The notes under the pieces are model-generated. The model was given only the letters and a program-made list of their open reading frames with translations, did no database searches and had not been told where the DNA came from. From Rhabdophis nuchalis (lineage: Eukaryota; Chordata; Lepidosauria; Squamata; Natricidae): a DNA stretch of 64,000 bases. The position numbers and the translations under genes were made by a program. Positions 1 to 64,000 of the stretch are shown here, in pieces. Each line of letters opens with the position of its first letter. Within the stretch, counting starts at the first letter, position 1. The DNA lies in contig CM077643.1 in NCBI GenBank assembly GCA_039707465.1, positions 44,768,605-44,832,604 on the forward strand, given 5' to 3'.

Positions 1-157
1 TAACTGTGAATCAGTTGCCAAGCATCTGAATTTGGATCATGTGTCTATGGGGATGCTGCAATAGTTGTAAGGGCAAAAACAGTCATAAGTCACTTTTTCA
101 GTGCTGTTGTAACTTTGAACAGTTATTACATGGGCTGTTGTAAGTCAAGGACTATCT
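1..157. mobile_element. MITE-like repeat with TIRs, 3' half
   Basis: The sequence ends in GTAAGTCAAGGACTATCTG, the inverse of the AGGTAGTCCTC-type start seen near 54,150 and 15,722. The three partial copies together imply a non-autonomous element with terminal inverted repeats. The 5' half is outside the window. Family name not determined. Confidence 0.55.
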
Positions 158-159
158 GT

Positions 160-678
160 AATTTACTGCATTCAGTTTTGGTCACCACAATGTAGAAAAA
201 ACTTGGAGACTCTGGAAAGAGTGCAGAGAAGAGCAACAAAGATGATTAGGGGACTGGAGACTAAAACATATGAAGAACGGTTTCAAGAACCAGGTATGTC
301 TAGTTTACTAAAAAGGACCAGGGGAGACATGGTAGCAGTGTTCCAATATCTCAGAGACTGCCACAAAGAAGAGGGAGTCAAATTATTCTCCAAAGCACCT
401 GAGGGTAGAACAAGAAGCAATGGGTGGAAACTAATCAAGGAGAAAAACAACTTAGAACTGATGAGAAATTTTTCCTGACAGTTAGAACAATTAATCAGTG
501 GAACGGCTTGCCTCCAGAAGTTGTGAACGCCCCAACACTGCAAGTCTTTAAGAAGGTGTTGGATAGCCATTTGCCTGAAATGGTATAGGGCTCCCTGCCT
601 AGGCAAAGGGTTGGACTAGAAGACCTCCAAGATCCCTTCCAACTCTGATATTGTATTGTATTGTATTGCATTGCATTG
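160..678 (+). mobile_element. CR1 LINE 3' end
   Basis: The region encodes the C-terminal CR1 reverse transcriptase tail (reads like LERVQRRATKMI, then RGDMVAVFQYLRDCHKEEGV) with frame breaks. It finishes with the CR1-like GGGTTGGACTAGAAGACCTCC end and a short ATTGT pentamer tail. It is 5' truncated and inactive. The same family recurs at least nine times in this window. Confidence 0.9.
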
Positions 679-761
679 ACAACCTCCATATTTTTCTCAA
701 TGACAAGTAAATATACTTGCTGAGGGGCCACTTTGACTAAAATTGGCTGGTTTCTCATAAT

Positions 762-872
762 CCTTCCTTCCTTCCTTTCTTCCCTCCCTCCTTCCCTCCC
801 TCCCTCCTTCCTTCCTTCCTTCCTTCCTTCCTTCCTTCCTTCCTTCCTTCCTTCCTTCCTTCCTTCCTTCCC
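762..872. repeat. (CCTT)n microsatellite
   Basis: About 110 bp of CTTC/CCTT tetramers, interrupted at the left end by CCCTCC blocks. Reading frames crossing it are repeat artefacts. Confidence 0.95.
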
Positions 873-885
873 TCTCCCCCTGCTT

Positions 886-939
886 AAAGCCATGGAGGAC
901 ACTGTGATCATTTAATGTTGCAGTGTCCTCCATGGCTTT
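886..939. repeat. 19-bp inverted repeat, hairpin
   Basis: AAAGCCATGGAGGACACTG at 886-904 is matched by its exact reverse complement at 921-939 around a 16-base spacer. It abuts the CCTT microsatellite on one side and a T/A-rich LINE 3' end on the other. Confidence 0.85.
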
Positions 940-944
940 TATTT

Positions 945-1065
945 ATTTTTTTATTTTATTTTATTTTATCAAATTTATATACCGCCCTATCTCCCCTAGG
1001 GGACAAATACAACACAATACAATACAAAACAGTTTAAAATGAATTAAATTAGGGTCTGTGCTAAA
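945..1065 (-). mobile_element. L2-like LINE 3' end fragment
   Basis: An ATTTT-type tail followed by AAATTTATATACCGCCC and CCCTAGGGGAC, the reverse complement of the conserved L2 3' terminus seen in other copies here. It is only about 120 bp and diverged. Confidence 0.55.
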
Positions 1066-1571
1066 AATTTGAATTAGAAAGGCTTTGAGCACATGTCCCC
1101 AATTTTGGATGCTACTCCATCTGCAACCTGTAAAAACCAAATTCCCTGGGAGGTGCACTCAAAAGCTTAAATGATAGGTTTTATTGAAGGCAGATGAAGC
1201 TCAACTGATTTTATTCATAATACAGAAAATAACAGACATCAAACTAGATTGGTTCTGTGATAAAGTTCCTAGGCGCATAATTGAACACAACAATTTACAC
1301 AATAAATGAAGCAGTAAACCTGTCTCTCGCATCTGGACAAGGAAAACACAATTAATGAAAGGTTTATTGAAAGAGAACATTAAACATACGGACGTCAACG
1401 AAATATCTCAGTGAGACCATCTCAGAGAAAACCAACACAGTCATCTGAATGGCCCAGCAACATCCCTCAACTATTCTTGGATTGGTCATAGATGCACCAA
1501 GAACAGGCTGCTGCAGATGAATGTTTTCCAGATGGGTGGATTACAACTCCCATGGCCATTGACCATTGTAG
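1066..1571. other. No gene seen
   Basis: About 500 bp between two LINE fragments. I see no coding signature, SINE head or tandem repeat. Confidence 0.5.
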
Positions 1572-2345
1572 TTGAAAGGTCCAATTCAGCTGGAAGGAGT
1601 TTTCTCAAATACAGAGCAGGTACGCCTGATGCGCCAATTGCACCCCTTACTGGACCGGGCTGCCCTCCGCACAGTCACTCAAGTTCTCGTGACATCCCGA
1701 CTCGACTACTGTAATGGTCTCTACATGGGGCTTCTCTTGAGGTGCACTCGAAAGCTACAGTTAGTCCAGAATGCAGCCGCGCGGGTGATTACGGGAGCCT
1801 CTAGATGCTCCCATATAACACCGATCCTGCGCGAACTGCACTGGCTTCCTGTGGCCTTTCAGGTGCGTTTCAAGGTTCTGACAACCATCTTTAAAGCACT
1901 CCATGGCTTGGGGCCTAGTTACATGCGAGACCGTCTCCTGCCCCATACATCCCTTCGGCCGATCCGCTCTCACAGAGAGGGCCTTCTCAGGGTGCCGTCG
2001 ACCGGGCAATGCCGACTGGCGACACCCAGGGGAAGAGCCTTCTCTGTGGCGGGCCCTGCCCTTTGGAACGACCTACCCCCTGAATTGCATACCATCTCTG
2101 ACCTCCGCCTCTTCCGCCAGTGTCTAAAAACACACCTCTTTCATCAAGCTGGCCTGGCCTAACCTCCCGTCGGGGCTATTTTAGATAGTTTTTAAATGGG
2201 GGATTTTAATTTGGTTTTAGCATAGGATTGTAATTTAATATGTTTTTAAATTTTGTATTTATCGTTTTTGTATGTTTTTAAATTCCTGTGCGCCGCCCTG
2301 GGTCCTTCGTGGAGAAGGGCGGGATATAAATGTGATTTTAAAAAA
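1572..2345 (+). mobile_element. L2 LINE 3' end with open C-terminal ORF
   Basis: A 5'-truncated L2. The frame 1,572-2,162 encodes the C-terminal part of the reverse transcriptase protein (TSRLDYCNGLYMGLLLR, LRELHWLPVAFQVRFKVLTT, ALWNDLPPEL). An AT-rich 3' UTR follows, then the L2 terminus TGCGCCGCCCTGGGTCC and an A-rich tail at about 2,338. The frame is open but lacks the endonuclease and all catalytic RT motifs. Confidence 0.9.
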
Positions 2346-3051
2346 AAAAGTAGGAAACCCTACACCATTTTAGGTAAACGGTTGTCCGATCCCATCTTAA
2401 AAGCCTTCAGTGTTTTCAAGATGTAATTTGGACGGAAGCGAGTCGTTCCTAAGTGATGTATTTCATATCTTTTATTGATGCAATGCCTGCCAACATTCAA
2501 CGTTATATTAGGATCACTTTATTTGTTCTATTTCTTTAATGGGAACGGCAGCTACTTAATATTAGCTCGGTATTCTTTCAGCCATCTGTTACGCTCAAGG
2601 GCACATCCTCTGACATTGGCTTTTGCTGAATTCAGGTCCCAAACACTTAGTACAATTGTGTGAACCAGAAAACCATGTTAATCTGTAATATGATTTGTCT
2701 AAACAAAAACTGCTATGTGAACAAAGGTACTATATTTTATTACTTTAGGTTTAACATAGTGGGCAAATCTCGCCAGAAGATACCATAGTTACTCTCAGTA
2801 TTGGTGCTGAGGTCCTCAGCTACCAAGCCAGTAGACGATAATTAAACTCTGATCTGTAGTTTGCAGAACTCTGTTGGTTCCAAGAGCAAATAAGCCATCT
2901 GTTTGTCCTTAAATAGGATCAGCAGCTTCTTTCTTCCAGGTGGCCAAGATTTCTTGCCAAGTCAGTAGGTTATTAAGCATTAAAGTTTTCTTCTTAAGTC
3001 AGAGTCAGTGGGAGAGAGCTGGTAGAGGAGTATTAGTGTGGAAGCAACAAA
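2346..3051. other. Single-copy-like DNA, no gene seen
   Basis: No recognisable ORF, repeat family or RNA gene. Longest local frames are short and without recognisable motifs. Confidence 0.5.
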
Positions 3052-3059
3052 CTATAGAT

Positions 3060-3181
3060 CAGGGGTGTCAAACTCGTGGCATCATGGCGGCATCACAACT
3101 TTTTTCCCTTCTCTAAATCGGGCATGGGCATGACCAGCACATAACACATCTGGCCTGTGGGCCAGGAGTTTGACACCCCTG
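3060..3181. mobile_element. hAT-type MITE (GTCAAACTC family), 122 bp
   Basis: Terminal inverted repeats CAGGGGTGTCAAACTC and GAGTTTGACACCCCTG are perfect. Flanking 8-mers are CTATAGAT (3,052-3,059) and ATATAGAT (3,182-3,189), a 7/8 target-site duplication with central TA. Confidence 0.85.
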
Positions 3182-3199
3182 ATATAGATAGTTCTTGCT

Positions 3200-3905
3200 G
3201 TTGTTGTTAATTGTGGAGTCATGCCCGACCCATCGGGACCCCATGGACAACGTTCCTCCAGGTCTTCCTGTCCTCTATCATCCTCTGGAGTCCATTCAAG
3301 ATCATGCCTACTGCACCTGCTGCTGTGGCCTAGAGGTGGAGCTTTTGCCTCACAATCAGAAGGTTGTGAGTTCGATCCTAGGTAGAGGCAGATATAGGGT
3401 CTCCTGCTTGGGCAGGGGGTTGAACTAGATGACCTGCAAGGTCCCTTCTAACTCTGTTAATCTGTTCTGTTATGCTTCAGTGACTCCATCCAGCCACCTC
3501 ATTCTCTGTCGTCCCTTTCTTCTTTTGTCCTCAATTTTTCCCAGCATTAGGCACTTCTCCAGTGAGTCCTTCCTTCTCATAATGTGGCCAAAGTGTTTGA
3601 GTTTCATCTTCAGGATCTGGTCTTCTAAAGAGCAATCAGGGTGGTTCTCCTCTAGGACTGACTGGTTTTATTGCCTTGCAGTCCAAGGGACTCTCAGGAG
3701 TCTTCTCCGGCACCATAGTTCAAGGGACTCAATTCTTTGGCTCTCAGCCTTTCTTGTGGTCCAACTTTCACAGCCCTACATTGCAACTGGGGAAACCATA
3801 GCCTTGACTATACACACTTTCATTGGCAGGTGATATCTCTGCTTTTTAGTATGCTGTCGATATTTGCCATAGCTTTCCTCCCCAGGAGCAAGCGTCTTTT
3901 AATTT
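3200..3905 (-). mobile_element. BovB (RTE clade) LINE 3' portion
   Basis: Reverse-strand match to the BovB 3' region. It has CCCATGGACAAC near the tail, GTGACTCCATCCAGCCACCTC and TGGCCAAAGTGTTTGAGTTT. The - strand encodes fragments like the RTE C-terminal YFGHLMRR/SLEK segment, with breaks. A tRNA-derived SINE interrupts it at about 3,318-3,475. Confidence 0.85.
3318..3475 (+). mobile_element. tRNA-derived SINE with CR1-like tail
   Basis: A tRNA-like head (A box around GTGGCCTAGAGGTGGAGC, B box GAGTTCGATCC) is followed by a 3' end resembling CR1 (GGGGGTTGAACTAGATGACC, then CTGTTAATCTGTTCTG). It sits inside the BovB. A second copy is at 48,303-48,455. Confidence 0.8.
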
Positions 3906-4120
3906 CTTGGCTGTAGTCCCCATCCCCTTCATGAATTACTGCCTTGTCATGGTGAAGGGGCTTGCGTAGTTCAATGAAGCTATGAGCTATGCTGTGCAGG
4001 GCCACCCAAGACAGACAGGCCATAGCAGAGAGCTCAGACAAAACATCATCCACTGGAAACGGAAATGGTAACCCACTCCAGTATCTTGCTGAATGGCAGT
4101 TCTTGCTGATGACCATTTAT
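3906..4120 (+). mobile_element. BovB segment in opposite orientation (5' inversion)
   Basis: CTTGTCATGGTGAAGGGGCTTGCG through AAACGGAAATGGTAACCCACTCC in part resembles more 5' BovB sequence but reads on the + strand. It directly abuts the - strand BovB 3' part, as expected for twin-priming inversion. CATGGTGAAGGGGCTTGCG is the clearest anchor. Confidence 0.6.
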
Positions 4121-4211
4121 TCAATGACTGTGAGAGAGAGTGCCTAGGTGGGTAGCAGGTGTGATAGACTCCATGAAGTAGCAGTTTCCCAAGAAAGAAG
4201 GAACACATTGC

Positions 4212-4284
4212 AGAGAGAGAGAGAGAGAGAGAGGGAGGGAGGGAGGGAGGGAGGGAGGGAGGGAGGGAGGGAGGGAGGGAGGGA
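4212..4284. repeat. (GA)n/(GGGA)n microsatellite
   Basis: A short GA dinucleotide run passes into about 50 bp of GGGA tetramers. A small (ATA)n tract follows at about 4,397-4,421. Confidence 0.9.
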
Positions 4285-4496
4285 GAAGGCAAAACAATCT
4301 GGAGCAAGTTAGGAGACAGAGAAAGAGAAGCAGAATAACCCCTCTCAGAATCTCTCAGGTATATTTGTCAGTGATGGAAAAACCATGAACCACAATAATA
4401 ATAATAATAATAATAATAAATCTGCCAAATTATGCTACCCTGGTGCGAAGTAGCAATAATCACACAAGGCTGCAGGAACTGAGCTTGGCTAGTCTA

Positions 4497-4960
4497 GTAC
4501 AATACAATAGCAGAGTTGAAAGGGACCTTGTAGGTCTTCTAGTCCAACCCCCTGCGTGGGCAGGAACCTTATACCATTTCAGACAAATGGCTATCTAACA
4601 TCTTTTTAAAGACTTCCAGGGTTGGGGTATTCACAACTTCTGGAGGCAAGCTGTTCCAGAGGTTAATTGTTCTTACTGTCAGGAAATTTCTCCTTAGTTC
4701 TAAGTTGCTTCTCTCCTTGATTAGTTTCCACCCATTGCTTCTTGTCCTGCCTCCAGGTGCCTTGGAGAATACTTTGACTCCCTCTTCTTTGTGGCACCCT
4801 CTGAGATATCGGAACACTGCTATCATGTCTCCCCTTGTCAGACTCCCCATGTCTCCCCCTGTCTCCCCTAGTGAAGAGAAGGACCAGGGGAAACATGATA
4901 GCAGTGTTCCAGTATTTGAGGGGCTGCCACAGAGAGGAGGGGGTCCAAAGCACTTGAAGG
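4497..4960. mobile_element. CR1 LINE with head-to-head inversion
   Basis: 4,497-4,862 is CR1 3' end on the - strand, with an AATAC-type tail at its left end. 4,863-4,960 is the same CR1 region on the + strand. The segment about 4,786-4,836 is the inverse of about 4,884-4,938, giving a potential hairpin. Confidence 0.8.
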
Positions 4961-5254
4961 CCAACACACTGATCCCCAACTCCTAGAAAGGCCAGGCCCG
5001 TTGAAGTCCAACATCTCCCACGGCACCAACATGAGTAACTCACATTCAGTGACTGTCTTGTAATAATGCAAACTGGCTGGGCAGGCTTTTAAACTAGTGC
5101 CTCTCCATTATGCTGTGCTTCTTTTCCACCGAGCGTTTCTTCTCTTGCGTGCAGTAAGGGTGCCTGTCTGGCAGCTTCATTCTTTAACTTTGATCTGGGT
5201 CCAAAATGCTAGATGTGTACGAAGCCTGCAAGAGTGTTAACAGTCAAGATAAAG

Positions 5255-5350
5255 TAAAGTACTAATACCACTCTATAAAGCCTTAGTAAGACCACACCTA
5301 GAGTACTGCATCCAGTTTTGGTTACCACACTATTAAAAAAAATGTTGACT
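5255..5350 (+). mobile_element. CR1 LINE fragment
   Basis: Short + strand piece with CACACCTAGAGTACTGCATC and CAGTTTTGGTTACCACA, which lies upstream of the segment that begins the copy at 160. Confidence 0.65.
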
Positions 5351-5379
5351 CAAAAAAGAGTTATAAGGAGTTAAAGAAC

Positions 5380-5571
5380 TAGGGATAATATGTATGTATT
5401 ATTTTGTTAAGATATTTTAGTCTTATGCTTGTGAATGTTATACCCTGTGCTTGTTCTGGGAAGTCTGGGGAGGGGGGAGGGGGGAAGAGGTTGGGGGGGG
5501 GAGGGAGGGGGGAGGGAGGGGGGAGAAATTGTCTGTAATCTTCATAAAATCTTCTAATAAAAAAAAAAAGA
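5380..5571 (+). mobile_element. Probable L1 3' end with G-rich tract
   Basis: TTGTTCTGGGAAGTCTGGGG leads into about 65 bp of G-rich polypurine, then AATCTTCATAAAATCTTC and a poly(A) run ending near 5,571. A G-rich polypurine tract before poly(A) is an L1 3' UTR trait. No ORF2 sequence remains, so this rests on architecture. Confidence 0.5.
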
Positions 5572-5643
5572 AGCTCCGTCGCTGATCAGGGTTGGTTCTC
5601 AAGGTGAATCCCGGGAATCATTGGTTCTCTGGATTCCTTTCAG

Positions 5644-5807
5644 GTCTCTGGGATCTGCAGGACGATCGTGAACCCTCGGTGGCTCAGGCTGCAGCTGTGT
5701 CCATGGAAGAAATCTTCCGGCACTGCGGCCATCGAATCAAGCCAGATCTCATTAGTAGCCAACTCCTCTCCAATGTCACCCAGAGCCTCTCCAAGACCAA
5801 ACAATAA
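5644..5807 (+). other. Candidate terminal exon, unrecognised
   Basis: An open frame of about 54 codons follows a plausible acceptor (GGATTCCTTTCAG, ending at 5,643). It ends in two adjacent in-frame stops, with AATAAA at 5,895-5,900. The peptide (LWDLQDDREPSVAQAAAV then SMEEIFRHCGHRIKP) looks protein-like and is not from any repeat I recognise. I cannot name the gene. It follows an L1-like poly(A) end by about 70 bp, so a transduced or retrocopied fragment is possible. No upstream exon is identified. Function unknown. Confidence 0.3.
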
Positions 5808-6109
5808 TAGTTGAATAGTTTTAGACCTTACTTTATTCTCATGGCATCTCATACAACAAAGTTGTGCCTTCTTCACTCTATATTATACAATTAAAATAAA
5901 ACTATACAATTGTATAGAACTGCACATTCTATACAATGAAGTTGAAAATGCCTGATATTGCATTTCTGTTGCCCTCTGCAGTAGAATCCAAGATAGTTCC
6001 TGCTCTGGGATGGAAGCTCTTTTTCAGTCTATTTGTCCTGGTTTTTATTTTCCTGTACCGTCTGCCAGATGGTAATAGTTCAAAAAAAAAGGTGTGTGTG
6101 TGGAAAAAA

Positions 6110-6562
6110 AAAGGTTGAGACTCTAGGAAAAGTGCAGAGAAAAGCAACCAGAATAATTAGGGGACTGGAGACTAAACCATGAAGAACAGTTGCAAGAACT
6201 CGGCATGGCTAGTCTAGTGAAGAGAAGGACCAGGGGGGACATGATAGCGGTGTTCCAATATTTGAGAGGCTGCCACAGAGAGGAAAGGGTCAAGCTATTT
6301 TCCAAGGCACTCAAAGTCCATAAAGAAGTAATGGATGGAAACTAAAGAAGGAGAGATACAACCTGGAAATATGGATAAAACTTCTGACACGGCAATCAAC
6401 CAATGGAACAGCTCCAGAAGTTGTGGGAGCTTCATCACTGGAAGCTTTCAAGAAGAGACTGCACTGCCGTCTGTCAAAAATGACGTAGGTTCTGCTTGGG
6501 TGGGCTGAGGGGTTGGACTAGATGACCTACAAGGTCCCTTTCAACTTGCAACCTGTTTATTC
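6110..6562 (+). mobile_element. CR1 LINE 3' end
   Basis: Begins GTTGAGACTCTAGGAAAAGTG, contains ACATGATAGCGGTGTTCC and GCTTTCAAGAAGAGACTG, and ends TTGGACTAGATGACCTACA. Multiple frame disruptions. Confidence 0.85.
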
Positions 6563-7291
6563 TGTACAGAGCAAAGAGTTGTGCTCTCTGGACAAATTGA
6601 GAGCCTCAATACACAAATTAGCATGTATGCATTCTTTAAAAACAAAGGTACATGACCATTAGTAAGCAATAGGCAACACACAATGAAGAATTCACACATC
6701 CCTGAGAGAGGATGGTGCTCCCAGAAGGTGGGTTCATTATTAAAACATTACAGCCCTCGTCCTTCTGTCTTTAACTGGTAAGTCTGATAATTAAGCATGC
6801 AACATTTTCTAGTTAATCTATCTGCAACACGAAAACGGGAATTAATGCAGTCTGTTTAATCTGTTCACAATAGGGAGAAGGTCTAGCCCTATTTCCAATG
6901 CTGCTCCCCTGTAAGATGCTACATGTTCTTTGATAAGGTTCTCATGTAGCCTTCCAGGAATTTTAGAGCCAGGATGCGATGCCCAAAAATGAGAGTCCAA
7001 AAGACGGAAACCGGAACTTTTTCCAACAAAACTGGGTTTTCTCTGGCTAAAATGAGCTAAATCAGTCTTAGTGAGAGTGGTAAGGGTTTAGTCTGGCAAG
7101 ATTCTGTCTACTGTGTGTAAGCAAATAAAGAACTGAAGTCATGCTAGGCTGTTCTACGTTCTTGGACTTAGCCTGGCAACAACTGTCCAAAGTTATAATG
7201 GCACCGAATGAATGACGCTTACAGATGGTCCTAGAAGTTATGGCTGTTGCAGCACTTCTGCAATCATGTGAACAAAATTTGGGTGCTGATG
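6563..7291. other. Single-copy-like DNA, no gene seen
   Basis: No coding signal. 7,195-7,290 faintly resembles the internal part of the AGGTAGTCCTC MITE family. Confidence 0.45.
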
Positions 7292-7299
7292 CCCTGCTT

Positions 7300-7655
7300 A
7301 AAAGAGACGCGGTGGCTCAGTGGCTAAGACACTGAGCTTGTCGATCAGAAAGGTCAGCAATTTGGCGGTTCGAATCCCTAGTGCTGCTTAATGCATTGAG
7401 CTCCTGTTATTTATCCCAGCTTCTGCCAACCTAGCAGTTTGAAAGCAGGTAAAAATGCAAGTCGAAAAAAAGGGATCATCTTTGGTGAGAAGGTATCAGC
7501 GTTCTGTGTGCCTTCAGTATTTAGTCATGCTGGCCACATGATCACAGAGACATCTTCGGACAGTGCTGGCTCTTCAGCTTTGAAACAGAGATGAGCATTA
7601 CCCCCTAGAGTCAGGAACGACTAGCACATATGTGCAAGGGGAACCTTTACCTTCA
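7300..7655 (+). mobile_element. Sauria-type SINE (tRNA head, BovB-like tail)
   Basis: The tRNA-related head has an A box (GGTGGCTCAGTGGCTAAG) and B box (GGTTCGAATCC). The body ends in AGAGTCAGGAACGACTAGC, resembling a BovB 3' end. Direct repeats CCCTGCTT flank it at 7,292-7,299 and 7,656-7,663. BovB is the expected mobilising partner. Confidence 0.85.
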
Positions 7656-7663
7656 CCCTGCTT

Positions 7664-8181
7664 GCATTTATGACCACAGAGTGCATCTCCACTCTTCCCA
7701 CCTGCATATCTCGCCCCATTTCTGTCCTTTTGGCTGCACTGCCTTCCACTTCCCTGCACTCTGCCACCCCAACTGACCTTTGTTGTCTTCTCCCTCCTTC
7801 TGTTGGTGAGGCTTGACCTGCCTGCCCCTTTGTGAATCAGCTGCTGGCCATGCAAGGCTTTCCATAGGTTGTGCAAGGCTTTCCTGAAGCAGGAACTGCT
7901 TTGGAGTTGAAGGGGTGGAATGCAGGCAGCCAAGAGGGCAGAGATGGGGGAATTGAAGTCGGAATGGGTCAACTCGCCTTGGGACAATTCAACAAATAGA
8001 AAAAAAACAAATTAATTTCAATGGAACTGTGGCCAACAATAATAAAATAAGAAGGTCAACCCAGAAAAACAAGAGTTACAATAATTTCTACGGAAACACG
8101 GTCACCAATAATAAAAGTAACTGAATGAAATGATTAATTCAGCATTGAACTGTCCTGCGGCGGGTTGGCCATGGGGAATTG
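7664..8181. other. No gene seen
   Basis: A C/T-rich stretch on the + strand to about 7,830, then AT-rich sequence. The frames here show no recognisable motif. Confidence 0.4.
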
Positions 8182-8189
8182 TCCTAGAC

Positions 8190-8324
8190 CAGGGGTCTGC
8201 AAAGTTGGCTCTTTTAAAACTGGTGAACTTCAACTCCCAGAATTCCCCAGACAGCTAGGCTGGCTGGGGAATTCTGGGAGTTGAAGTCCACCAGTCTTAA
8301 AAGAGCCAACTTTGCAGACCCCTG
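8190..8324. mobile_element. Hairpin hAT MITE, 135 bp
   Basis: Near-perfect inverted repeat over its whole length. TIRs are CAGGGGTCTGCAAAG and CTTTGCAGACCCCTG. The perfect 8-bp duplication TCCTAGAC flanks it at 8,182-8,189 and 8,325-8,332. Confidence 0.93.
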
Positions 8325-8332
8325 TCCTAGAC

Positions 8333-9204
8333 CCAACTGAAGTGGAGGCAAAATGTGGCATGGCTTGCCTAAGGATGATGAGTTCCTATCCTGTTTCTAT
8401 CCTATCCGACCCCAACCCGACTACTGGAACTGCTGTCACTAGCAATATAGTCTTACTGTACTCCTTAGTGCTCCTGTTAACTGACAGAAGATAATTTATT
8501 TCTACTTGGTTAGTCTGTAAAGCACTAAATAAGTTGGGACCCTCAATCTCTGCCCAACTACCTAGTCTATTTTCTCTGGCCTGGTTATTTCCAGATGTTT
8601 TGGATTACAATTCTGAAAATTCAGTAAAAGTCTGATCAGTCAACTGATTGAATCATATAATATGTTCAGCACAGGTTATATTTCAATCATGGTTTATTGA
8701 TTAAACCACAAAAACTATATTGAATGAATGGTTTATCATCTAACAATTTAAGTGCATTCTAAATAGAAATATAATCCCCCTAGATAAATAGGTTCATAAA
8801 AATCAATACAAGTGCATATAAACGTAATGTATAACCCTAGATTAGTATCTAGATCAGCAATTATGGTGACTACAATTGGTGACTGAGGCACTCAAATGAA
8901 GAATAAGGACTACTTAAAGATAGGTTGTGTTGTATTTTACAAAAAAGTGGGACTATTTTTAGCAGCATTTCAATGAAACAGAGCTGAATTAATCTGATAA
9001 TAATAGCTGAGGGTGAAAAAAGACAGCGTGACAGGATGTTGCCCAAAAAATAGAGATAAGCACAATACTATAAGCCACAAACCATGAATTACCAACTGGG
9101 TTCTCAGAACATTTTCATCCAAATAAACCTCTAGCAACATTTAATGAAGTAGAGTTGGGTTGAACACTAGCAGCTGGGATAAACCTTTTCTTTTTTTAAA
9201 AATC
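8333..9204. other. Single-copy-like AT-rich DNA, no gene seen
   Basis: No ORF with recognisable motif, no SINE or LINE signature identified. Confidence 0.45.
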
Positions 9205-9440
9205 AAAGTGACTACCCCAAAGATGCTTTTTTCAAAAGTCAACTGGACTTCATGGATTTTTTTTTCTTTGAAAATGTTTCTTTTCTCATCCAAGAAGCTT
9301 CTTCCGTTCTAACTGACTGATAGGGAATGGAAGGATTTACATTCTTTGCAGTCATTTGGTCATTAGCTCTCTGAGTTGCCTTTAAAAAAAAGCACCTTTG
9401 GGACAGTCATGATGTGGACAATTGTGACATCAAAATAATC
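9205..9440 (-). mobile_element. Penelope-like element terminal fragment
   Basis: Contains the reverse of the motif GGATGAGAAnnGAAAC (here TTTCTTTTCTCATCCAAGAAG) and the flank TTTGGGACAGTCATGATG. These are shared with the GIY-YIG-bearing fragment at 61,615-62,255. Confidence 0.6.
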
Positions 9441-9474
9441 AGGATGTTGTACTAAACATTAGATAAAAGCTAAC

Positions 9475-9939
9475 CAGGGGTGGGTTCCTGCCAGTTATAA
9501 TCTCTTCTATAGAAGAGGTTCCACAAATCTACAGTGCCGTTTAGAACCGTTTCCAGGTCCCTCCCCTCGCCCGTCCGCCCATCATCAAGAGGAAGAGCGA
9601 GAGGAGGAATTCTGGGAGTTGAAGTCCACAAGTCTTAAACTTGTCAAATTTGGACACCCCTGGGTTTTTTTTTTCTAAAGGGTTAGGGGTGCAAGGGTCT
9701 TGTAACTTGACAGCTTTAAGACTTGCGTGCTTCAAATGCAAGAGTTTCTGAGCCAACATTTTGGTTGCTAAGCAAGAGCGTTGTTAAGTGAGTTTCACCA
9801 AATTTTACAAGTTGGCAACGCCCAACCAGTCACATGACTGCCAAGACACTCCCACCCAGTCACATGGCCGGCAAGTCACTCCCACAAAGCAGGCCAAACC
9901 TACAGAAGAGGTTCTAAAAAATTTTTAAATCCACCACTG
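9475..9939 (+). mobile_element. Composite MITE (GGGGTGGGTTCC family), 465 bp
   Basis: Ends are CAGGGGTGGGTTCC and CCACCACTG. The perfect 8-bp duplication AAGCTAAC lies at 9,467-9,474 and 9,940-9,947. Related copies are at 35,053, 43,447 and 59,854. It embeds a segment resembling half of the hairpin MITE (GAATTCTGGGAGTTGAAG). Confidence 0.9.
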
Positions 9940-10047
9940 AAGCTAACCCATGGCTTACTAGCAGCATGGGTTCGCAAAACACTTTACGCTTGAATCAAGC
10001 AAACTGTGTCATTCATTCATTCATTCATTCGTTCAGTCATTCATTCA

Positions 10048-10235
10048 TTCCACAGTGAGCCACGGTCAGTAACTTGTTAGAGTGCAGTACTGAAGGCTAG
10101 TTCTCCTGACTGCCTGCAATTTGGCAGTTCAAATTTCCCCAGGCTCAAGGTTGACTCAGCCTTCCATCCTTCCCAGGTGAGTAAAATGTGGACTCAGATT
10201 GTTGGGGGCAACAGGCTGACTCTGTAAAGCACACA
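10048..10235 (+). mobile_element. tRNA-derived squamate SINE (GAGCCACGG head)
   Basis: GAGCCACGG head, B-box-like GCAGTTCAAATTTCCCC and body TTGACTCAGCCTTCCATCC. The 3' end passes into the AATAC repeat of the adjacent CR1. An ATTC tetramer run precedes it at 10,010-10,047. Confidence 0.75.
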
Positions 10236-10301
10236 ATACAATACAATACAATACAATACAATACAATACAATACAATACAATACAATACAATACAATACA
10301 A
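10231..10301. repeat. (AATAC)n at a CR1 tail
   Basis: About 14 ACAAT/AATAC pentamers immediately adjoin the 3' end of the - strand CR1 that starts at 10,302, so it is best read as the expanded CR1 tail. Confidence 0.95.
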
Positions 10302-10650
10302 TGGCAGAGTTGGAAGGGACCTTGGAGGTCTTCTAGTCCAACCCCCTGCCTAGGCAGGAAATCCTATACCATTTCAGACAGATGGCTATCCAACATCTTC
10401 TTAAAGACTTGCAGTGTTGGGGCATTCACAACTTCTGGAGACAAGCTGTTCCACTGATTAATTGTTCTAACTGTCAGGAAATTTCTCCTCAATTCTAAGT
10501 TGCTTCTCTCCTTGATTAGTTTCCACCCATTGCTTCTTGTTCTGCCCTCAGGTGCTTTGGAGAATAGTTTGACTCCCTCTTCTTTGTGGCAGCCTCTGAG
10601 ATATTGGAACACTGCTATCATGTCTCCCCATGTCCTTCTTTTCATTAAAC
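10302..10650 (-). mobile_element. CR1 LINE 3' end
   Basis: GGCAGAGTTGGAAGGGACC start (3' terminus). The - strand encodes KKDMGRHDSSVP and similar in one frame and [20 protein letters not shown] in another. Truncated near TCCTTCTTTTCATTAAAC. Confidence 0.9.
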
Positions 10651-10936
10651 ATGTTTGACAAACTAATAAATAAATAAACATAAATAAATATTGAAAACCA
10701 TTCTGGAGAGTGACTTTCTTGAGAATTAGGGAATACTACATAGTGGGAAAGCCTTCCTGAATTTAGCAATACCATACTGCCATCTATTGGGGAAATGTTG
10801 AACTGCAACATTATTTTCTGCATGAGAGGAGTCACTTCTGACTCCAGAAGTATATAAATGCTACGAATAAATGAAAAAAAACCCCCCAAAACTGTTCATA
10901 ATTGCCAAGTTGAACATGCCAAAGGTGCCTGTAGAT

Positions 10937-11290
10937 CAGGGGTCCCCAACCTTTTTGGCACCAGGGACCGGTTTCATGTTAAAAAAATTCTGCGGACCGG
11001 TGGCCATGGCTCAGGCGGTGTAGAGGGGGAGCGGGGGGGGGGGGGGAACAGGCGGCGCATGCACACGGAGGTGTGTGAGTTGGCTCACTCGCCCCTCTCG
11101 GGCCCCCAACGGCGTGAGCGGCCGCGCCTGTGCTCTCCCATCCCCGGTGCGCACTCTGCCCAGGGGGCTGCCCCCTCCTCCCTCCTCCTCCTCTCCGGCC
11201 CTTTCTAAGAGTTGCACCGCTCACTGCGGCCCGGTTCCTATCAAGCCACAGACCGGGACCGGTCCACGGCCCAGGGGTTGGGGACCCCTG
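10937..11290. mobile_element. GC-rich hAT MITE, 354 bp
   Basis: TIRs are CAGGGGTCCCCAACC and GGTTGGGGACCCCTG. The perfect duplication CTGTAGAT lies at 10,929-10,936 and 11,291-11,298. The interior is strongly GC-rich with a G homopolymer near 11,030. Frames inside are compositional. Confidence 0.93.
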
Positions 11291-11399
11291 CTGTAGATTA
11301 TCTAACCATGATTATCTAACCACTGATTATCTAACCATGGTTCAAACAATGTATATTTATACAAGCCAAAATGAATGCGATTTAACATTACTTTATGAT

Positions 11400-11862
11400 T
11401 TTTTATTTATTTTTATTTTATTAAATTTATACCCCGCCCTTCTCCTTGTTAGGACCCAGGGCGGCGCACAGGCATTATTTAAAACCACAAAATACAATAT
11501 ATATCAATTAAAATATATTAAATTAATTAAACACGTGCTAAAACCCATGTTAAAACCTTACCAAATTATAATTTATTTTTAAAAAGTCAGAAACGGGGGG
11601 CTATCCTAGGCCGGCTTGTTGGAATAAATCGTCTTAAGACGTTGGCGGAAGAGGCGGAGGTCCGAGATAGTACGAAGGTCGGGGGGTAGGTCGTTCCAGA
11701 GGGCCGGGCCCACCACAGAGAAGGCCCTTCCCCTGGGTGTCGCCAACCGGCATTGCCCCGCCGACGGCACCCGGAGAAGGCCCTCTCTGTGTGAGCGGAT
11801 CGGACGAAGGGATGTATGGGGCAGGAGACGGTCTCGTATATAGCTAGGCCCCGAGCCATGGA
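11400..11862 (-). mobile_element. L2 LINE 3' end
   Basis: Starts (3' end) with an ATTTTATT tail and AAATTTATACCCCGCCC. The - strand encodes the ALWNDLPP-type C-terminus with frame shifts. 5' truncated at about 11,862 after CCATGGAGCG. Confidence 0.88.
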
Positions 11863-12184
11863 GCGATGATGAGATAAACCAAAGTTTAGGTTTAGTTTAA
11901 AAGAAGTAGGTTAGCTGCATTTCTAATATCATATGGCCTAAAGAGGAAGATTCTGGATGACATACAGACTAAGCAGAGTTGTCCTCAGGATCAAAAGCCT
12001 TTGTTGAAATAAAAAAAAAAACAGCCTCTTGCTAGAGATTTTTATGAGTGTTGCTCATTTTATCCTTTTATGCAATGTCACCCAACACATGCCAAAAGGG
12101 TGGAGTTTGCATTATGATGCTTAATGTTGGTGTCATCCTGGGCCCCTCCACAGAGGCCTGTGTGTGTAAGGCACGAAGGCTGCA

Positions 12185-12186
<2 letters not shown>

Positions 12187-12221
<35 letters not shown>
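12187..12221. repeat. (GT)n microsatellite
   Basis: About 17 GT dinucleotides within otherwise single-copy-like sequence (11,870-12,490) in which I see no gene. Confidence 0.95.
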
Positions 12222-12223
<2 letters not shown>

Positions 12224-12491
12224 TTCCCACTTCCAGACCTCACAGGAGGCTGGAGGGATTCCTTCCCTGCAATCTCTCACCCATCTCACAGTCTCCATCC
12301 CAACTAAGCAGTAAGGAATTTTGAATGTTTTTGTTTCTTCCTTGACATTCTCCAGGTTAGAGGCTGTTCTTCCTTGACAGCAGACGAGACTGAATGAGTG
12401 ATGTTGATGGTAGGGCTGTGCACAATCATGTTGCTGAATGCCCAGAGGCTTCCTTTTGTGGGAATGTGGTCCTTAATTTTAAAAGTGGATT

Positions 12492-12955
12492 ATTTCTTCT
12501 TCTTCTTCTTCTTCTTCTTCTTCTTCTTCTTCTTCTTCTTCTTCTTCTTCTTCTTCTTCTTCTTCTTCTTCTTCTTCTTCTTCTTCTTCTTCTTCTTCTT
12601 CTTCTTCTTCTTCTTCTTCTTCTTCTTCTCCTCCTCCTCCTCCTCCTCTTCCTCCTTTCTTCTCTTCCTCCTCTTCTTTCTCCTTCTCCTCCTCTTCCTT
12701 TCTCCTCCTCCTCCTCCTCCTCCTCCTCCTCCTCCTCTTCCTCCTCTCTCCTTCTCCTCCTCTTCCTCCTCTCTCCTTCTCCTCCTCTCTCCTTTTCCTT
12801 CTCCTCCTCTCTTCTCTGCCTCCTTTATTCTCCTCCTCCTCTCTCCTCCTCCTCTCCTCCTCCTCCTCCTCCTCTCTTCCCCCTCCCCCTCCTCTCTCCT
12901 TCTCCTCCTCTCTCCTTTTCCTCCTCCTCCTCTTCCCCTTCCCACCTTCCTGCTC
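12492..12955. repeat. (CTT)n then (CTC)n polypyrimidine array
   Basis: About 135 bp of near-pure CTT is followed by more than 300 bp of CTC/CTT mixtures. The + strand is almost all pyrimidine. The long Leu, Phe/Ser, Glu and Lys frames crossing it are artefacts. Confidence 0.97.
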
Positions 12956-13049
12956 CTCCATTACCTCCCCCAGCCTTCCTCTTCCAGCCTTCCTCTCCTA
13001 CCTTTGAATCAGCGTTGACTCCTGGCAACAATCTAGAAAAAAACCCTGC

Positions 13050-13195
13050 AGTTTTCTTAGAACATTTTCAGAAACGGTTTGCCATTGCCTCCTACCTAGA
13101 GGCTTAAGGTCATCCAGGTGGCTTCATCTCTAAGGTAAGATTAGAACTCATGGTGTCCAAGCCAGTGTCTTTTAACCACAACACCAAATTAGCTT
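13050..13195 (-). mobile_element. Possible SINE fragment
   Basis: AACGGTTTGCCATTGCCTCC and TTAGAACTCATGGTG with AACCACAACACCA read, on the - strand, as a degenerate tRNA-like head and body. Weak. Confidence 0.35.
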
Positions 13196-13214
13196 TTCCC
13201 CTTGCCCTATAAAA

Positions 13215-13344
13215 CAGGGGTCTCCAACCTTTGCAACTTTAAGTCTGAAGGACTTCAGCTCCCAGAGTTCTCCAGCCAGCTGGCTGGAGAACTCTGGGAG
13301 CTGAAGTCCTTCAGACTTAAAGTTGCAAAGGTTGGAGACCCCTG
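13215..13344. mobile_element. Hairpin hAT MITE, 130-bp palindrome
   Basis: A perfect or near-perfect palindrome of 130 bp centred on CCAGCTGG, with ends CAGGGGTCTCC and GGAGACCCCTG. The 8-bp duplication CTATAAAA flanks it at 13,207-13,214 and 13,345-13,352. Confidence 0.95.
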
Positions 13345-13574
13345 CTATAAAAGACCCACTTAAAAAAGGGAATGAAAAAGGTAAAAAGGGGGCAAAAACA
13401 ATTGCCCACTGGAGGGCGCCATTGTCACGTACAAACCAGGCTAGAAAGAATGTGAAAAAGCATTCAGCTAATCTAGCTTTATTGCAAAAGTTACAAGGAG
13501 CTTTAAGGGATTTTAATACATAAATCCTGTATTTTCTAGAAGAGTTAGGGCCTCAAGGTGTTTTCTAGCCAATC

Positions 13575-13890
13575 AACATGAAGCGAAGGAGTAACATGAT
13601 GGCAGGCTTCCAATATCTGAGGGACTATCACAGAGAAGAAGGAGCCGATTTATTCTCCAAAGCACGTGAGGGCAGGACAACAACCTAGAACTAAGGAGAA
13701 ATCCCCTGACAATCAGAACAGTGCAATGGCTTGCCTTCAGAAGTTGTGAGTGCTCATCACTGGAGGTTTTTAAGAAGATATTGGACAAGAAGGTTTGTCC
13801 CATTTGTATGGGGTCTCCTGCTTGAGCAGGAAATTAAACTTAAAGACCTCCAAGTTCTCTTCCAGCTCTGATATTCTGTATTTTGTAATA
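13575..13890 (+). mobile_element. CR1 LINE fragment, degraded
   Basis: ACATGATGGCAGGCTTCC, AGAAGTTGTGAGTGCTC and GGGGTCTCCTGCTTGAGC match the CR1 3' region with internal deletions. Confidence 0.8.
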
Positions 13891-14084
13891 CACAAGCACA
13901 TGGGACTTTAAATGATGGGGGGGGGAGGGGGGGGAGGCTTGAAAAAGGCAAGATGGCTGCCGCAGTTGGTCTGTGTGTGTGTGTGTGTGTTTACGTGCCG
14001 TTTGGAAGGGCCATTTTGACTTTTTGGATCCACTGACAGATCCTGATTAACACTCCACTGGCCAGCTCTTCCCTCTGTTCAAAG

Positions 14085-14590
14085 AGCCAGAAGCCATCTT
14101 CAAAGCGCTCCATGGCTCGGGGCCTAGCTATATTCGCGACCGCCTCCTGCCCCATACATCCCTTTGACCGATCCGCTCCCACAGAGAGGGCCTTCTCAGG
14201 GTACCGTCGGCCGGGCAATGCCGGTTGGCGGTGCCCAGGGGAAGAGCCTTCTCTGTGGCGGGCCCAACCCTCTGGAACGACCTACCCCCCGATCTATGTA
14301 CCATCGTGGACCTCCGTCTTTTCCACCAACATCTTAAAACTCATTTATTTCAACAAGCCGGCCTAGCATAACCCCTGTTCTGACTTTTATAGGGATAATT
14401 TTTATAGGGATAATTTTTAAATTTTAGAGTTTTATTAATTTTAGCACAGGGAATATTTAATTAGTTTTTAACAATTTTGTATTTTTGTATTTTTTGTATG
14501 ATTCTAATGATGCCTGTGCGCCGCCCTGGGTCCTTTTTTAGGAGAAGGGTGGGGTATAAATTTAATAAAATAAACATAAAAATAAATAAG
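14085..14590 (+). mobile_element. L2 LINE 3' end
   Basis: CTTCAAAGCGCTCCATGGCTC begins the retained C-terminal segment. The terminus CTGTGCGCCGCCCTGGGTCC and an AATAAAATAAA tail follow. Frameshifted and truncated. A GT microsatellite lies just upstream at about 13,972-13,991. Confidence 0.88.
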
Positions 14591-14724
14591 GTTGCCAACT
14601 GATGCACTTCAAAGATTTAACTTTTTAAAACATCCTTTCAAGCTGTAGCCATTGAGGGCTTAACCTCATGAGGAAGATCTTGCTCCAATCTGCCTGGAGG
14701 TTAATAGACAGGCGATGCTCTTTT

Positions 14725-14971
14725 AGCACTAGCACTAGCTCTGAAACTTACGTAATGCTTCACAGGGCTTTACAGCCCTCTCTAAGCGGTTTACAGAGTC
14801 AGCATATTTCCCCCAACAATCTGGGTCCTCATTTTACTGACCTTGGAAGGATGGAAGGCTGAGTCAACCTTGAGCCTGGTGAGATTTGAACTGCCAAATT
14901 GCAGGCAGCCGGCAGTCAGCAGAAGTAGCCTACAGTACTGTACTCTAACCACTGCGCCACCGTGGCTCATT
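14725..14971 (-). mobile_element. tRNA-derived squamate SINE
   Basis: On the - strand: head GAGCCACGGTGGCGCAGTGG (tRNA A box), B-box-like GCAGTTCAAATCTCACC, body GGTTGACTCAGCCTTCC, 3' end TAAACCGCTTAGAGAGGG. A TAGCAC-type repeat follows the 3' end. Confidence 0.88.
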
Positions 14972-14998
14972 TGAGGACACTCTGCCTATAGAACAGTG

Positions 14999-15119
14999 TT
15001 TCTCAACCTTGGCACTTTTCAGATGGGTGGACTTCAACTCCCAGAATTCCCCAGGCAGCTATGAATTCTGGAAGTTGAAGTCCACCCATCTGAAAGGTGC
15101 CAAGGTTGAGCAACACTAC
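14999..15119. mobile_element. Diverged hairpin MITE
   Basis: CAGTGTTTCTCAACCTTGG is mirrored by CCAAGGTTGAGCAACACT, and the arms share CTTCAACTCCCAGAATTC. Flanks CTATAGAA and CTGTAGGG are only partly alike, suggesting an older insertion. Confidence 0.75.
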
Positions 15120-15344
15120 TGTAGGGGCTCCTCTGCCAAGACACTTCCCTGGGGGTTACTCCTAAGACAAAACAATGACCATTTGAAGCTTCATTTGGCT
15201 CCCACTTCCTTCACCAGCTGCATTTTTCTCACTTACCCCTCTCCCTAGTATTGTTTAACTTCGTTTTAAATGTATTTCAGCCTCTTGTAAACAATGTTTG
15301 CTTGTTATCACTAGTTTTTCACAGTGCTAAAAAAGAGACATACA

Positions 15345-15720
15345 GAATTGAATAGAATAGTTGGAAGGGACCTTGAAGGTCTTCTAGTCCAACCCCCTGC
15401 TTAAGCCGGAAACCCTACACCACTTCAGACAAATGGTTATCCAACATCTTCTTAAACACTTCCAGTGTTGGGGCATTCACAACTTCTGGAGGCAAGTTTT
15501 TTTCCACTGATTAATTGTCCTAACTGTCAGGAAATTTCTCCTCAATTCTAAGTTGCTTCTCTCCTTGATTAGTTTCCACCCATTGCTTCTTGTTCTGCCC
15601 TCAGGTGCTTTGGAGAATAGTTTGACTCCCTCTTCTTTGTGGCAACCCCTGAGATATTGGAACACTGCTATCATGTCTCCCCTAGTCCTTCTTTGCATTA
15701 AACTAGACATACCCAGTTCC
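15345..15720 (-). mobile_element. CR1 LINE 3' end
   Basis: The 3' terminus carries GAATAGAATAG (AATAG pentamer tail) then TTGGAAGGGACCTTGAAGG. The - strand encodes [20 protein letters not shown] with an intact local frame of 77 codons. Confidence 0.9.
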
Positions 15721-15721
15721 A

Positions 15722-15960
15722 GGTAGTACTTGACTTTTTAAGTGAGTTTTGCTCCATTTTACGACGTTTCTTGCCACAGTGACTAAGTGAATCCCGGCAG
15801 TTCTTAAGTTAGCAACACGGTTGTTAAGTGAACCTCGCTTTCCCGTTGACTTTGCTTGTCAGAAGTTTACAAAAGGGGATCACATAGCTCTGGGACACGG
15901 CAACCGTCATAAGTACGAGTCAGGAACCAAGCGTCTGAATTTTGATCATGTGACCATGCC
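15722..15960. mobile_element. MITE-like repeat with TIRs, 5' portion
   Basis: Starts AGGTAGTACTTGACTT, contains TTAAGTGAACCTCGCTT and CTGAATTTTGATCATGTGACC. The last motif also occurs in the partial copy at 1-157. Ends without its second TIR. Confidence 0.55.
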
Positions 15961-16510
15961 CCCTTCACCAAAATGGCTGTGCAGAGCCTCTAGGAAGCTT
16001 TTAGAGAGCTTCTGGGGCCTGGGGAGGGCACAAATGAGCAAGAAATGGCCCATTTTTTGCTCAATTCTACCCCCCTCAGCCCCCAGGAGCACTCTATAAC
16101 AGGGGTCTCCAACCTTTGCAACTTTAAGTCTGAAGGACTTCAACTCCCAGAATTCTCCAGCCAGCTTTGCTGGCTGGAGAATTCTGGGAGTTGAAGTCCT
16201 TCAGACTTAAAGTTGCAAAGGTTGGAGACCCCTGCTCTATAAGCTTCCTAAAGACTTTTTTTGCCCTTTAAAAAAAATGAAAAATGGGCCTGTTTTTGAG
16301 AAAAACAGGGCGGTTTTTGCTCGTCCCCCCCACCAAGAGCACTCTGCAAGCTCCCTAAAGGCTTTTGGGGGGGGGGAATGGGCCCATTTTTGCAAAAAAT
16401 AGTCGTTTTTGGGAGGTTTGCGGAACGCAAAACCTTTAAAAAAAAATTTCTCTTCAAAATCTTGTTGCATCTTATACTCCGCTGCGTCTTATTCTCTGAA
16501 AAATACGGTA
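15961..16510. repeat. Diverged repeat hosting a hairpin MITE
   Basis: ATGGCCCATTTTTTGC, GGGCCCATTTTTGCAAAAA and AGAGCTTCTGGGGCCTGGGG resemble the interior of the element at 57,819-58,452. The hairpin MITE at 16,100-16,234 is inserted into it. Confidence 0.5.
16100..16234. mobile_element. Hairpin hAT MITE, 66-bp perfect arms
   Basis: The two 66-bp arms are exact reverse complements around TTT. The perfect duplication CTCTATAA lies at 16,092-16,099 and 16,235-16,242. This is one of the best-preserved copies in the window. Confidence 0.96.
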
Positions 16511-16992
16511 CTTCAAAATCAAACCAAAATTGATCTGCATGATTCTCTGTGAGGAGATTTTGCAGGAGCCGTTAAAATGGTAATAATGCCTTTCCAACAA
16601 GACCAGGTGAATGTATAGGGGGAGAGGGATGGAACCTCCAGTTAGAGAGCAAGTCTACCAGACTATACAATATCAGCTGTTTGGAATTCATTTCCTGCCA
16701 GTGGATTCTTCAGAGAAACATCTGGTTGGCCGCTGTGGGAAACAGGATGCTGAAAACAAAACTTTTGGTCAACTCCAGCAGGAGTTTTCTTAGATGTTCT
16801 TATTAAAGGCAAACTGAGGCTTTTGGAAATCTGATCCGCTTTCTCCCAGAAAGCCGCCTTTGGCAACTTCATCTGCTCTGCTCAGCTTTTTATGCACGCT
16901 GTTCAATATTTGTATAAAAATGCAAAGAATGGTGCTGGGGTGGGGGAATTAAATGATGGGCTCCCAGACATTTTTAGTTTTATAGGAGCAAG
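16511..16992. other. No gene seen
   Basis: Single-copy-like sequence before the 20-bp duplication that starts at 16,993. No motif identified. Confidence 0.45.
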
Positions 16993-17012
16993 GAGAAAGC
17001 TGGGTCTATGTT

Positions 17013-19030
17013 CGATTTTGAAAAAGTTTTATTGAGTTTTAACAATTTTCTGAAGGGTGGGGTAAGGGTTACAGAAACATTTTGAGAACCTTTGCGTCAG
17101 AGTCCTTGGCCCATCCCGGGCTACATAATAAAACAATAGTAAACAAATTTATCAAAAAAAAATACTACAAGATAGAGACCAGTGTATACATATTACATAT
17201 TACATTTCCAATTCTGAGATGGCAGACATGTACAAACATCCTGGTACAAAAAAGAATAGAAAGAAAAGTTAATAAGAAAAAAGAAAAGCAAGCAAAATCA
17301 TTTTTTTGATCTAAGTCTTTTGGCAATTGTATCTTCTTTTTCTCCTGCTTGGTCTCCCGTGGGCGGGGGCGTGGCCCCCTCCGCCCCCCCTGGATCTTCG
17401 CCCAGGACAGAGGAATGTTTTTTAATAAAGGCTTCCGCCTCAGCAACTGTTTTAATTCTCATTCTTCCTCCTTCCCAGAACACCAGCATCCCTTCGGGCA
17501 TCGCCCACTTGAACCAGATCCCGTGATCAAACAATTTTTTAGATAAGAAGGAAAATTTCCTTCTCATTTCTCTGATTTTTTTGGGACCTGCTTCAAGATA
17601 GCGACAACCTTTTGTTGGTAAATTAGAGGACCCCCTCTCTGCGCCCTCAAAATTCCCTCTCTGGTTGACCTTCTGACAAATTTAATGTGTATCTCTCTGG
17701 GTGCTTCATTTATCCTGGCATATGCAGAGTTTATTCTGTAGACTAGGTCAATGTCCCCCCTGATCTCATCTTTAGGTTTATGTAAATAGTCTGCTAAAAT
17801 TGTGTTCATGAGTTCAGGAAGACATTCACCAGATTCTTCAGAAATGTTCTGAAATCTTAAAAAATATGACATCCTTTCGAAATCCATCCTAGACATATGC
17901 CCAGTTAATTCCCCCACCTCACTGTTGACATTTTTAAGCTCTCCCTTTGCCTCAGTTAGCCCCCCTTCCAGATCTTCAGTCTTCTGTATGTTCTCCTTCA
18001 CTTGATTACGAGTTTCCAGGAGTTCCTTCTTAAAGTTGTTATTTTCTTCTCTCTGCGCCTTAATTTCCTGTACCAAAGTTTGTATAACAGATTCCAGAGA
18101 AGACAATCTTTGTTCCAATCCTGCCAATTCTGATTTTTGTGCCATGGTTAACTGTTAGAGTCAGTGCCACTAAAATGGCGTTTTTTGGGTGGAGCCGTTG
18201 AGACAAATCAGGAGGTAAAAGTTTCAAATCAAGGTTATAAAAAAGTTCAAGAACCAGTAGAGAAACACTTTCCCAAATCAATAGTTATAATAAAAAAGGC
18301 ACTCCAGACAGGGAATCAATTAATCCAAAAAAGTTCTTCATTAATAGCAAGAGGAAGTCCAAATTACAAGAAGATGCTGGTAGTTTTCCATAAATAAAAT
18401 AGTCATTCAGGAGCGGAGAGAAGCCATCTTCCACCGCCCAAGCTGGGAGCCAGCCGGAAAAAGTAACAAAGAAATAAGTTGTAACAAGCCAATCGAACTT
18501 AGAAACATTGTTGCAAGCCGCAGATCACTTTCACTCGCTTTCACTAAGTTCCAGGCAAACTGCATAGAGAAAAATCCGTCCCTCGCAATGAGGAACCATT
18601 TCAAAGCGCCGCTTTAAATCCGAGGGGGGGTTTAACGAAAAAAACACCCCCCTCCAAGCTTTTTAGTCCAGCGCTGCCATCGGAGATAAAATAGCAGATA
18701 AAAGCACACTCACTCTTCACCTTGCAGCCGAGCCTCGGGAGAGCCTTCCGACCCGGACGTCTGGCTCACTCCAAAATTAAGCAACTTTTCCGTTCTCCAT
18801 TGGCGAAGGTGGAGACAGGCGTCTCCCCCCGCAGCCAGCCTTTCGTCACCTAGGCTGAAGACAAGGGTCGCTTTCCCACCGCCGTGGGAAGGGGGCGTCC
18901 CTAGCAAGCCAACCCTATGGGAGACCCCCAAGATGGGGCGTCTCGCCCCCGTGGGGGGGCAGAAAAAAGGACAAAGCGGCGGACGAGTCAAGGACCCATC
19001 CGTCGCCGTTGGAGGGCGGAAGCGGAAACC
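17013..19030 (-). mobile_element. HAL1-like (L1 ORF1-only) retrotransposon
   Basis: A 2,018-bp element on the - strand, bounded by a perfect 20-bp direct repeat, GAGAAAGCTGGGTCTATGTT, at 16,993-17,012 and 19,031-19,050. In transcript order it has a GC-rich 5' region of about 885 bp (19,030-18,146), an ORF1 coding region (18,145-17,298) and about 285 bp of 3' UTR. AATAAA lies some 15 bases from its end. No ORF2 sequence (endonuclease, RT or CCHC) is present, and no long poly(A) follows. The duplication argues that the ORF1-only form inserted as such. HAL1-type half-L1 elements are known in mammals. Confidence 0.75.
17298..18145 (-). pseudogene. L1 ORF1p (RNA-binding chaperone), one frameshift
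   Basis: Starts at ATG 18,145 (protein begins MAQKSELAGLEQRL). Residues of about 5-85 form heptad-rich coiled coil (VIQTLVQEIKAQREENNNF), the trimerisation region of L1 ORF1p. An RRM-like segment follows (RMSYFLRFQNISEESGE, about residues 92-165), then the start of the C-terminal domain (REIHIKFVRRSTREGIL). The frame stops at 17,564, but the C-terminal domain continues in another frame (RRKFSFLSKKLFDHGIWFKW, ending at 17,298). The break is one base in an A7 run on the - strand near 17,578-17,584. It could be a real mutation, a homopolymer sequencing error or, less likely, a slippage site. The protein would bind L1-type RNA and assist target-primed reverse transcription supplied in trans. Confidence 0.85.
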
Positions 19031-19144
19031 GAGAAAGCTGGGTCTATGTTGAACAGGAAAGGCCTTACATGCAGCATGCATGACAAGGAGGTCTTGGAAA
19101 TGTATTTTTGTTAATGGCTCGAAAGGCAGAAGATGGATATGGGC

Positions 19145-19383
19145 AATCGTTTTTACTATTTATTATTATTATTATTATTATTTGTGAGCTTGTTAGTTGC
19201 AAATTCATGTCTGACCCACCACAACCCCATGGACAACATTTGTCAGCCCTGGTAGAGATAGTAGTAGTTCTTCTTCTTCTTCTTCTTCTTCTTCTTCTTC
19301 TTCTTCTTCTTCTTCTTCTTCTTCTTCTTCTTCTTCTTCTTCTTCTTCTTCTTCTTCTTCTTCTTCTTCTTCTTCTTCTTCTT

Positions 19384-19414
<31 letters not shown>

Positions 19415-19800
19415 ATTGTGAACCCGTGTCCAACCCATCTTGACCCCATGGACAACATTCCCCCAGGCCTTCCTGTCCTCTACCATCCTCTGGAGTCCAT
19501 TCAAGATCTAGTGCTTTGGTGACTCCATCCAGCCACCTCATTCTCTGTCGCCCCGTTCTTCTTTTGCCCTCAGTCTTTTCCAGCATTAGGCTCTTCTCCA
19601 GTGAGTCCTTCCTTCTCATTAGGTGGCCAAAGTATTTGAGTTTCATCTTCAGGATCTGGCCTTCTAAAGAGCAATCAGTGTTCATCTCCTCTAGGTCTGA
19701 CTGGTTTGATTGCCTTGTAGTCCAAGGGACTCGCAGGAAGCTTCTCCAGGACCATAGTTCAAAGCCCTCAATTCTTTGCTGCGATTTCAGGCTTTCTTTT
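19145..19800 (-). mobile_element. BovB LINE 3' end with (CTT)n at tail
   Basis: The - strand encodes a BovB C-terminal segment (FELWSWRSFLRVPWTTRQSN, then MKLKYFGHLMRRKDSLEKSL and GRQRMRWLDGVTKALDLEW) in one frame that runs into the CTT repeat. A second BovB-like tail segment (ACCCCATGGACAACATTTG) lies on the other side of the repeat, at 19,190-19,260. The RT catalytic core is absent. Confidence 0.88.
19266..19413. repeat. (CTT)n microsatellite in BovB tail
   Basis: About 49 uninterrupted CTT units. Poly-Leu, poly-Arg and poly-Lys frames across it are artefacts. Confidence 0.97.
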
Positions 19801-20004
19801 TTCCCTAAAATTATTACTTTTAAGCTGAAATAAAAAGAAATAATTAGAGACACAGCATAGGAAAGTAAACCAGGGTCCAAAAAAACTTAGGGGGAAAAAG
19901 ATATGTGGGGATTCCCTCTTTGGTCTATAGAAGGAGATATATAGAAACCTTTGAAATGGTTAATCAAGAACTCCTCCTCCTCCTCTTCCTTCCCTTCCAT
20001 CTTT

Positions 20005-21265
20005 TTGCAAAAGACAGAATGGGAAGGGACCTTGGGGTCCAACTCTAGTCCAACCCCTTCCTCAAGCAGGAGGTCCTATACCATGTCTGACAAATGTTGT
20101 CCAGGTTCTTCTTAAAAACCTCCAGTGATGAAGCACCTACAACATCTGAAAGCAAGCTGTTCCACTGTTTGTTTTTTTCCCCTTTTTTTAAAATATTTTT
20201 TTAAATTTTTATTTATTCTTGTAAAAAACATAATTTTAAACATATCACGCCACATATCACAGCATGAAAGAAACATATAAGTAACCCAAATTAACATAAA
20301 AATCCTAATAGTAGGCATAATATTTAACCCCAGCATTTACGCTATATACAACCCATCTAAATAAACTACCTACTATTTCATCAGTTCTTATTCATCATTA
20401 ATTTTCCTATTAATATAGTTAACAAATATCCAAATTAAGCATGTATTATTGCTTCAGTCGTTACTATTCCATCATTTAAGGATCCAATTATACCACCTCT
20501 TCCATGAATTATAGAATTCTGAATCCTTTTCCCTTTAAGTAATTTCATTAATCTGTCAGATTCTGCGCACTCATTGATTTTGTTTATTACTGCCCCATCG
20601 GTTGGTATTTGTTCACTTTTCCACTCCTGGTCAAATGCCAATCTTGCCGCAATAATTATATGCAACGCCAGAAACCATATATCCATACTAATATCTGGGG
20701 GCTTAAGTCCTACAAGGAAGGTTTCCGTTTTCAGTTCCAATCGATATTGGGTAATTTCTGTTAGCCACTGTCTTCTCTCTTTCCAGTACTTGACCACCAT
20801 CAGGCAGGTCCACCACTGATGAAAATAGGTCCCGTCCATGTGGCTACATTTCCAACAATTAGGCACTGTCCCAGGGAACATTATGGCAAGTCTTGCCAGA
20901 GGTAGGTGCCACCGATAAAGCATTTTGTATATACCTATTCTCCCTATACGAAGCTGCCATTGTCAGTTTCATGTTTTTAAACCAGATTTCTTCCCAGCTT
21001 TGAAAATCAAGTGTACGTCCTATGTTCTGTCCCCAAGCAATCGTACAATCCTTATGGTATGGTGTCCAGTCTCTTCTTAAAAACTTCCAGTGATGAAGCA
21101 CCTACATACAATGTCTAAAAGCAAGCTGTTCCACTGTTTAATTGTTCTCACTGTCAGGACATTTCTTGTTTCTAGGTTAGATCTCTCTTTGGTAACTTTT
21201 CATCTGTTGCTTTTTGTTCTGCCTTCAGGTGCTTTGGAGAATAGATTGACTCCAAAATGTCAAAG
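20005..21265 (-). mobile_element. CR1 LINE 3' end split by an L1
   Basis: CR1 sequence at 20,005-20,170 and again at 21,062-21,265. The stretch about 20,095-20,170 is repeated with roughly 10% differences at 21,062-21,139 on the far side of the L1 fragment. Confidence 0.8.
20171..21061 (-). pseudogene. L1 ORF2 C-terminal fragment
   Basis: The - strand carries an L1 3' part: T-rich sequence on the + strand at 20,170-20,200 (decayed poly(A) tail), 3' UTR, then two overlapping frames (20,435-20,923 and part of 20,859-21,101). They encode WGQNIGRTLDFQSWEEIW and a zinc knuckle, CWKCSHMDGTYFHQWWTC (CX2CX8HX4C). A frameshift separates them near 20,920. No RT or endonuclease remains. Confidence 0.85.
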
Positions 21266-21289
21266 ACTTTTAAGAACGAAACACAATCT

Positions 21290-21470
21290 AATAACTGCTG
21301 AAAGGACTGTGTTGTAGCCAGGAGATGGCTGATGTCATTATCCCTCCCCCTCTGTTGAGAGAGGGCTGGTCAGTTTTGAGATAGATGGTCTCTTTGACCC
21401 CTCTTTCAAACCAATGGTCCCCCCTGTCCAAAATATGGACTTTGCTGTAACATAAAAATAAAATATGCTG
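21290..21470 (-). mobile_element. Penelope-like element GIY-YIG fragment
   Basis: The - strand encodes KVHILDRGDHWFERGVKETI and LKTDQPSLNRGGG, typical of the C-terminal GIY-YIG endonuclease region of Penelope-like retroelements. Short and broken. Confidence 0.75.
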
Positions 21471-21708
21471 TAACATTAAAAATGTTATGTTACTTGTGAA
21501 ACATTAAGCTTCCATTTCGAGATAACATATAGTAGAAATGTGGCCTTACACAAAATACTTTTCCTTTCTTTCATCAAACATTTCTTGTTTACAATAGTAA
21601 TTTTCTACCAGCATCTGCTGGTATATCTCAAAATATTGCCATCATTAGCAAACATTCTATAAAAGCATACCAAATCATTTACTTGCTCTAGTTTTCCACC
21701 ATTTGCGC

Positions 21709-21933
21709 CACTGGTGAAATTCAATTTTTTTTACTATTGGTTCTGTGGATGTGGCTCGTTGGGTGTGGTGTGGCTTGTTGGGCGTGGCAGGGGAAGGATA
21801 TTGCAAAATCTCCATTCCTCCCCCCCCCACTGTGGGGCCAGCCAGAGGTGGCATTTGCCAGTTCTCTGAACTACTCAAAATTTCTGCTACCGGTTCTCCA
21901 GAACCTGTGAGAACCTGCTGGATTTCACCCTTG
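21709..21933 (-). mobile_element. MITE (GAGAACTGG/TGGTGAAATTC family), 225 bp
   Basis: Ends CACTGGTGAAATTC and GGATTTCACCCTTG. The perfect 8-bp duplication ATTTGCGC lies at 21,701-21,708 and 21,934-21,941. The interior shares GCCAGAGGTGGCATTTGCC with the copy at 48,464. Confidence 0.88.
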
Positions 21934-22162
21934 ATTTGCGCTCATGTACTTCATTTTCCAGGCCAATCAGTAGCATCATTTTTGATGCATCCCGTTTTTA
22001 GACCTGCATAAAGCAATCTGACCAACATTCATAGCAAACCGTTGGGCCCTTAAAGGAAAAGTCTCAAGGAATGTGGGGCCATCCGTAGCTTGTCTTTATT
22101 TTTTCCTCCCTGACATTTCCCCACAAGAGCAGGCTCTGCTTCAACAGAATCTTGATTCATTG

Positions 22163-22163
<1 letters not shown>

Positions 22164-22237
<74 letters not shown>

Positions 22238-22650
22238 TTTAATTTATAACCCGCTCTCTCTCCCTGAAGGGACTCGAGGCGGGGCACAGGGAATTAAAAA
22301 TACAATTAAAACCATAAACGGAAAACAAAGTTAAAAACAAATTAAACTGGCCCTGCCCTAAAAACCCATATAAAACTAAAACTATCCCTAAAAACCCTTA
22401 AAACAATTTAAAACAATTTAAATTACCCTAGGCCGGCCAAGCAGAAGAAGTGTGTTTTTAGTTTCTGTCGGAAGGAACGAAGGTCCGTGGTTGTTCTGAT
22501 TTCGGGGGGGAAGGTCGTTCCAGAGGGTCGGGCCCATCACAGAGAAGGCCCTTCCCCTGGGTGTCGCCCGCTGGCATAGCCTAGTGGACGGCACCCGGAG
22601 AAGTCCCTCTCTGTGGGAGCGAATCGGCCGAAGGGATGTATGGGGCAGAA
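22164..22650 (-). mobile_element. L2 LINE 3' end with expanded (TAA)n tail
   Basis: (TAA)n at 22,164-22,238 adjoins AATTTATAACCCGC, the L2 3' terminus. The rest encodes the ALWNDLPP-type C-terminus on the - strand. 5' truncated at about 22,650. Confidence 0.9.
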
Positions 22651-22954
22651 TGTTGTGACAGGAATTGACCTACCAATTTGTTTGAACCATTGGTTCACTT
22701 AATGGCCTCTGGTATTCCCTTAACAACTGCCACAAAAAAGGCTGTGAAACCTGGTTCATCTCTAACCTAGTTTACAGCTGTCAGAAATTATGACCGTGAT
22801 GGGCAGGCTCCATTACAGTCATAAAGTGAGGACTACTTTTAATGTTGTGGAAATGGTTTGCTGCTGCCTTGGCTTTAGCTTCCCAGTCTAGCCAACAGTC
22901 CAACAATTCTTATAGATCTGTAGCTCAGGTACTGACTTGTATTCCTCAGAGCAG

Positions 22955-23172
22955 AGGTGGTATTCAGCAGGTTCTGACCAGTGCTGGAGAACTGGTAGCG
23001 GAAATTTTGTGTGGTTCGGAGAACAGGTAAATACCTCTGACTGGCCCTACCCCCATCTATTCTCTACCTCCTGAGTCCCAGTTGATCAGGAGGGAATGGG
23101 GATTTTGCAGTATCCTTCCCCTGCAACACCCACCAAGACATGGCCCACCCACCTAGCCCCGCCTACAGAACA
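22955..23172 (+). mobile_element. MITE fragment (CAGAGGTGG family)
   Basis: Starts CAGAGGTGGTATTCAGC, contains GGAGAACTGGTAGCGG and ends where the next L2 begins. Its second TIR is lost. Confidence 0.7.
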
Positions 23173-23468
23173 GGGGGAGAGCCTTCTCCGTGGGAGCACC
23201 TGTACTCTGGAACGAATTGCCCCCGGAATTAAGAACTATCCCTGACTTACGCACCTTCCGCCGTGCTCTCAAAACCTTTTTCTTCCAACAAGCCGGGCTG
23301 GCATAAATTCATATTTTTATTAATTTTAATCAGGATTAGTTTGGGTTTTTCCCCACATTTCGGCCAGGTTGAATATGTTTTTAAAAGCTTTTAAACTTTT
23401 GTATATTTGTTTTTATTCTAGCTGTACACCGCCCTGAGTCCTTCGGGAGTAGGGCAGTATAAAAAAGC

Positions 23469-23500
<32 letters not shown>

Positions 23501-23580
23501 CTAAACTAAACTAAACTAAACTAAACTAAACTAAACTAAACTAAACTAAACTAAACTAAACTAAACTAAACTAAACTAAT
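23173..23580 (+). mobile_element. L2 LINE 3' end with (CTAAA)n tail
   Basis: Diverged L2 C-terminal coding remnant (CTCTGGAACGAATTGCCCCC), 3' terminus TACACCGCCCTGAGTCC, then about 21 CTAAA pentamers at 23,473-23,578. Confidence 0.88.
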
Positions 23581-23709
23581 ACATTTTTTTGAATCCCACC
23601 CCTACCTTAGAGATCCATGAAAATTGTGTTGAAACTGTTTCTTCCTGAGGCCCAAATGGCAAATGTCATTCCTAAGGTCTGGCTGAAGTGATAGCATTGT
23701 ATTATTATG

Positions 23710-24557
23710 TTTTTTTTTGTTTTTTTGTTTTTTTTAAAACAATTTTTATTTTTATTTTTGAACAAACACAAACAAATATAACAAAAAGCAAAAAACATAA
23801 ACTCCATCTTCTATTACAAATTGTAGAAAATGTGTCAGTTGGTTACAAACTGTGCATCTCTTCCATAGTCATATTCATATCAAATCACATATTTTAGTTC
23901 AAATATATTTATATATATTACAATTATTATACCTCAACCTTCATTTGACTATCTTGTTTCCAGCCATTGATAAAATGTATTCCAAATTTCATAGAATTGT
24001 TCACTGTCTTGCTCTCTAATTTCAAATGTTAATTTACTCATCTCTGCACATTCCATAATTTTATAAATAATTTCTTGCTGTGATGGTAATTTGTCATTTC
24101 TCCAATTTTTTGCAAAGACGATTCTGGCGGCTGTCAAAATATTCACAATTAGGTATTTCAAATTTTTGTCCAGTGTTTCTAAAGTAAGTCCTAGCAGGAA
24201 GAGTTCGGGTTTGAAATCTATATGTTTTCCTGTTATTTTGTCCAACCATGTGTGGATCATACTCCAGTAATTTTTGGCCTCCGAGCAAGTCCACCACATA
24301 TGGTAGTAAGTACCAGGCGTCTGATGACATTTCCAACATTTTTGAGATTTGTTCTTACTCATTTTTGAGATTCTTGAGGGTGATAAGTGCCACCTGTAGA
24401 ACATCTTGTATAAGTTCTCTTTGTAGGCTGTTGACATCGTCATTTTGTAATTTTGTGTCCACAATGTTTGCCACTTATCTAAGTCGATCCCATGCCCGAA
24501 GTTTTTCCCCCATATTATCATTGTTTCTTTCACTTGCTCTTCCTGGAGTTTAAACTC
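23710..24557 (-). pseudogene. L1 3' part: ORF2 C-terminus and 3' UTR
   Basis: The left (3') part of a single L1 on the - strand. A degenerate poly(A) tail, seen as T runs at 23,710-23,740, abuts the duplication TTGTATTATTATG (23,697-23,709). The - strand frame from 24,557 down to 23,949 encodes KETMIIWGKNFGHGIDLDKW and a CX2CX8HX4C knuckle (CWKCHQTPGTYYHMWWTC). It ends at a natural-looking stop after FYQWLETR. The codon order LLEF|KLQEEQ continues exactly from the fragment starting at 29,217, so the two are one element split by the L2. Confidence 0.92.
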
Positions 24558-24570
24558 CAGGAAGAGCAAG
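24533..24570. repeat. 38-bp perfect palindrome at L1/L2 junction
   Basis: CTTGCTCTTCCTGGAGTTT (24,533-24,551) is followed with no spacer by its exact reverse complement to 24,570. The left arm and the first six bases of the right arm are L1. The remaining 13 bases are an inverted copy of L1 placed at the 5' end of the L2. Confidence 0.95.
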
Positions 24571-25731
24571 CAATGAGCATGCAGCAATGAGCATGCAGCA
24601 ATGCTTCGCGCATGCAGCAATGAGCATGCGCGAAGGAATGGCGGCGGAGGTTTGAGGCGATGCTGACCGGAGGCCCATTTGGCTTCGGAGGACGCGGCCG
24701 GCCCCTTTGGGGTGATCGGCAAGGGCCGGCCCAGCAAGTTGAAGACCCAGCCGTCACACTGAGGCCTTTCCAACGCCGGTGAGTGTGACGGCTGAGACGG
24801 GAGGCGCGGGGGGAGCCCGGAGGAAAACGCCGGAAAAAAAAAAAAAAAAAACGCCGGCAGGCCGGAAAGTCGGAGGCCCTAGCAGAGGCCAGGCAAAGGC
24901 TGGAGGCTCTGGTGGACTGATAGAGCGGTGGCAGAGGGAGCGCCGGAAGGCCGGAGGCCCTGGCAGAAGCCGGTGGAGGCCGGAGGCCTCAGATGGAATG
25001 GAGCGGCGGCGGAGAGCGCCGGAAGATCCTGAGGCCCTGGCGGAGGCTGGTGGAGGCCGGAGGCCCTGGCGGAGCGGCGGCGGAGAGCGCCAAAAGGCCG
25101 GAGGCCCCAGCGGAGGTTGGCGGAGGCTGGTGGCCCCCGGCGGAGGGGCTGAGCGGCAGCGGAGCGCTGGAGGGAGCGGCAGCGGAGCGCTGGAGGGAGC
25201 GCCGGAACGCCGGGTGGTAGGAAAGGCGGAGCGGCGGCGGAGCAGTGGCGGAGCTGCGCGGACCATCTCAAACCCGGCGGAGGCCCCCGTGGAGCAGCGA
25301 GGCCGGGTGAAGGCCTCCACAGGGGATGGCTGGTGAGGTTGGCGGCCGCAGAGGGACGGGAGGTGCGGCGGACCGATGGAGCGCCGGAGGCCCCAGCAGA
25401 GGCCTATTGGAGTGGTGGAGGCCCTGGCTGAGGCCCTGGTGTGGGGTGGCGAGCCTGCGACGCGGTGAGGCCCTGTGGAGGCCTGATAGAACAGTGGAGG
25501 GAATTTTCCTCCCCCCCCCCCAGGACTCCCCGATAAAACATCTACGGGGAGGGGGGGCGAGAGCGAAGCAAGGCCAGCCCAAAGGAAAAACAGCTCCAGC
25601 CACCCCGTGGAAAGCCTCTACCCGAGGAAGAACTGACTGACTCTTATGATCTATTTTCCCTGTTGATTTGACTTGCACTTGCACTTTATCTATGCGTTTC
25701 CTCCCTTTAAAGCCAGCAATGGAGCCACGGG
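24571..25731 (+). promoter_or_regulatory. L2 GC-rich 5' region, putative internal promoter
   Basis: The first 85 bp carry short repeats (CAATGAGCATGCAG twice, then variants with CGCGCATGC). From about 24,900 come GCGGCGGAGAGCGCC-type monomers. An Arg/Gly-rich frame at 24,779-25,336 (185 codons) crosses this tract. It may be a compositional artefact and I do not call it a protein. Promoter role is inferred from position and CpG density. Confidence 0.5.
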
Positions 25732-28700
25732 ATGGTTTTTTATTCAAGGTCCGACCTCCTCGATCTACGAGAGTCCCCCCTCTCGCAGGTTTGGCCCCTT
25801 AGTTTATCTCGGGCCCACCTCAAGGATGGGTTAATTAATCCAGAGAGGTGGAAAAAACGCAAGCTCAGGGGGTTTTTAAATAAATTTTTAATTAGGCTTT
25901 TAAGGGGTTCTGGGGTGGGGGAGGGGTTTAAAAAAAGATATAGACAGATGGAGATTGAAACAGTGATCAATAGTAAGGGCCAGGATAGCAGTCGACGGCG
26001 GGAAGCGGAAGGCGAAAGGAAGGGGGATACTCGAGTCGTTCCACAGGAGGGCATACCAATTCAGAGGGTCGTGGGGAGGGGCAGGACCGAGGGGAGACAA
26101 TTTTCATCCTCCCGGTTGGTGGCACGTAGCCGTTGGTTGCAAGCGGTCGGGTGCCACAACCCCCGCAGGCTAGGTGGCCAGGGAATACAGAGCCAGGGTC
26201 TGCGGCTGATGTTTTGCAACGCCAGGTCCGTTGTCAACAAAGCCCCCCTCATTAGTGACCTTGTGTCAGAGGGGGAGCCGGACCTGGTAGGGATTGCGGA
26301 GACCTGGTTGGGCCACGAGGGAGGTCATCCCCTCGTTGAAATGTGCCCACCAGGCTACCGCGCATTTCATCAGCCGCGGGCCCTAGGCAGGGGTGGTGGG
26401 GTAGCGGTCATTATTAAGGAAGGCCTGGAGCCGAGAGAGACCATTGTGCCTCAGACCTCCGGCTGTGAGTCCCTATGCATGAAGTGGGGCCTTGGGAGGC
26501 AGTTGGGCTTGCTGGTTGTATACCTGGCTCCCCGCTATGTAGCAGCAGCCCTGCCCGAGCTCCTGGAGGTGATCGCTACGGTGGCAGTGGAGACCCCCAG
26601 ACTCATAGTCATGGGGGACTTTAATCTGCCATCGTTGGGCGAATCATCCGTGGTAGCTCGGGAGTTCATGGCTTCCATGACGGCCATGGACCTGACCCAA
26701 GTAATTCAAGGCCCCACCCATGAGGGTGGACATACGCCGGACCTCATCTTCGTCTCGGGCCAATGGAAGAGTGATCTGGGTATAGGGGACATAGTCTTCA
26801 CACCCTTGTCATGGTCAGACCACTCACTTCTCCGACTCGACTTTCCGACTGCTGCTCCCCTCCGCGGGGAGGCGGAACCAGAGTTACCAATCTGGTACCG
26901 CCCCAGGCGCTTGATGGACCCGGATGGGTTCCAGACAGCGCTTGGGCCATTTCCTGTATCCCTGACCCGCGCCCCGATGGAGGACCTCACGGCCGCATGG
27001 AATAGTGCGGCCGTGGGAGCCTTAGATCGGGTCGCGCCCTTGCGGCCTCTCTCGCGGCGGCGAACCACCCTGGCTCCTTGGTTTACTGAGGGGCTGCGGG
27101 TGATGAAACGCCGCAAGAGATGCCTAGAGAGAAGATGGAGGGCTAGCCGCTCTGAATCTGACCGGACACAGGTAAGAGCCCATTTACGGACTTACATTGT
27201 GGCGCTGAGGGTGGCCAAACGTCATCATTGTGCCACCCTCATAGCATCCGCAGAAAACCGCCCTGCCGCCCTGTTTAGGGTGACCCGTTCCCTCCTTCAA
27301 CAGAGGGAGCGGGAAGCCCCGCTACAGGGTAGAGCAGAGGAATTTGTGATTTTTCTGCAGGAGAAAACCGCCCAGATACAGAGTGAGCTAGCCCCCATTC
27401 ATGGCCCAGTGGGATGCCACGAGAGAGATCTTGTTTGGGAGGAGTTTGACCCCGTTACTTCCGAGGATATGGACAGGCTACGTGGGCGACTGCGAGCCAC
27501 CACATGTTCATTGGACCCGTGCCCCTCCTGGCTTGTACTGGCATCCTGGGAGGTGACACGAGGCTGGCTCCAAGAGGTTATCAACGCATCCTTGAGTGAG
27601 GGTTCCTTGCCTGCCTCCCTAAAAGAGGCTATGGTGAGGCCCCTCCTCAAGAAGCCCTCTTTGGACCCAGCTCTTTTGAACAACTATCGTCCAGTCTCCA
27701 ACCTTCCCTTCTTGGCGAAGGTTGTCGAGAGTGTGGTGGCACAACAGTTTCCCCGTCACCTGGAGGAAGTTGACTATCTAGATCCGCGCCAGTCCGGCTT
27801 TCGGCCCGGGCATAGCACCGAGACGGCATTGGTCGCGTTGGTAGATGATCTCTGGAGGGCCAGAGATGGGGGATGTTCCTCCATCCTGGTCCTATTAGAC
27901 CTCTCGGCGGCTTTCGATACCATCGACCATGGTATCCTATTGCATCGGCTGGGGGGGTTGGGGGTGGGAGGCACCGTTTTACGGTGGTTCTCCTCCTACC
28001 TCTCTGGCCGATCGCAATTTGTGCGGGCAGGAGAGCAGAGGTCGACCCCGAGACCCCTCACATGCGGGGTGCCTCAGGGGTCGGTCCTCTCGCCTCTCCT
28101 GTTTAATGCATACATGAAGCCGCTGGGTGAGATCATCCGTGGTTTTGGGGTAGAATACCACCTGTACGCTGATGACACCCAGCTGTACATATCTACCCCA
28201 AACCACCCCAACGATGCCGTAGCGGTGATGTGCCAGTGCCTGGAAGCCGTGCGGATCTGGATGGGAAGTAACGGACTTAGGCTCAACCCGACCAAGACCG
28301 AGTGGCTGTGGTTTCCGGCTGCCCGATTCAACCAGCTTTCTCCAACGCTGGCCATAGGGGGCGAACATCTTGCCCCTGTGGATGGGGCGCGCAATTTGGG
28401 TGTCCTCCTGGATACCCGGCTGTCTATGGAAGAGCAAGTGACAGCCGTGGCCAGGAGGGCGTTTTACCAGGTTCGCCTGGTTCGCCAATTGCGCCCCCTA
28501 TTGGATCGGGACGCCCTTCGCACAGTCACTCATGCCCTCGTGACATCCCAACTGGACTATTGTAACTCTCTCTACATGGGGCTCCCCTTGAGGTGCACCC
28601 GGAGGCTTCAGTTAGTTCAGAATGCAGCCGCGCGAGCAATTATGGGCACCTCTAGGTTTGCCCACGTAACACCGCTCTTGCGCGAGCTGCACTGGCTACC

Positions 28701-29013
28701 TGTCGTCTTCCGGGTGCGCTTCAAGGTGTTAATTATCATCTTCAAAGCGCTCCATGGCTCGGGACCTAGCTATCTGCGAGATCGGATCCTGCCCCACACA
28801 TCCTCACGACCGATTCGCTCCCACAGAGAGGGGCTTCTCCGGGTGCCGTCCACTAGACTTTGTCAGCGGGCGACGCCCAGGGGAAGGGCGCTCTCTGTGG
28901 CGGGCCCGGCCCTCTGGAACGACCTTCCCCCTGATATTAGGACGACCACTGACCTCCGCTCCTTCCGTGTAAAATTGAAGACCTATCTCTTTCGACTGGC
29001 CGGCCTTGAATAG
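25732..29013 (+). CDS. L2 retrotransposon endonuclease-reverse transcriptase, intact
   Basis: A 1,093-codon open frame without interruption. Residues 1-155 are a basic N-terminal extension. The AP-like endonuclease begins near 157 (LRLMFCNARSVVNK) and shows IAETWL (about 187), MGDFNLPS (about 289) and SDHSLLRLDF (about 364). The reverse transcriptase follows with FRPGHSTETALVALVDDL, DLSAAFDTIDH, CGVPQGSVLSPLLF and the catalytic YADD at 812-815. The C-terminal region has LHWLPVVFRVRFKVL and ALWNDLPPDI. All expected catalytic residues are visible. The enzyme would nick DNA and reverse-transcribe L2 RNA at the nick. The ATG at 25,732 is the first in this frame; the true start is uncertain. Intactness suggests recent activity. 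Other L2 copies in this window are 5'-truncated. Confidence 0.93.
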   Translation: MVFYSRSDLLDLRESPLSQVWPLSLSRAHLKDGLINPERWKKRKLRGFLNKFLIRLLRGSGVGEGFKKRYRQMEIETVINSKGQDSSRRREAEGERKGDTRVVPQEGIPIQRVVGRGRTEGRQFSSSRLVARSRWLQAVGCHNPRRLGGQGIQSQGLRLMFCNARSVVNKAPLISDLVSEGEPDLVGIAETWLGHEGGHPLVEMCPPGYRAFHQPRALGRGGGVAVIIKEGLEPRETIVPQTSGCESLCMKWGLGRQLGLLVVYLAPRYVAAALPELLEVIATVAVETPRLIVMGDFNLPSLGESSVVAREFMASMTAMDLTQVIQGPTHEGGHTPDLIFVSGQWKSDLGIGDIVFTPLSWSDHSLLRLDFPTAAPLRGEAEPELPIWYRPRRLMDPDGFQTALGPFPVSLTRAPMEDLTAAWNSAAVGALDRVAPLRPLSRRRTTLAPWFTEGLRVMKRRKRCLERRWRASRSESDRTQVRAHLRTYIVALRVAKRHHCATLIASAENRPAALFRVTRSLLQQREREAPLQGRAEEFVIFLQEKTAQIQSELAPIHGPVGCHERDLVWEEFDPVTSEDMDRLRGRLRATTCSLDPCPSWLVLASWEVTRGWLQEVINASLSEGSLPASLKEAMVRPLLKKPSLDPALLNNYRPVSNLPFLAKVVESVVAQQFPRHLEEVDYLDPRQSGFRPGHSTETALVALVDDLWRARDGGCSSILVLLDLSAAFDTIDHGILLHRLGGLGVGGTVLRWFSSYLSGRSQFVRAGEQRSTPRPLTCGVPQGSVLSPLLFNAYMKPLGEIIRGFGVEYHLYADDTQLYISTPNHPNDAVAVMCQCLEAVRIWMGSNGLRLNPTKTEWLWFPAARFNQLSPTLAIGGEHLAPVDGARNLGVLLDTRLSMEEQVTAVARRAFYQVRLVRQLRPLLDRDALRTVTHALVTSQLDYCNSLYMGLPLRCTRRLQLVQNAAARAIMGTSRFAHVTPLLRELHWLPVVFRVRFKVLIIIFKALHGSGPSYLRDRILPHTSSRPIRSHREGLLRVPSTRLCQRATPRGRALSVAGPALWNDLPPDIRTTTDLRSFRVKLKTYLFRLAGLE

Positions 29014-29216
29014 TTCTCTCTGTCTATTGACTCCAAATTTTAGTGGGTTCTTAATCTTATATTTTTAGCACGGGTAAATATTATTTAATTCTATTTTAAT
29101 GTATGTATGTTGTATTTATTGTATATTGTTTTTAGCTTTGCCTGTGCACCGCCCCGGGTCCCTGTGGGGAGAGGGTGCGGTTAATAAATTTCAATTTCAA
29201 TTTCAATTTCAATTTC

Positions 29217-31597
29217 AAACTCTAGTAAGTAGGTATAGAGTTTTTTAATTATTTTTTCATCGACGCCTGTTAATATCTTGTCTAATTCCGTCATTTTGTC
29301 ATAAACCCCTCCTTTTTTTTGATCTTCCTTGTATCTTGAATGTATCTGTGTGTATGTATACCAATTAATATCCATTCCTTCTTGTTTTAGTTCCTGAATA
29401 GTTTTAAGATCACCCCTTGAGTTTAATAGATCCGAATATCTGATTGTTCGTTCCTTTTTGTGTATTATTGCGTACGTAAATGCTTCGGTAATTGATACCC
29501 AGACTGGTATTTTGAAATAATGCAGTTTCTTGATCTTCTCCCAGTTTACAATCAGAAAATCCCTTACATAGTGCCTTCTGAAAATACTATGTTTCCTGGT
29601 GGTTCGGTACCATAGAGCTGCGTGCCATCCTGATGGCAAATCATGTCCCTCTAATTTCAATAATCTAGTATTTCTTAGTGTAATCCAATCTTTAATCCAC
29701 ATCAGATTCGCAGCTTGATGATATAGTTCCCAATCAGGCAATCCCATACCTCCCCTTATTTTGGTATCTTGTAAAATTTTTAATTTTATTCTAGCTTTTT
29801 TACCTTGCCATATGAACTTTAAGACCATTTTCCTTAATTTTTCAAAAAAGTCCTTGCCCAATCTAATTGGGATTGTCTGGAATAAGTATAATACTTTAGG
29901 CAAAATATTCATTTTTATCGTGGCTATTCTCCCTAGTAATGATAGTTGTAAATTCTGCCATCTCGTAAGATCTACTTCTATTTGTTGTGTGAGTTTAGAG
30001 TAATTCTCCTTTTTAAGGGTGCTGCATCTCGACGTCAAAAAGATTCCTAGATATTTAAGCTTGTTTGTGATTTGAATTTTCAAGATTTCTGTTAATTCTT
30101 CTTTCTGTCTTCTTGTCATATTCTTTGTTAAGATTTGTGTCTTGTCTTTGTTTATTTTCAGACCTGTTATTTTCCCATATTCCTCAATTTTCCCTATCAG
30201 TTTGGACGCGGTTTTAAGTGGTTCCTCGAGAATAAAAACTAGGTCGTCTGCAAAAGCTTGTAATTTATATTGTTCTTTCCTAATTGTCATTCCCTTTATT
30301 TCTTTGTCTTCTCTTATCTTTCTATTTAACACTTCTAGCGTTAATACGAAAAGTAAAGGTGATAGTGGGCAACCTTGTCTTGTACCTCTTTTTATCTGGA
30401 TGTTATCTGAAAGCTCTCCATTTATTATTATCCTGGCTGTTTGATTGTGATATATAGTGCTTATAACATGTATAAAGTTTTGACCAAATTCCATTTGTTC
30501 TAGCTGATGCAACATAAACTTCCAATTCACGTTATCAAAGGCTTTTTGTGCATCAAGAAACATCAAAGCCATTTGTTTTTCAGGATGTGCTTCATAATAT
30601 TCCAACGTATTCAAAATTATTCTCATGTTGTCTTTAATTTGTCTCTTTGGTAAAAATCCATTTTGATCTGGATGTATAAAATTGTTTAAGTATTTTTTGA
30701 GCCTTTCTGCTAGTATTGATGCAAATAACTTATAATCCGAGTTTAACAATGAAATTGGTCGGTAATTCTTTACCTGCAGGGGATCTGTTCCTTCCTTTGG
30801 TATCAGTGAAATATAGGCTTCTGACCAAGAATTCGGCATTTTACTACCAGACATAATTTCATTCATCAATTCTAATAAAGGAAGGGATAGTATTTCCTCC
30901 AAGATTTTATAAAACTCTCCTGGGAGGCCATCCGGTCCCGGGGCTTTTAATAGCTTCAGTTAGTTCCATCATCGTTATCTTTGCATTTAATATATTTCTG
31001 CTGTCGTCCGCTATAACTGGGAGGTTTGCCTCTTGTAAGTAGTTTTTAACATCCTGTTCTAGAATGTTTTCTTTTTCGTATAATTTTATATAATATTCCT
31101 GAACAATTTTTTTTCCTCCTCATTTGAGTAATGTATTTGTCCTTGTTCATTTTTTAATTGTTGAATCTTCCTTGTCTCTCTCTCTTTCTTTAGTTTGTAC
31201 GCCAACCATCTTCCAGGTTTATTTGCGTTTTCAAAATAATTCTGTTTTGCAGATCTTATCTTCTGAGCCAATTCTTCTTTTTCTGAAATATCCATTTTAT
31301 GTTTAATTAGATCCATTTTCATTCTAATATCTTTTCTCTGTGGTAGTTTCTGTAGTTCTTTTTCCAGTGTTTTATATTCATTCTCTAATCTTTTCTGTAG
31401 CCCTCTTTTCTCTTTATTTCTTTTTCTTGTATAATCTATTATTAAACCTCTAGTAACTGCTTTCATTGCATCCCATGTATTCTGAATAGATGTATCTTCT
31501 TTTTTGTTTTCTTTAAAATAACACCTCAGTTCTTTTTCCATTTTACTTTTAAAGTTTTTCTCTTTCAATATTGCATTATTTAATGTCCATCTGGATC
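29217..31597 (-). pseudogene. L1 ORF2 central part (RT domain), 5'-truncated
   Basis: The - strand encodes the linker and RT of L1 ORF2. 31,568-31,086 gives SKMEKELRCYFKENKKEDTS through NKPGRWLAYKLKK. The frame ending near 30,902 gives NYRPISLLNSDYKLFASILA, MFLDAQKAFDNVNW, RGTRQGCPLSPLLF and the catalytic FADD. A frameshift near 30,940-30,965 (at the APGPDGLPGEFY motif) separates the two. The endonuclease and ORF1 are missing because the copy is 5' truncated at 31,597, right beside the second TTGTATTATTATG (31,598-31,610). At 29,217 it is interrupted by the L2 and resumes at 24,557. Confidence 0.92.
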
Positions 31598-31610
31598 TTG
31601 TATTATTATG

Positions 31611-32096
31611 GAAGGGGAATGTAGGAGAAGGAGTGGCAGAACCAGGGGGCAGAGCTAAAAGAGCAATCAGATGTAGGGCACTTGTGGCTATGTAGGGATT
31701 CTAGGCTGATCCCTCTTTTAACTTCAACCCCAGGTTCTGCAACTCCTTCACCTACAGACAGAGTGGTATAAACTGCATCTGCCAAGAGAGTTCATGCTGT
31801 TTCTTGGGAGTCTTCTTCTCCTGCACACCTGACCAAAGGATGCTAAGGTGGCTCTCCTTTTTTCATCTGGATGTCCAGAAAAAAATCATGTATGTCAGAG
31901 TGTGCACAGTGTAACTACTATTTTGAGTCAACCCAGGAGCAAAAAACAGTACGCAGAGGTTTTGTCTTTCAAACAGTGGTTTATATACAAGACTTATACA
32001 TACATACCTACATGTTTTAGGCAAATACCAGGCAATCAATCTTTAACTCTACATGGGAAACCACAATGGTGAGATACACGAGGAAAGAGATACATA

Positions 32097-32097
<1 letters not shown>
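31611..32097. other. No gene seen
   Basis: Single-copy-like. No recognised element. Confidence 0.4.

Positions 32098-32142
<45 letters not shown>
32098..32142. repeat. (GA)n microsatellite
   Basis: About 21 GA units preceded by AAGGA, followed by GACCGACAGACAGACA. Confidence 0.95.
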
Positions 32143-32150
<8 letters not shown>

Positions 32151-32244
32151 CAGACACCTTCACATGGCCTCCCTTATATATACAGCTTCTTAAAGTGGCA
32201 GTAACCCTGCTGACTCATCCTCATGCCATCATTTCAGTTTACAG

Positions 32245-32551
32245 CAGAGGTCATATTCAGCAGGTTCTGACCAGTTCTGGAGAACTGGTAGCGAACATTT
32301 TGAGTAGTTTGGAGAACTGGCAATGCCATCTCTGGCTGGACCCACCCCCATCTATTCTCTGCCTCCCGAGTCCCAGCTTATTGGGAGGGAATGGGGATTT
32401 TGCAATAATCTTCCCCTGGAATGGGGAGGGAATGGAGACTTTACAGTATCCTTCCCCTGCCACACCCACCATGCCATGCCCACCAAGCCACGCCATACCC
32501 ACCAAGCCATGCCCACAGAACTAGTCATATAATATTTGAATTTCCCCACTG
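32245..32551 (+). mobile_element. MITE (CAGAGGTNNTATTCAGC family), 307 bp
   Basis: Starts CAGAGGTCATATTCAGCAGG and ends TTTCCCCACTG. The perfect 8-bp duplication GTTTACAG lies at 32,237-32,244 and 32,552-32,559. Confidence 0.9.
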
Positions 32552-32559
32552 GTTTACAG

Positions 32560-33904
32560 CCTTACAACAGCTGGTCAGCTATTGAAACATCATTACCCTG
32601 ACAATATAGGTGTTCTACACTGTATTCAGAAACATTTGCAAAGGAAAGTCGAAAAGTTAACCTGACCACTGTGAATTATAAGTCCTTTCCCTTTTCATGC
32701 GTGTTGTGCATTTGGTTCGCAGACAAAAGAGGCAGGGCTTCAATCGCATAGTTGAGGCAGCCATCTTGAATTTCTTTGCCACTCCTGCCATGTATGTTCC
32801 TGATCTACTTGGCAGTAGGGTAGATGTGTGGGAGGCTGGATTTACTCTTCTCTGTAAGCCATACAAGAGCTTGTTTATGTAAAGCCTAGCAGATATAAAC
32901 CAGCCATTGTGGCTTATAAATATTACATACCACTTCCTCTGGTGAAGCATCTCTGAGGGTTTATAATAAAAACAGAGGTCAGATCCAAAGTGCTACATGG
33001 CCTTGTAAATGCCAGAGTTTAATGAACGAGGCAATAGATGAAGACATATTTCTGCTTGTCTTGACTCTCCAACCATTCACCTCACTAGGTATACCCACAT
33101 TTTCTAATATTATTATGAAAAAAAACGGGAGGGGGATTTTTGTTCATTTGTTCCATACCAGCATCTTTGCAAACGTATTTATTATATCCCCATTAATTTG
33201 CCTTCTCCCCCCCTAAAAAAGCCTCAATATGTTTAACCTTTCAGCTTGGTAAAACATAAATAGTTTCCAAAACAGAAATTCCACTTATTCCTTGAGATAA
33301 TGACACAGTAAAAACATTTCACGGCATGTTTAGTTTAGTTTTGGTTAATTGAATAAATTGCAGTTGGCTGAGTTCATGCAACATGCTAAACCATACTAAC
33401 TGCCTATCATGTGCTAAGGATCCCATGTGCAAAAGGCTTCTTGCCCTTATTTATGTGAACTGTCTCTTTCCTAATATGTTTCTGTAAAGAAATAAAAATT
33501 TGGCTCTGGAGAAGAGCATTTGGGAGGATGTTAGATTTTTCTACGGTATTTATCTCCGCAGTGAGTGCCAGTATGAAGATTTCTTTTTATCTTTGTGTTG
33601 TTTTTAATCTTCTGGTTTTTCTATGTGTGCTGCTCTTGGGAGTAGAATGCCATAGAAATGATAGTAATAAATAAATAAACCAAATTATGTCTTAGTATTT
33701 TGTTGTAATGAAATAGCCATCTTCCCCCTTGGGCACAACAATAATACACCATTGCTGGCCGTATTGTAGCATATCTGAAGGGCCAGAATGCATTCTATGC
33801 AACACTGTAAATCCCAGGGAGTAAAATAAATTTATATTTTGAATGTAAAACTCTAGCTAGGATGAAAATAATCAAAATACATCTGGAGAAAAATTGGGAT
33901 AAAA
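32560..33904. other. Single-copy-like DNA, no gene seen
   Basis: Largest repeat-poor block in the left half. Short frames only. No coding or RNA signature found. Confidence 0.5.
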
Positions 33905-34165
33905 TAGCAATAGCACTTAGAATTATGTACCACTTTACAGTGCTTTATAGCCCTCTCTAAGTGGTTTACAGAGTCAGCATATTTCCCCCAACAATCTAAT
34001 TTTATCCTTTAAAAAAAAACACCTAATTTTACTGACCTTGGAAGGACGGAAGGCTGAGTCAACCTTGAGCCTGGTGAGTTTTGCCAAATTGCAGTCAGCT
34101 GGCAGTCAGCAGAATTAGCCCGCAGTACTGTACTCTAACCACTGCGCCACCATGGCTCATATGTG
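33905..34165 (-). mobile_element. tRNA-derived squamate SINE
   Basis: On the - strand: head GAGCCATGGTGGCGCAGTGG, body GGTTGACTCAGCCTTCCG, 3' end ACCACTTAGAGAGGGC. Same family as 14,725-14,971. Confidence 0.88.
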
Positions 34166-34244
34166 TTCAATCTTTTGCTTGTGCTCCCTTACAAAATCCT
34201 CCTTGTAAAATGTATCTTTAAAAAGAAGGAAACCTAAGTTGAGA

Positions 34245-34720
34245 AGTTTTACATCATAGAGAACATAGGGCTGGAAGGGACCTCAGAGGTCTTCTAGTCC
34301 AGGGGTCTCCAATCTTTGCAACTTTAAATCTGAAGGACTTCAGGTCCCAGAGTTCTCCAGAAGAACTCTGGGAGCTGAAGTGTGGGAGCTGAAGTCCTTC
34401 AGACTTAAAGTTGCAAAGGTTGGAGACCCCTGTTCTAGTCAGTCCATCTTGCTCAAGGCTGGAGACATTATGCCAACCTGGTCAAATGGTGGTCTAGTCT
34501 GTTTTTGAAAACCTCCAATCATGGAGGATCCATAATTCTGGGAGGCAAGATATTCCCCTGATTAATTGTTCTCAATTCTCAAAAAAATTTCTCCTAACTT
34601 CTAAATTGGATCTTCCTTCCATTCATTTCTCCTTTTCCTGCCCTCTGGGGCTCTGGAGAATAAGTCAACCCTCTCTTCTCTGTGACAGCCGCTCAAGTAC
34701 AGAAAAAAGTTATCCTGTCT
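34245..34720 (-). mobile_element. CR1-related LINE 3' end, host of a MITE
   Basis: GGGCTGGAAGGGACCTCAG and GTTTTTGAAAACCTCCAATC mark a diverged CR1 subfamily. It is interrupted by the hairpin MITE at 34,300-34,432. Confidence 0.8.
34300..34432. mobile_element. Hairpin hAT MITE
   Basis: CAGGGGTCTCCAATCTTTGC and GCAAAGGTTGGAGACCCCTG ends. The perfect duplication TTCTAGTC lies at 34,292-34,299 and 34,433-34,440. The centre is partly rearranged (GGGAGCTGAAGT repeated). Confidence 0.92.
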
Positions 34721-35052
34721 TCCAATATCTATTACCAGATGTAATAAAAATGTTATGCTGATGGGAATTCCTGATTCTAATCTTACAGTACATAGAAAAA
34801 CATATCTTCTTTCTGATATGGTGCAATATTTGTTATTCCCAAAGAGAAATCTGGACAAGACTCGATTCCACCAGAAATCATCCTACGCTGCCAAAACAGG
34901 AAATGTCCCTACTTGACATGAAGAAATGAAGCTCACCCAAAATGAAATCATCTTGTAGCTGTTGTTGCTTCAGATCCTGAATGTGCTACATGGGCAAGTC
35001 AGATTCAAGAGGCTCAGCTGGAGGGTCAGTGGAGAGCAATTGTAGGACACAC

Positions 35053-35483
35053 CAGTGGTGGGTTTCAAATTTTTTTAGAACCTCTTCTGTAGGTGTGGCC
35101 TGCTTTGTGGGAGTGGCTTGCCAGCCATGTGACTGGGTAGGAGTGGCCAACTTGTAAAATGTGGTGAAACTCACTTAATAATGCACTTGCTTAGCAACCA
35201 AAATGTTGGCTCAAAAACTCTGGCATTGAAGTATGCAAGTCTTAAAGCTGTCAAGTTACAAGATCCTTACACCCCTAATCCTTTAGAAAAAAACCCCAGG
35301 GGTGTTCGAACTTGACAGCTTTAAGACTTGTGGACTTCAATTCCCAGAATTCCTCCTCTCACACTTCCTCTTGATGATGGGTGGACGGGCGGGGGAGGGA
35401 GCTGGAACCGGTTCTAAATGGCACTGTAGATTTGTGGAACCTCTTCTATAGAAGAGGTTAGAACTGGCAGGAACCCACCCCTG
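35053..35483 (-). mobile_element. Composite MITE, 431 bp
   Basis: Reverse orientation of the 9,475 copy: CAGTGGTGGGTTTC start, GGAACCCACCCCTG end. The perfect duplication GGACACAC lies at 35,045-35,052 and 35,484-35,491. Confidence 0.92.
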
Positions 35484-35491
35484 GGACACAC

Positions 35492-36544
35492 TCAACTTAC
35501 AGTGAAACTTCTCCAGCCTTGTGTGCTTCGGATGTCAATATTGTGATTTATGGTACAAAGCAGTGAGGGTGTCCAGCTAGAGGAATTTCATTTGAGAACA
35601 AAACAGCTTTCCAAAATTTTAGCAATTTTTTTTCTTTTAAAGCATGATATCATTCACACTTTCCAAGTTTTATTTGTAGGATCAATTCCCATGACACACT
35701 TTCTCGTGGCTACTTCTATGAATCCAGTTTTCATTTTTTTGCAACACAGGCTAATCACTAAATAGCCTAAACTTTAAGCTAATCACTAAATATCTATGTC
35801 TATGGAGAGTCTCAGCCATTCAGGTCATGGTTGTCCCAAAAGGCTAATTACGTTGTTAGGTTAATATGCAGTTGTCTGGATGTGCAAAATCTTAGCCTCC
35901 AAAACTACTACTTGCATTTTCTGTGATCATCACAACCATGATTGATCAATGGTAGATTCCTGGGGAGATAAGTACCTATATCCTAGGCACAGGGCATAAA
36001 ATACCTCATTGTCTGTTCATTAGTCAATTAGTATCCTTAAAACTTTATCTTTCCAAATGTACCTCCAATAATGACAATGTACCTTGTTAGCCAATCAGAA
36101 GGGCAATCAGAGGAGATTCTACCAGGACACCAAAGGCTGAGATATGGCAGGAGTTTTACAAGAGTTTAAAACAGGGATTACCCTCATGGGAATATGAGAA
36201 ACCTCTTCTTAACCTGTTTCCAGATTTGAATGTTTAACTTAGCAACTTCTTTAACAATGATTGGCAGCAATCAGTGGAGATGCTGGAAATTAAACCTGGT
36301 TCTTTCAACAGGTAAAAATGTCCTCTTTCAGGGAGTGACCTACAGCTTTCAACCCACTGGCAAATAGCCAGTTGGAGGCATGGCTCAACCGTTAAAGAAT
36401 ATTAGAAACAAAAAAAAAGGCGCTGGGTGAGGGAGAGGAAGTCTACCTCAGGATTATTTTTGTTACTAGTATTTATTAAATTTATATGCTGCTCGGTTGT
36501 GGTATTGGGAAATGCATTTTCGGGCGACTTCCAGTTGACGTCAA
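35492..36544. other. Mostly single-copy, short Penelope-like piece
   Basis: 35,800-35,855 (GGAGAGTCTCAGCCATTCAGG, ATGGTTGTCCCAAAAGG) resembles Penelope-like flanks. No gene seen in the rest. Confidence 0.4.
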
Positions 36545-36990
36545 GGCAAGTTATATGCGAGACCGTCTCCTGCCCCATACATCCCTTCGGCCGATCCGCT
36601 CCCACAGAGAGGGCCTTCTCAGGGTGCCGTCGGCCGGGCAATGCCGACTGGCGACACCCAAGGGAAGAGCCTTCTCTGTGGCGGGCCTTGCCCTTTGGAA
36701 CGACCTACCCTCTGAATTGCGTACCATCTCGGACTTCCGCCTCTTCCGCCAGTGTCTAAAGACACATCTCTTCCAGCAAGCCGGCCTAACCTAACCTCCC
36801 TTCGGGGCTATTTTAGATAGTTTTTAAATGGGGGATTTTAATTTGGTTTTATCATAGGACTGTAATTTAATATGTTTTTAAATTTTGTATTTATCGTTTT
36901 GTATGTTTTTAAATTCCTGTGCGCCGCCCTGGGTCCTTCGTGGAGAAGGGCGTATATAAATACGGGATATAAATGTGATTTTAAAAAAAA
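36545..36990 (+). mobile_element. L2 LINE 3' end
   Basis: CGAGACCGTCTCCTGCCCC onward encodes the L2 C-terminus (ALWNDLPSELRTISDFRLF) in an intact local frame. 3' UTR, CGCCGCCCTGGGTCC terminus and A-rich tail follow. 5' truncated. Confidence 0.9.
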
Positions 36991-37550
36991 AATAAAAAAA
37001 AATATCAGGCACAGGGAATGGGTTTCTGCATTCCCTGTGCTGACACCCCCCTGCTGGTGAGCTCCAAAAGGAGCCAAAGTCACCCTGCAGAGGCAGTGAA
37101 GCAAAGAGGGGCGCCTTGTGAGGTAGAGCAGAGTTGCAGCTCTCCTGTCTGGCCCAGGGCTCTTTTTCCCTCTCAGCCACATCAGGGAGAACAGACAGCC
37201 TAAAGATGGCTGCCACAAAGCTGGGACAACTGAAGAACAACAACTAACACTGGTGCTGGAGTGAAGTAGGTAAACAGTGACTGGAACTGGAGGAGGTTAT
37301 TCCTTTTTGCCCTAAACTTAACTCCAAGAAACAATTTAGAACTATCTGCTCAGAACTATTTGTTTAAGCGGTGTCTAGGCATTCTGAGGAAATACCAGAC
37401 ACTAGAGGGGAAACACATTTTCATTTAGGTCATTAAAAAAAAAATTGAAGAGCCGTGGAGGAATATAGAGGGGCTTATTTGGCAAGCAGTAGAACACTTA
37501 TTCTAATTTTTTGCTCCATGTAAAGTGATACAAATAATGACTAAAAATCA
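36991..37550. other. No gene seen
   Basis: CCCCCTGCTGGTGAGCTCC and surrounding single-copy-like sequence, with no recognised element. Confidence 0.4.
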
Positions 37551-37554
37551 ATGT

Positions 37555-37740
37555 TGTGTCTCTGTGGAGATTCTCAATCATCCAGCTCATGGTTATCCCA
37601 AAGGTGCTTTTCAAAAGACAACTGAACTTCTTTGTTTTTGTTTTCCTTGAAAACATTTCACTTCTCATCTAAAAAGCTAACCAACAAAGTCCAGTTGCCT
37701 TTTGAAAATCACCTTTGGGACAATCACTGTTGTGCTACTA
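37555..37740. mobile_element. Penelope-like terminal fragment
   Basis: CCCAAAGGTGCTTTTCAAAAG on the left and CTTTTGAAAATCACCTTTGGG on the right form a loose inverted repeat around TTTCACTTCTCATC, the same architecture as 61,615-62,255 but without the coding interior. Confidence 0.6.
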
Positions 37741-37824
37741 AAACTGGTCAGCATGATGGGCTGGCCAGGTAGGGGTGGGAGAACCTATGTGGTTGACATG
37801 ATATATATATATATATATAATTCA

Positions 37825-38048
37825 CTTTTTCTGCTTGGCTGGCCTGGGTAATTAAACTGTTGTTAGGGTTTTTAGGGGCTTGTTTTAGTTTTTATATGGG
37901 ATTTTAGTGCAGGGTTTTAGTTTAATTCATTTTAATATTGTATTATGTTTGTAGTTTTTATTTGTATTTTTAAATTCCCTGTGCCCCGCCTCGAGTCCCT
38001 TCGGGGAGAGAGAGCGGGTTATAAATTAAAATTATTATTATTATTATA
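37825..38048 (+). mobile_element. L2 LINE extreme 3' end with (ATT)n tail
   Basis: CCCTGTGCCCCGCCTCGAGTC and GCGGGTTATAAATTAAAATT, then ATT repeats. This is the orientation opposite to 22,164-22,650 and the same subfamily. An (AT)n tract lies at 37,800-37,818. Confidence 0.85.
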
Positions 38049-38099
38049 ATTCACCTCTATTTAAAAGCTTTTGTCCCACTGCTTGATAATGAAAACCAG

Positions 38100-39039
38100 A
38101 ATCCTTCCTTACTCATTTAAAGTGGCGTAGGGTTATTTTTTTTATTGTTGGGGCAGTTGCTACTCACAAATTTCTTTCCCCATATGGCTTTCGTCTGAAA
38201 ATATAGGGGGCAGCCTAGCTTTGCCTATAGAAAACAGCACCTCTGGAGCTTGTAATCTGAGCCCAAAACTGACAGTTAAAAATGAGGTTTAAAATTATAT
38301 GCATCCATTTGTATGGTCCTATTATCCCTCTGCCTTCAGAACAAAAATCTGCCTCTTTGCATGTGTGTGTCTGTATTTAGAAAAAGAAAGTCCAATGCAA
38401 TTAGGAAACAAAAAGGCAAACATGAAGCAAAGGTGGCCATGATGTGTTGCTGGGGCCTATTCTTTCTTTGTTTTATTTTTGCAGTCATGAGAACTGATAA
38501 AGAATTCCAGATCCTTCCTCCGAAAGGATTAGTCCGAGCCCTAGGGACAACAAGGAGGAGAGCTAATTACAGTAGGAGCCCAGCCTCCCATTCTCATAGC
38601 AGCTGCCACAATAGCATGGAAAATGAGTGGGATGGAGAGCAAATCGTTCCCATCCACAGGCTAGGGGGACCGATGGTGGTTTGCAGCCCGATAATAACTC
38701 TCTTTCATAGACAAAGGCTCCGTTCTTTGGACGCTGCTCTTGCGCACGTCAGGGGCCTTCTGTTAATTATAGTTATTTGCCTCCAATGAAAAATTAGCTA
38801 CGTTCTAAGAATTTCCCATTGCTGCTTCCTCTTGTCAAACTTTCAGCAAAGAGCAGCGCCAAGAAAGTCACTCAAGTTCTATATCTATATTCTATATGTT
38901 GTAGAAGAAAGTTTGCAGATATAGTGCAAGTGGAGTTAGGGAATGATGGATGACCCTGAAGCCCAAGTGCTTTGTGACTCCTAGCTCTCGGGCAGCAGGG
39001 ATTAATCCTTGCTATTAAAACAATTTTTATAAAAACCTA
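38100..39039. other. Repeat-poor block, possible conserved non-coding DNA
   Basis: No transposon signature. A 158-codon frame (38,313-38,789) has no recognisable domain and I do not call it. Balanced composition and absence of repeats between heavily invaded flanks make 38,440-38,900 a candidate regulatory element, about 13 kb upstream of NID2. This is inference only. Confidence 0.3.
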
Positions 39040-39290
39040 GTTTCTAAAAGTAGAGCTATTTTGGCATAGCAGTGAAGGCACCAGGCTAGAAACAGGAGAC
39101 TGTAAGTTTTAGTCCTGCCTTTGGCAGAAAGCCAGCTGGATGACTTTGGGCCAGTGGTAACCTCACAGCCCTAAGAAGGGAGCAATGGCAAATCACTTCT
39201 GAAATCTTACACATTGCAGGGATTACTCAAGGTAGTTTCCAGGAGTCAGCATTAAGGCTGACTCCTGGAAACCTAAAAAAAGGTTCTAAA
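39040..39290 (+). mobile_element. Possible SINE with terminal inverted 18-mer
   Basis: GGCATAGCAGTGAAGGCACC resembles a tRNA-like head, with AAGCCAGCTGGATGACTTTG similar to a segment at 55,125-55,150. Downstream TTTCCAGGAGTCAGC and GCTGACTCCTGGAAA are exact reverse complements around ATTAAG. Confidence 0.45.
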
Positions 39291-39447
39291 GTGAGGTTTC
39301 ATCCTGCATTAAACTGGCAAAAGATAGCTTTGTGCAATGTAATCAAGAAATGAAGGTAGCATTCTTCAGTGGGTGGGCTTGTAGAATAATGCTTCAGAAA
39401 GGTTTGTGTATAACTCCCAGAATTCCCCAGCCTGCCATTCTGGAATA

Positions 39448-39500
39448 TCATATATCATATCATATCATATCATATCATATCATATCATATCATATCATAT
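39448..39500. repeat. (CATAT)n microsatellite
   Basis: About ten ATCAT/CATAT pentamers, followed by a C homopolymer near 39,557-39,570. Confidence 0.92.
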
Positions 39501-39783
39501 CATCTCTCATCATATCATATATCACACCAGAACAACTAGACACAAGGACAGTTTCCCCCCCCCCCCCCCGAATGCCATCACTCTGCTTAACAACTAATTC
39601 CCACAACACTGTCAATAATTTACTAAGAATGTATTACTTATTAGTAACCTTGACTATCACTAAGTGTTGCATCTTTTTATTCTTGATGAATGTATTTTTA
39701 TTCTTTTTATGTACACTGAGAGCATGTACACCAAAGACAAATTCCTTGTGTGTCCAATCACACTTGGCTAATAAAAAAAATAT

Positions 39784-39849
39784 GTTCTATTCTGTTCCGT
39801 TCCATTCTATTTTATTCTATTCTATTCCACAAATGTAGTTTATTTGCCT

Positions 39850-39932
<83 letters not shown>

Positions 39933-39973
39933 CTCTCTCTCTCTGACTCTCTCTCTCTCTGACTCTCTCTCTC
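39784..39973. repeat. (ATTCT)n and (TC)n microsatellites
   Basis: Imperfect TTCTA pentamers at 39,784-39,828 follow ACACTTGGCTAATAAAAAAA, which looks like a LINE 3' end. A long TC dinucleotide run with GAC interruptions occupies 39,854-39,973. Confidence 0.93.
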
Positions 39974-40581
39974 AATCTATCCCAGAATGGCTACCTGGGG
40001 ACTTCTGGGAGTTAAAGTCCATAGGTATTAAAGTTGCCAAGGTTCTGACAGACTATAGGGAAGGCAAATAAACTACATCTTGAAGTAATAGTTGTGATTT
40101 CCATGTAATTAGACCAGGTTGGACTGACCACCAGGTCTATCATTCCCTAACACAGTGGCTACCTAGAAAACTTCCCATATATTGTAGAGCTTGCTTGAGA
40201 TAGGGATGTACCAATGGCATTGCCCTAAAAACAAGAGATTATATTTGAAGAAATGCAGTTTTCTGGATATTTTCTCCATAACTCAATGATGCTAGTTTGG
40301 TACTCGGTCTAGCGAAGGTGGTCATCAGATTCCATAAGAACTTCCTAGATCATCCCTCTAAAGCTCCAGCATTTCCACTCTTCATTTCACAGTCTCCCCC
40401 TGCATTTCTCTTGTTGTTTGCAGAGGGATGGTCTGTGGAAGGGGATTCAACTCCAGGACTATCTTTAGAGAGGGGCATGCTATCATCTGCCACAATGCTC
40501 TAGTAATTGCTTTGGTAAGTGAAAGGGCAGGTAACAAGGCTTTCAAATTTTGCTGAGAGGTTAACATGGAGGAATTCAGAG

Positions 40582-40613
<32 letters not shown>

Positions 40614-40814
40614 AAGAAAACAAAAGTGAAGATGCCATGCTCCTTTCCTTTGGCCCTGTCTAAATGATCATCTTTATTTCCAAAGTTGCGTTGCTAATTA
40701 AAAATTAAATGTGGTGGAATAGGCTGTGTGATGATCTATTATTAAAGCTCAAGGCATCTTACAAGTTGAACTTAGGCTGTCAGAGGGATCACCAAGTTCA
40801 GTGGGGCTTCCTCC
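39974..40814. other. No gene seen; small (AAC)n
   Basis: Fragments of a hairpin-MITE arm at about 39,985-40,050 (CTTCTGGGAGTTAAAGTCC) and an (AAC)n tract at 40,583-40,613. Otherwise single-copy-like. Confidence 0.45.
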
Positions 40815-41075
40815 AGAGCAGGATGTCAAACTCAAGGCCTGGGGGCTGGATGTGGCCTGTAGGGTACTTAGATCTGGCCTGCAGGGCCACCCTGGAAACA
40901 GCGAAGGACTGGCCCATGGTGCCCCTGCCAGAGAAAACAGAGGCCTTCTTGAGCTCCATTTTCATTGGCAGACGATTGCAGGAGGCCGTCCCAGCTGAAA
41001 ACAGAGCTCAGGAGTCCGTTTTCTCTGGCCACCACAGGTGCCTCCAACACGAGAGACGTTGAGCTCCAGCATTGG
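40815..41075 (+). mobile_element. hAT-type MITE fragment (GTCAAACTC family)
   Basis: GATGTCAAACTCAAGGCC, AACAGCGAAGGACTGGCCC and ACGTTGAGCTCC match the outer element at 43,069-44,141. The right terminus is missing. Confidence 0.75.
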
Positions 41076-41576
41076 ATCAACGTTGGATCAATGACAATAT
41101 TATATATTTATTTATAAAATTTATGTGCTGCCTGTTTCACATCCAATGACATGCAGTCCTGAAAAAGGGATGCCATTTCTTGATACTAAATTTAGTTTTA
41201 ATTAAATTTAAATGTAATTTAATTTTTAGATTTCATTTAAAAATTTAGGATTTTTTTTTAAATTAAAAAAGAGACTTGAGGACTAATAAGCAGCATCTAC
41301 GTCTACCAACCTCTTGCCTGGTAGGCTGAAGGTTGAGGAATGAAGTTTGGCAATTGGAACATACCAATCCCAAAGGCAAACATTTTGTAGCAGGCTGGTA
41401 AGAAGGAATTGGAATGTGCATGTTTTGAGTGATATTTAGGCACTTGTTGGGGTGCAGCAACTGTCAAGAAAGACCTGAAGCTGCTTTTAAAAACCAGCTT
41501 CCTGTTCCCAGGGACATCTATAATGATATTTTTTAAATCCTGTTTCCAAGATGCTTGTCTGTTTCCCATCCTTACC

Positions 41577-41930
41577 TTAAAGGTAAAGATAAAGATAAAG
41601 GTTCCCCTAGCACATATGTGCTAGTCATTCCTGACTGTAGGAGCTGGTGCTCATCTCCGTTTCAAAGTCAAAGAGCCAGCGCTGTCCGAAGACGTCTCCA
41701 TGGTCACATGGCCTGCATGACTAAATGCCAAAGGCGCATGGAACACTGTTACCATCACACCAAAGGTGGTCCCTATTTTTCTACTTGCATTTTTTACATG
41801 TTTTCGAACTGCTAGGTTGTCAGAAGCTGGGCCAAGTAACAGGAGCTCACTCCATTATGCAGCACTAGGGACTTGAACCGCCAAACTGCCGAGCTCCAAA
41901 CTCTTGACCACTGAGCCACTGCGTCCTTAT
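41577..41930 (-). mobile_element. Sauria-type SINE
   Basis: The - strand copy of the element at 7,300: BovB-like end ATGTGCTAGTCATTCCTGAC at left and tRNA-like head (CACTGAGCCACTGCGTC) at right. Confidence 0.88.
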
Positions 41931-42540
41931 CTTACTGAGCTTTAAATGAACTGATCTCACAAAACAGTCTGTGGATCCTAATGCCTTTTTTCAGGATATT
42001 TAAAAACGGATCCTTGTTAAATAGCCCAAGCTGGAGGTGGAATGAAACAGGCAGATTTTGCTCAAGAGCAATTGAACAACCTTCTCCTTGAAGGATTACA
42101 GAAACCTTGAGAAGATAAAACAGATGACTGCTGGCATTGCGGGAGATTCAAGCAGCTGCAGTGCCTGGGTTGGAAAGCTAAGAGATTAATTGGGGAAGGA
42201 AGCTGAACAATAGCTTCAATGCTGCTGCCTTCGACTCTACATTGCTCTTTGTGTCAGGAATGGCTGTTCTACACACCTGCTCAATGGTCTTTCTTCTTTG
42301 ACACTATACCAATTCCTGCAGATTTGGCCAGAAGGCCTGCTGAAATATCACACTGGAGATACCCATTGAATTGTGCCCCAGCATATAATGTACTACCTTC
42401 CCATCACTGTCAATGTGCTATTCTCTACTGATGCAAAGTTGGAATTACTTTTGTGGTTCGCAGGTATTTCCTTGGCCGGGGATGTAGGCCCCCAACTCTC
42501 TGTCCCATCCTCTCTGTGCTAAGAGGCCGATTGAGCAAAC
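41931..42540. other. Repeat-poor block, no gene seen
   Basis: No repeat signature. No coding frame with recognisable motif. Confidence 0.45.
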
Positions 42541-42544
42541 ATGA

Positions 42545-42775
42545 ACCCCCAATTTAGAATAGAATACAGTAACAGAGTTGGAAGGGACTTTGGAGGTCTT
42601 CTAATCCAACCCCCTGCTTAGGAAGCAAACCATATATACCATTTTGGACAAATAGTTGTCCAATCTCTTCTTAAAAGATTCCAGTGTTGGAGCATTTACA
42701 ACTTCTGAAAACAAGTTGTTCCACTGATCAATTGTTCTAATTGTCAGGAAATTTCTCATTAGTTCTACGTTGCAT
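42545..42775 (-). mobile_element. CR1 LINE 3' end
   Basis: Short AGAATAGAATAC tail, then CAGAGTTGGAAGGGACTTTG, through TTGTCAGGAAATTTCTC. Truncated. Confidence 0.88.
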
Positions 42776-43291
42776 TTAAAGCAGCTAAATGGAGCAATTG
42801 TAAAGTTGGAGAATACCAGATATAAATGTTTTCCCTAGAAAGGTGAAGTTTTAGATGGTCACATGCCTGATTTGAGAACAAATAGCATGTCAACACCAAA
42901 ACGGAGGGTGTATTTTAAATTGAAAATTTAAAAATTAATAAAAATGAGCCACTACACTTTGCTACCTACTTCCTGAGTCTATGTTTGGTGGCTTCTTAAT
43001 AAGAATGTATTGATGAATAGTGTTAACTTCAATGGGCATGTCATATCAGCCAATGAATTGATGTAGACCAAGGTGTCAAACTCAAGGCCCAGGGGCCGGA
43101 TCCAACCCATGGGGTACTTAGAACTGGCCCATGGGGTCACACTGGGAACAGCGAAGGACCAGCCCATTGTACTTCTGCCCGCAAAAATGGGCTCCTGAGC
43201 TCTCCTTTCTATTGCCACAGCCTCCTGCAACCCACTGCCAGTGAAAACAGAGCTTGGGAGGGCTGCGTGGGCCCATTTTTGCTGACAGAAC

Positions 43292-43986
43292 CAGAGGTGA
43301 GTTCCTACTGGTTTGGCAGAGTAGGTAGTAACTCAGCTGGCCACACCCCTGAACTGATTCTATCAGTGCTGCCATAGGCATCACCATCTCGAAGCAATTT
43401 GTTTACTACTGCGCATGCGCGCTTAGCACACATCAAGCGTGCATGCCAGGGGTGGGCTTCTGCCAGTTCTAACCGCTTCTACAGAAGAGGTTCCACCCAT
43501 CTACAGTGCTGTTTAGAACTGGTTCAAGCTCCCTCCCCCCGCCCGTCCGCCCATCATCAAGATGAAGAGCGAGAGGAGGATTTCTGGGAGTTGAAGTCCA
43601 CAAGTCTTAAAGCTGTCAAGTTTGAACACCCCTGGGGTTTTTTTCTAAAGGGTTAGGGGTGCAAGGGTCTTGTAACTTGACAGCTTTAAGACTTGTGTGC
43701 TTCTATGCCAGAGTTTCTGATCCAACATCTTGCCAAGCAAGAGCGTTGTTAAGTGAGTCTCACCACATTTTACAAGTTGGCCACTCCTACCCAGTTCACA
43801 TGACTGCCAAGCCACTCCCACTCGGTCACATGGCTGGCAAGCCACTCCCAGCTGGTTACATGGCCGGCAAGCCACTCCCACAAAGCAGGCCACACCTACA
43901 GAAGAGGTTCTAAAAATGTTGAAACCCACCACTGGTGCATGCACACAAAGTGCGGCCCTGAGCGAACCTGCAGTAACCCATCCCTG
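43292..43986 (+). mobile_element. MITE (CAGAGGTGAGTTCC family), nested level 2
   Basis: Ends CAGAGGTGAGTTCC and AACCCATCCCTG. The perfect 8-bp duplication GACAGAAC lies at 43,284-43,291 and 43,987-43,994. Includes TGCGCATGCGCGC. Itself split by the element at 43,447-43,934. Confidence 0.92.
43447..43934 (+). mobile_element. Composite MITE, nested level 3, 488 bp
   Basis: Ends CAGGGGTGGGCTTC and CCCACCACTG. The perfect duplication GTGCATGC lies at 43,439-43,446 and 43,935-43,942. Same family as 9,475, 35,053 and 59,854, with an extra tandem copy of the CAAGCCACTCCCA segment. Confidence 0.93.
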
Positions 43987-44333
43987 GACAGAACGCTTGA
44001 GCCACCACAGGTGTCCCTGACAGGAGTGACATTGAGCTGGCCATGCCCACCCTGGCCATGTCCAGCCCAGCCCAGCCCAGCCCCCTGAGGTCAAACACAA
44101 CTCTGATAGGGCCCTGAATGAAATCAAGTTTGACACCCCTGATGTAGAATCTATTTGTAACTGCTTTCCTCAGTGCTACTCTTTTAGCCATTGGGCACTG
44201 GACAATGGTCCCAAAGTCCAGCTCTATTTTTGCATTGCTCGCAACATATTGGATAACATAAAAAAAAAAAAAGGCTTACAATACTATAGATGGCTCAAAG
44301 ATCCAGCTGCCTACTGCAGTTGTCAGTTTAATG

Positions 44334-44468
44334 CAGTGTTTCTTAGAGGAGGAAATTGTTAAGATGGGTGGACTTCATCTCCCAGAATTCCCCTGCCAGC
44401 CTGCTGTTGGAGAATTCTGAAAATTGAAGCCCATCCATCTTAAAAGTTGCCAAGGTTGAGAAACGCTG
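44334..44468. mobile_element. Hairpin hAT MITE, older copy, 135 bp
   Basis: CAGTGTTTCTTAG start and GAGAAACGCTG end, arms diverged. Flanks GTTTAATG (44,326-44,333) and GTTTAATA (44,469-44,476). Confidence 0.8.
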
Positions 44469-44710
44469 GTTTAATAGATCCTGTTGGGGCCCTAGCAGCT
44501 GTCCAAGGTGCTGAGTTCTGATGCTGGCCCTGACTTTGGTAGTACTAATTCTTTTATTTTTAGGGCTAGCCAGAGACACTGCCCAAGTCTAAGGATACAG
44601 TGACATCCTTTCATTTGGCCTACAAAGGCTGACTAGACAGGGAAGATTTGATGTTTTTGCTGTCTCTCTGGATTAGTCAGAGTTCTTCCCTGTGCTTGAG
44701 TTCCTTAGAA

Positions 44711-44845
44711 CAGAGGTCTCCAACCTTTGCAACTTTAAGTCTGAAGGACTTCAGCTCCCAGAATTCTCCAGCCAGCAAAGCTGGCTGGAGAAGTCTGGGA
44801 GCTGAAGTCCTTCAGACTTAAAGTTGCAAAGGTTGGGGATCCCTG
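44711..44845. mobile_element. Hairpin hAT MITE, 135 bp
   Basis: Arms of about 66 bp with a few mismatches around AAA. The perfect duplication CCTTAGAA lies at 44,703-44,710 and 44,846-44,853. Confidence 0.94.
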
Positions 44846-45004
44846 CCTTAGAAAATGTCAACCAGGTGAGCTTGCAATAATTCCTTCCCCAAATTTGACA
44901 CAGCTTTTAAAAAATTAAATAAAGTCATCATCGAAGTCAAGCTCAATTTGAAATGAAATTTATTTGTGTTGGGAAGGTAGGATGTTATTAATCAGGGAAA
45001 AGAA

Positions 45005-45150
45005 ATGTCTGTGGAGAGTCATCCAGGTCATGGTTGTCCCAAAGGTGCTTTTTCAAGAGGCAACTGGACTTTCTGGTTTTTCTTTGAAGACGTTCCACTG
45101 GTCATCCAAGAAGCTTCTTCAGAGGGAGCTTTGGGGCAGGGAAAATGAAG
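45005..45150 (-). mobile_element. Penelope-like terminal fragment
   Basis: GGTCATGGTTGTCCCAAAGG, then TTTGAAGACGTTCCACTGG and TCATCCAAGAAGCTTC, the same unit as at 61,630-61,710. Confidence 0.65.
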
Positions 45151-45279
45151 CATCTATGCTCATCTTAAGGATTCACTGGAAATTTATAAAGTATCTCTCA
45201 TCAGAGCTTTGGCACAGGTCATGGACTAGCTGGGGAGTTCTGGGAATTGTACACATATCTTAAAATTGCTGAGGTTGAG

Positions 45280-45640
45280 AAACACTAGCTAATGCCACGC
45301 TTATCGGGAATTCAAATTTTCCTCATTTATTTTTAGTAAATGCAGGCCTATGTCTGCTCTCCTTGCCTGTGCCCCTGGCCTTTGCACCCTAAAAGAATTA
45401 ATTAAAGGCTCTGCAAAAATGAAGTAACAGGAAATGTTGCATTTCTCCCTGGGGTATTTTAAATGGATATCAAATGATTGAACAAGAGTTCCTTTTTTTA
45501 TAATTACAAAAGGGTGTTCTTTGTTTCACTAGGAGACAGCTGGGATTAGCCTTGGGGTTTCAGCTGTCATTGGCCAAAGGACTATTTTATAGCCCATAAA
45601 ACCTTCAACATTGTTCTCATTTACCTGCGAATAAGTCTCT
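45280..45640. other. Repeat-poor block, possible conserved non-coding DNA
   Basis: No transposon signature. AT-rich segments with motifs such as GCAGGCCTATG and TTAATTAAAGG. Candidate regulatory element about 6.5 kb upstream of NID2. Conservation cannot be judged from one sequence. Confidence 0.3.
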
Positions 45641-45682
45641 GTGACCCCAATGAGATTTACTTGTTAGTAGATGTGCACAGAA

Positions 45683-47352
45683 TCTATATAAATAAAAATG
45701 TAACTATGAGTTTGTTCAAAACAGGTAATCTCCAAAAGTACTGCACTGATCGCTTCCAAATTTTCACACAACGTTCCTTTCAAATACGGCACCAATGATA
45801 TATATAGATTGTGTAGCTGTCACACCTGTGCCAGGTACACACCATGGAAATGTAAAAAATGTAGGTAGATGGATACAGAGAGAGCAGTGAGCCACAGGAT
45901 GACATAATACAAAATGTCATAATACTCTGTCCATAAGATAAGTAGGCAGCTATAGGGATAGAGAAAGGGAGGAAGAAATGCGGCAGGGAGGTAGGTAGAG
46001 GGATAGAGAGAGAGAGGGAGAAATACAGTAGGTAGGTAGGTAGGTAGGTAGGTGGATAGAGAGAGAGAGGGAGAAATACAGTAGGGGTATAGAGAGAGGG
46101 AGGGAGAAATACAGTAGGTAGGTAGGTAGGTAGGTAGAGAGAGAGAGAGAGAGAGAGAGGGAGAAATACAGTAGATAGGTAGGTAGGTGGATATAGAGAG
46201 AGAGGGAGAAATACAGTAGCAGTATAGAGAGAGAGAGAGAAATACAATAGATAGGTAGGTAGGTAGGTAGGTAGGTGGATAGAGAGAGAGGGAGAAATAC
46301 AGTAGGTAGGTAGGTAGGTAGGTAGGTAGGTAGAGAGAGAGATAGAGAGAGAGAGGGAGAAATACAGTAGGTAGGTAGGTAGGTAGGTAGGTAGGTGGAT
46401 ATATATATAGAGGGAGAAATACAGTAGCGGTATAGAGAGAGAGAGGGAGAAATACAGTAGATAGGTAGGTAGGTAGGTAGGTAGGTGGATATATATATAG
46501 AGGGAGAAATACAGTAGCGGTATAGAGAGAGAGGGAGAAATACAGTAGATACTGTAGGTAGGTAAGTAGGTAGGTAGGTAGGTAGTTAGAGGGATAGAGA
46601 GAGAGGGAGAAATACAGTAGATAGGTAGGTAAGTAGGTAGGTAGGTAGAGGGATAGAGAGAGAGGGAGAAATACAGTAGGGGGATAGAGAGAGAGAGGGA
46701 GAAATACAGTAGGGGTATAGAGAGAGAGAGGGAGAAATACAGTAGATAGGTAGGTAGGTAGAGAGATAGAGAGAGAGAGGGAGAAATACAGTAGGTAGGT
46801 AGGTAGGTAGGTGGATATATATATAGAGGGAGAAATACAGTAGCGGTATAGAGAGAGAGAGGGAGAAATACAGTAGATAGGTAGGTAGGTAGGTAGGTAG
46901 GTGGATATATATATAGAGGGAGAAATACAGTAGCGGTATAGAGAGAGAGGGAGAAATACAGTAGATAGGTAGGTAAGTAGGTAGGTAGGTAGGTAGAGGG
47001 ATAGAGAGAGAGGGAGAAATACAGTAGGGGGATAGAGAGAGAGAGGGAGAAATACAGTAGAGGGACAGAGAGAGAGAGGCTGAGGGTGACGGAGACCATC
47101 TCCCATCCCTTTGGAATGGCACTCGCCTATCTCTCAGGACCGACTGACCCATGTTCAACTGCTGTTCACATGGAACCCTTCTCCACTTCAAAGTAGGTAG
47201 GTAGGTAGGGGGAGAGAGGGAAAGGTAGGTAGGTTGGGGGTTATACAGTGGTTATGTGCACGTGTTTGTCTGTGCAGGTGTAGATCTTCACACAGATTGG
47301 TTGGCCATTTAACCAGACTAGGCCACAGCAACGCGTGGCCGTGAACGGCTAG
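45683..47352 (+). mobile_element. Non-autonomous Helitron-like element with minisatellite core
   Basis: The 5' end TCTATATAAATAAAAATG and the AAAAGTACTGCACTGATCG then AATTTTCACACAACGTTCC segment match Helitron-type 5' sequences and recur at 62,449. The right end, ACGCGTGGCCGTGAACGGCT, has a short GCCGT/ACGGC stem and ends in CTAG, between A (45,682) and T (47,353), with no target-site duplication. No Rep/helicase coding sequence is present. A GGTA/GAGA minisatellite fills its middle. Confidence 0.65.
45955..47085. repeat. GGTA/GAGA minisatellite array
   Basis: About 1.1 kb built from AGAGAGGGAGAAATACAGTAG blocks alternating with (GGTA)n runs, with a few GGTGGATATATATATAGAG variants. Higher-order copies are visible: about 46,394-46,555 recurs near 46,812-46,960. 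All six frames stay largely open on the - strand because the units lack stops. None is a gene. Confidence 0.95.
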
Positions 47353-47353
47353 T

Positions 47354-48179
47354 TGATTAATAAGTGATAGTAAAAGCGACTGCTTTCCTAGAATTAAGGT
47401 ACCATTGGTCAAAAAGACAGAGCTAATCTGGTATGACTAATTCCAAACAAGTTTAAATGAGCTACTTTTCTCATCCAGTAAGAACACTTAAGCTTCAGGA
47501 CTATGCACACTTACCTATGTAACAATAAGCCCCATTGGACCTTACAGACTTCCATAGGTTAAACATGCACAGAATTGCAGTAATAAGTTAACCGCATATG
47601 ACAAAGACATAGTGTGCCATTTCAACAAAGTGTCTGAGTCCCCTTCTCAACTTCTCTAAACGCTCTTCCTCAAATTAATCTAAGAAGTGGGGGTAGACAG
47701 GCAGTCATAGTAGTTCTCACTATTTCATTCCCATTGTGACTGAAGTCATTTGCTTACCATCGTATATGCTGTAAACTCAATTCTCTGAATGCAGAATTCA
47801 AGCTTTTCTCCTTCTCTCCCTATACACTTTGGACCATTCCTAAATATCTATTAAAATGTCTTTATGCAACAGCATAAGAACTTTTGGTGTTGGGGGAGGG
47901 AGGCAGAAGATTCTGGCGAGTGTGTCCTCCCTTACTTACCATAAATAACCAAAACATATAGCAAAGAACAAGCACTGGGTTTTTGAATCCTACTGCATGC
48001 TTGGGCCACACCAAGCTCTATGCACCAATATGTATTTTTTTTCTGTATCTCTAGGACGGCCCACTTCAATCAATTCATCTCATCCATTTGTCTTGATTGG
48101 AGATGCTGAAAGCACCTCCCCCCGCCCTGAAAGGGGATGGGGAATGAGAATGCTTTTTGTGTAGGGTTCTTAGTGCTGT
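47354..48179. other. No gene seen
   Basis: Single-copy-like. No recognised element or coding frame. Confidence 0.5.
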
Positions 48180-48302
48180 GAGCTTGGTGGTTTTCTTGCA
48201 GATGTTTCATTACCAAACTAGGTAACATCATCAGTGCTAGAAGGGAGTGGGGTTTGCTCTTATTTTTATAAGTAAGCAACCTCTCTTTACAGAAGAGATC
48301 AG

Positions 48303-48455
48303 ATGCTGCTGTGGCCTAGAGGTGGAGCTCTTGCCTCACAAGCAGGAGGTTTTGAGTTCAGTCCTAGGTAGAGGCAGATGTAGGGTCTCTTGCTTGGGCA
48401 GGGGGTTGGACTAGATGACCTGCAAGGTCCCTTCCAACTCTGTTAATCTGTTAAG
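48303..48455 (+). mobile_element. tRNA-derived SINE with CR1-like tail
   Basis: Second copy of the 3,318 family: GCTGCTGTGGCCTAGAGGTG head, B-box-like GAGTTCAGTCC, tail GGGGGTTGGACTAGATGACC. Confidence 0.82.
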
Positions 48456-48463
48456 GTATACCT

Positions 48464-48690
48464 GCTCTTGGTGGTGAAATTCAAATTGTTTTACTATGGG
48501 TTCTGTTGGTGTGGCTTGGTGGGCATGGTGTGGCTTGGTGGGAGTGGCTTGGTGGGTTTGGCAGGGGAAGGATACTGCAAATTCCCATTCCCACCCCACT
48601 CTGGGACCAGCCAGAGGTGGCATTTGCTGGTTCTCCGAACTACTCAAAATTTCTGCTACCAGTTCTTCAAACTACTCAAAATTTCCACTA
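48464..48690 (-). mobile_element. MITE fragment (TGGTGAAATTC family)
   Basis: GGTGGTGAAATTCAAATTG start and GCCAGAGGTGGCATTTGCTGG interior match 21,709-21,933. The far terminus is eroded, with AACTACTCAAAATTTC present twice. Confidence 0.7.
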
Positions 48691-48939
48691 CATATTTCAT
48701 ACATATACAATTAAGAACAAAACCCACTCCCTTTTAGCACTGACAATGTTACCTAATTTGGTAATGAAACATCTGCAAGAAAATCATCAAGCTCAAAGAA
48801 TATCCCAGACTCCACAATTCAACCCTGAACAAATACAGGATTTTGTTTGTATTTGTATTGATAAAAGAGAATGTAGTATTTCAACAAATATTGCATTCTC
48901 TTCTATCAATATTTTTATTTCCAGTTTTGCCCTGATACT

Positions 48940-49576
48940 TTATTTTCATTTTTTTATTTTAATTAGATTTATACCCCGCCCTTCTCCGAAGAGGACCCAG
49001 GGTGGCGCACAGGAATTTAAAAACACATACAAAATCAAAATACAAAATTTAAAACATATTAAATACCCATCCTGCGCTAAAATCCAATTAAAATCCCCAA
49101 AATTAAAACTGTCTAAAATAGTCACAGCGGAGGTTACGCTAGGCTGGCTTGGTGAAAAAAGTGTGTCTTTAGACACTGGCGGAAGAGGCGGAGGTCCGAG
49201 ATGGTGCGAAGTTCAGGGGGTAGGTCGTTCCAAAGGGCAGGGCCCGCCACAGAGAAGGCCCTTCCCCTAAGTGTCGCCAGTCGGCATTGCCCGGCCGACG
49301 GCACCCTGAGAAGGCCCTCTCTGTGGGAGCGGATCGGTCGAAGGGATGTATGGGGCAGGAGACGGTCTCGCATATAACTAGGTCCCGAGCCATGGAACGC
49401 TTTAAAGATGGTCGTCAAAACCTTGAAGCACACCCGAAAGACCACAGGAAGCCAGTGCAGCTCGTGCAGGATCGGTGTTATATGGGAGTGTCTAGGAGCT
49501 CCCGTAATCACCCGCGCGGCTGCATTCTGGACTAGCTGTAGCTTTCGAGTGCACCTCAAGGGAAGCCCCATGTAGA
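48940..49576 (-). mobile_element. L2 LINE 3' end
   Basis: 3' terminus AGATTTATACCCCGCCC at left. The - strand frame 49,571-49,134 (146 codons) is open and encodes the L2 C-terminus (LHELHWLPVVFRVCFKVL, ALWNDLPPELRTISDLRLF). 5' truncated at 49,576. Confidence 0.9.
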
Positions 49577-50072
49577 CTGGGAGCTACTTTGGGAGCTACT
49601 TTGCCTCTAGAGATCTGAATGGCACCTTCCCTAATCTTTGTCATTAAATCTGATCTCTTCTGTAAAGAGAAGTTGTTTATGGGATGCTGGATTTCAGGGT
49701 GATGATATGTTTTCATTGCTTTTCATGGATTTAATTCTTCACTTTCTTGTAAACAACTAGGAACTGGCAGTATACATTTCTGGAACAGTTTGAGGTTTTG
49801 TTTTTTGATTTTTTTCTCCTTTTCATGCCAGCCTTCCCAAACTTGGTACATTCCCGATTGTTGAGAATATGACTAGAAGTTAGCAGTGAGTGGTTTCACA
49901 TAACAGAGGCTGAGAATACTGGGAGTCAGAGTTGCAACACATCTAGAGATACCAGACTGGGGAAAAATGTACATAGAGAAAGCTTTGTTTCATACATTTT
50001 TCTTATAATCATAGTTTATTTTATAATATTATATAACATTTGTTTTGTTATAAGAATAGTTTAAATGATTAA
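49577..50072. other. Mostly unique; short Penelope-like remnant
   Basis: TGATCTCTTCTGTAAAGAG at about 49,649 is the inverse of CTCTTTACAGAAGAGATCA at about 48,283. Otherwise no gene or repeat recognised. Confidence 0.45.
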
Positions 50073-50422
50073 AGGTAAAAGTTCCCCCCTCGCACAAATG
50101 TGCTAGTCATTCCTGACTTTAGGGGGCAGTGCTCATCTCTGTTTCAAAGCTGAAGAGCCAGTGCTGTCCAAAGACGTCTCCATGGTCATGTGGCCAGTAT
50201 GACTAAACACCGAAGGTGCACGGAACACTGTTACCTTCCCACCAAAAATGGTTCCTATTTTTCTACTTGCATTTTTACATACTTTCTAACTGCTAGGTTG
50301 GCAGAAGCTGGGACAAGTAATGGGAGCTCACTCCATTACACGGCATTAGGGATTCAAATCGGCGAACTGCTGCCATTTCTGATCAACAAGTTCAGCGTCT
50401 TAACCACTGAGTCACCTTCAAT
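50073..50422 (-). mobile_element. Sauria-type SINE
   Basis: BovB-like end (ATGTGCTAGTCATTCCTGAC) at left and tRNA-like head (TCTTAACCACTGAGTCACC) at right. Third copy in the window. Confidence 0.88.
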
Positions 50423-50431
50423 TACATATTA

Positions 50432-50660
50432 GAATAGAATAACAGAGTTGGAAGGGACCTTGGAGGCCTTCTAGTCCAACCTCCTGCCTTGACAGGAAAC
50501 CCTATACCAGGGATGTCCAAACTTGGGAACTTTAAGACTTGTGGACTTCAACTCCCAGAATTCACAAGTCTTAAAGTTCCCAAGTTTGGACATCCCTGCC
50601 CTATACCACTTCAGACAAATGGTTATCTAACATCTTTAAAACTTCCAGTTACACTGAATG
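50432..50660 (-). mobile_element. CR1 LINE 3' end, split by a MITE
   Basis: AGAATAGAATAACAGAGTTGG tail region, then CR1 to CCCTATAC, the MITE at 50,508-50,598, a second CCCTATAC, and CR1 resuming with CACTTCAGACAAATGG. Confidence 0.9.
50508..50598. mobile_element. Short hairpin hAT MITE, 91 bp
   Basis: Ends CAGGGATGTCCAAACTTGG and CCAAGTTTGGACATCCCTG. The perfect duplication CCCTATAC lies at 50,500-50,507 and 50,599-50,606, within a known CR1 context, so the pre-insertion sequence is readable. Confidence 0.95.
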
Positions 50661-51257
50661 TAAACCAATAATGACATAGCACAGTATTTTAATTCAGTCA
50701 CACATCCACTATCAGAAGTAACATCTGGACGTATGTACTTTTTCCCAGCCTTGGGTCGTCTATGTGCAATGGATCTTACTCCCACAGTCTCCAACCAGCA
50801 TGGATGACACATCCAGAAGATACCATATTTGGCAAAATCCTGCATAATGCTAAATATCCCCTCTCTCTCCAAGGGGGTTCCTTCCTCTTCTACAACTTTT
50901 GATGTACAAATAGCGTTTGCGTTTCTTAACAGCTATGAAATATTTGTTTTTAATTTGTGCTTAAGTGAATTTACCATGAACAAATGTTGGAATAGCCTTC
51001 AAAGTTCTCTCCAGCTTAATGCCAGTGCCAGAGGAACAGACAATGTAGCCCAATCTATTTGGAGAGGCCAGGCTGGGGATGTTTGAGCTAATTCTACTCA
51101 GTCTCAGAATATGGATTAAGGAATAGTCATGTATTTAGTGGCTTGCTGACACCTCACTGAAGTTTAAACCTGTCTCACAACAGCTGGTGAACGTCCTTAA
51201 TTGTCCAAACTGTCAATTACTAGAAATGTAGTAAATTAACATCTGAAACTAGTTAGT
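50661..51257. other. No gene seen
   Basis: Single-copy-like sequence upstream of NID2. Nothing recognised. Confidence 0.45.
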
Positions 51258-51458
51258 GAAATTTTCTGACAGTGAGAACAATCAACCAATGGAACAGAAG
51301 TTGTCTTCAGAAGTTGTGGGAGCTTCATCACCGGAGGCTTTCAAGAAGAGATTGGACTGCCATTTGTCAGAAATGGTGTTGGGGTCTCCTACTTGAGGGT
51401 GGGGAAGGGTGGAGGGGGCCTATGAAGTCCTTTCCAACTCTTGTTAATCTCACTCTTC
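51258..51458 (+). mobile_element. CR1 LINE 3' end
   Basis: TTTTCTGACAGTGAGAACAA, GAGGCTTTCAAGAAGAGATT and TCCTTTCCAACTCTTGTTAA. Ends about 100 bp before the CpG-rich NID2 promoter region. Confidence 0.85.
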
Positions 51459-51559
51459 CAGGCAGATTTCTTTATGTTCTACTGGCGTAGCAAAAGAGGT
51501 GCAGAAAAAACGCTTCCAGCCACCCAATCGGTTGTCTTACGGATTTCTTTATTTTTTGC

Positions 51560-51951
51560 AGCCCAGGTCTGGTTGCCTATTTTTTGCAAGGGGCTCGACG
51601 CAGTCCAGCCAATGAGAAGCGGAATACCGAGGCGCCGACGGAACGGGACCCCTTGAAGTCGTTGCCCAACTCCGAGACTTCCAGAGGGCCTTCGGAAAGG
51701 CGTCGCTGCGCCAGAGGAGCGGGTAACGAGATCCAGATGTTCGCGGGGAGCTGCTGGTTGGGAGGGATTGGTCATCGGCCGGGCGGAGGGCAACCAATGG
51801 AGAGGCGCGGGAGACGCCTCCGGCCCCGCCCAGGGCCAGTCCTGGGAACTCAGGGGTGGGATGCGGAGGCGGCTCCCGGGGCTGGGGCTTGTGGTTCCCA
51901 CTCCACGCCAGCCCGGGAGGAGCAAGTCCATCGCAAGGGCCAAGCACCAGC
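51560..51951 (+). promoter_or_regulatory. NID2: NID2 CpG-rich promoter and 5' UTR
   Basis: A CpG-dense stretch with no transposon insertion and no TATA box. CCAAT occurs at 51,609-51,613 and 51,794-51,798, its inverse ATTGG at 51,767-51,771, and a GC box (CCCCGCCC) at 51,824-51,831. CpG density continues through exon 1. Transcription start is not determinable here. Confidence 0.6.
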
Positions 51952-52152
51952 ATGCTCGGGAGACCTCCGCTCCTCTCTCTGCTCTTGCTGCGGCTGTTGG
52001 GCTGGGGGGCTGCCCTGCCCCGCTCGCAGCTCTTCCTCTTTGGAGGGTCCTCGGGGGACCAGGAGCTGCCCGAAGGAGACGACGAGACCTCGGTGCCCGT
52101 GCCCTTGCCCAGCCCGCTGCTTTTCTACGAGACTCACTTCAGCCAGCTTTAT
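51952..52152 (+). CDS. NID2: Nidogen-2, exon 1 (signal peptide, start of NIDO region)
   Basis: 67 codons from ATG 51,952 (A at -3) to the donor TTTAT|gtaagt at 52,152/52,153, phase 0. Residues of about 1-21 are a signal peptide (MLGRPPLLSLLLLRLLGWGA). The mature start (QLFLFGGSSGDQELPEGDDE) has the FG..GD..L..GDDE pattern of nidogen N-termini, then PLLFYETHFSQLY, where vertebrate NID2 also reads into VGTNG in the next exon. Nidogen-2 is a secreted basement-membrane glycoprotein that links laminin and collagen IV networks. An in-frame ATG at 51,856 would give a longer start, but the signal peptide fits 51,952. Nidogen-1 is less likely because exon 2 matches NID2. Confidence 0.88.
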
Positions 52153-53082
52153 GTAAGTGCCCAGGCAGGGTCAACCTCTGGCCCTCGGAGGGATCTGGAG
52201 GATCGAGGCTGTGGGGTGGGGGAGAGAAAGCAAAACCAGCCCCCTCCCCTCCCTCAACAAATGTGCGATCCATGCAAGAGTGGGCGAGGGAGAGAACAGC
52301 CCGGGCAAGGCAGCCCAGCGGTGCCCTTAAAAGCAAGCCGCCTCTGCTCAGCCTGAGCTGCAAGCCCAAGAATTTCCTGGGTACTTAATAAGGCTCTGTT
52401 TTCCCTCCAAGGTTTCTTTCCAGTGGGTCAACTGACATCAATAGCTCCTCTTTTACGCTCGCCAAGTTCTTTCTAGGAGGCCCAACGTGGTTGGCGAATT
52501 AGAGCGTCCCAAAAGTTAGCAGCCTGGCCGCTGGCTGAGCCATCCCTTTCCTGTCTCCCTGGCTTTGAATTTTGGCGCACGTTGCCACATGATGGCAGAT
52601 GTCTCGTGGTTGGCTTCAGATGCCCAAAGGCTGGCAATATTCCTGGGTCTCTCAAGCCTCCGAACCAGCCTTTTTAGCACAACCAGAAATGTGGATTATT
52701 AGCACTTAACAATTTTTGCTCCTTGCCTGGTAAATTGGAGGGAACTAAAAAACCAGGCAAGGAACGCAGCTCTGTATAAGGCATGAAAAACCAGTTTCCC
52801 TTCATAGGATGAATATATTCCTGAAGTTCTCCAGCTTTCCTTTTGTGGTATATCGGGAAGGAAGCATCTAGTTGCGCTTTAGGCTTCAAGTCAATTATGG
52901 TATTGTTAAGATTTCATTGGCAGAGAACTCTAAAGATGGGAGGAGGGGAAAACAATAGGCTAGAATTGAGTCAGGAAATCCAAGGAGGATATTATACATT
53001 TGTCCCAAAGCCTCCCTTGCTAAAATACCACCCCGTTTCACCTGAACTTTGTTACAACCATTTTTAGCACTGTCTTAATAAT

Positions 53083-54040
53083 AATAATAATAATAATAAG
53101 TTGAATTTATTGACCGCACCCTCTCCCCACAGGGACTCGGGGCGGTGCACAGGGAAATTAAAAGCGAAAAATATACAAAATACATACAAATTAAAACAGA
53201 TTAAACTCAATCAATCCTGTGCTAAAATCCCATTAACTAAAAATACCCAATAAATATAGTATACATTTAAAAAACCCATAGACAGAGAGACTACCCTAGG
53301 CCGGCCAGGCGGAAAAGATGAGTCTTCAATTTCAGGCGGAAGGAGCGGAGGTCCGTGGTCGTTCTAATATCGGGGGGAAGGTCGTTCCAGAGGGCCGGGC
53401 CCGCCACAGAGAGAGCCCTTCCCCTGGGCGTCGCCCGCTGACAAAGTCTAGTGGACGGCACCCGGAGCAGTCCCTCTCTGTGGGAGCGAATCGGCCGTGA
53501 GGATGTATGAGGCAGGATCCAATCCCGCAGGTAGCTAGGTCCCGAGCCATGGAGCGCTTTAAAGTTGATGATTAATACCTTGAAGCGCACCCGGAAGACG
53601 ACAGGTAGCCAGTGCAGCTCGCGCAAGAGCGGTGTAACGTGGGTGAACCTGGTGGTTCCCATAATTGCTCGCGCGGCTGCATTCTGAACTAACTGAAGCC
53701 TCCGGGTGCACCTCAAGGGGAGCCCCATGTAGAGAGAGTTACAATAGTCCAGTCGAGATGTCACGAGGGCATGAGTGACTGTGCGAAGGGCGTCCCGATC
53801 CAATAGGGGGCGCAATTGGCGAACCAGGCGAACCTGGTAAAACGCCCTCCTGGCCACGGCTGTCACTTGCTCTTCCATAGACAGCCGGGTATCCAGGAGG
53901 ACACCCAAATTGCGCGCCCCATCCACAGGGGCAAGATGTTCGCCCCCTATGGCCAGCGTTGGAGAAAGGTGGTTGAATCGGGCAGCCGGAAACCACAGCC
54001 ACTCGGTCTTGGTCGGGTTGAGCCTAAGTCCGTTACTCTT
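53083..54040 (-). mobile_element. L2 LINE 3' part in NID2 intron 1
   Basis: Short (TAA)n tail then AATTTATTGACCGCACCC. The - strand frame 53,926-53,291 (211 codons) is open and closely matches the intact L2 protein C-terminus (MDGARNLGVLLDTRLSMEEQ onward). 5' truncated after CCTAAGTCCGTTAC, the segment just past the YADD region. Confidence 0.93.
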
Positions 54041-54145
54041 CTCTTGCTCCCTTTTACACCAGAACTTTGCACAACCTTTGTCTAACCTTGAGTTGTTTTA
54101 TACTCTGCTTCTCATTGCCGCAGTGTTCGTGTTAGGTGAAAAGTA

Positions 54146-54250
54146 CAGGTAGTCCTCAATTTATGACCACAAATCGCGGTCAACTTTTTTGTTGCTAAGC
54201 AAGACACTTAAGTGAGTCGCATCCCATTTTATGACCTTCTTTGACTTAGC
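54146..54250. mobile_element. MITE-like repeat with TIRs, 5' fragment
   Basis: AGGTAGTCCTCAATTTATGAC start and TTAAGTGAGTCGCATCCC, same family as 15,722-15,960. Confidence 0.55.
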
Positions 54251-55014
54251 GTTGCTGGCTGGGAATCCTGGGAGTTGAACGCCACACTTCTTCTTCTTGT
54301 GAGGTAGACCTCCTTTTTTTAAAAAAAGCAAATTGTTTTTAAAAAAATAAAAAAATCTGAACTCCACACTTCTTAAATTGCTGAGGTCGAGAAACTCTGC
54401 ATTATAAGGCAATGGGCTGTCATTGGGGGGGAGAGCCAAGTTTGAATCCCCTGTTAGCCACAAAAGGTCAGTGGGCAACTGGGCCAGTCACTCTCCCTTA
54501 ACCTAACCTAACCTCATTGAGCGGTGGGAAAAATGAGAGGAAGGAGTGCTACACATACTGCCTTGAGTTCCTGACAAAAAGCATGTTATTTATCTAACAA
54601 ATACATACACAAACTGAAGATGCCTTGAATAATGGCCCCGATAACACAATATACCAAGACAATCACTTGGTTCCCACACCATGCTGAATCATAGATTATC
54701 ACACTCATGTTAGCTTAATCTAGTGTGTTGGGGGAACCTAGCCTAAGATTTAGTGACTGGTTATTTTTATATATTCATAAAGTTCAGGTTTTCATGGCTG
54801 CTGTCTATTGCTAAAGTGACCTGCTGGTAAAGGCCCTGTGGGACAATGGCCCATTAGCACAATCTCCTTGTTTTATGTAGTATCGCATGGAGGTAATTTC
54901 ATCAATAGTTATAGTTAGCTGTAAATAATTATTTGTTATATCAGCTAGAACAGAAAATGAAAGGTTTCTCCTCTGCCTGCTTGGCAATTCTCATATTAAG
55001 GCTGTTTTTCCATA

Positions 55015-55260
55015 AGAGCTGTGCAAGTTGTGGTTAAGACTTCAGGCTAGGAAGCAGGAAGCTGTGCGTTCTAGTCCCATGAGTGCCTAAGGAGAGTGTG
55101 AGTTCTTGTCCTACCTTAAACTTGAAAGCCAGTTGGGTGAACTTAGACCAATCACTAGGAGGCTGTGAATTCTGATCCCACCTTAGACACAAAAGCCAGT
55201 TGGGTGGCTTTGGGCCAATCCCACTTTTTCAGCCCAACTCACTTCACGGAGTTGCTGTTA
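55015..55260 (+). mobile_element. Possible SINE, internally duplicated
   Basis: GAAAGCCAGTTGGGTGAAC and AAAAGCCAGTTGGGTGGC are repeated with GACCAATCAC/GGCCAATCCC. Head region is weakly tRNA-like (GTGCGTTCTAGTCCC). Confidence 0.45.
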
Positions 55261-55689
55261 TGGGGAAAATAGAAAGGGGAAGGAATATTAGATATGTTTG
55301 TCATCTATTGTTATTTATAAAAACAATACAGGTGGAACACAAACAAATGTTGCAGATAATTGCTGTGATCTCTATCTCAGCTGGAGTAAGACAGGGATCC
55401 ATTCAACCTCACTCTTGATCTTGGGTCAGGTTGGGAGCAATGGAGATATCTAGGATATCTGAGAATAACTGTCCTATTGGAATGAAAAAGTATCATAGAT
55501 ACTAATGCTCCCTTGTGGCTACAATCATGACGTTTGGGCACTATTAGTCATCTTCTTGATAAAGTTCTCCTAATGGAATCTTCTGAGAAAGCCCAATTAG
55601 AACACCACTGGATTGGAGAGTTGGAATAATCAGTTTTTCATGTTCGATTGGAAAATGCTTGAGGGATAATCTTCCTGCATGGGGTAACT

Positions 55690-55915
55690 TACTTTAGCTT
55701 CGGTGGCACAGTGGTTAGAGTGCAGTACTGCAGGCAACTTCTGACTGCAATTTCGCAGTTCAAATCCCACCAGGCTTAAGGTTGACTCAGGCTTCCATCC
55801 TTCCGAGGTGGGTAAAATGAGGACCCAGATTGTTGGGGGCAATATGCTGACTCTGTAAACCGCTTAGAGAGGGCTGTAAAGCACTGTGAAGCGGTATATA
55901 AATCTAAGTGCTATT
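55690..55915 (+). mobile_element. tRNA-derived squamate SINE
   Basis: GGTGGCACAGTGGTTAGAG (A box), GCAGTTCAAATCCCACC (B box), GTTGACTCAGGCTTCCATCC and ACCGCTTAGAGAGGGCTG. Ends with CTAAGTGCTATT. Located 80 bp upstream of NID2 exon 2. Confidence 0.9.
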
Positions 55916-55998
55916 TAATGGATTGAGCAAATTATTCATTTACCATTCAAAGGTAGACATGATTTCTCTCGCTATACTTTCACTGACTGCTGTGACAG

Positions 55999-56304
55999 GT
56001 TGGAACCAACGGGATCATTTCAACTCAGGACTTCCCCAGAGAGACCCAGTATGTGGACGATGACCTCCCTACGGATTTCCCTGCCATTGCTCCATTTCTC
56101 TCAGACATTGATACCAGCCACGGACGAGGTAAAATCTATTACAGGCCGGATGATTCCAGAGAAGTCCTGGAGCAGGCGGCTCAGTTTATCCAAGCTGGAT
56201 TTCCCACAGCCACCAACTTTGTCCCGCTCCATACCTTCATTGTCACCTGGAAGGATGTAGGAGCCTATGAAGAGGTCACCCGCAGCTCTGCACCCTCCAA
56301 ACAG
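55999..56304 (+). CDS. NID2: Nidogen-2, exon 2 (NIDO region)
   Basis: 102 codons between acceptor tgtgacag (ending 55,998) and donor ACAG|gtgagt (56,305), phase 0 on both sides, so it joins exon 1 in frame. It begins [17 protein letters not shown] and continues [40 protein letters not shown] and [20 protein letters not shown]. These match the NIDO domain of nidogen-2 closely; nidogen-1 differs in the FPRETQYVD stretch. No stop or frameshift. The next expected exon (NTFQAVLAS) is not found before 64,000, so the gene continues beyond the window and intron 2 exceeds 7.7 kb. Confidence 0.93.
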
Positions 56305-57129
56305 GTGAGTTGATGCTTTGTGATATATTTCTGGTGATGTCTGTCTGTAGCATGCTGGACAGAGATAATGTTGTATCCATTGGGCCAAGTTGTTAGGATG
56401 CTATGAAACCTTCGAAAAATGAGGGGAAATATCAGACATAGAAAGTTGATTGTTAACAATTGTTATTTGCGAAGAGACTAGAAGTTGACGTCACATGGGA
56501 CATTTGAACAAGAGCACTTGTTTCCTCGTAAGATAGACAGTGGCAAATGGGAAAGGGGGACGGAGAGAACAAGACTCCAGACTCTCCCTCTGTAAGGCTG
56601 AGATAGAAATCGAGTGAGAAATTTGATGTCAATAGATGTCTTTGTCTTGCCAACAAGACTTGCATTTGGCTTGGAATGAGATAAGGACATTGTATGTATT
56701 ATGTTAATAGGCTCTGAAAGTGTGGGATTAAATCAGTGTTTTTCCATATCAGCAGCTCTAAGATGGGTGGAATTTCCCAGCCAGGATGGGGACACAGCAT
56801 ACTGACCTGGGGAATTATGGGAGTTGAGATCCACATATCTTAAAAGTTTGTTGGGGTAGAGAAACCCTGGGCCCAGAAAAACAGCTGATAATCATTTTTT
56901 TTACGAGGAAGGGGAGGAAGGAAGGAAAGAAGAAAAGGAAGGAAGGAAGTAGATCTTTTGAAGTTGCATAGATAATCCTGAAAATCTGAAATTCCAGATG
57001 AAACCATAGAAGCAAGATGGAATGTCCTGAATGGGACTTCAAAAGCTGTGAGCCTCGTGATGTTACTTTTTTAAAAAGAGCATATATTATATATACTGAA
57101 AATCTCTGATTTAATTGCAGACATTTCTT

Positions 57130-57490
57130 CACAAAAAAAGTTCTTAAAACTTTCAGTGTTGGAACATTTACAACTTCTGGAAGCAAACCATTCCACTGGT
57201 TAATTGTTCCCACCCTTAGGAAATTTCTCTTTAATTCTAGGTTGCTTCTCTCTGATTGGTTTCCATCCATTGTTTCTTGTATGGCCTTCTGATGCTTTGG
57301 AAAATAGGTTGACTCACTCCTCTTTGTGGCAGCCCCTCAAATTTTGTGACACTGCTATCATGTCTCCCCATGTCCTTCTTTTCATCAAATTAGACATACC
57401 CAATTCCAGCAACCGTTTTTTATATGTTTTAGCCTCCAGTCCCTAATCATCTTGGTTGCTCTTCTCTGCACTCTTTCTAGAGTCTCAATA
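57130..57490 (-). mobile_element. CR1 LINE fragment
   Basis: TTCAGTGTTGGAACATTTAC through CTCTGCACTCTTTCTAGAG. Covers a more 5' part of the CR1 tail than most copies. Lies in presumed NID2 intron 2. Confidence 0.85.
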
Positions 57491-57818
57491 GAGTCAGTAG
57501 AAGACTTTACTGTAGGAAATGAATTTCCTGAAAAAAGTGCTTTAAGACAGGATTAAACTGGCTGGACAAATAATGTGATTTCAGTGTAAACCTATTCCTG
57601 AAGTTAAGGCTGATAAATGGAGATGTTGAACGGCCTAGTCTAAGTATACTTTTGCACAAAAACAGATTTTCAGATTTTTCCATCTAGCATGGAAAAAAGT
57701 TCTCTCATGCAGCAAAAGTTTGCATTTATAGAATTTTCAAAGTAAGAGGTCTTTATTTTAGACCACTAAGCTTTGTGCGGCTTTCTGGTGATGGTTCTCA
57801 AAGGAGGAGGCCCCAGGA

Positions 57819-58452
57819 CAGAGGTGGGTTTCTACCGGTTCAGCTGAATACGTAGTAACTTGGCCGGACATGTGACCATACCGGTTCTATCCTGGGCGCC
57901 ACCATCTTTATTTTCTGTTCTGTACATGCGCAGAACAATCTTCATTGAAAAAATGGAATCCACCCCTCCACACTTTTTAATGGTGTGCGCATGCCAGTTC
58001 CAGAGAGGTCGTAGAGATGAGCCGTTTTTTGCAAAAACGGGGGTGATTTTGCCTTTCCCCAGCATCCAGAAGCACTCTGCAGGCTTCAGCAGGGCTGGAG
58101 GGAGGGAAGAATGCCCCCGTTTTTGGAGAAAATGGCCCATTTTTTGCAAAAAGGGGGGCATTTTTTGCCTTCCCCCAGCCCTGCTGAAGCCTGCAGAGTG
58201 TTCCTGGGGGCCAGGGAGGACAAAAACATATTTTCTTACTGGGTAATTTGCAGGTGCTCTCTTAGCTCTGGCGAGGCTGGAGCCCCTCCCTCCTCAAAAT
58301 GTTTCACCACTGTTTCGATGGGCATGGCTTGGTGAGGGGGGGTCATGTGGCTGAGTGTGCATGAGTGATGTCAAATTGGCCACTCAGTCACATGGCCCTC
58401 ATCTAGCCACACCCACCGAACCGGTAGGAAAGTTTTTTGAAGCCCACCCTTG
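57819..58452 (+). mobile_element. Long MITE (CAGAGGTGGGTTTC family), 634 bp
   Basis: Ends CAGAGGTGGGTTTCTACC and AAGCCCACCCTTG. Flanks CCCCAGGA (57,811-57,818) and GCCCAGGA (58,453-58,460). The interior has an inverted segment around GCATTTTTTGCC and GCAGGCTTCAGCAGGGCTGG, which recurs inverted. Confidence 0.82.
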
Positions 58453-58460
58453 GCCCAGGA

Positions 58461-58992
58461 CTAAACAAGGATTTGTTAAAATTAATTTTGGATTAATACC
58501 GTTCCCATGAACATAGATGTAGTCTCTCACTTTTAAGGATGACTTTCCTGTCTTTGTTGGTTCATGACCTTGAGGCTTGCATACTTGTCTGAAAAGAATA
58601 GGATTGTTCTCACATTTTTTCAGCCAGCATAGACGACCCTTTGGGGGAGGAAGTGAAGATAATTTCCTATTTTCAAAACTTGCTGCCATAAATGTTTTTT
58701 AGTTGGGGATGGTGGGTGGATTGCTCCAAACAATGCAATTGTATGTCAGCAGGGAATTGCCCATGTCATATTTTCCATAGTACATGGAAAAAGGAGACAC
58801 TAGTAACATTCCTATAATGGGACGGGTATGCATTTTGTTGTTTTTTTTTGTTTTCAACACGGACTCGCCCACATTAAAAAAGAGAGAAAGAAAATAAGAC
58901 CAATCCATTCCTATCCATGGACAGATGGCTTTGCTTTTAAAATATGGAAAAACATCTGACAAGGTCAGGTTTTTTTTTAAAAAAGTATCTGT
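58461..58992. other. No gene seen
   Basis: Single-copy-like intronic sequence. Confidence 0.45.
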
Positions 58993-59000
58993 ATTGGTTC

Positions 59001-59840
59001 CCGGGGTGGGTTCCTGCCTCCATTCCTGCCGCGCGGGTGATTACGGGAGCTTCGAGGCACTCCCACATAACACCAATCCTGCGCGAGCTGCACTGGCTTC
59101 CTGTGGTCTTTCGGGTGCGCTTCAAGGTTTTGACGACCATCTTCAAAGCGCTCCATGGCTCGGGACCTAGTTATATGCGAGACCGTCTCCTGCCCCATAC
59201 ATCCCTTAGACCGATACGCTCCCACAGAGAGGGCCTTCTTAGGGTGCCGTCGGCCGGACAATGCCGACTGGCGACACCCAGGGGAAGAGCTTTCTCTGTG
59301 GCGGGCCCTGCCCTGTGGAACGACCTACCCCCAGAACTTCATACCATCACCGACCTCCGCCTCTTCCGCCAGTGTTTAAAAACACACCTCTTTCACCAAG
59401 CCGGCCTAACATAACCTCCGCTGGGACTAGCCATAGATAGTTTTAATTTGGGGATTTTAATTGGTTTTAGCACAGGATGGGATTTAATAGGTTTTTAAAT
59501 TTTGTACTGTTGTTTTTTGTATGTATTTTAATTTCCTGTGCGCCGCCCTGGGTCCTTTTGGAGAAGGGCGGGATATAAATTTAATAAAATAAATAAATAA
59601 AATAAAATTACTACCAGTTTGGCGCTCGAAAATTTTTGCGTGCATGCATTTTCACTAAAAATGGTCTGTGTATGCGCACAACATTAAAAGGGGAGGGGGA
59701 ATTAATATTTTTTCCATCAAGATTGTTCTGCGCTTCTGCAGAACAGAAAATCAAGAAGGCGCCACCGAGGACAGAACGTGTCTGCCGGAGTTACTACCTA
59801 TTCGGCCAAATCATTCCATGCGGGTAGGAACCCACTTCTG
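59001..59840 (+). mobile_element. MITE split by an L2 insertion
   Basis: CCGGGGTGGGTTCCTGCC start and GGTAGGAACCCACTTCTG end. The perfect duplication ATTGGTTC lies at 58,993-59,000 and 59,841-59,848. An L2 3' end occupies about 59,031-59,605 inside it. Confidence 0.82.
59031..59605 (+). mobile_element. L2 LINE 3' end inside a MITE
   Basis: Begins GCGCGGGTGATTACGGGAGC and encodes ITPILRELHWLPVVFRVRF through ALWNDLPPELHTITDLRLF in an open frame. Terminus CGCCGCCCTGGGTCC and an AATAAAATAAA tail. Younger than its MITE host. Confidence 0.9.
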
Positions 59841-59853
59841 ATTGGTTCCCATA

Positions 59854-60316
59854 CAGTGGTGGGTTTCAAAAATTTTTAGAACCTCTTCTGTAGGTGTGGC
59901 CTGCTTTGTGGGAGTGGCTTGCTGACCATGTGACCGGGTGGGAGTGGCTTGGCAGTCATGTGACTGGGTGGGCATGGCCAACTTGTGAAATGTGGTGAAA
60001 CTCACTTAACAACGCTCTTGCTTAGCAACCAAAATGTTGGCTCAGAAACTCTGGCATTTGAAGCACACAAGTCTTAAAGCTGTCAAGTTACAAGACCCTT
60101 GCACCCCTAACCCTTTAGAAAAAAGCCCCAGGGGTGTTCAAACTTGACAGCTTTAAGACTTGTGGACTTCAACTCCCAGAATTCCTCCTCTCGCTCTTCA
60201 TCTTGATGATGTGCAGACGGGCAGGGGGAGGGAGCTGGAACCGGTTCTAAATGGCACTGTAGATTTGTGGAACCTCTTCTATAGAAGAGGTTAGAACTGG
60301 CAGGAACCCACCCCTG
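59854..60316 (-). mobile_element. Composite MITE, 463 bp
   Basis: CAGTGGTGGGTTTC start and GGAACCCACCCCTG end. Flanks TTCCCATA (59,846-59,853) and TTCTCATA (60,317-60,324). Lies 13 bp after the preceding MITE. Confidence 0.88.
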
Positions 60317-60324
60317 TTCTCATA

Positions 60325-60902
60325 GTTAGTATTGTAGATATATGCTGTTCTTATGAACCTGCCTTTCAGCTCCTTATACCATGTCCCTCTATAGCTTAAG
60401 GCTAGTTCTCATTCCCCTATCTCAAGTGGATTGGGAAACAAACATGGTACCTGGAAAACACCCAAAGAGAAGAAATAAAAAGACAATAAGTCTTGTAAAT
60501 GATAAACTGATTCTGGCTCAGAGCTTACATTTAGGTCACGATCACCCTGGGAAACCTGAGAAAATCCAAGTGTGGAAACTTGGATGTAAAGTTCTCCGTC
60601 CTTTGCAGAAGCTCCATCCCTGACACACCTACGTCCTTCCAGATGTTGTTGGAATGCTGCTACACCTAGCCATTGTGGCTAGGGCTCTTGAGCATAGTGG
60701 TTCAGCCACATCTATGAGGCTGTAAGTTGTGCAATCAGGTTCATGTTAGCTGCAAGAGAAAGTAAGAATAATGGCTTGTTGCCTCTTCTTACATGGAAAT
60801 GGTCAGGTCATGCAGAGGGAAAGGTGCAATGCTGTGAAGCCTGGAGTGATTTGGGAAGTAGACTGGATAAGTGATTTTGCAAGCAGGATTAGATCAACAG
60901 AC
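60325..60902. other. No gene seen
   Basis: Single-copy-like. Nothing recognised. Confidence 0.45.
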
Positions 60903-61065
60903 CAGAGGCGGTATTCTGCCGGTTCACCCCGATTCGAGTAGTGGCAGCGGCGGGAGACTCCGCCCACCTGCTCAGACATCATCGCGGACGCTCTGCGCAT
61001 GCGCAGAAGCGCTGCATGCAAGCATGCTCCTGGTTCCGAACCGTTTGCAAAGATTAGCGCATTAT
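60903..61065 (+). mobile_element. MITE fragment (CAGAGGCGG family)
   Basis: CCAGAGGCGGTATTCTGCCGG and GCGCATGCGCAGAAGCGC resemble the CAGAGGTGG family start. No second TIR. Confidence 0.55.
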
Positions 61066-61614
61066 GCGCCTGCAACAGACAGAATCTTCTCTGTTCTTGA
61101 CCTAACTTGAAATGGCTAGAATTGAACCTTGGGCCTTTTGCATTCAAATCTATGTTCTTTGCTCTCATCTATTGCTGTGGGTTATCTCTGATCAAGCCCT
61201 GCATTTATATCTTTTCAGTTTTTGAGTTGAACATGAGATGTTCTGTGCTCTCTTTCAAGTTTCCAAAGAACTGACTGTCCTGGAAGGAGATTTTGAATTA
61301 ATCACACTACGAGCTGCTTCACACTTTATTTGGAGGCCCCAAACTGTTTTGGCTAAAGTCTCTTACAGCAATTTCACAAAAGGTGAAAAGGGGAGAATGC
61401 GTGTCGAGACACACGATCGATGTTGGCTTTTGTGCATAAATGTTCTGAAATGCTTGGAAACAAGCAATAGTGTTTTACCGCTTGAGAAAAAGGTGATGGT
61501 GAAGCTGTAGCAAAAGACATTTTCTGATTCAGAAGCCCATCCATCTGAGCCTCTGAGGATAGGATTCTCTAATGAGAATCTAATGACTGCCTCCCTGTCC
61601 AGAAAAACGAACTC
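61066..61614. other. No gene seen
   Basis: Short frames without recognisable motif, single-copy-like. Confidence 0.45.
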
Positions 61615-62255
61615 TGCGCCTGCTTTTCCCAAAGGTGCTTTTTCAAGAGGCAGTTGGACTTTCTGGTTTTTCTTTGAAGACGTTTCACTTCTCATCCAAG
61701 AAGCTGCTTCGGCTCTGATTGAATGGTGGAGAATGGAAGGATTTATACTCCTTGCAGACAGCTGGTCATTTGCATTCTTAGTGAATCTCTAAGGTCACCT
61801 GGAGGTTTATCTGTGTCATCAGAGTAACCTGAGTGGTGCAAATGGATGTGGAGCTTTCTTGGAACTGTTGAAAGGACTGTGTTGTAGATTGGAGATAGAT
61901 GATGTCATACCCCTCTTTTAAGAGAAGGCTGTTCAATTTTAACATACAGTAGATGGCCTCTTCAACCTCTCTTACAAACCAGCAGTCCTCTCTATTCAAA
62001 ATACGGACTTTGTTGTCTTCAAAAGAGTGGCCTGTGTCTTTTAAATGCAGGTGGACTGCTGACTCTAGTCCTGATGTGTTTGTTCTCCTCTGTTGTGCCA
62101 TGCATTTATGAAGTGGTTGTTTTGTTTCCCCAAAGCTTCTCGGATGAGAAGTGAAACGTCTTCAAAGAAAAACTAGAAAGTCCAGTTGCCTCTTGAAAAA
62201 GCACCTTTGGGACAACCATGACCTGGATAACTGAGACTCTCCATAGACATTCTGC
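61615..62255 (-). mobile_element. Penelope-like retroelement fragment with GIY-YIG remnant
   Basis: The - strand encodes ESAVHLHLKDTGHSFEDNKV and REDCWFVREVEEAIYCMLKL, the C-terminal GIY-YIG endonuclease region of Penelope-like elements, with degraded conserved residues. About 80-bp inverted arms close it: 61,630-61,710 (CAGTTGGACTTTCTGG, CGTTTCACTTCTCATCC) and 62,135-62,230 (GGATGAGAAGTGAAACG, CCAGTTGCCTCTTG). The reverse transcriptase is missing. Confidence 0.8.
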
Positions 62256-62448
62256 ACCTGCTTAGGATCCTCTTCATTTTTATTTTTATTTTCTATATTC
62301 CAGCTTTAGATTTGGTGTTGAAAAGAGATGCCCTGGTAAAGGTTCAAGCCCCAGAAGCCCTGATGCCATTCCAATACTTATGTAGTTGCTGTAGAAGCTT
62401 CAAGTTTGCATTGTCAGAGAGTGTTTGAAGTGACTCTGAGACAAATCT

Positions 62449-63418
62449 TCTATATAAATAAAAATGTAAAATAGTTTGTGCAAAGCCGCTAATCTCAGAA
62501 AGTACTGGACCGATCGACACCAAATTTTCACACAATGTTCCCAAGGATTTCCGATGATATAATATGTACCTTTTTTGTGGCTGGCACACGTGTGTCATGT
62601 GCACGGTACACAAACGTAAAATGTACCCACTTGTGAGGTTTTCACCTCCCTGTAGCTCCTCCCATCTGGCTGATGCATCATGCACACACCCCTCACATTT
62701 CCAACAGTCGTTTCCTCAGCAACCGAATAAGCTTCCAACGTTCCCTCACACATGGCACACTCCCATGTGGCCCATGCAGACCTACTAGGCTGAAAACAAG
62801 ATGCAAGGCATAGCACACTCCCATGTGGCCCAGGCAGACCTACTAGGCCGCAAACAAGATGAGAGGGAGAAATACAGTAGGTAAGTAGGTAGGTAGGTAG
62901 GTAGGTAGAGAGATAAACATAGAGAGAGGGAAAAGTACAGTAGGTAAGTAGGTAGAGGGATAAACATAGAGGGAGAAATACAATAAGTAGGTAGGTAGGT
63001 AGGTAGGTAGGTAGGTAGGTAGGTAGAGGGATAAACATACAGAAAGATGGAGAATACAGTAGGTCAGTAGGTAGAGGGATAAACATAGAGAGGGAGAAAT
63101 ACAGTAGGTAGGTAGGTAGGGGATAAACAGAGAGAGAGGGGGAAATAAAGTAGGTAGGTAAGAAGGTAAAAGGATAGAGAGAGAGAGGGAGAAATACAGT
63201 ACGTAGGTAGTTAGGTAGGTAGGTAGGTAGGTAGGTAGGTAGGTAGAGGGATAGAGAGAGGGAAAATACAGTAGGTAGCTAGGTAGGTAGAGGGATAAAG
63301 AGAGAGAGAGGGAAAAATACAATAGGTAGGTAGGTAGAGAGATAGAGAGAGGGAAAAATACAATAGGTAGGTAGAGGGATAAAGAGAGAGAGGGAAAAAT
63401 ACAGTAGGTAGGTAGGTA
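62449..63418 (+). mobile_element. Second Helitron-like element with minisatellite
   Basis: TCTATATAAATAAAAATG start, GAAAGTACTGGACCGATCG and AATTTTCACACAATGTTCC match the copy at 45,683. A GGTA/GAGA minisatellite fills 62,865-63,418. The right terminus is not seen because an L2 follows directly at 63,420. Confidence 0.6.
62865..63418. repeat. GGTA/GAGA minisatellite array
   Basis: Same unit style as 45,955-47,085 (GAGGGAGAAATACAGTAGGT with GGTA runs), with an added GGGATAAACATAGAG variant. Frames across it are artefacts. Confidence 0.95.
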
Positions 63419-63419
63419 A

Positions 63420-64000
63420 TAAAATAATAATAATAAAGCTGAATTTATTAACCGCTCCCTCTCCCCACAGGGACTCGGGGCGGTGCACAGGGAGAATAAA
63501 AACCATAAATATACAAAAATACATACAATTTAAAACAGATTAAACAAACTCCTGTGCTAAAATCCCATTAACTAAAAATCCCCACTCAATATACATAAAC
63601 AATTAAAAAACCCATAGAGAGAGAGACTACCCTAGGCCGGCCAGGCGGAAAAGATGTGTCTTTAGTTTCAGGCGGAAGGAGCGGAGGTCCGTGGTCGTTC
63701 TAATATCGGGGGGAAGGTCGTTCCAGAGGGCCGGGCCCGCCACAGAGAGAGCCCTTCCCCTGGGCGTCGCCCGCTGACAAAGTCTAGTGGACGGCACCCG
63801 GAGAAGTCCCTCTCTGTGGGAGCGAATCGGCCGTGAGGATGTGTGAGGCAGTATCCGATCCCGCAGGTAGCTAGGTCCCGAGCCATGGAGCGCTTTAAAG
63901 ATGATAACCAACACCTTGAAGCGCACCCGGAAGACGACAGGCAGCCAGTGCAGCTCGCGCAAGAGCGGTGTTACATGGGTAAACCTAGTGGTTCCCATAA
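63420..64000 (-). mobile_element. L2 LINE, 3' end, runs off the window
   Basis: (AATA)n-type tail then AATTTATTAACCGCTCCC. The - strand frame from 63,998 to 63,627 is open and closely similar to the intact L2 (RFTHVTPLLRELHWLPVVFR, ALWNDLPPDIRTTTDLRSF). Continues beyond 64,000, so its length is unknown. Confidence 0.92.

What the first reader, a model, noticed from the sequence alone, without database searches (positions are those of the whole stretch)
17013..19030. HAL1-like, ORF1-only L1 retrotransposon bounded by a perfect 20-bp duplication
The element carries a GC-rich 5' region, an L1 ORF1 (coiled coil, RRM-like and C-terminal domains) and a short 3' UTR, but no ORF2. The identical 20-mers at both edges show it inserted in this form rather than being a later deletion of a full L1. 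Half-L1 elements are described in mammals. A squamate version with its own 5' region and no long poly(A) would be a separate origin of the same strategy: ORF1 carried, ORF2 borrowed.
Basis: partly seen in the sequence, partly recalled or inferred. Interest (0 to 1): 0.75.

Follow-up and report, generated by a model that had tools for sequence, protein, structure and literature searches.

The report
Half-L1 jumping element family
This is one dead copy of a large, long-lived group of jumping elements that carry only one of the two genes of a LINE-1 and most likely borrow the cutting and copying enzyme from complete LINE-1s in the same genome, a way of life described so far in mammals.

Summary
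Window 17013-19030 (minus strand) is an ORF1-only L1-type element between perfect 20-bp duplications. It is a family: 37 near-full-length copies (window included) share both edges, 34 of them with their own 11-23-bp duplications, and 548 family 3' ends exist. Three sister families (B/E, C, D; ORF1 67-79% identical, alignable 3' UTRs) are also ORF1-only; B/E has 6386 exact 3' ends. Of 30 family-A ORF1 motifs followed, none has ORF2 behind it; of 72 B/E motifs, 65 run into the family 3' UTR at the expected distance, 3 lie further off and 4 stay unresolved. A complete L1 with intact ORF2 lives in this genome; its ORF1 is 31% identical. Among family-A copies unique changes look neutral (omega 0.98), shared ones constrained (0.24), so source elements needed a working ORF1. 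The modelled protein matches human L1 ORF1p best. Best reading: a HAL1-type element that supplies ORF1p to its own RNA and borrows L1 ORF2p. Corrections: this copy's ORF1 is frameshifted, and sister copies do have A-tails. The host (squamate) was not tested.

The parts
16993..17012 (.). target-site duplication, copy at the 3' end of the element
   Evidence: identical to 19031-19050
17013..19030 (-). ORF1-only L1-type element, family A
   Evidence: same edges in 36 further copies
18146..19030 (-). 5' UTR, first 330 bp 62% GC; presumed promoter region (inferred)
17298..18145 (-). ORF1, frameshifted in this copy (frames of 193 and 89 aa); L1 ORF1p homologue
17013..17297 (-). 3' UTR
   Evidence: alignable in sister families
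17028..17033 (-). AATAAA, putative polyadenylation signal about 15 bases before the 3' end
   Evidence: sequence; conserved in families A, B/E, C, D
19031..19050 (.). target-site duplication, copy at the 5' end of the element
   Evidence: identical to 16993-17012

Best explanation
The window holds one dead copy of a young family (A) in an older, diversified lineage of ORF1-only (half-L1, HAL1-type) retrotransposons. Most likely mechanism: a promoter in the 5' UTR gives a Pol II transcript that is polyadenylated after the conserved AATAAA; it is translated into an L1-type ORF1p that binds its own RNA in cis; ORF2p made by complete L1s of the same genome joins in trans, nicks an A-rich target and copies the RNA from its A-tail, leaving 11-23-bp duplications. 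Shown: structure, family, duplications, A-tails, lack of ORF2 in the copies followed, constraint on ORF1 in the source elements, presence of an L1 with intact ORF2. Inferred: promoter, polymerase, cis action of ORF1p, identity of the ORF2p donor.
For: 37 copies with the same edges, 34 with own duplications of 11-23 bp starting A-rich; 548 3' ends and 355 5' ends, reversed-pattern controls 0. Junction without ORF2 in 30 of 30 family-A motifs followed on contig 1 (25 by distance, 5 read) and in 65 of 72 B/E motifs. Sister families B/E, C, D without ORF2. ORF1 31% identical to that of an ORF2-bearing L1 (E 1e-41); ten best PDB fold matches are human L1 ORF1p. Selection: singletons omega 0.98, shared variants 0.24, Fisher p 0.002; without CpG-type sites 1.10 and 0.16, p 0.0007; between families 0.10-0.29. 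Intact ORF2 (1250 aa, EN and RT domains) in L071. In cell culture Pol II transcripts needed ORF1p besides ORF2p, and a transcript encoding ORF1 inserted better than the other Pol II ones tested (PMC2666806, passages).
Against: The ORF2p donor is not identified; apart from ten bases at the 5' terminus shared with family B/E, UTRs of the one complete L1 read do not match. 3 of 72 B/E motifs lie further from a 3' end and 4 are unresolved. The copy D shows no clear duplication. A profile of ORF1-only proteins alone finds L1 ORF1P in the PDB only at E 0.43, and none reached Pfam Transposase_22. Of 153 pairs of shared variants 59 are neither nested nor disjoint, so recurrent change or exchange between copies is present.
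Confidence: 0.85

Rival explanations
1. The copies are retrocopies of the mRNA of a conserved host gene derived from L1 ORF1 (an L1TD1-like case): the gene is under selection, its copies are dead on arrival.
For: Neutral singletons with constrained shared changes are also what processed copies of one gene would show.
Against: At least four families with their own 3' and 5' ends, thousands of copies, and disjoint groups of shared variants inside family A, which suggest several sources (tree support modest: 3 of 33 inner branches well supported). Families B/E begin with the same ten bases as a complete L1.
Confidence: 0.08
2. The real source is a complete L1 family with the same UTRs, not sampled here, and ORF1-only copies are its internally deleted or spliced transcripts.
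For: ORF2-bearing loci were read at only 30 of 150 listed places and one complete L1 was read end to end; other L1 ORF2 families exist, e.g. window 29223-31637 at 47% identity.
Against: None of the family-A motifs followed has ORF2 behind it, no listed 5'-3' distance is near 5.8 kb, and the junction is the same in four diverged families. Among the 30 ORF2 loci only the window itself and two neighbouring ORF1-only pieces matched the element.
Confidence: 0.05
3. A private deletion derivative of one complete L1 at this locus.
For: None found.
Against: Hundreds of copies with the same junction and edges, 34 of 37 with independent duplications.
Confidence: 0.01

Closest known systems
HAL1 (half-L1) elements of mammals (PMC5753468 and PMC5322556, passages; Bao and Jurka 2010 not held, not read)
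   Same: L1-derived, ORF1 only, A-tail, target-site duplications, presumed use of L1 RT and endonuclease in trans
   Different: Here the ORF1 is related to ORF1s of this genome; one architecture is shared by at least four diverged families; more copies than the about 2,100 cited for human (6386 exact B/E 3' ends). Descent from mammalian HAL1 was not tested.
Complete L1 of this genome (L071)
   Same: ORF1 homologous (31%), first ten bases of the 5' terminus as in family B/E, A-rich end, short duplication
   Different: Carries a 1250-aa ORF2 and a longer ORF1 (359 aa); UTRs otherwise unrelated
HeT-A of Drosophila (PMC5537684, PMC3357415, passages)
   Same: Gag-type ORF without reverse transcriptase, enzyme probably taken from another element, long-lived lineage
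   Different: Telomere-specific, different clade; here insertions are dispersed at A-rich sites
L1TD1-type domesticated ORF1 (PMC4161310, search listing only)
   Same: L1 ORF1-derived protein-coding sequence without ORF2
   Different: L1TD1 is a host gene; here thousands of dispersed copies with duplications

Membership tests
HAL1-type (half-L1) element, as a kind | L1-type ORF1 present | tested here: met
   31% to ORF1 of an ORF2-bearing L1, E 1e-41; fold matches to human L1 ORF1p
HAL1-type (half-L1) element, as a kind | no ORF2 | tested here: met
   none in the element nor in 30 of 30 family-A motifs followed
HAL1-type (half-L1) element, as a kind | A-tail and target-site duplications, multi-copy | tested here: met
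   34 of 37 duplications, 7 of 37 with a clear run of 5-15 A; 548 3' ends
HAL1-type (half-L1) element, as a kind | mobilised by L1 ORF2p in trans | not testable with these tools
   only the A-rich target start, the duplications and an intact L1 ORF2 in the genome are seen
Mammalian HAL1 lineages | descent from mammalian L1 or HAL1 | not tested
   no mammalian HAL1 sequence was at hand
Autonomous L1 | ORF2 with endonuclease and reverse transcriptase downstream of ORF1 | tested here: not met
Pfam PF02994 (Transposase_22) | score above the curated cut-off | tested here: not met
   no match listed for the family-A ORF1; the L1 ORF1 of L071 scores 21.0 against 22.4

The most novel reading that the evidence does not exclude
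ORF1-only retrotransposons can be a lasting way of life outside mammals. A single loss of ORF2 founded a clade that split into at least four families (ORF1 dS between families 0.47-1.7), kept ORF1 under purifying selection, reached thousands of copies, was active recently, and lives on ORF2p of L1s whose own ORF1p has diverged to about 31% identity. ORF1p would then be selected in cis while ORF2p is shared between unlike lineages.
Probability: 0.6. Interest if true: 0.75.

Novelty: new variant of a known kind. Interest (0 to 1): 0.6.

Why it matters
It is a natural experiment on what ORF1p is for. In an element without its own enzyme, changes in the source elements are still constrained in ORF1 while the dead copies drift, which argues that ORF1p helps the RNA that encodes it. 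It also suggests that an ORF2p donor need not match its client's ORF1p closely, and that half-L1s can radiate over long times rather than arise only as short-lived derivatives. In repeat annotation such copies could be taken for 5' pieces of L1.

Tried and rejected
Private deletion: rejected. A poly(A)-independent 3' end, suggested by the tailless window copy: rejected, since sister copies have A-tails. Direct descent from the intact L1 L071: not supported by UTRs or ORF1. Pfam on the ORF1-only proteins gave only weak coiled-coil look-alikes below the cut-offs; 2 of 8 members of alignment A1 matched PF02994 (best E 6.9e-05), and the family-A member was not one of them. A single-protein PDB search gave no L1 match; the ORF1-only profile gave L1 ORF1P at E 0.43; the profile with two L1 ORF1s added gave 2ldy at 1.4e-05. 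The protein database gave two relatives (84% over 71% and 73% over 61% of the query) on short ENA contigs without a name, so the spread across species is open. The BLASTP part printed nothing. No absolute date was attempted.

Literature: titles and abstracts listed; one search returned mostly unrelated papers. No HAL1 outside mammals was seen in these listings, which cover the held open-licence library only. Passages were searched in PMC5753468, PMC5322556, PMC6050309 (no hit for ORF1, ORF2, HAL1, non-autonomous), PMC8303610 (no hit for LINE-1, ORF1, ORF2, HAL1, non-autonomous), PMC3357415, PMC2666806, PMC5537684. Bao and Jurka 2010 is not held. No paper was read whole.

Limits of the counts: the scored copies are the best matches to the window copy, not a random draw. 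In the ORF and selection counts 39 copies were aligned; the family-A copy in L034 is missing because a script entry was overwritten by the B copy beside it. L038 was left out of the variant count (38 rows), L037-L040 of the haplotype count (35 rows), L037, L039, L040 of the tree (36 rows). The omega values use a simple fixed transition weight. On contig 1, 32 family-A ORF1 motifs were listed; 2 beyond 381.7 Mb were left out because the 3'-end list stops there.

Full report
The window copy. Window 17013-19030, minus strand, lies exactly between two identical 20-mers, 16993-17012 and 19031-19050. It has an 885-bp 5' UTR (first 330 bp 62% GC), ORF1, and a 285-bp 3' UTR with AATAAA about 15 bases before the end. 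ORF1 is broken by one missing base into frames of 193 and 89 aa. The window lies on contig 1 (411 Mb) of a 1.92-Gb genome.

It is a family. A DNA search scored 40 of 9860 first-look candidates and listed 43 matches. 37 copies, the window copy included, are near full length at 94% identity or more with the same two edges; 34 have duplications of 11-23 bp (median 17), and L006, L016 and L028 show none of 9 bases or more. The duplications begin A-rich: A is first in 24, second in 27 and fourth in 27 of the 34. 7 of the 37 carry a run of 5-15 A before the duplication, so the tailless end of the window copy is not the rule. The 39 aligned copies differ from their majority by 0.35-1.39%, L038 by 4.29%. 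Genome-wide there are 548 family-A 3' ends (up to 1 mismatch) and 355 5' ends (up to 3), with 0 matches of the reversed control patterns.

No ORF2 in family A. Of 32 exact ORF1 motifs listed on contig 1, the 30 up to 381.7 Mb could be followed: 25 have the 3' end 415-455 bp downstream. The other 5 were fetched, and all run from ORF1 into the element's 3' UTR with no ORF2 match. Of 37 5' ends listed on contig 1, 30 have a 3' end at 1956-2025 bp, two are nearer (1397, 1696), three further (2688, 2954, 3704; not read) and two have none. None is near the 5.8 kb of the complete L1. Among 30 loci fetched for their L1 ORF2 end, only the window itself and two neighbouring ORF1-only pieces (L042, L067) matched the element.

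Sister families. Neighbouring insertions in fetched loci gave relatives: B/E (L034, L040, L074; B and E are 98.6% alike in ORF1 and counted as one), C (L003/L073) and D (L042/L072). Their ORF1 is 67-79% identical to family A and open over 282-293 aa, except in the B copy of L034, which is frameshifted. Each passes from the ORF1 stop straight into an alignable 3' UTR with CAATAAAACTTTTT near its end. The 5' UTRs of B/E and D align by BLAST over long stretches, that of C only near its start. The B copy in L034 has a 14-bp duplication; E and C show duplications by eye; D shows none. B/E has 4696 exact ORF1 50-mers and 6386 exact 3' ends. Of its first 72 ORF1 motifs on contig 1, 60 have the 3' end at 392-441 bp, 5 more have a 3' UTR motif at 356-388 bp (lists compared by eye), 3 lie further (2165 and 3892 in a tandem array of 1727-bp period, 2455 beside an inverted copy; not read), and 4 are unresolved. 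An ORF1 50-mer at up to 3 mismatches, which takes in A and B/E, has 8644 places.

The complete L1. A search with the L1 ORF2 end at window 20435-20923 listed 150 matches of 19806 candidates, 7 in open frames of 1257 codons. One, L071, was read: ORF1 359 aa, ORF2 1250 aa with endonuclease and reverse transcriptase domains, an A-rich end and, by eye, a 15-bp duplication. Its ORF1 is 31% identical to that of family A over 261 positions (E 1e-41). Its UTRs do not match except that family B/E and L071 begin with the same ten bases, GGCTTCCGGT. L045 has an ORF1 piece at 36% followed by an ORF2 start. In a tree of 11 ORF1 rows one split (support 100/99) puts the ORF1-only rows with P0001 and fragment L026 on one side and the L1 rows with fragments L045 and L071b on the other; L045, L071b and L026 have long branches.

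Selection. Among 38 family-A copies, changes in one copy only are 21 synonymous and 54 nonsynonymous (omega 0.98), while changes shared by copies are 19 and 12 (0.24; Fisher p 0.002). Without CpG-type sites the counts are 15 and 47 (1.10) against 13 and 6 (0.16; p 0.0007); for changes shared by three or more copies omega is 0.12. Between families omega is 0.10-0.29. ORF1 is intact in 26 of 39 copies. Indel events number 60 in 881 bp of 5' UTR, 13 in 849 bp of ORF1 and 16 in 271 bp of 3' UTR; base runs in the UTRs may add to this. So source elements needed ORF1 and their copies decay freely. Shared variants form two main subfamilies and small disjoint groups, which suggests several sources; but 59 of 153 variant pairs conflict and only 3 of 33 inner branches of the copy tree are well supported.

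Mechanism. In cell culture Pol II transcripts needed ORF1p besides ORF2p, and the ORF1-encoding transcript inserted better than other Pol II ones, possibly because ORF1p is close by in cis (PMC2666806, passages). An element that brings its own ORF1p and borrows ORF2p fits this. Transcription, cis binding and the ORF2p donor are inferred.

Place among known things. Mammalian HAL1s are non-autonomous L1 derivatives encoding ORF1 only, arisen several times (PMC5753468), with A-tail and duplications, about 2,100 copies in human (PMC5322556). HeT-A shows that a Gag-only element can last (PMC5537684, PMC3357415). This lineage is of the HAL1 kind; descent from mammalian HAL1 was not tested. What is unusual is the shared architecture over at least four diverged families, the copy number, the recent activity and the clear signal of selection on ORF1.

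Noticed in passing
window 20438-21053 (-): 3' end of an L1 ORF2, 79-90% identical at the protein level to the intact ORF2 of L071; it was used as the query that found the complete L1s.
   Followed up: yes
window 29223-31637 (-) and 23943-24620 (-): ORF2 pieces of a second L1-like family, 47% and 41% identical to the ORF2 of L071; its ORF1 and UTRs were not looked for.
   Followed up: no
L042 and L072 (contig 2, about 131469990-131471950): A family D copy lies in antisense between an L1 ORF1 and the 3' part of an L1 ORF2 whose first about 895 residues are missing; it shows no clear duplication.
   Followed up: partly
L003 (contig 8, 43188227 onward): A family A copy sits in the same orientation at the 5' duplication of a family C copy.
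   Followed up: no
contig 1, 15063245-15067137: Tandem array of B/E ORF1 motifs with a period of 1727 bp.
   Followed up: no
window about 16105-16235: Long inverted repeat, seen by eye.
   Followed up: no
window about 19267-19414: Long (CTT)n microsatellite just beyond the element.
   Followed up: no
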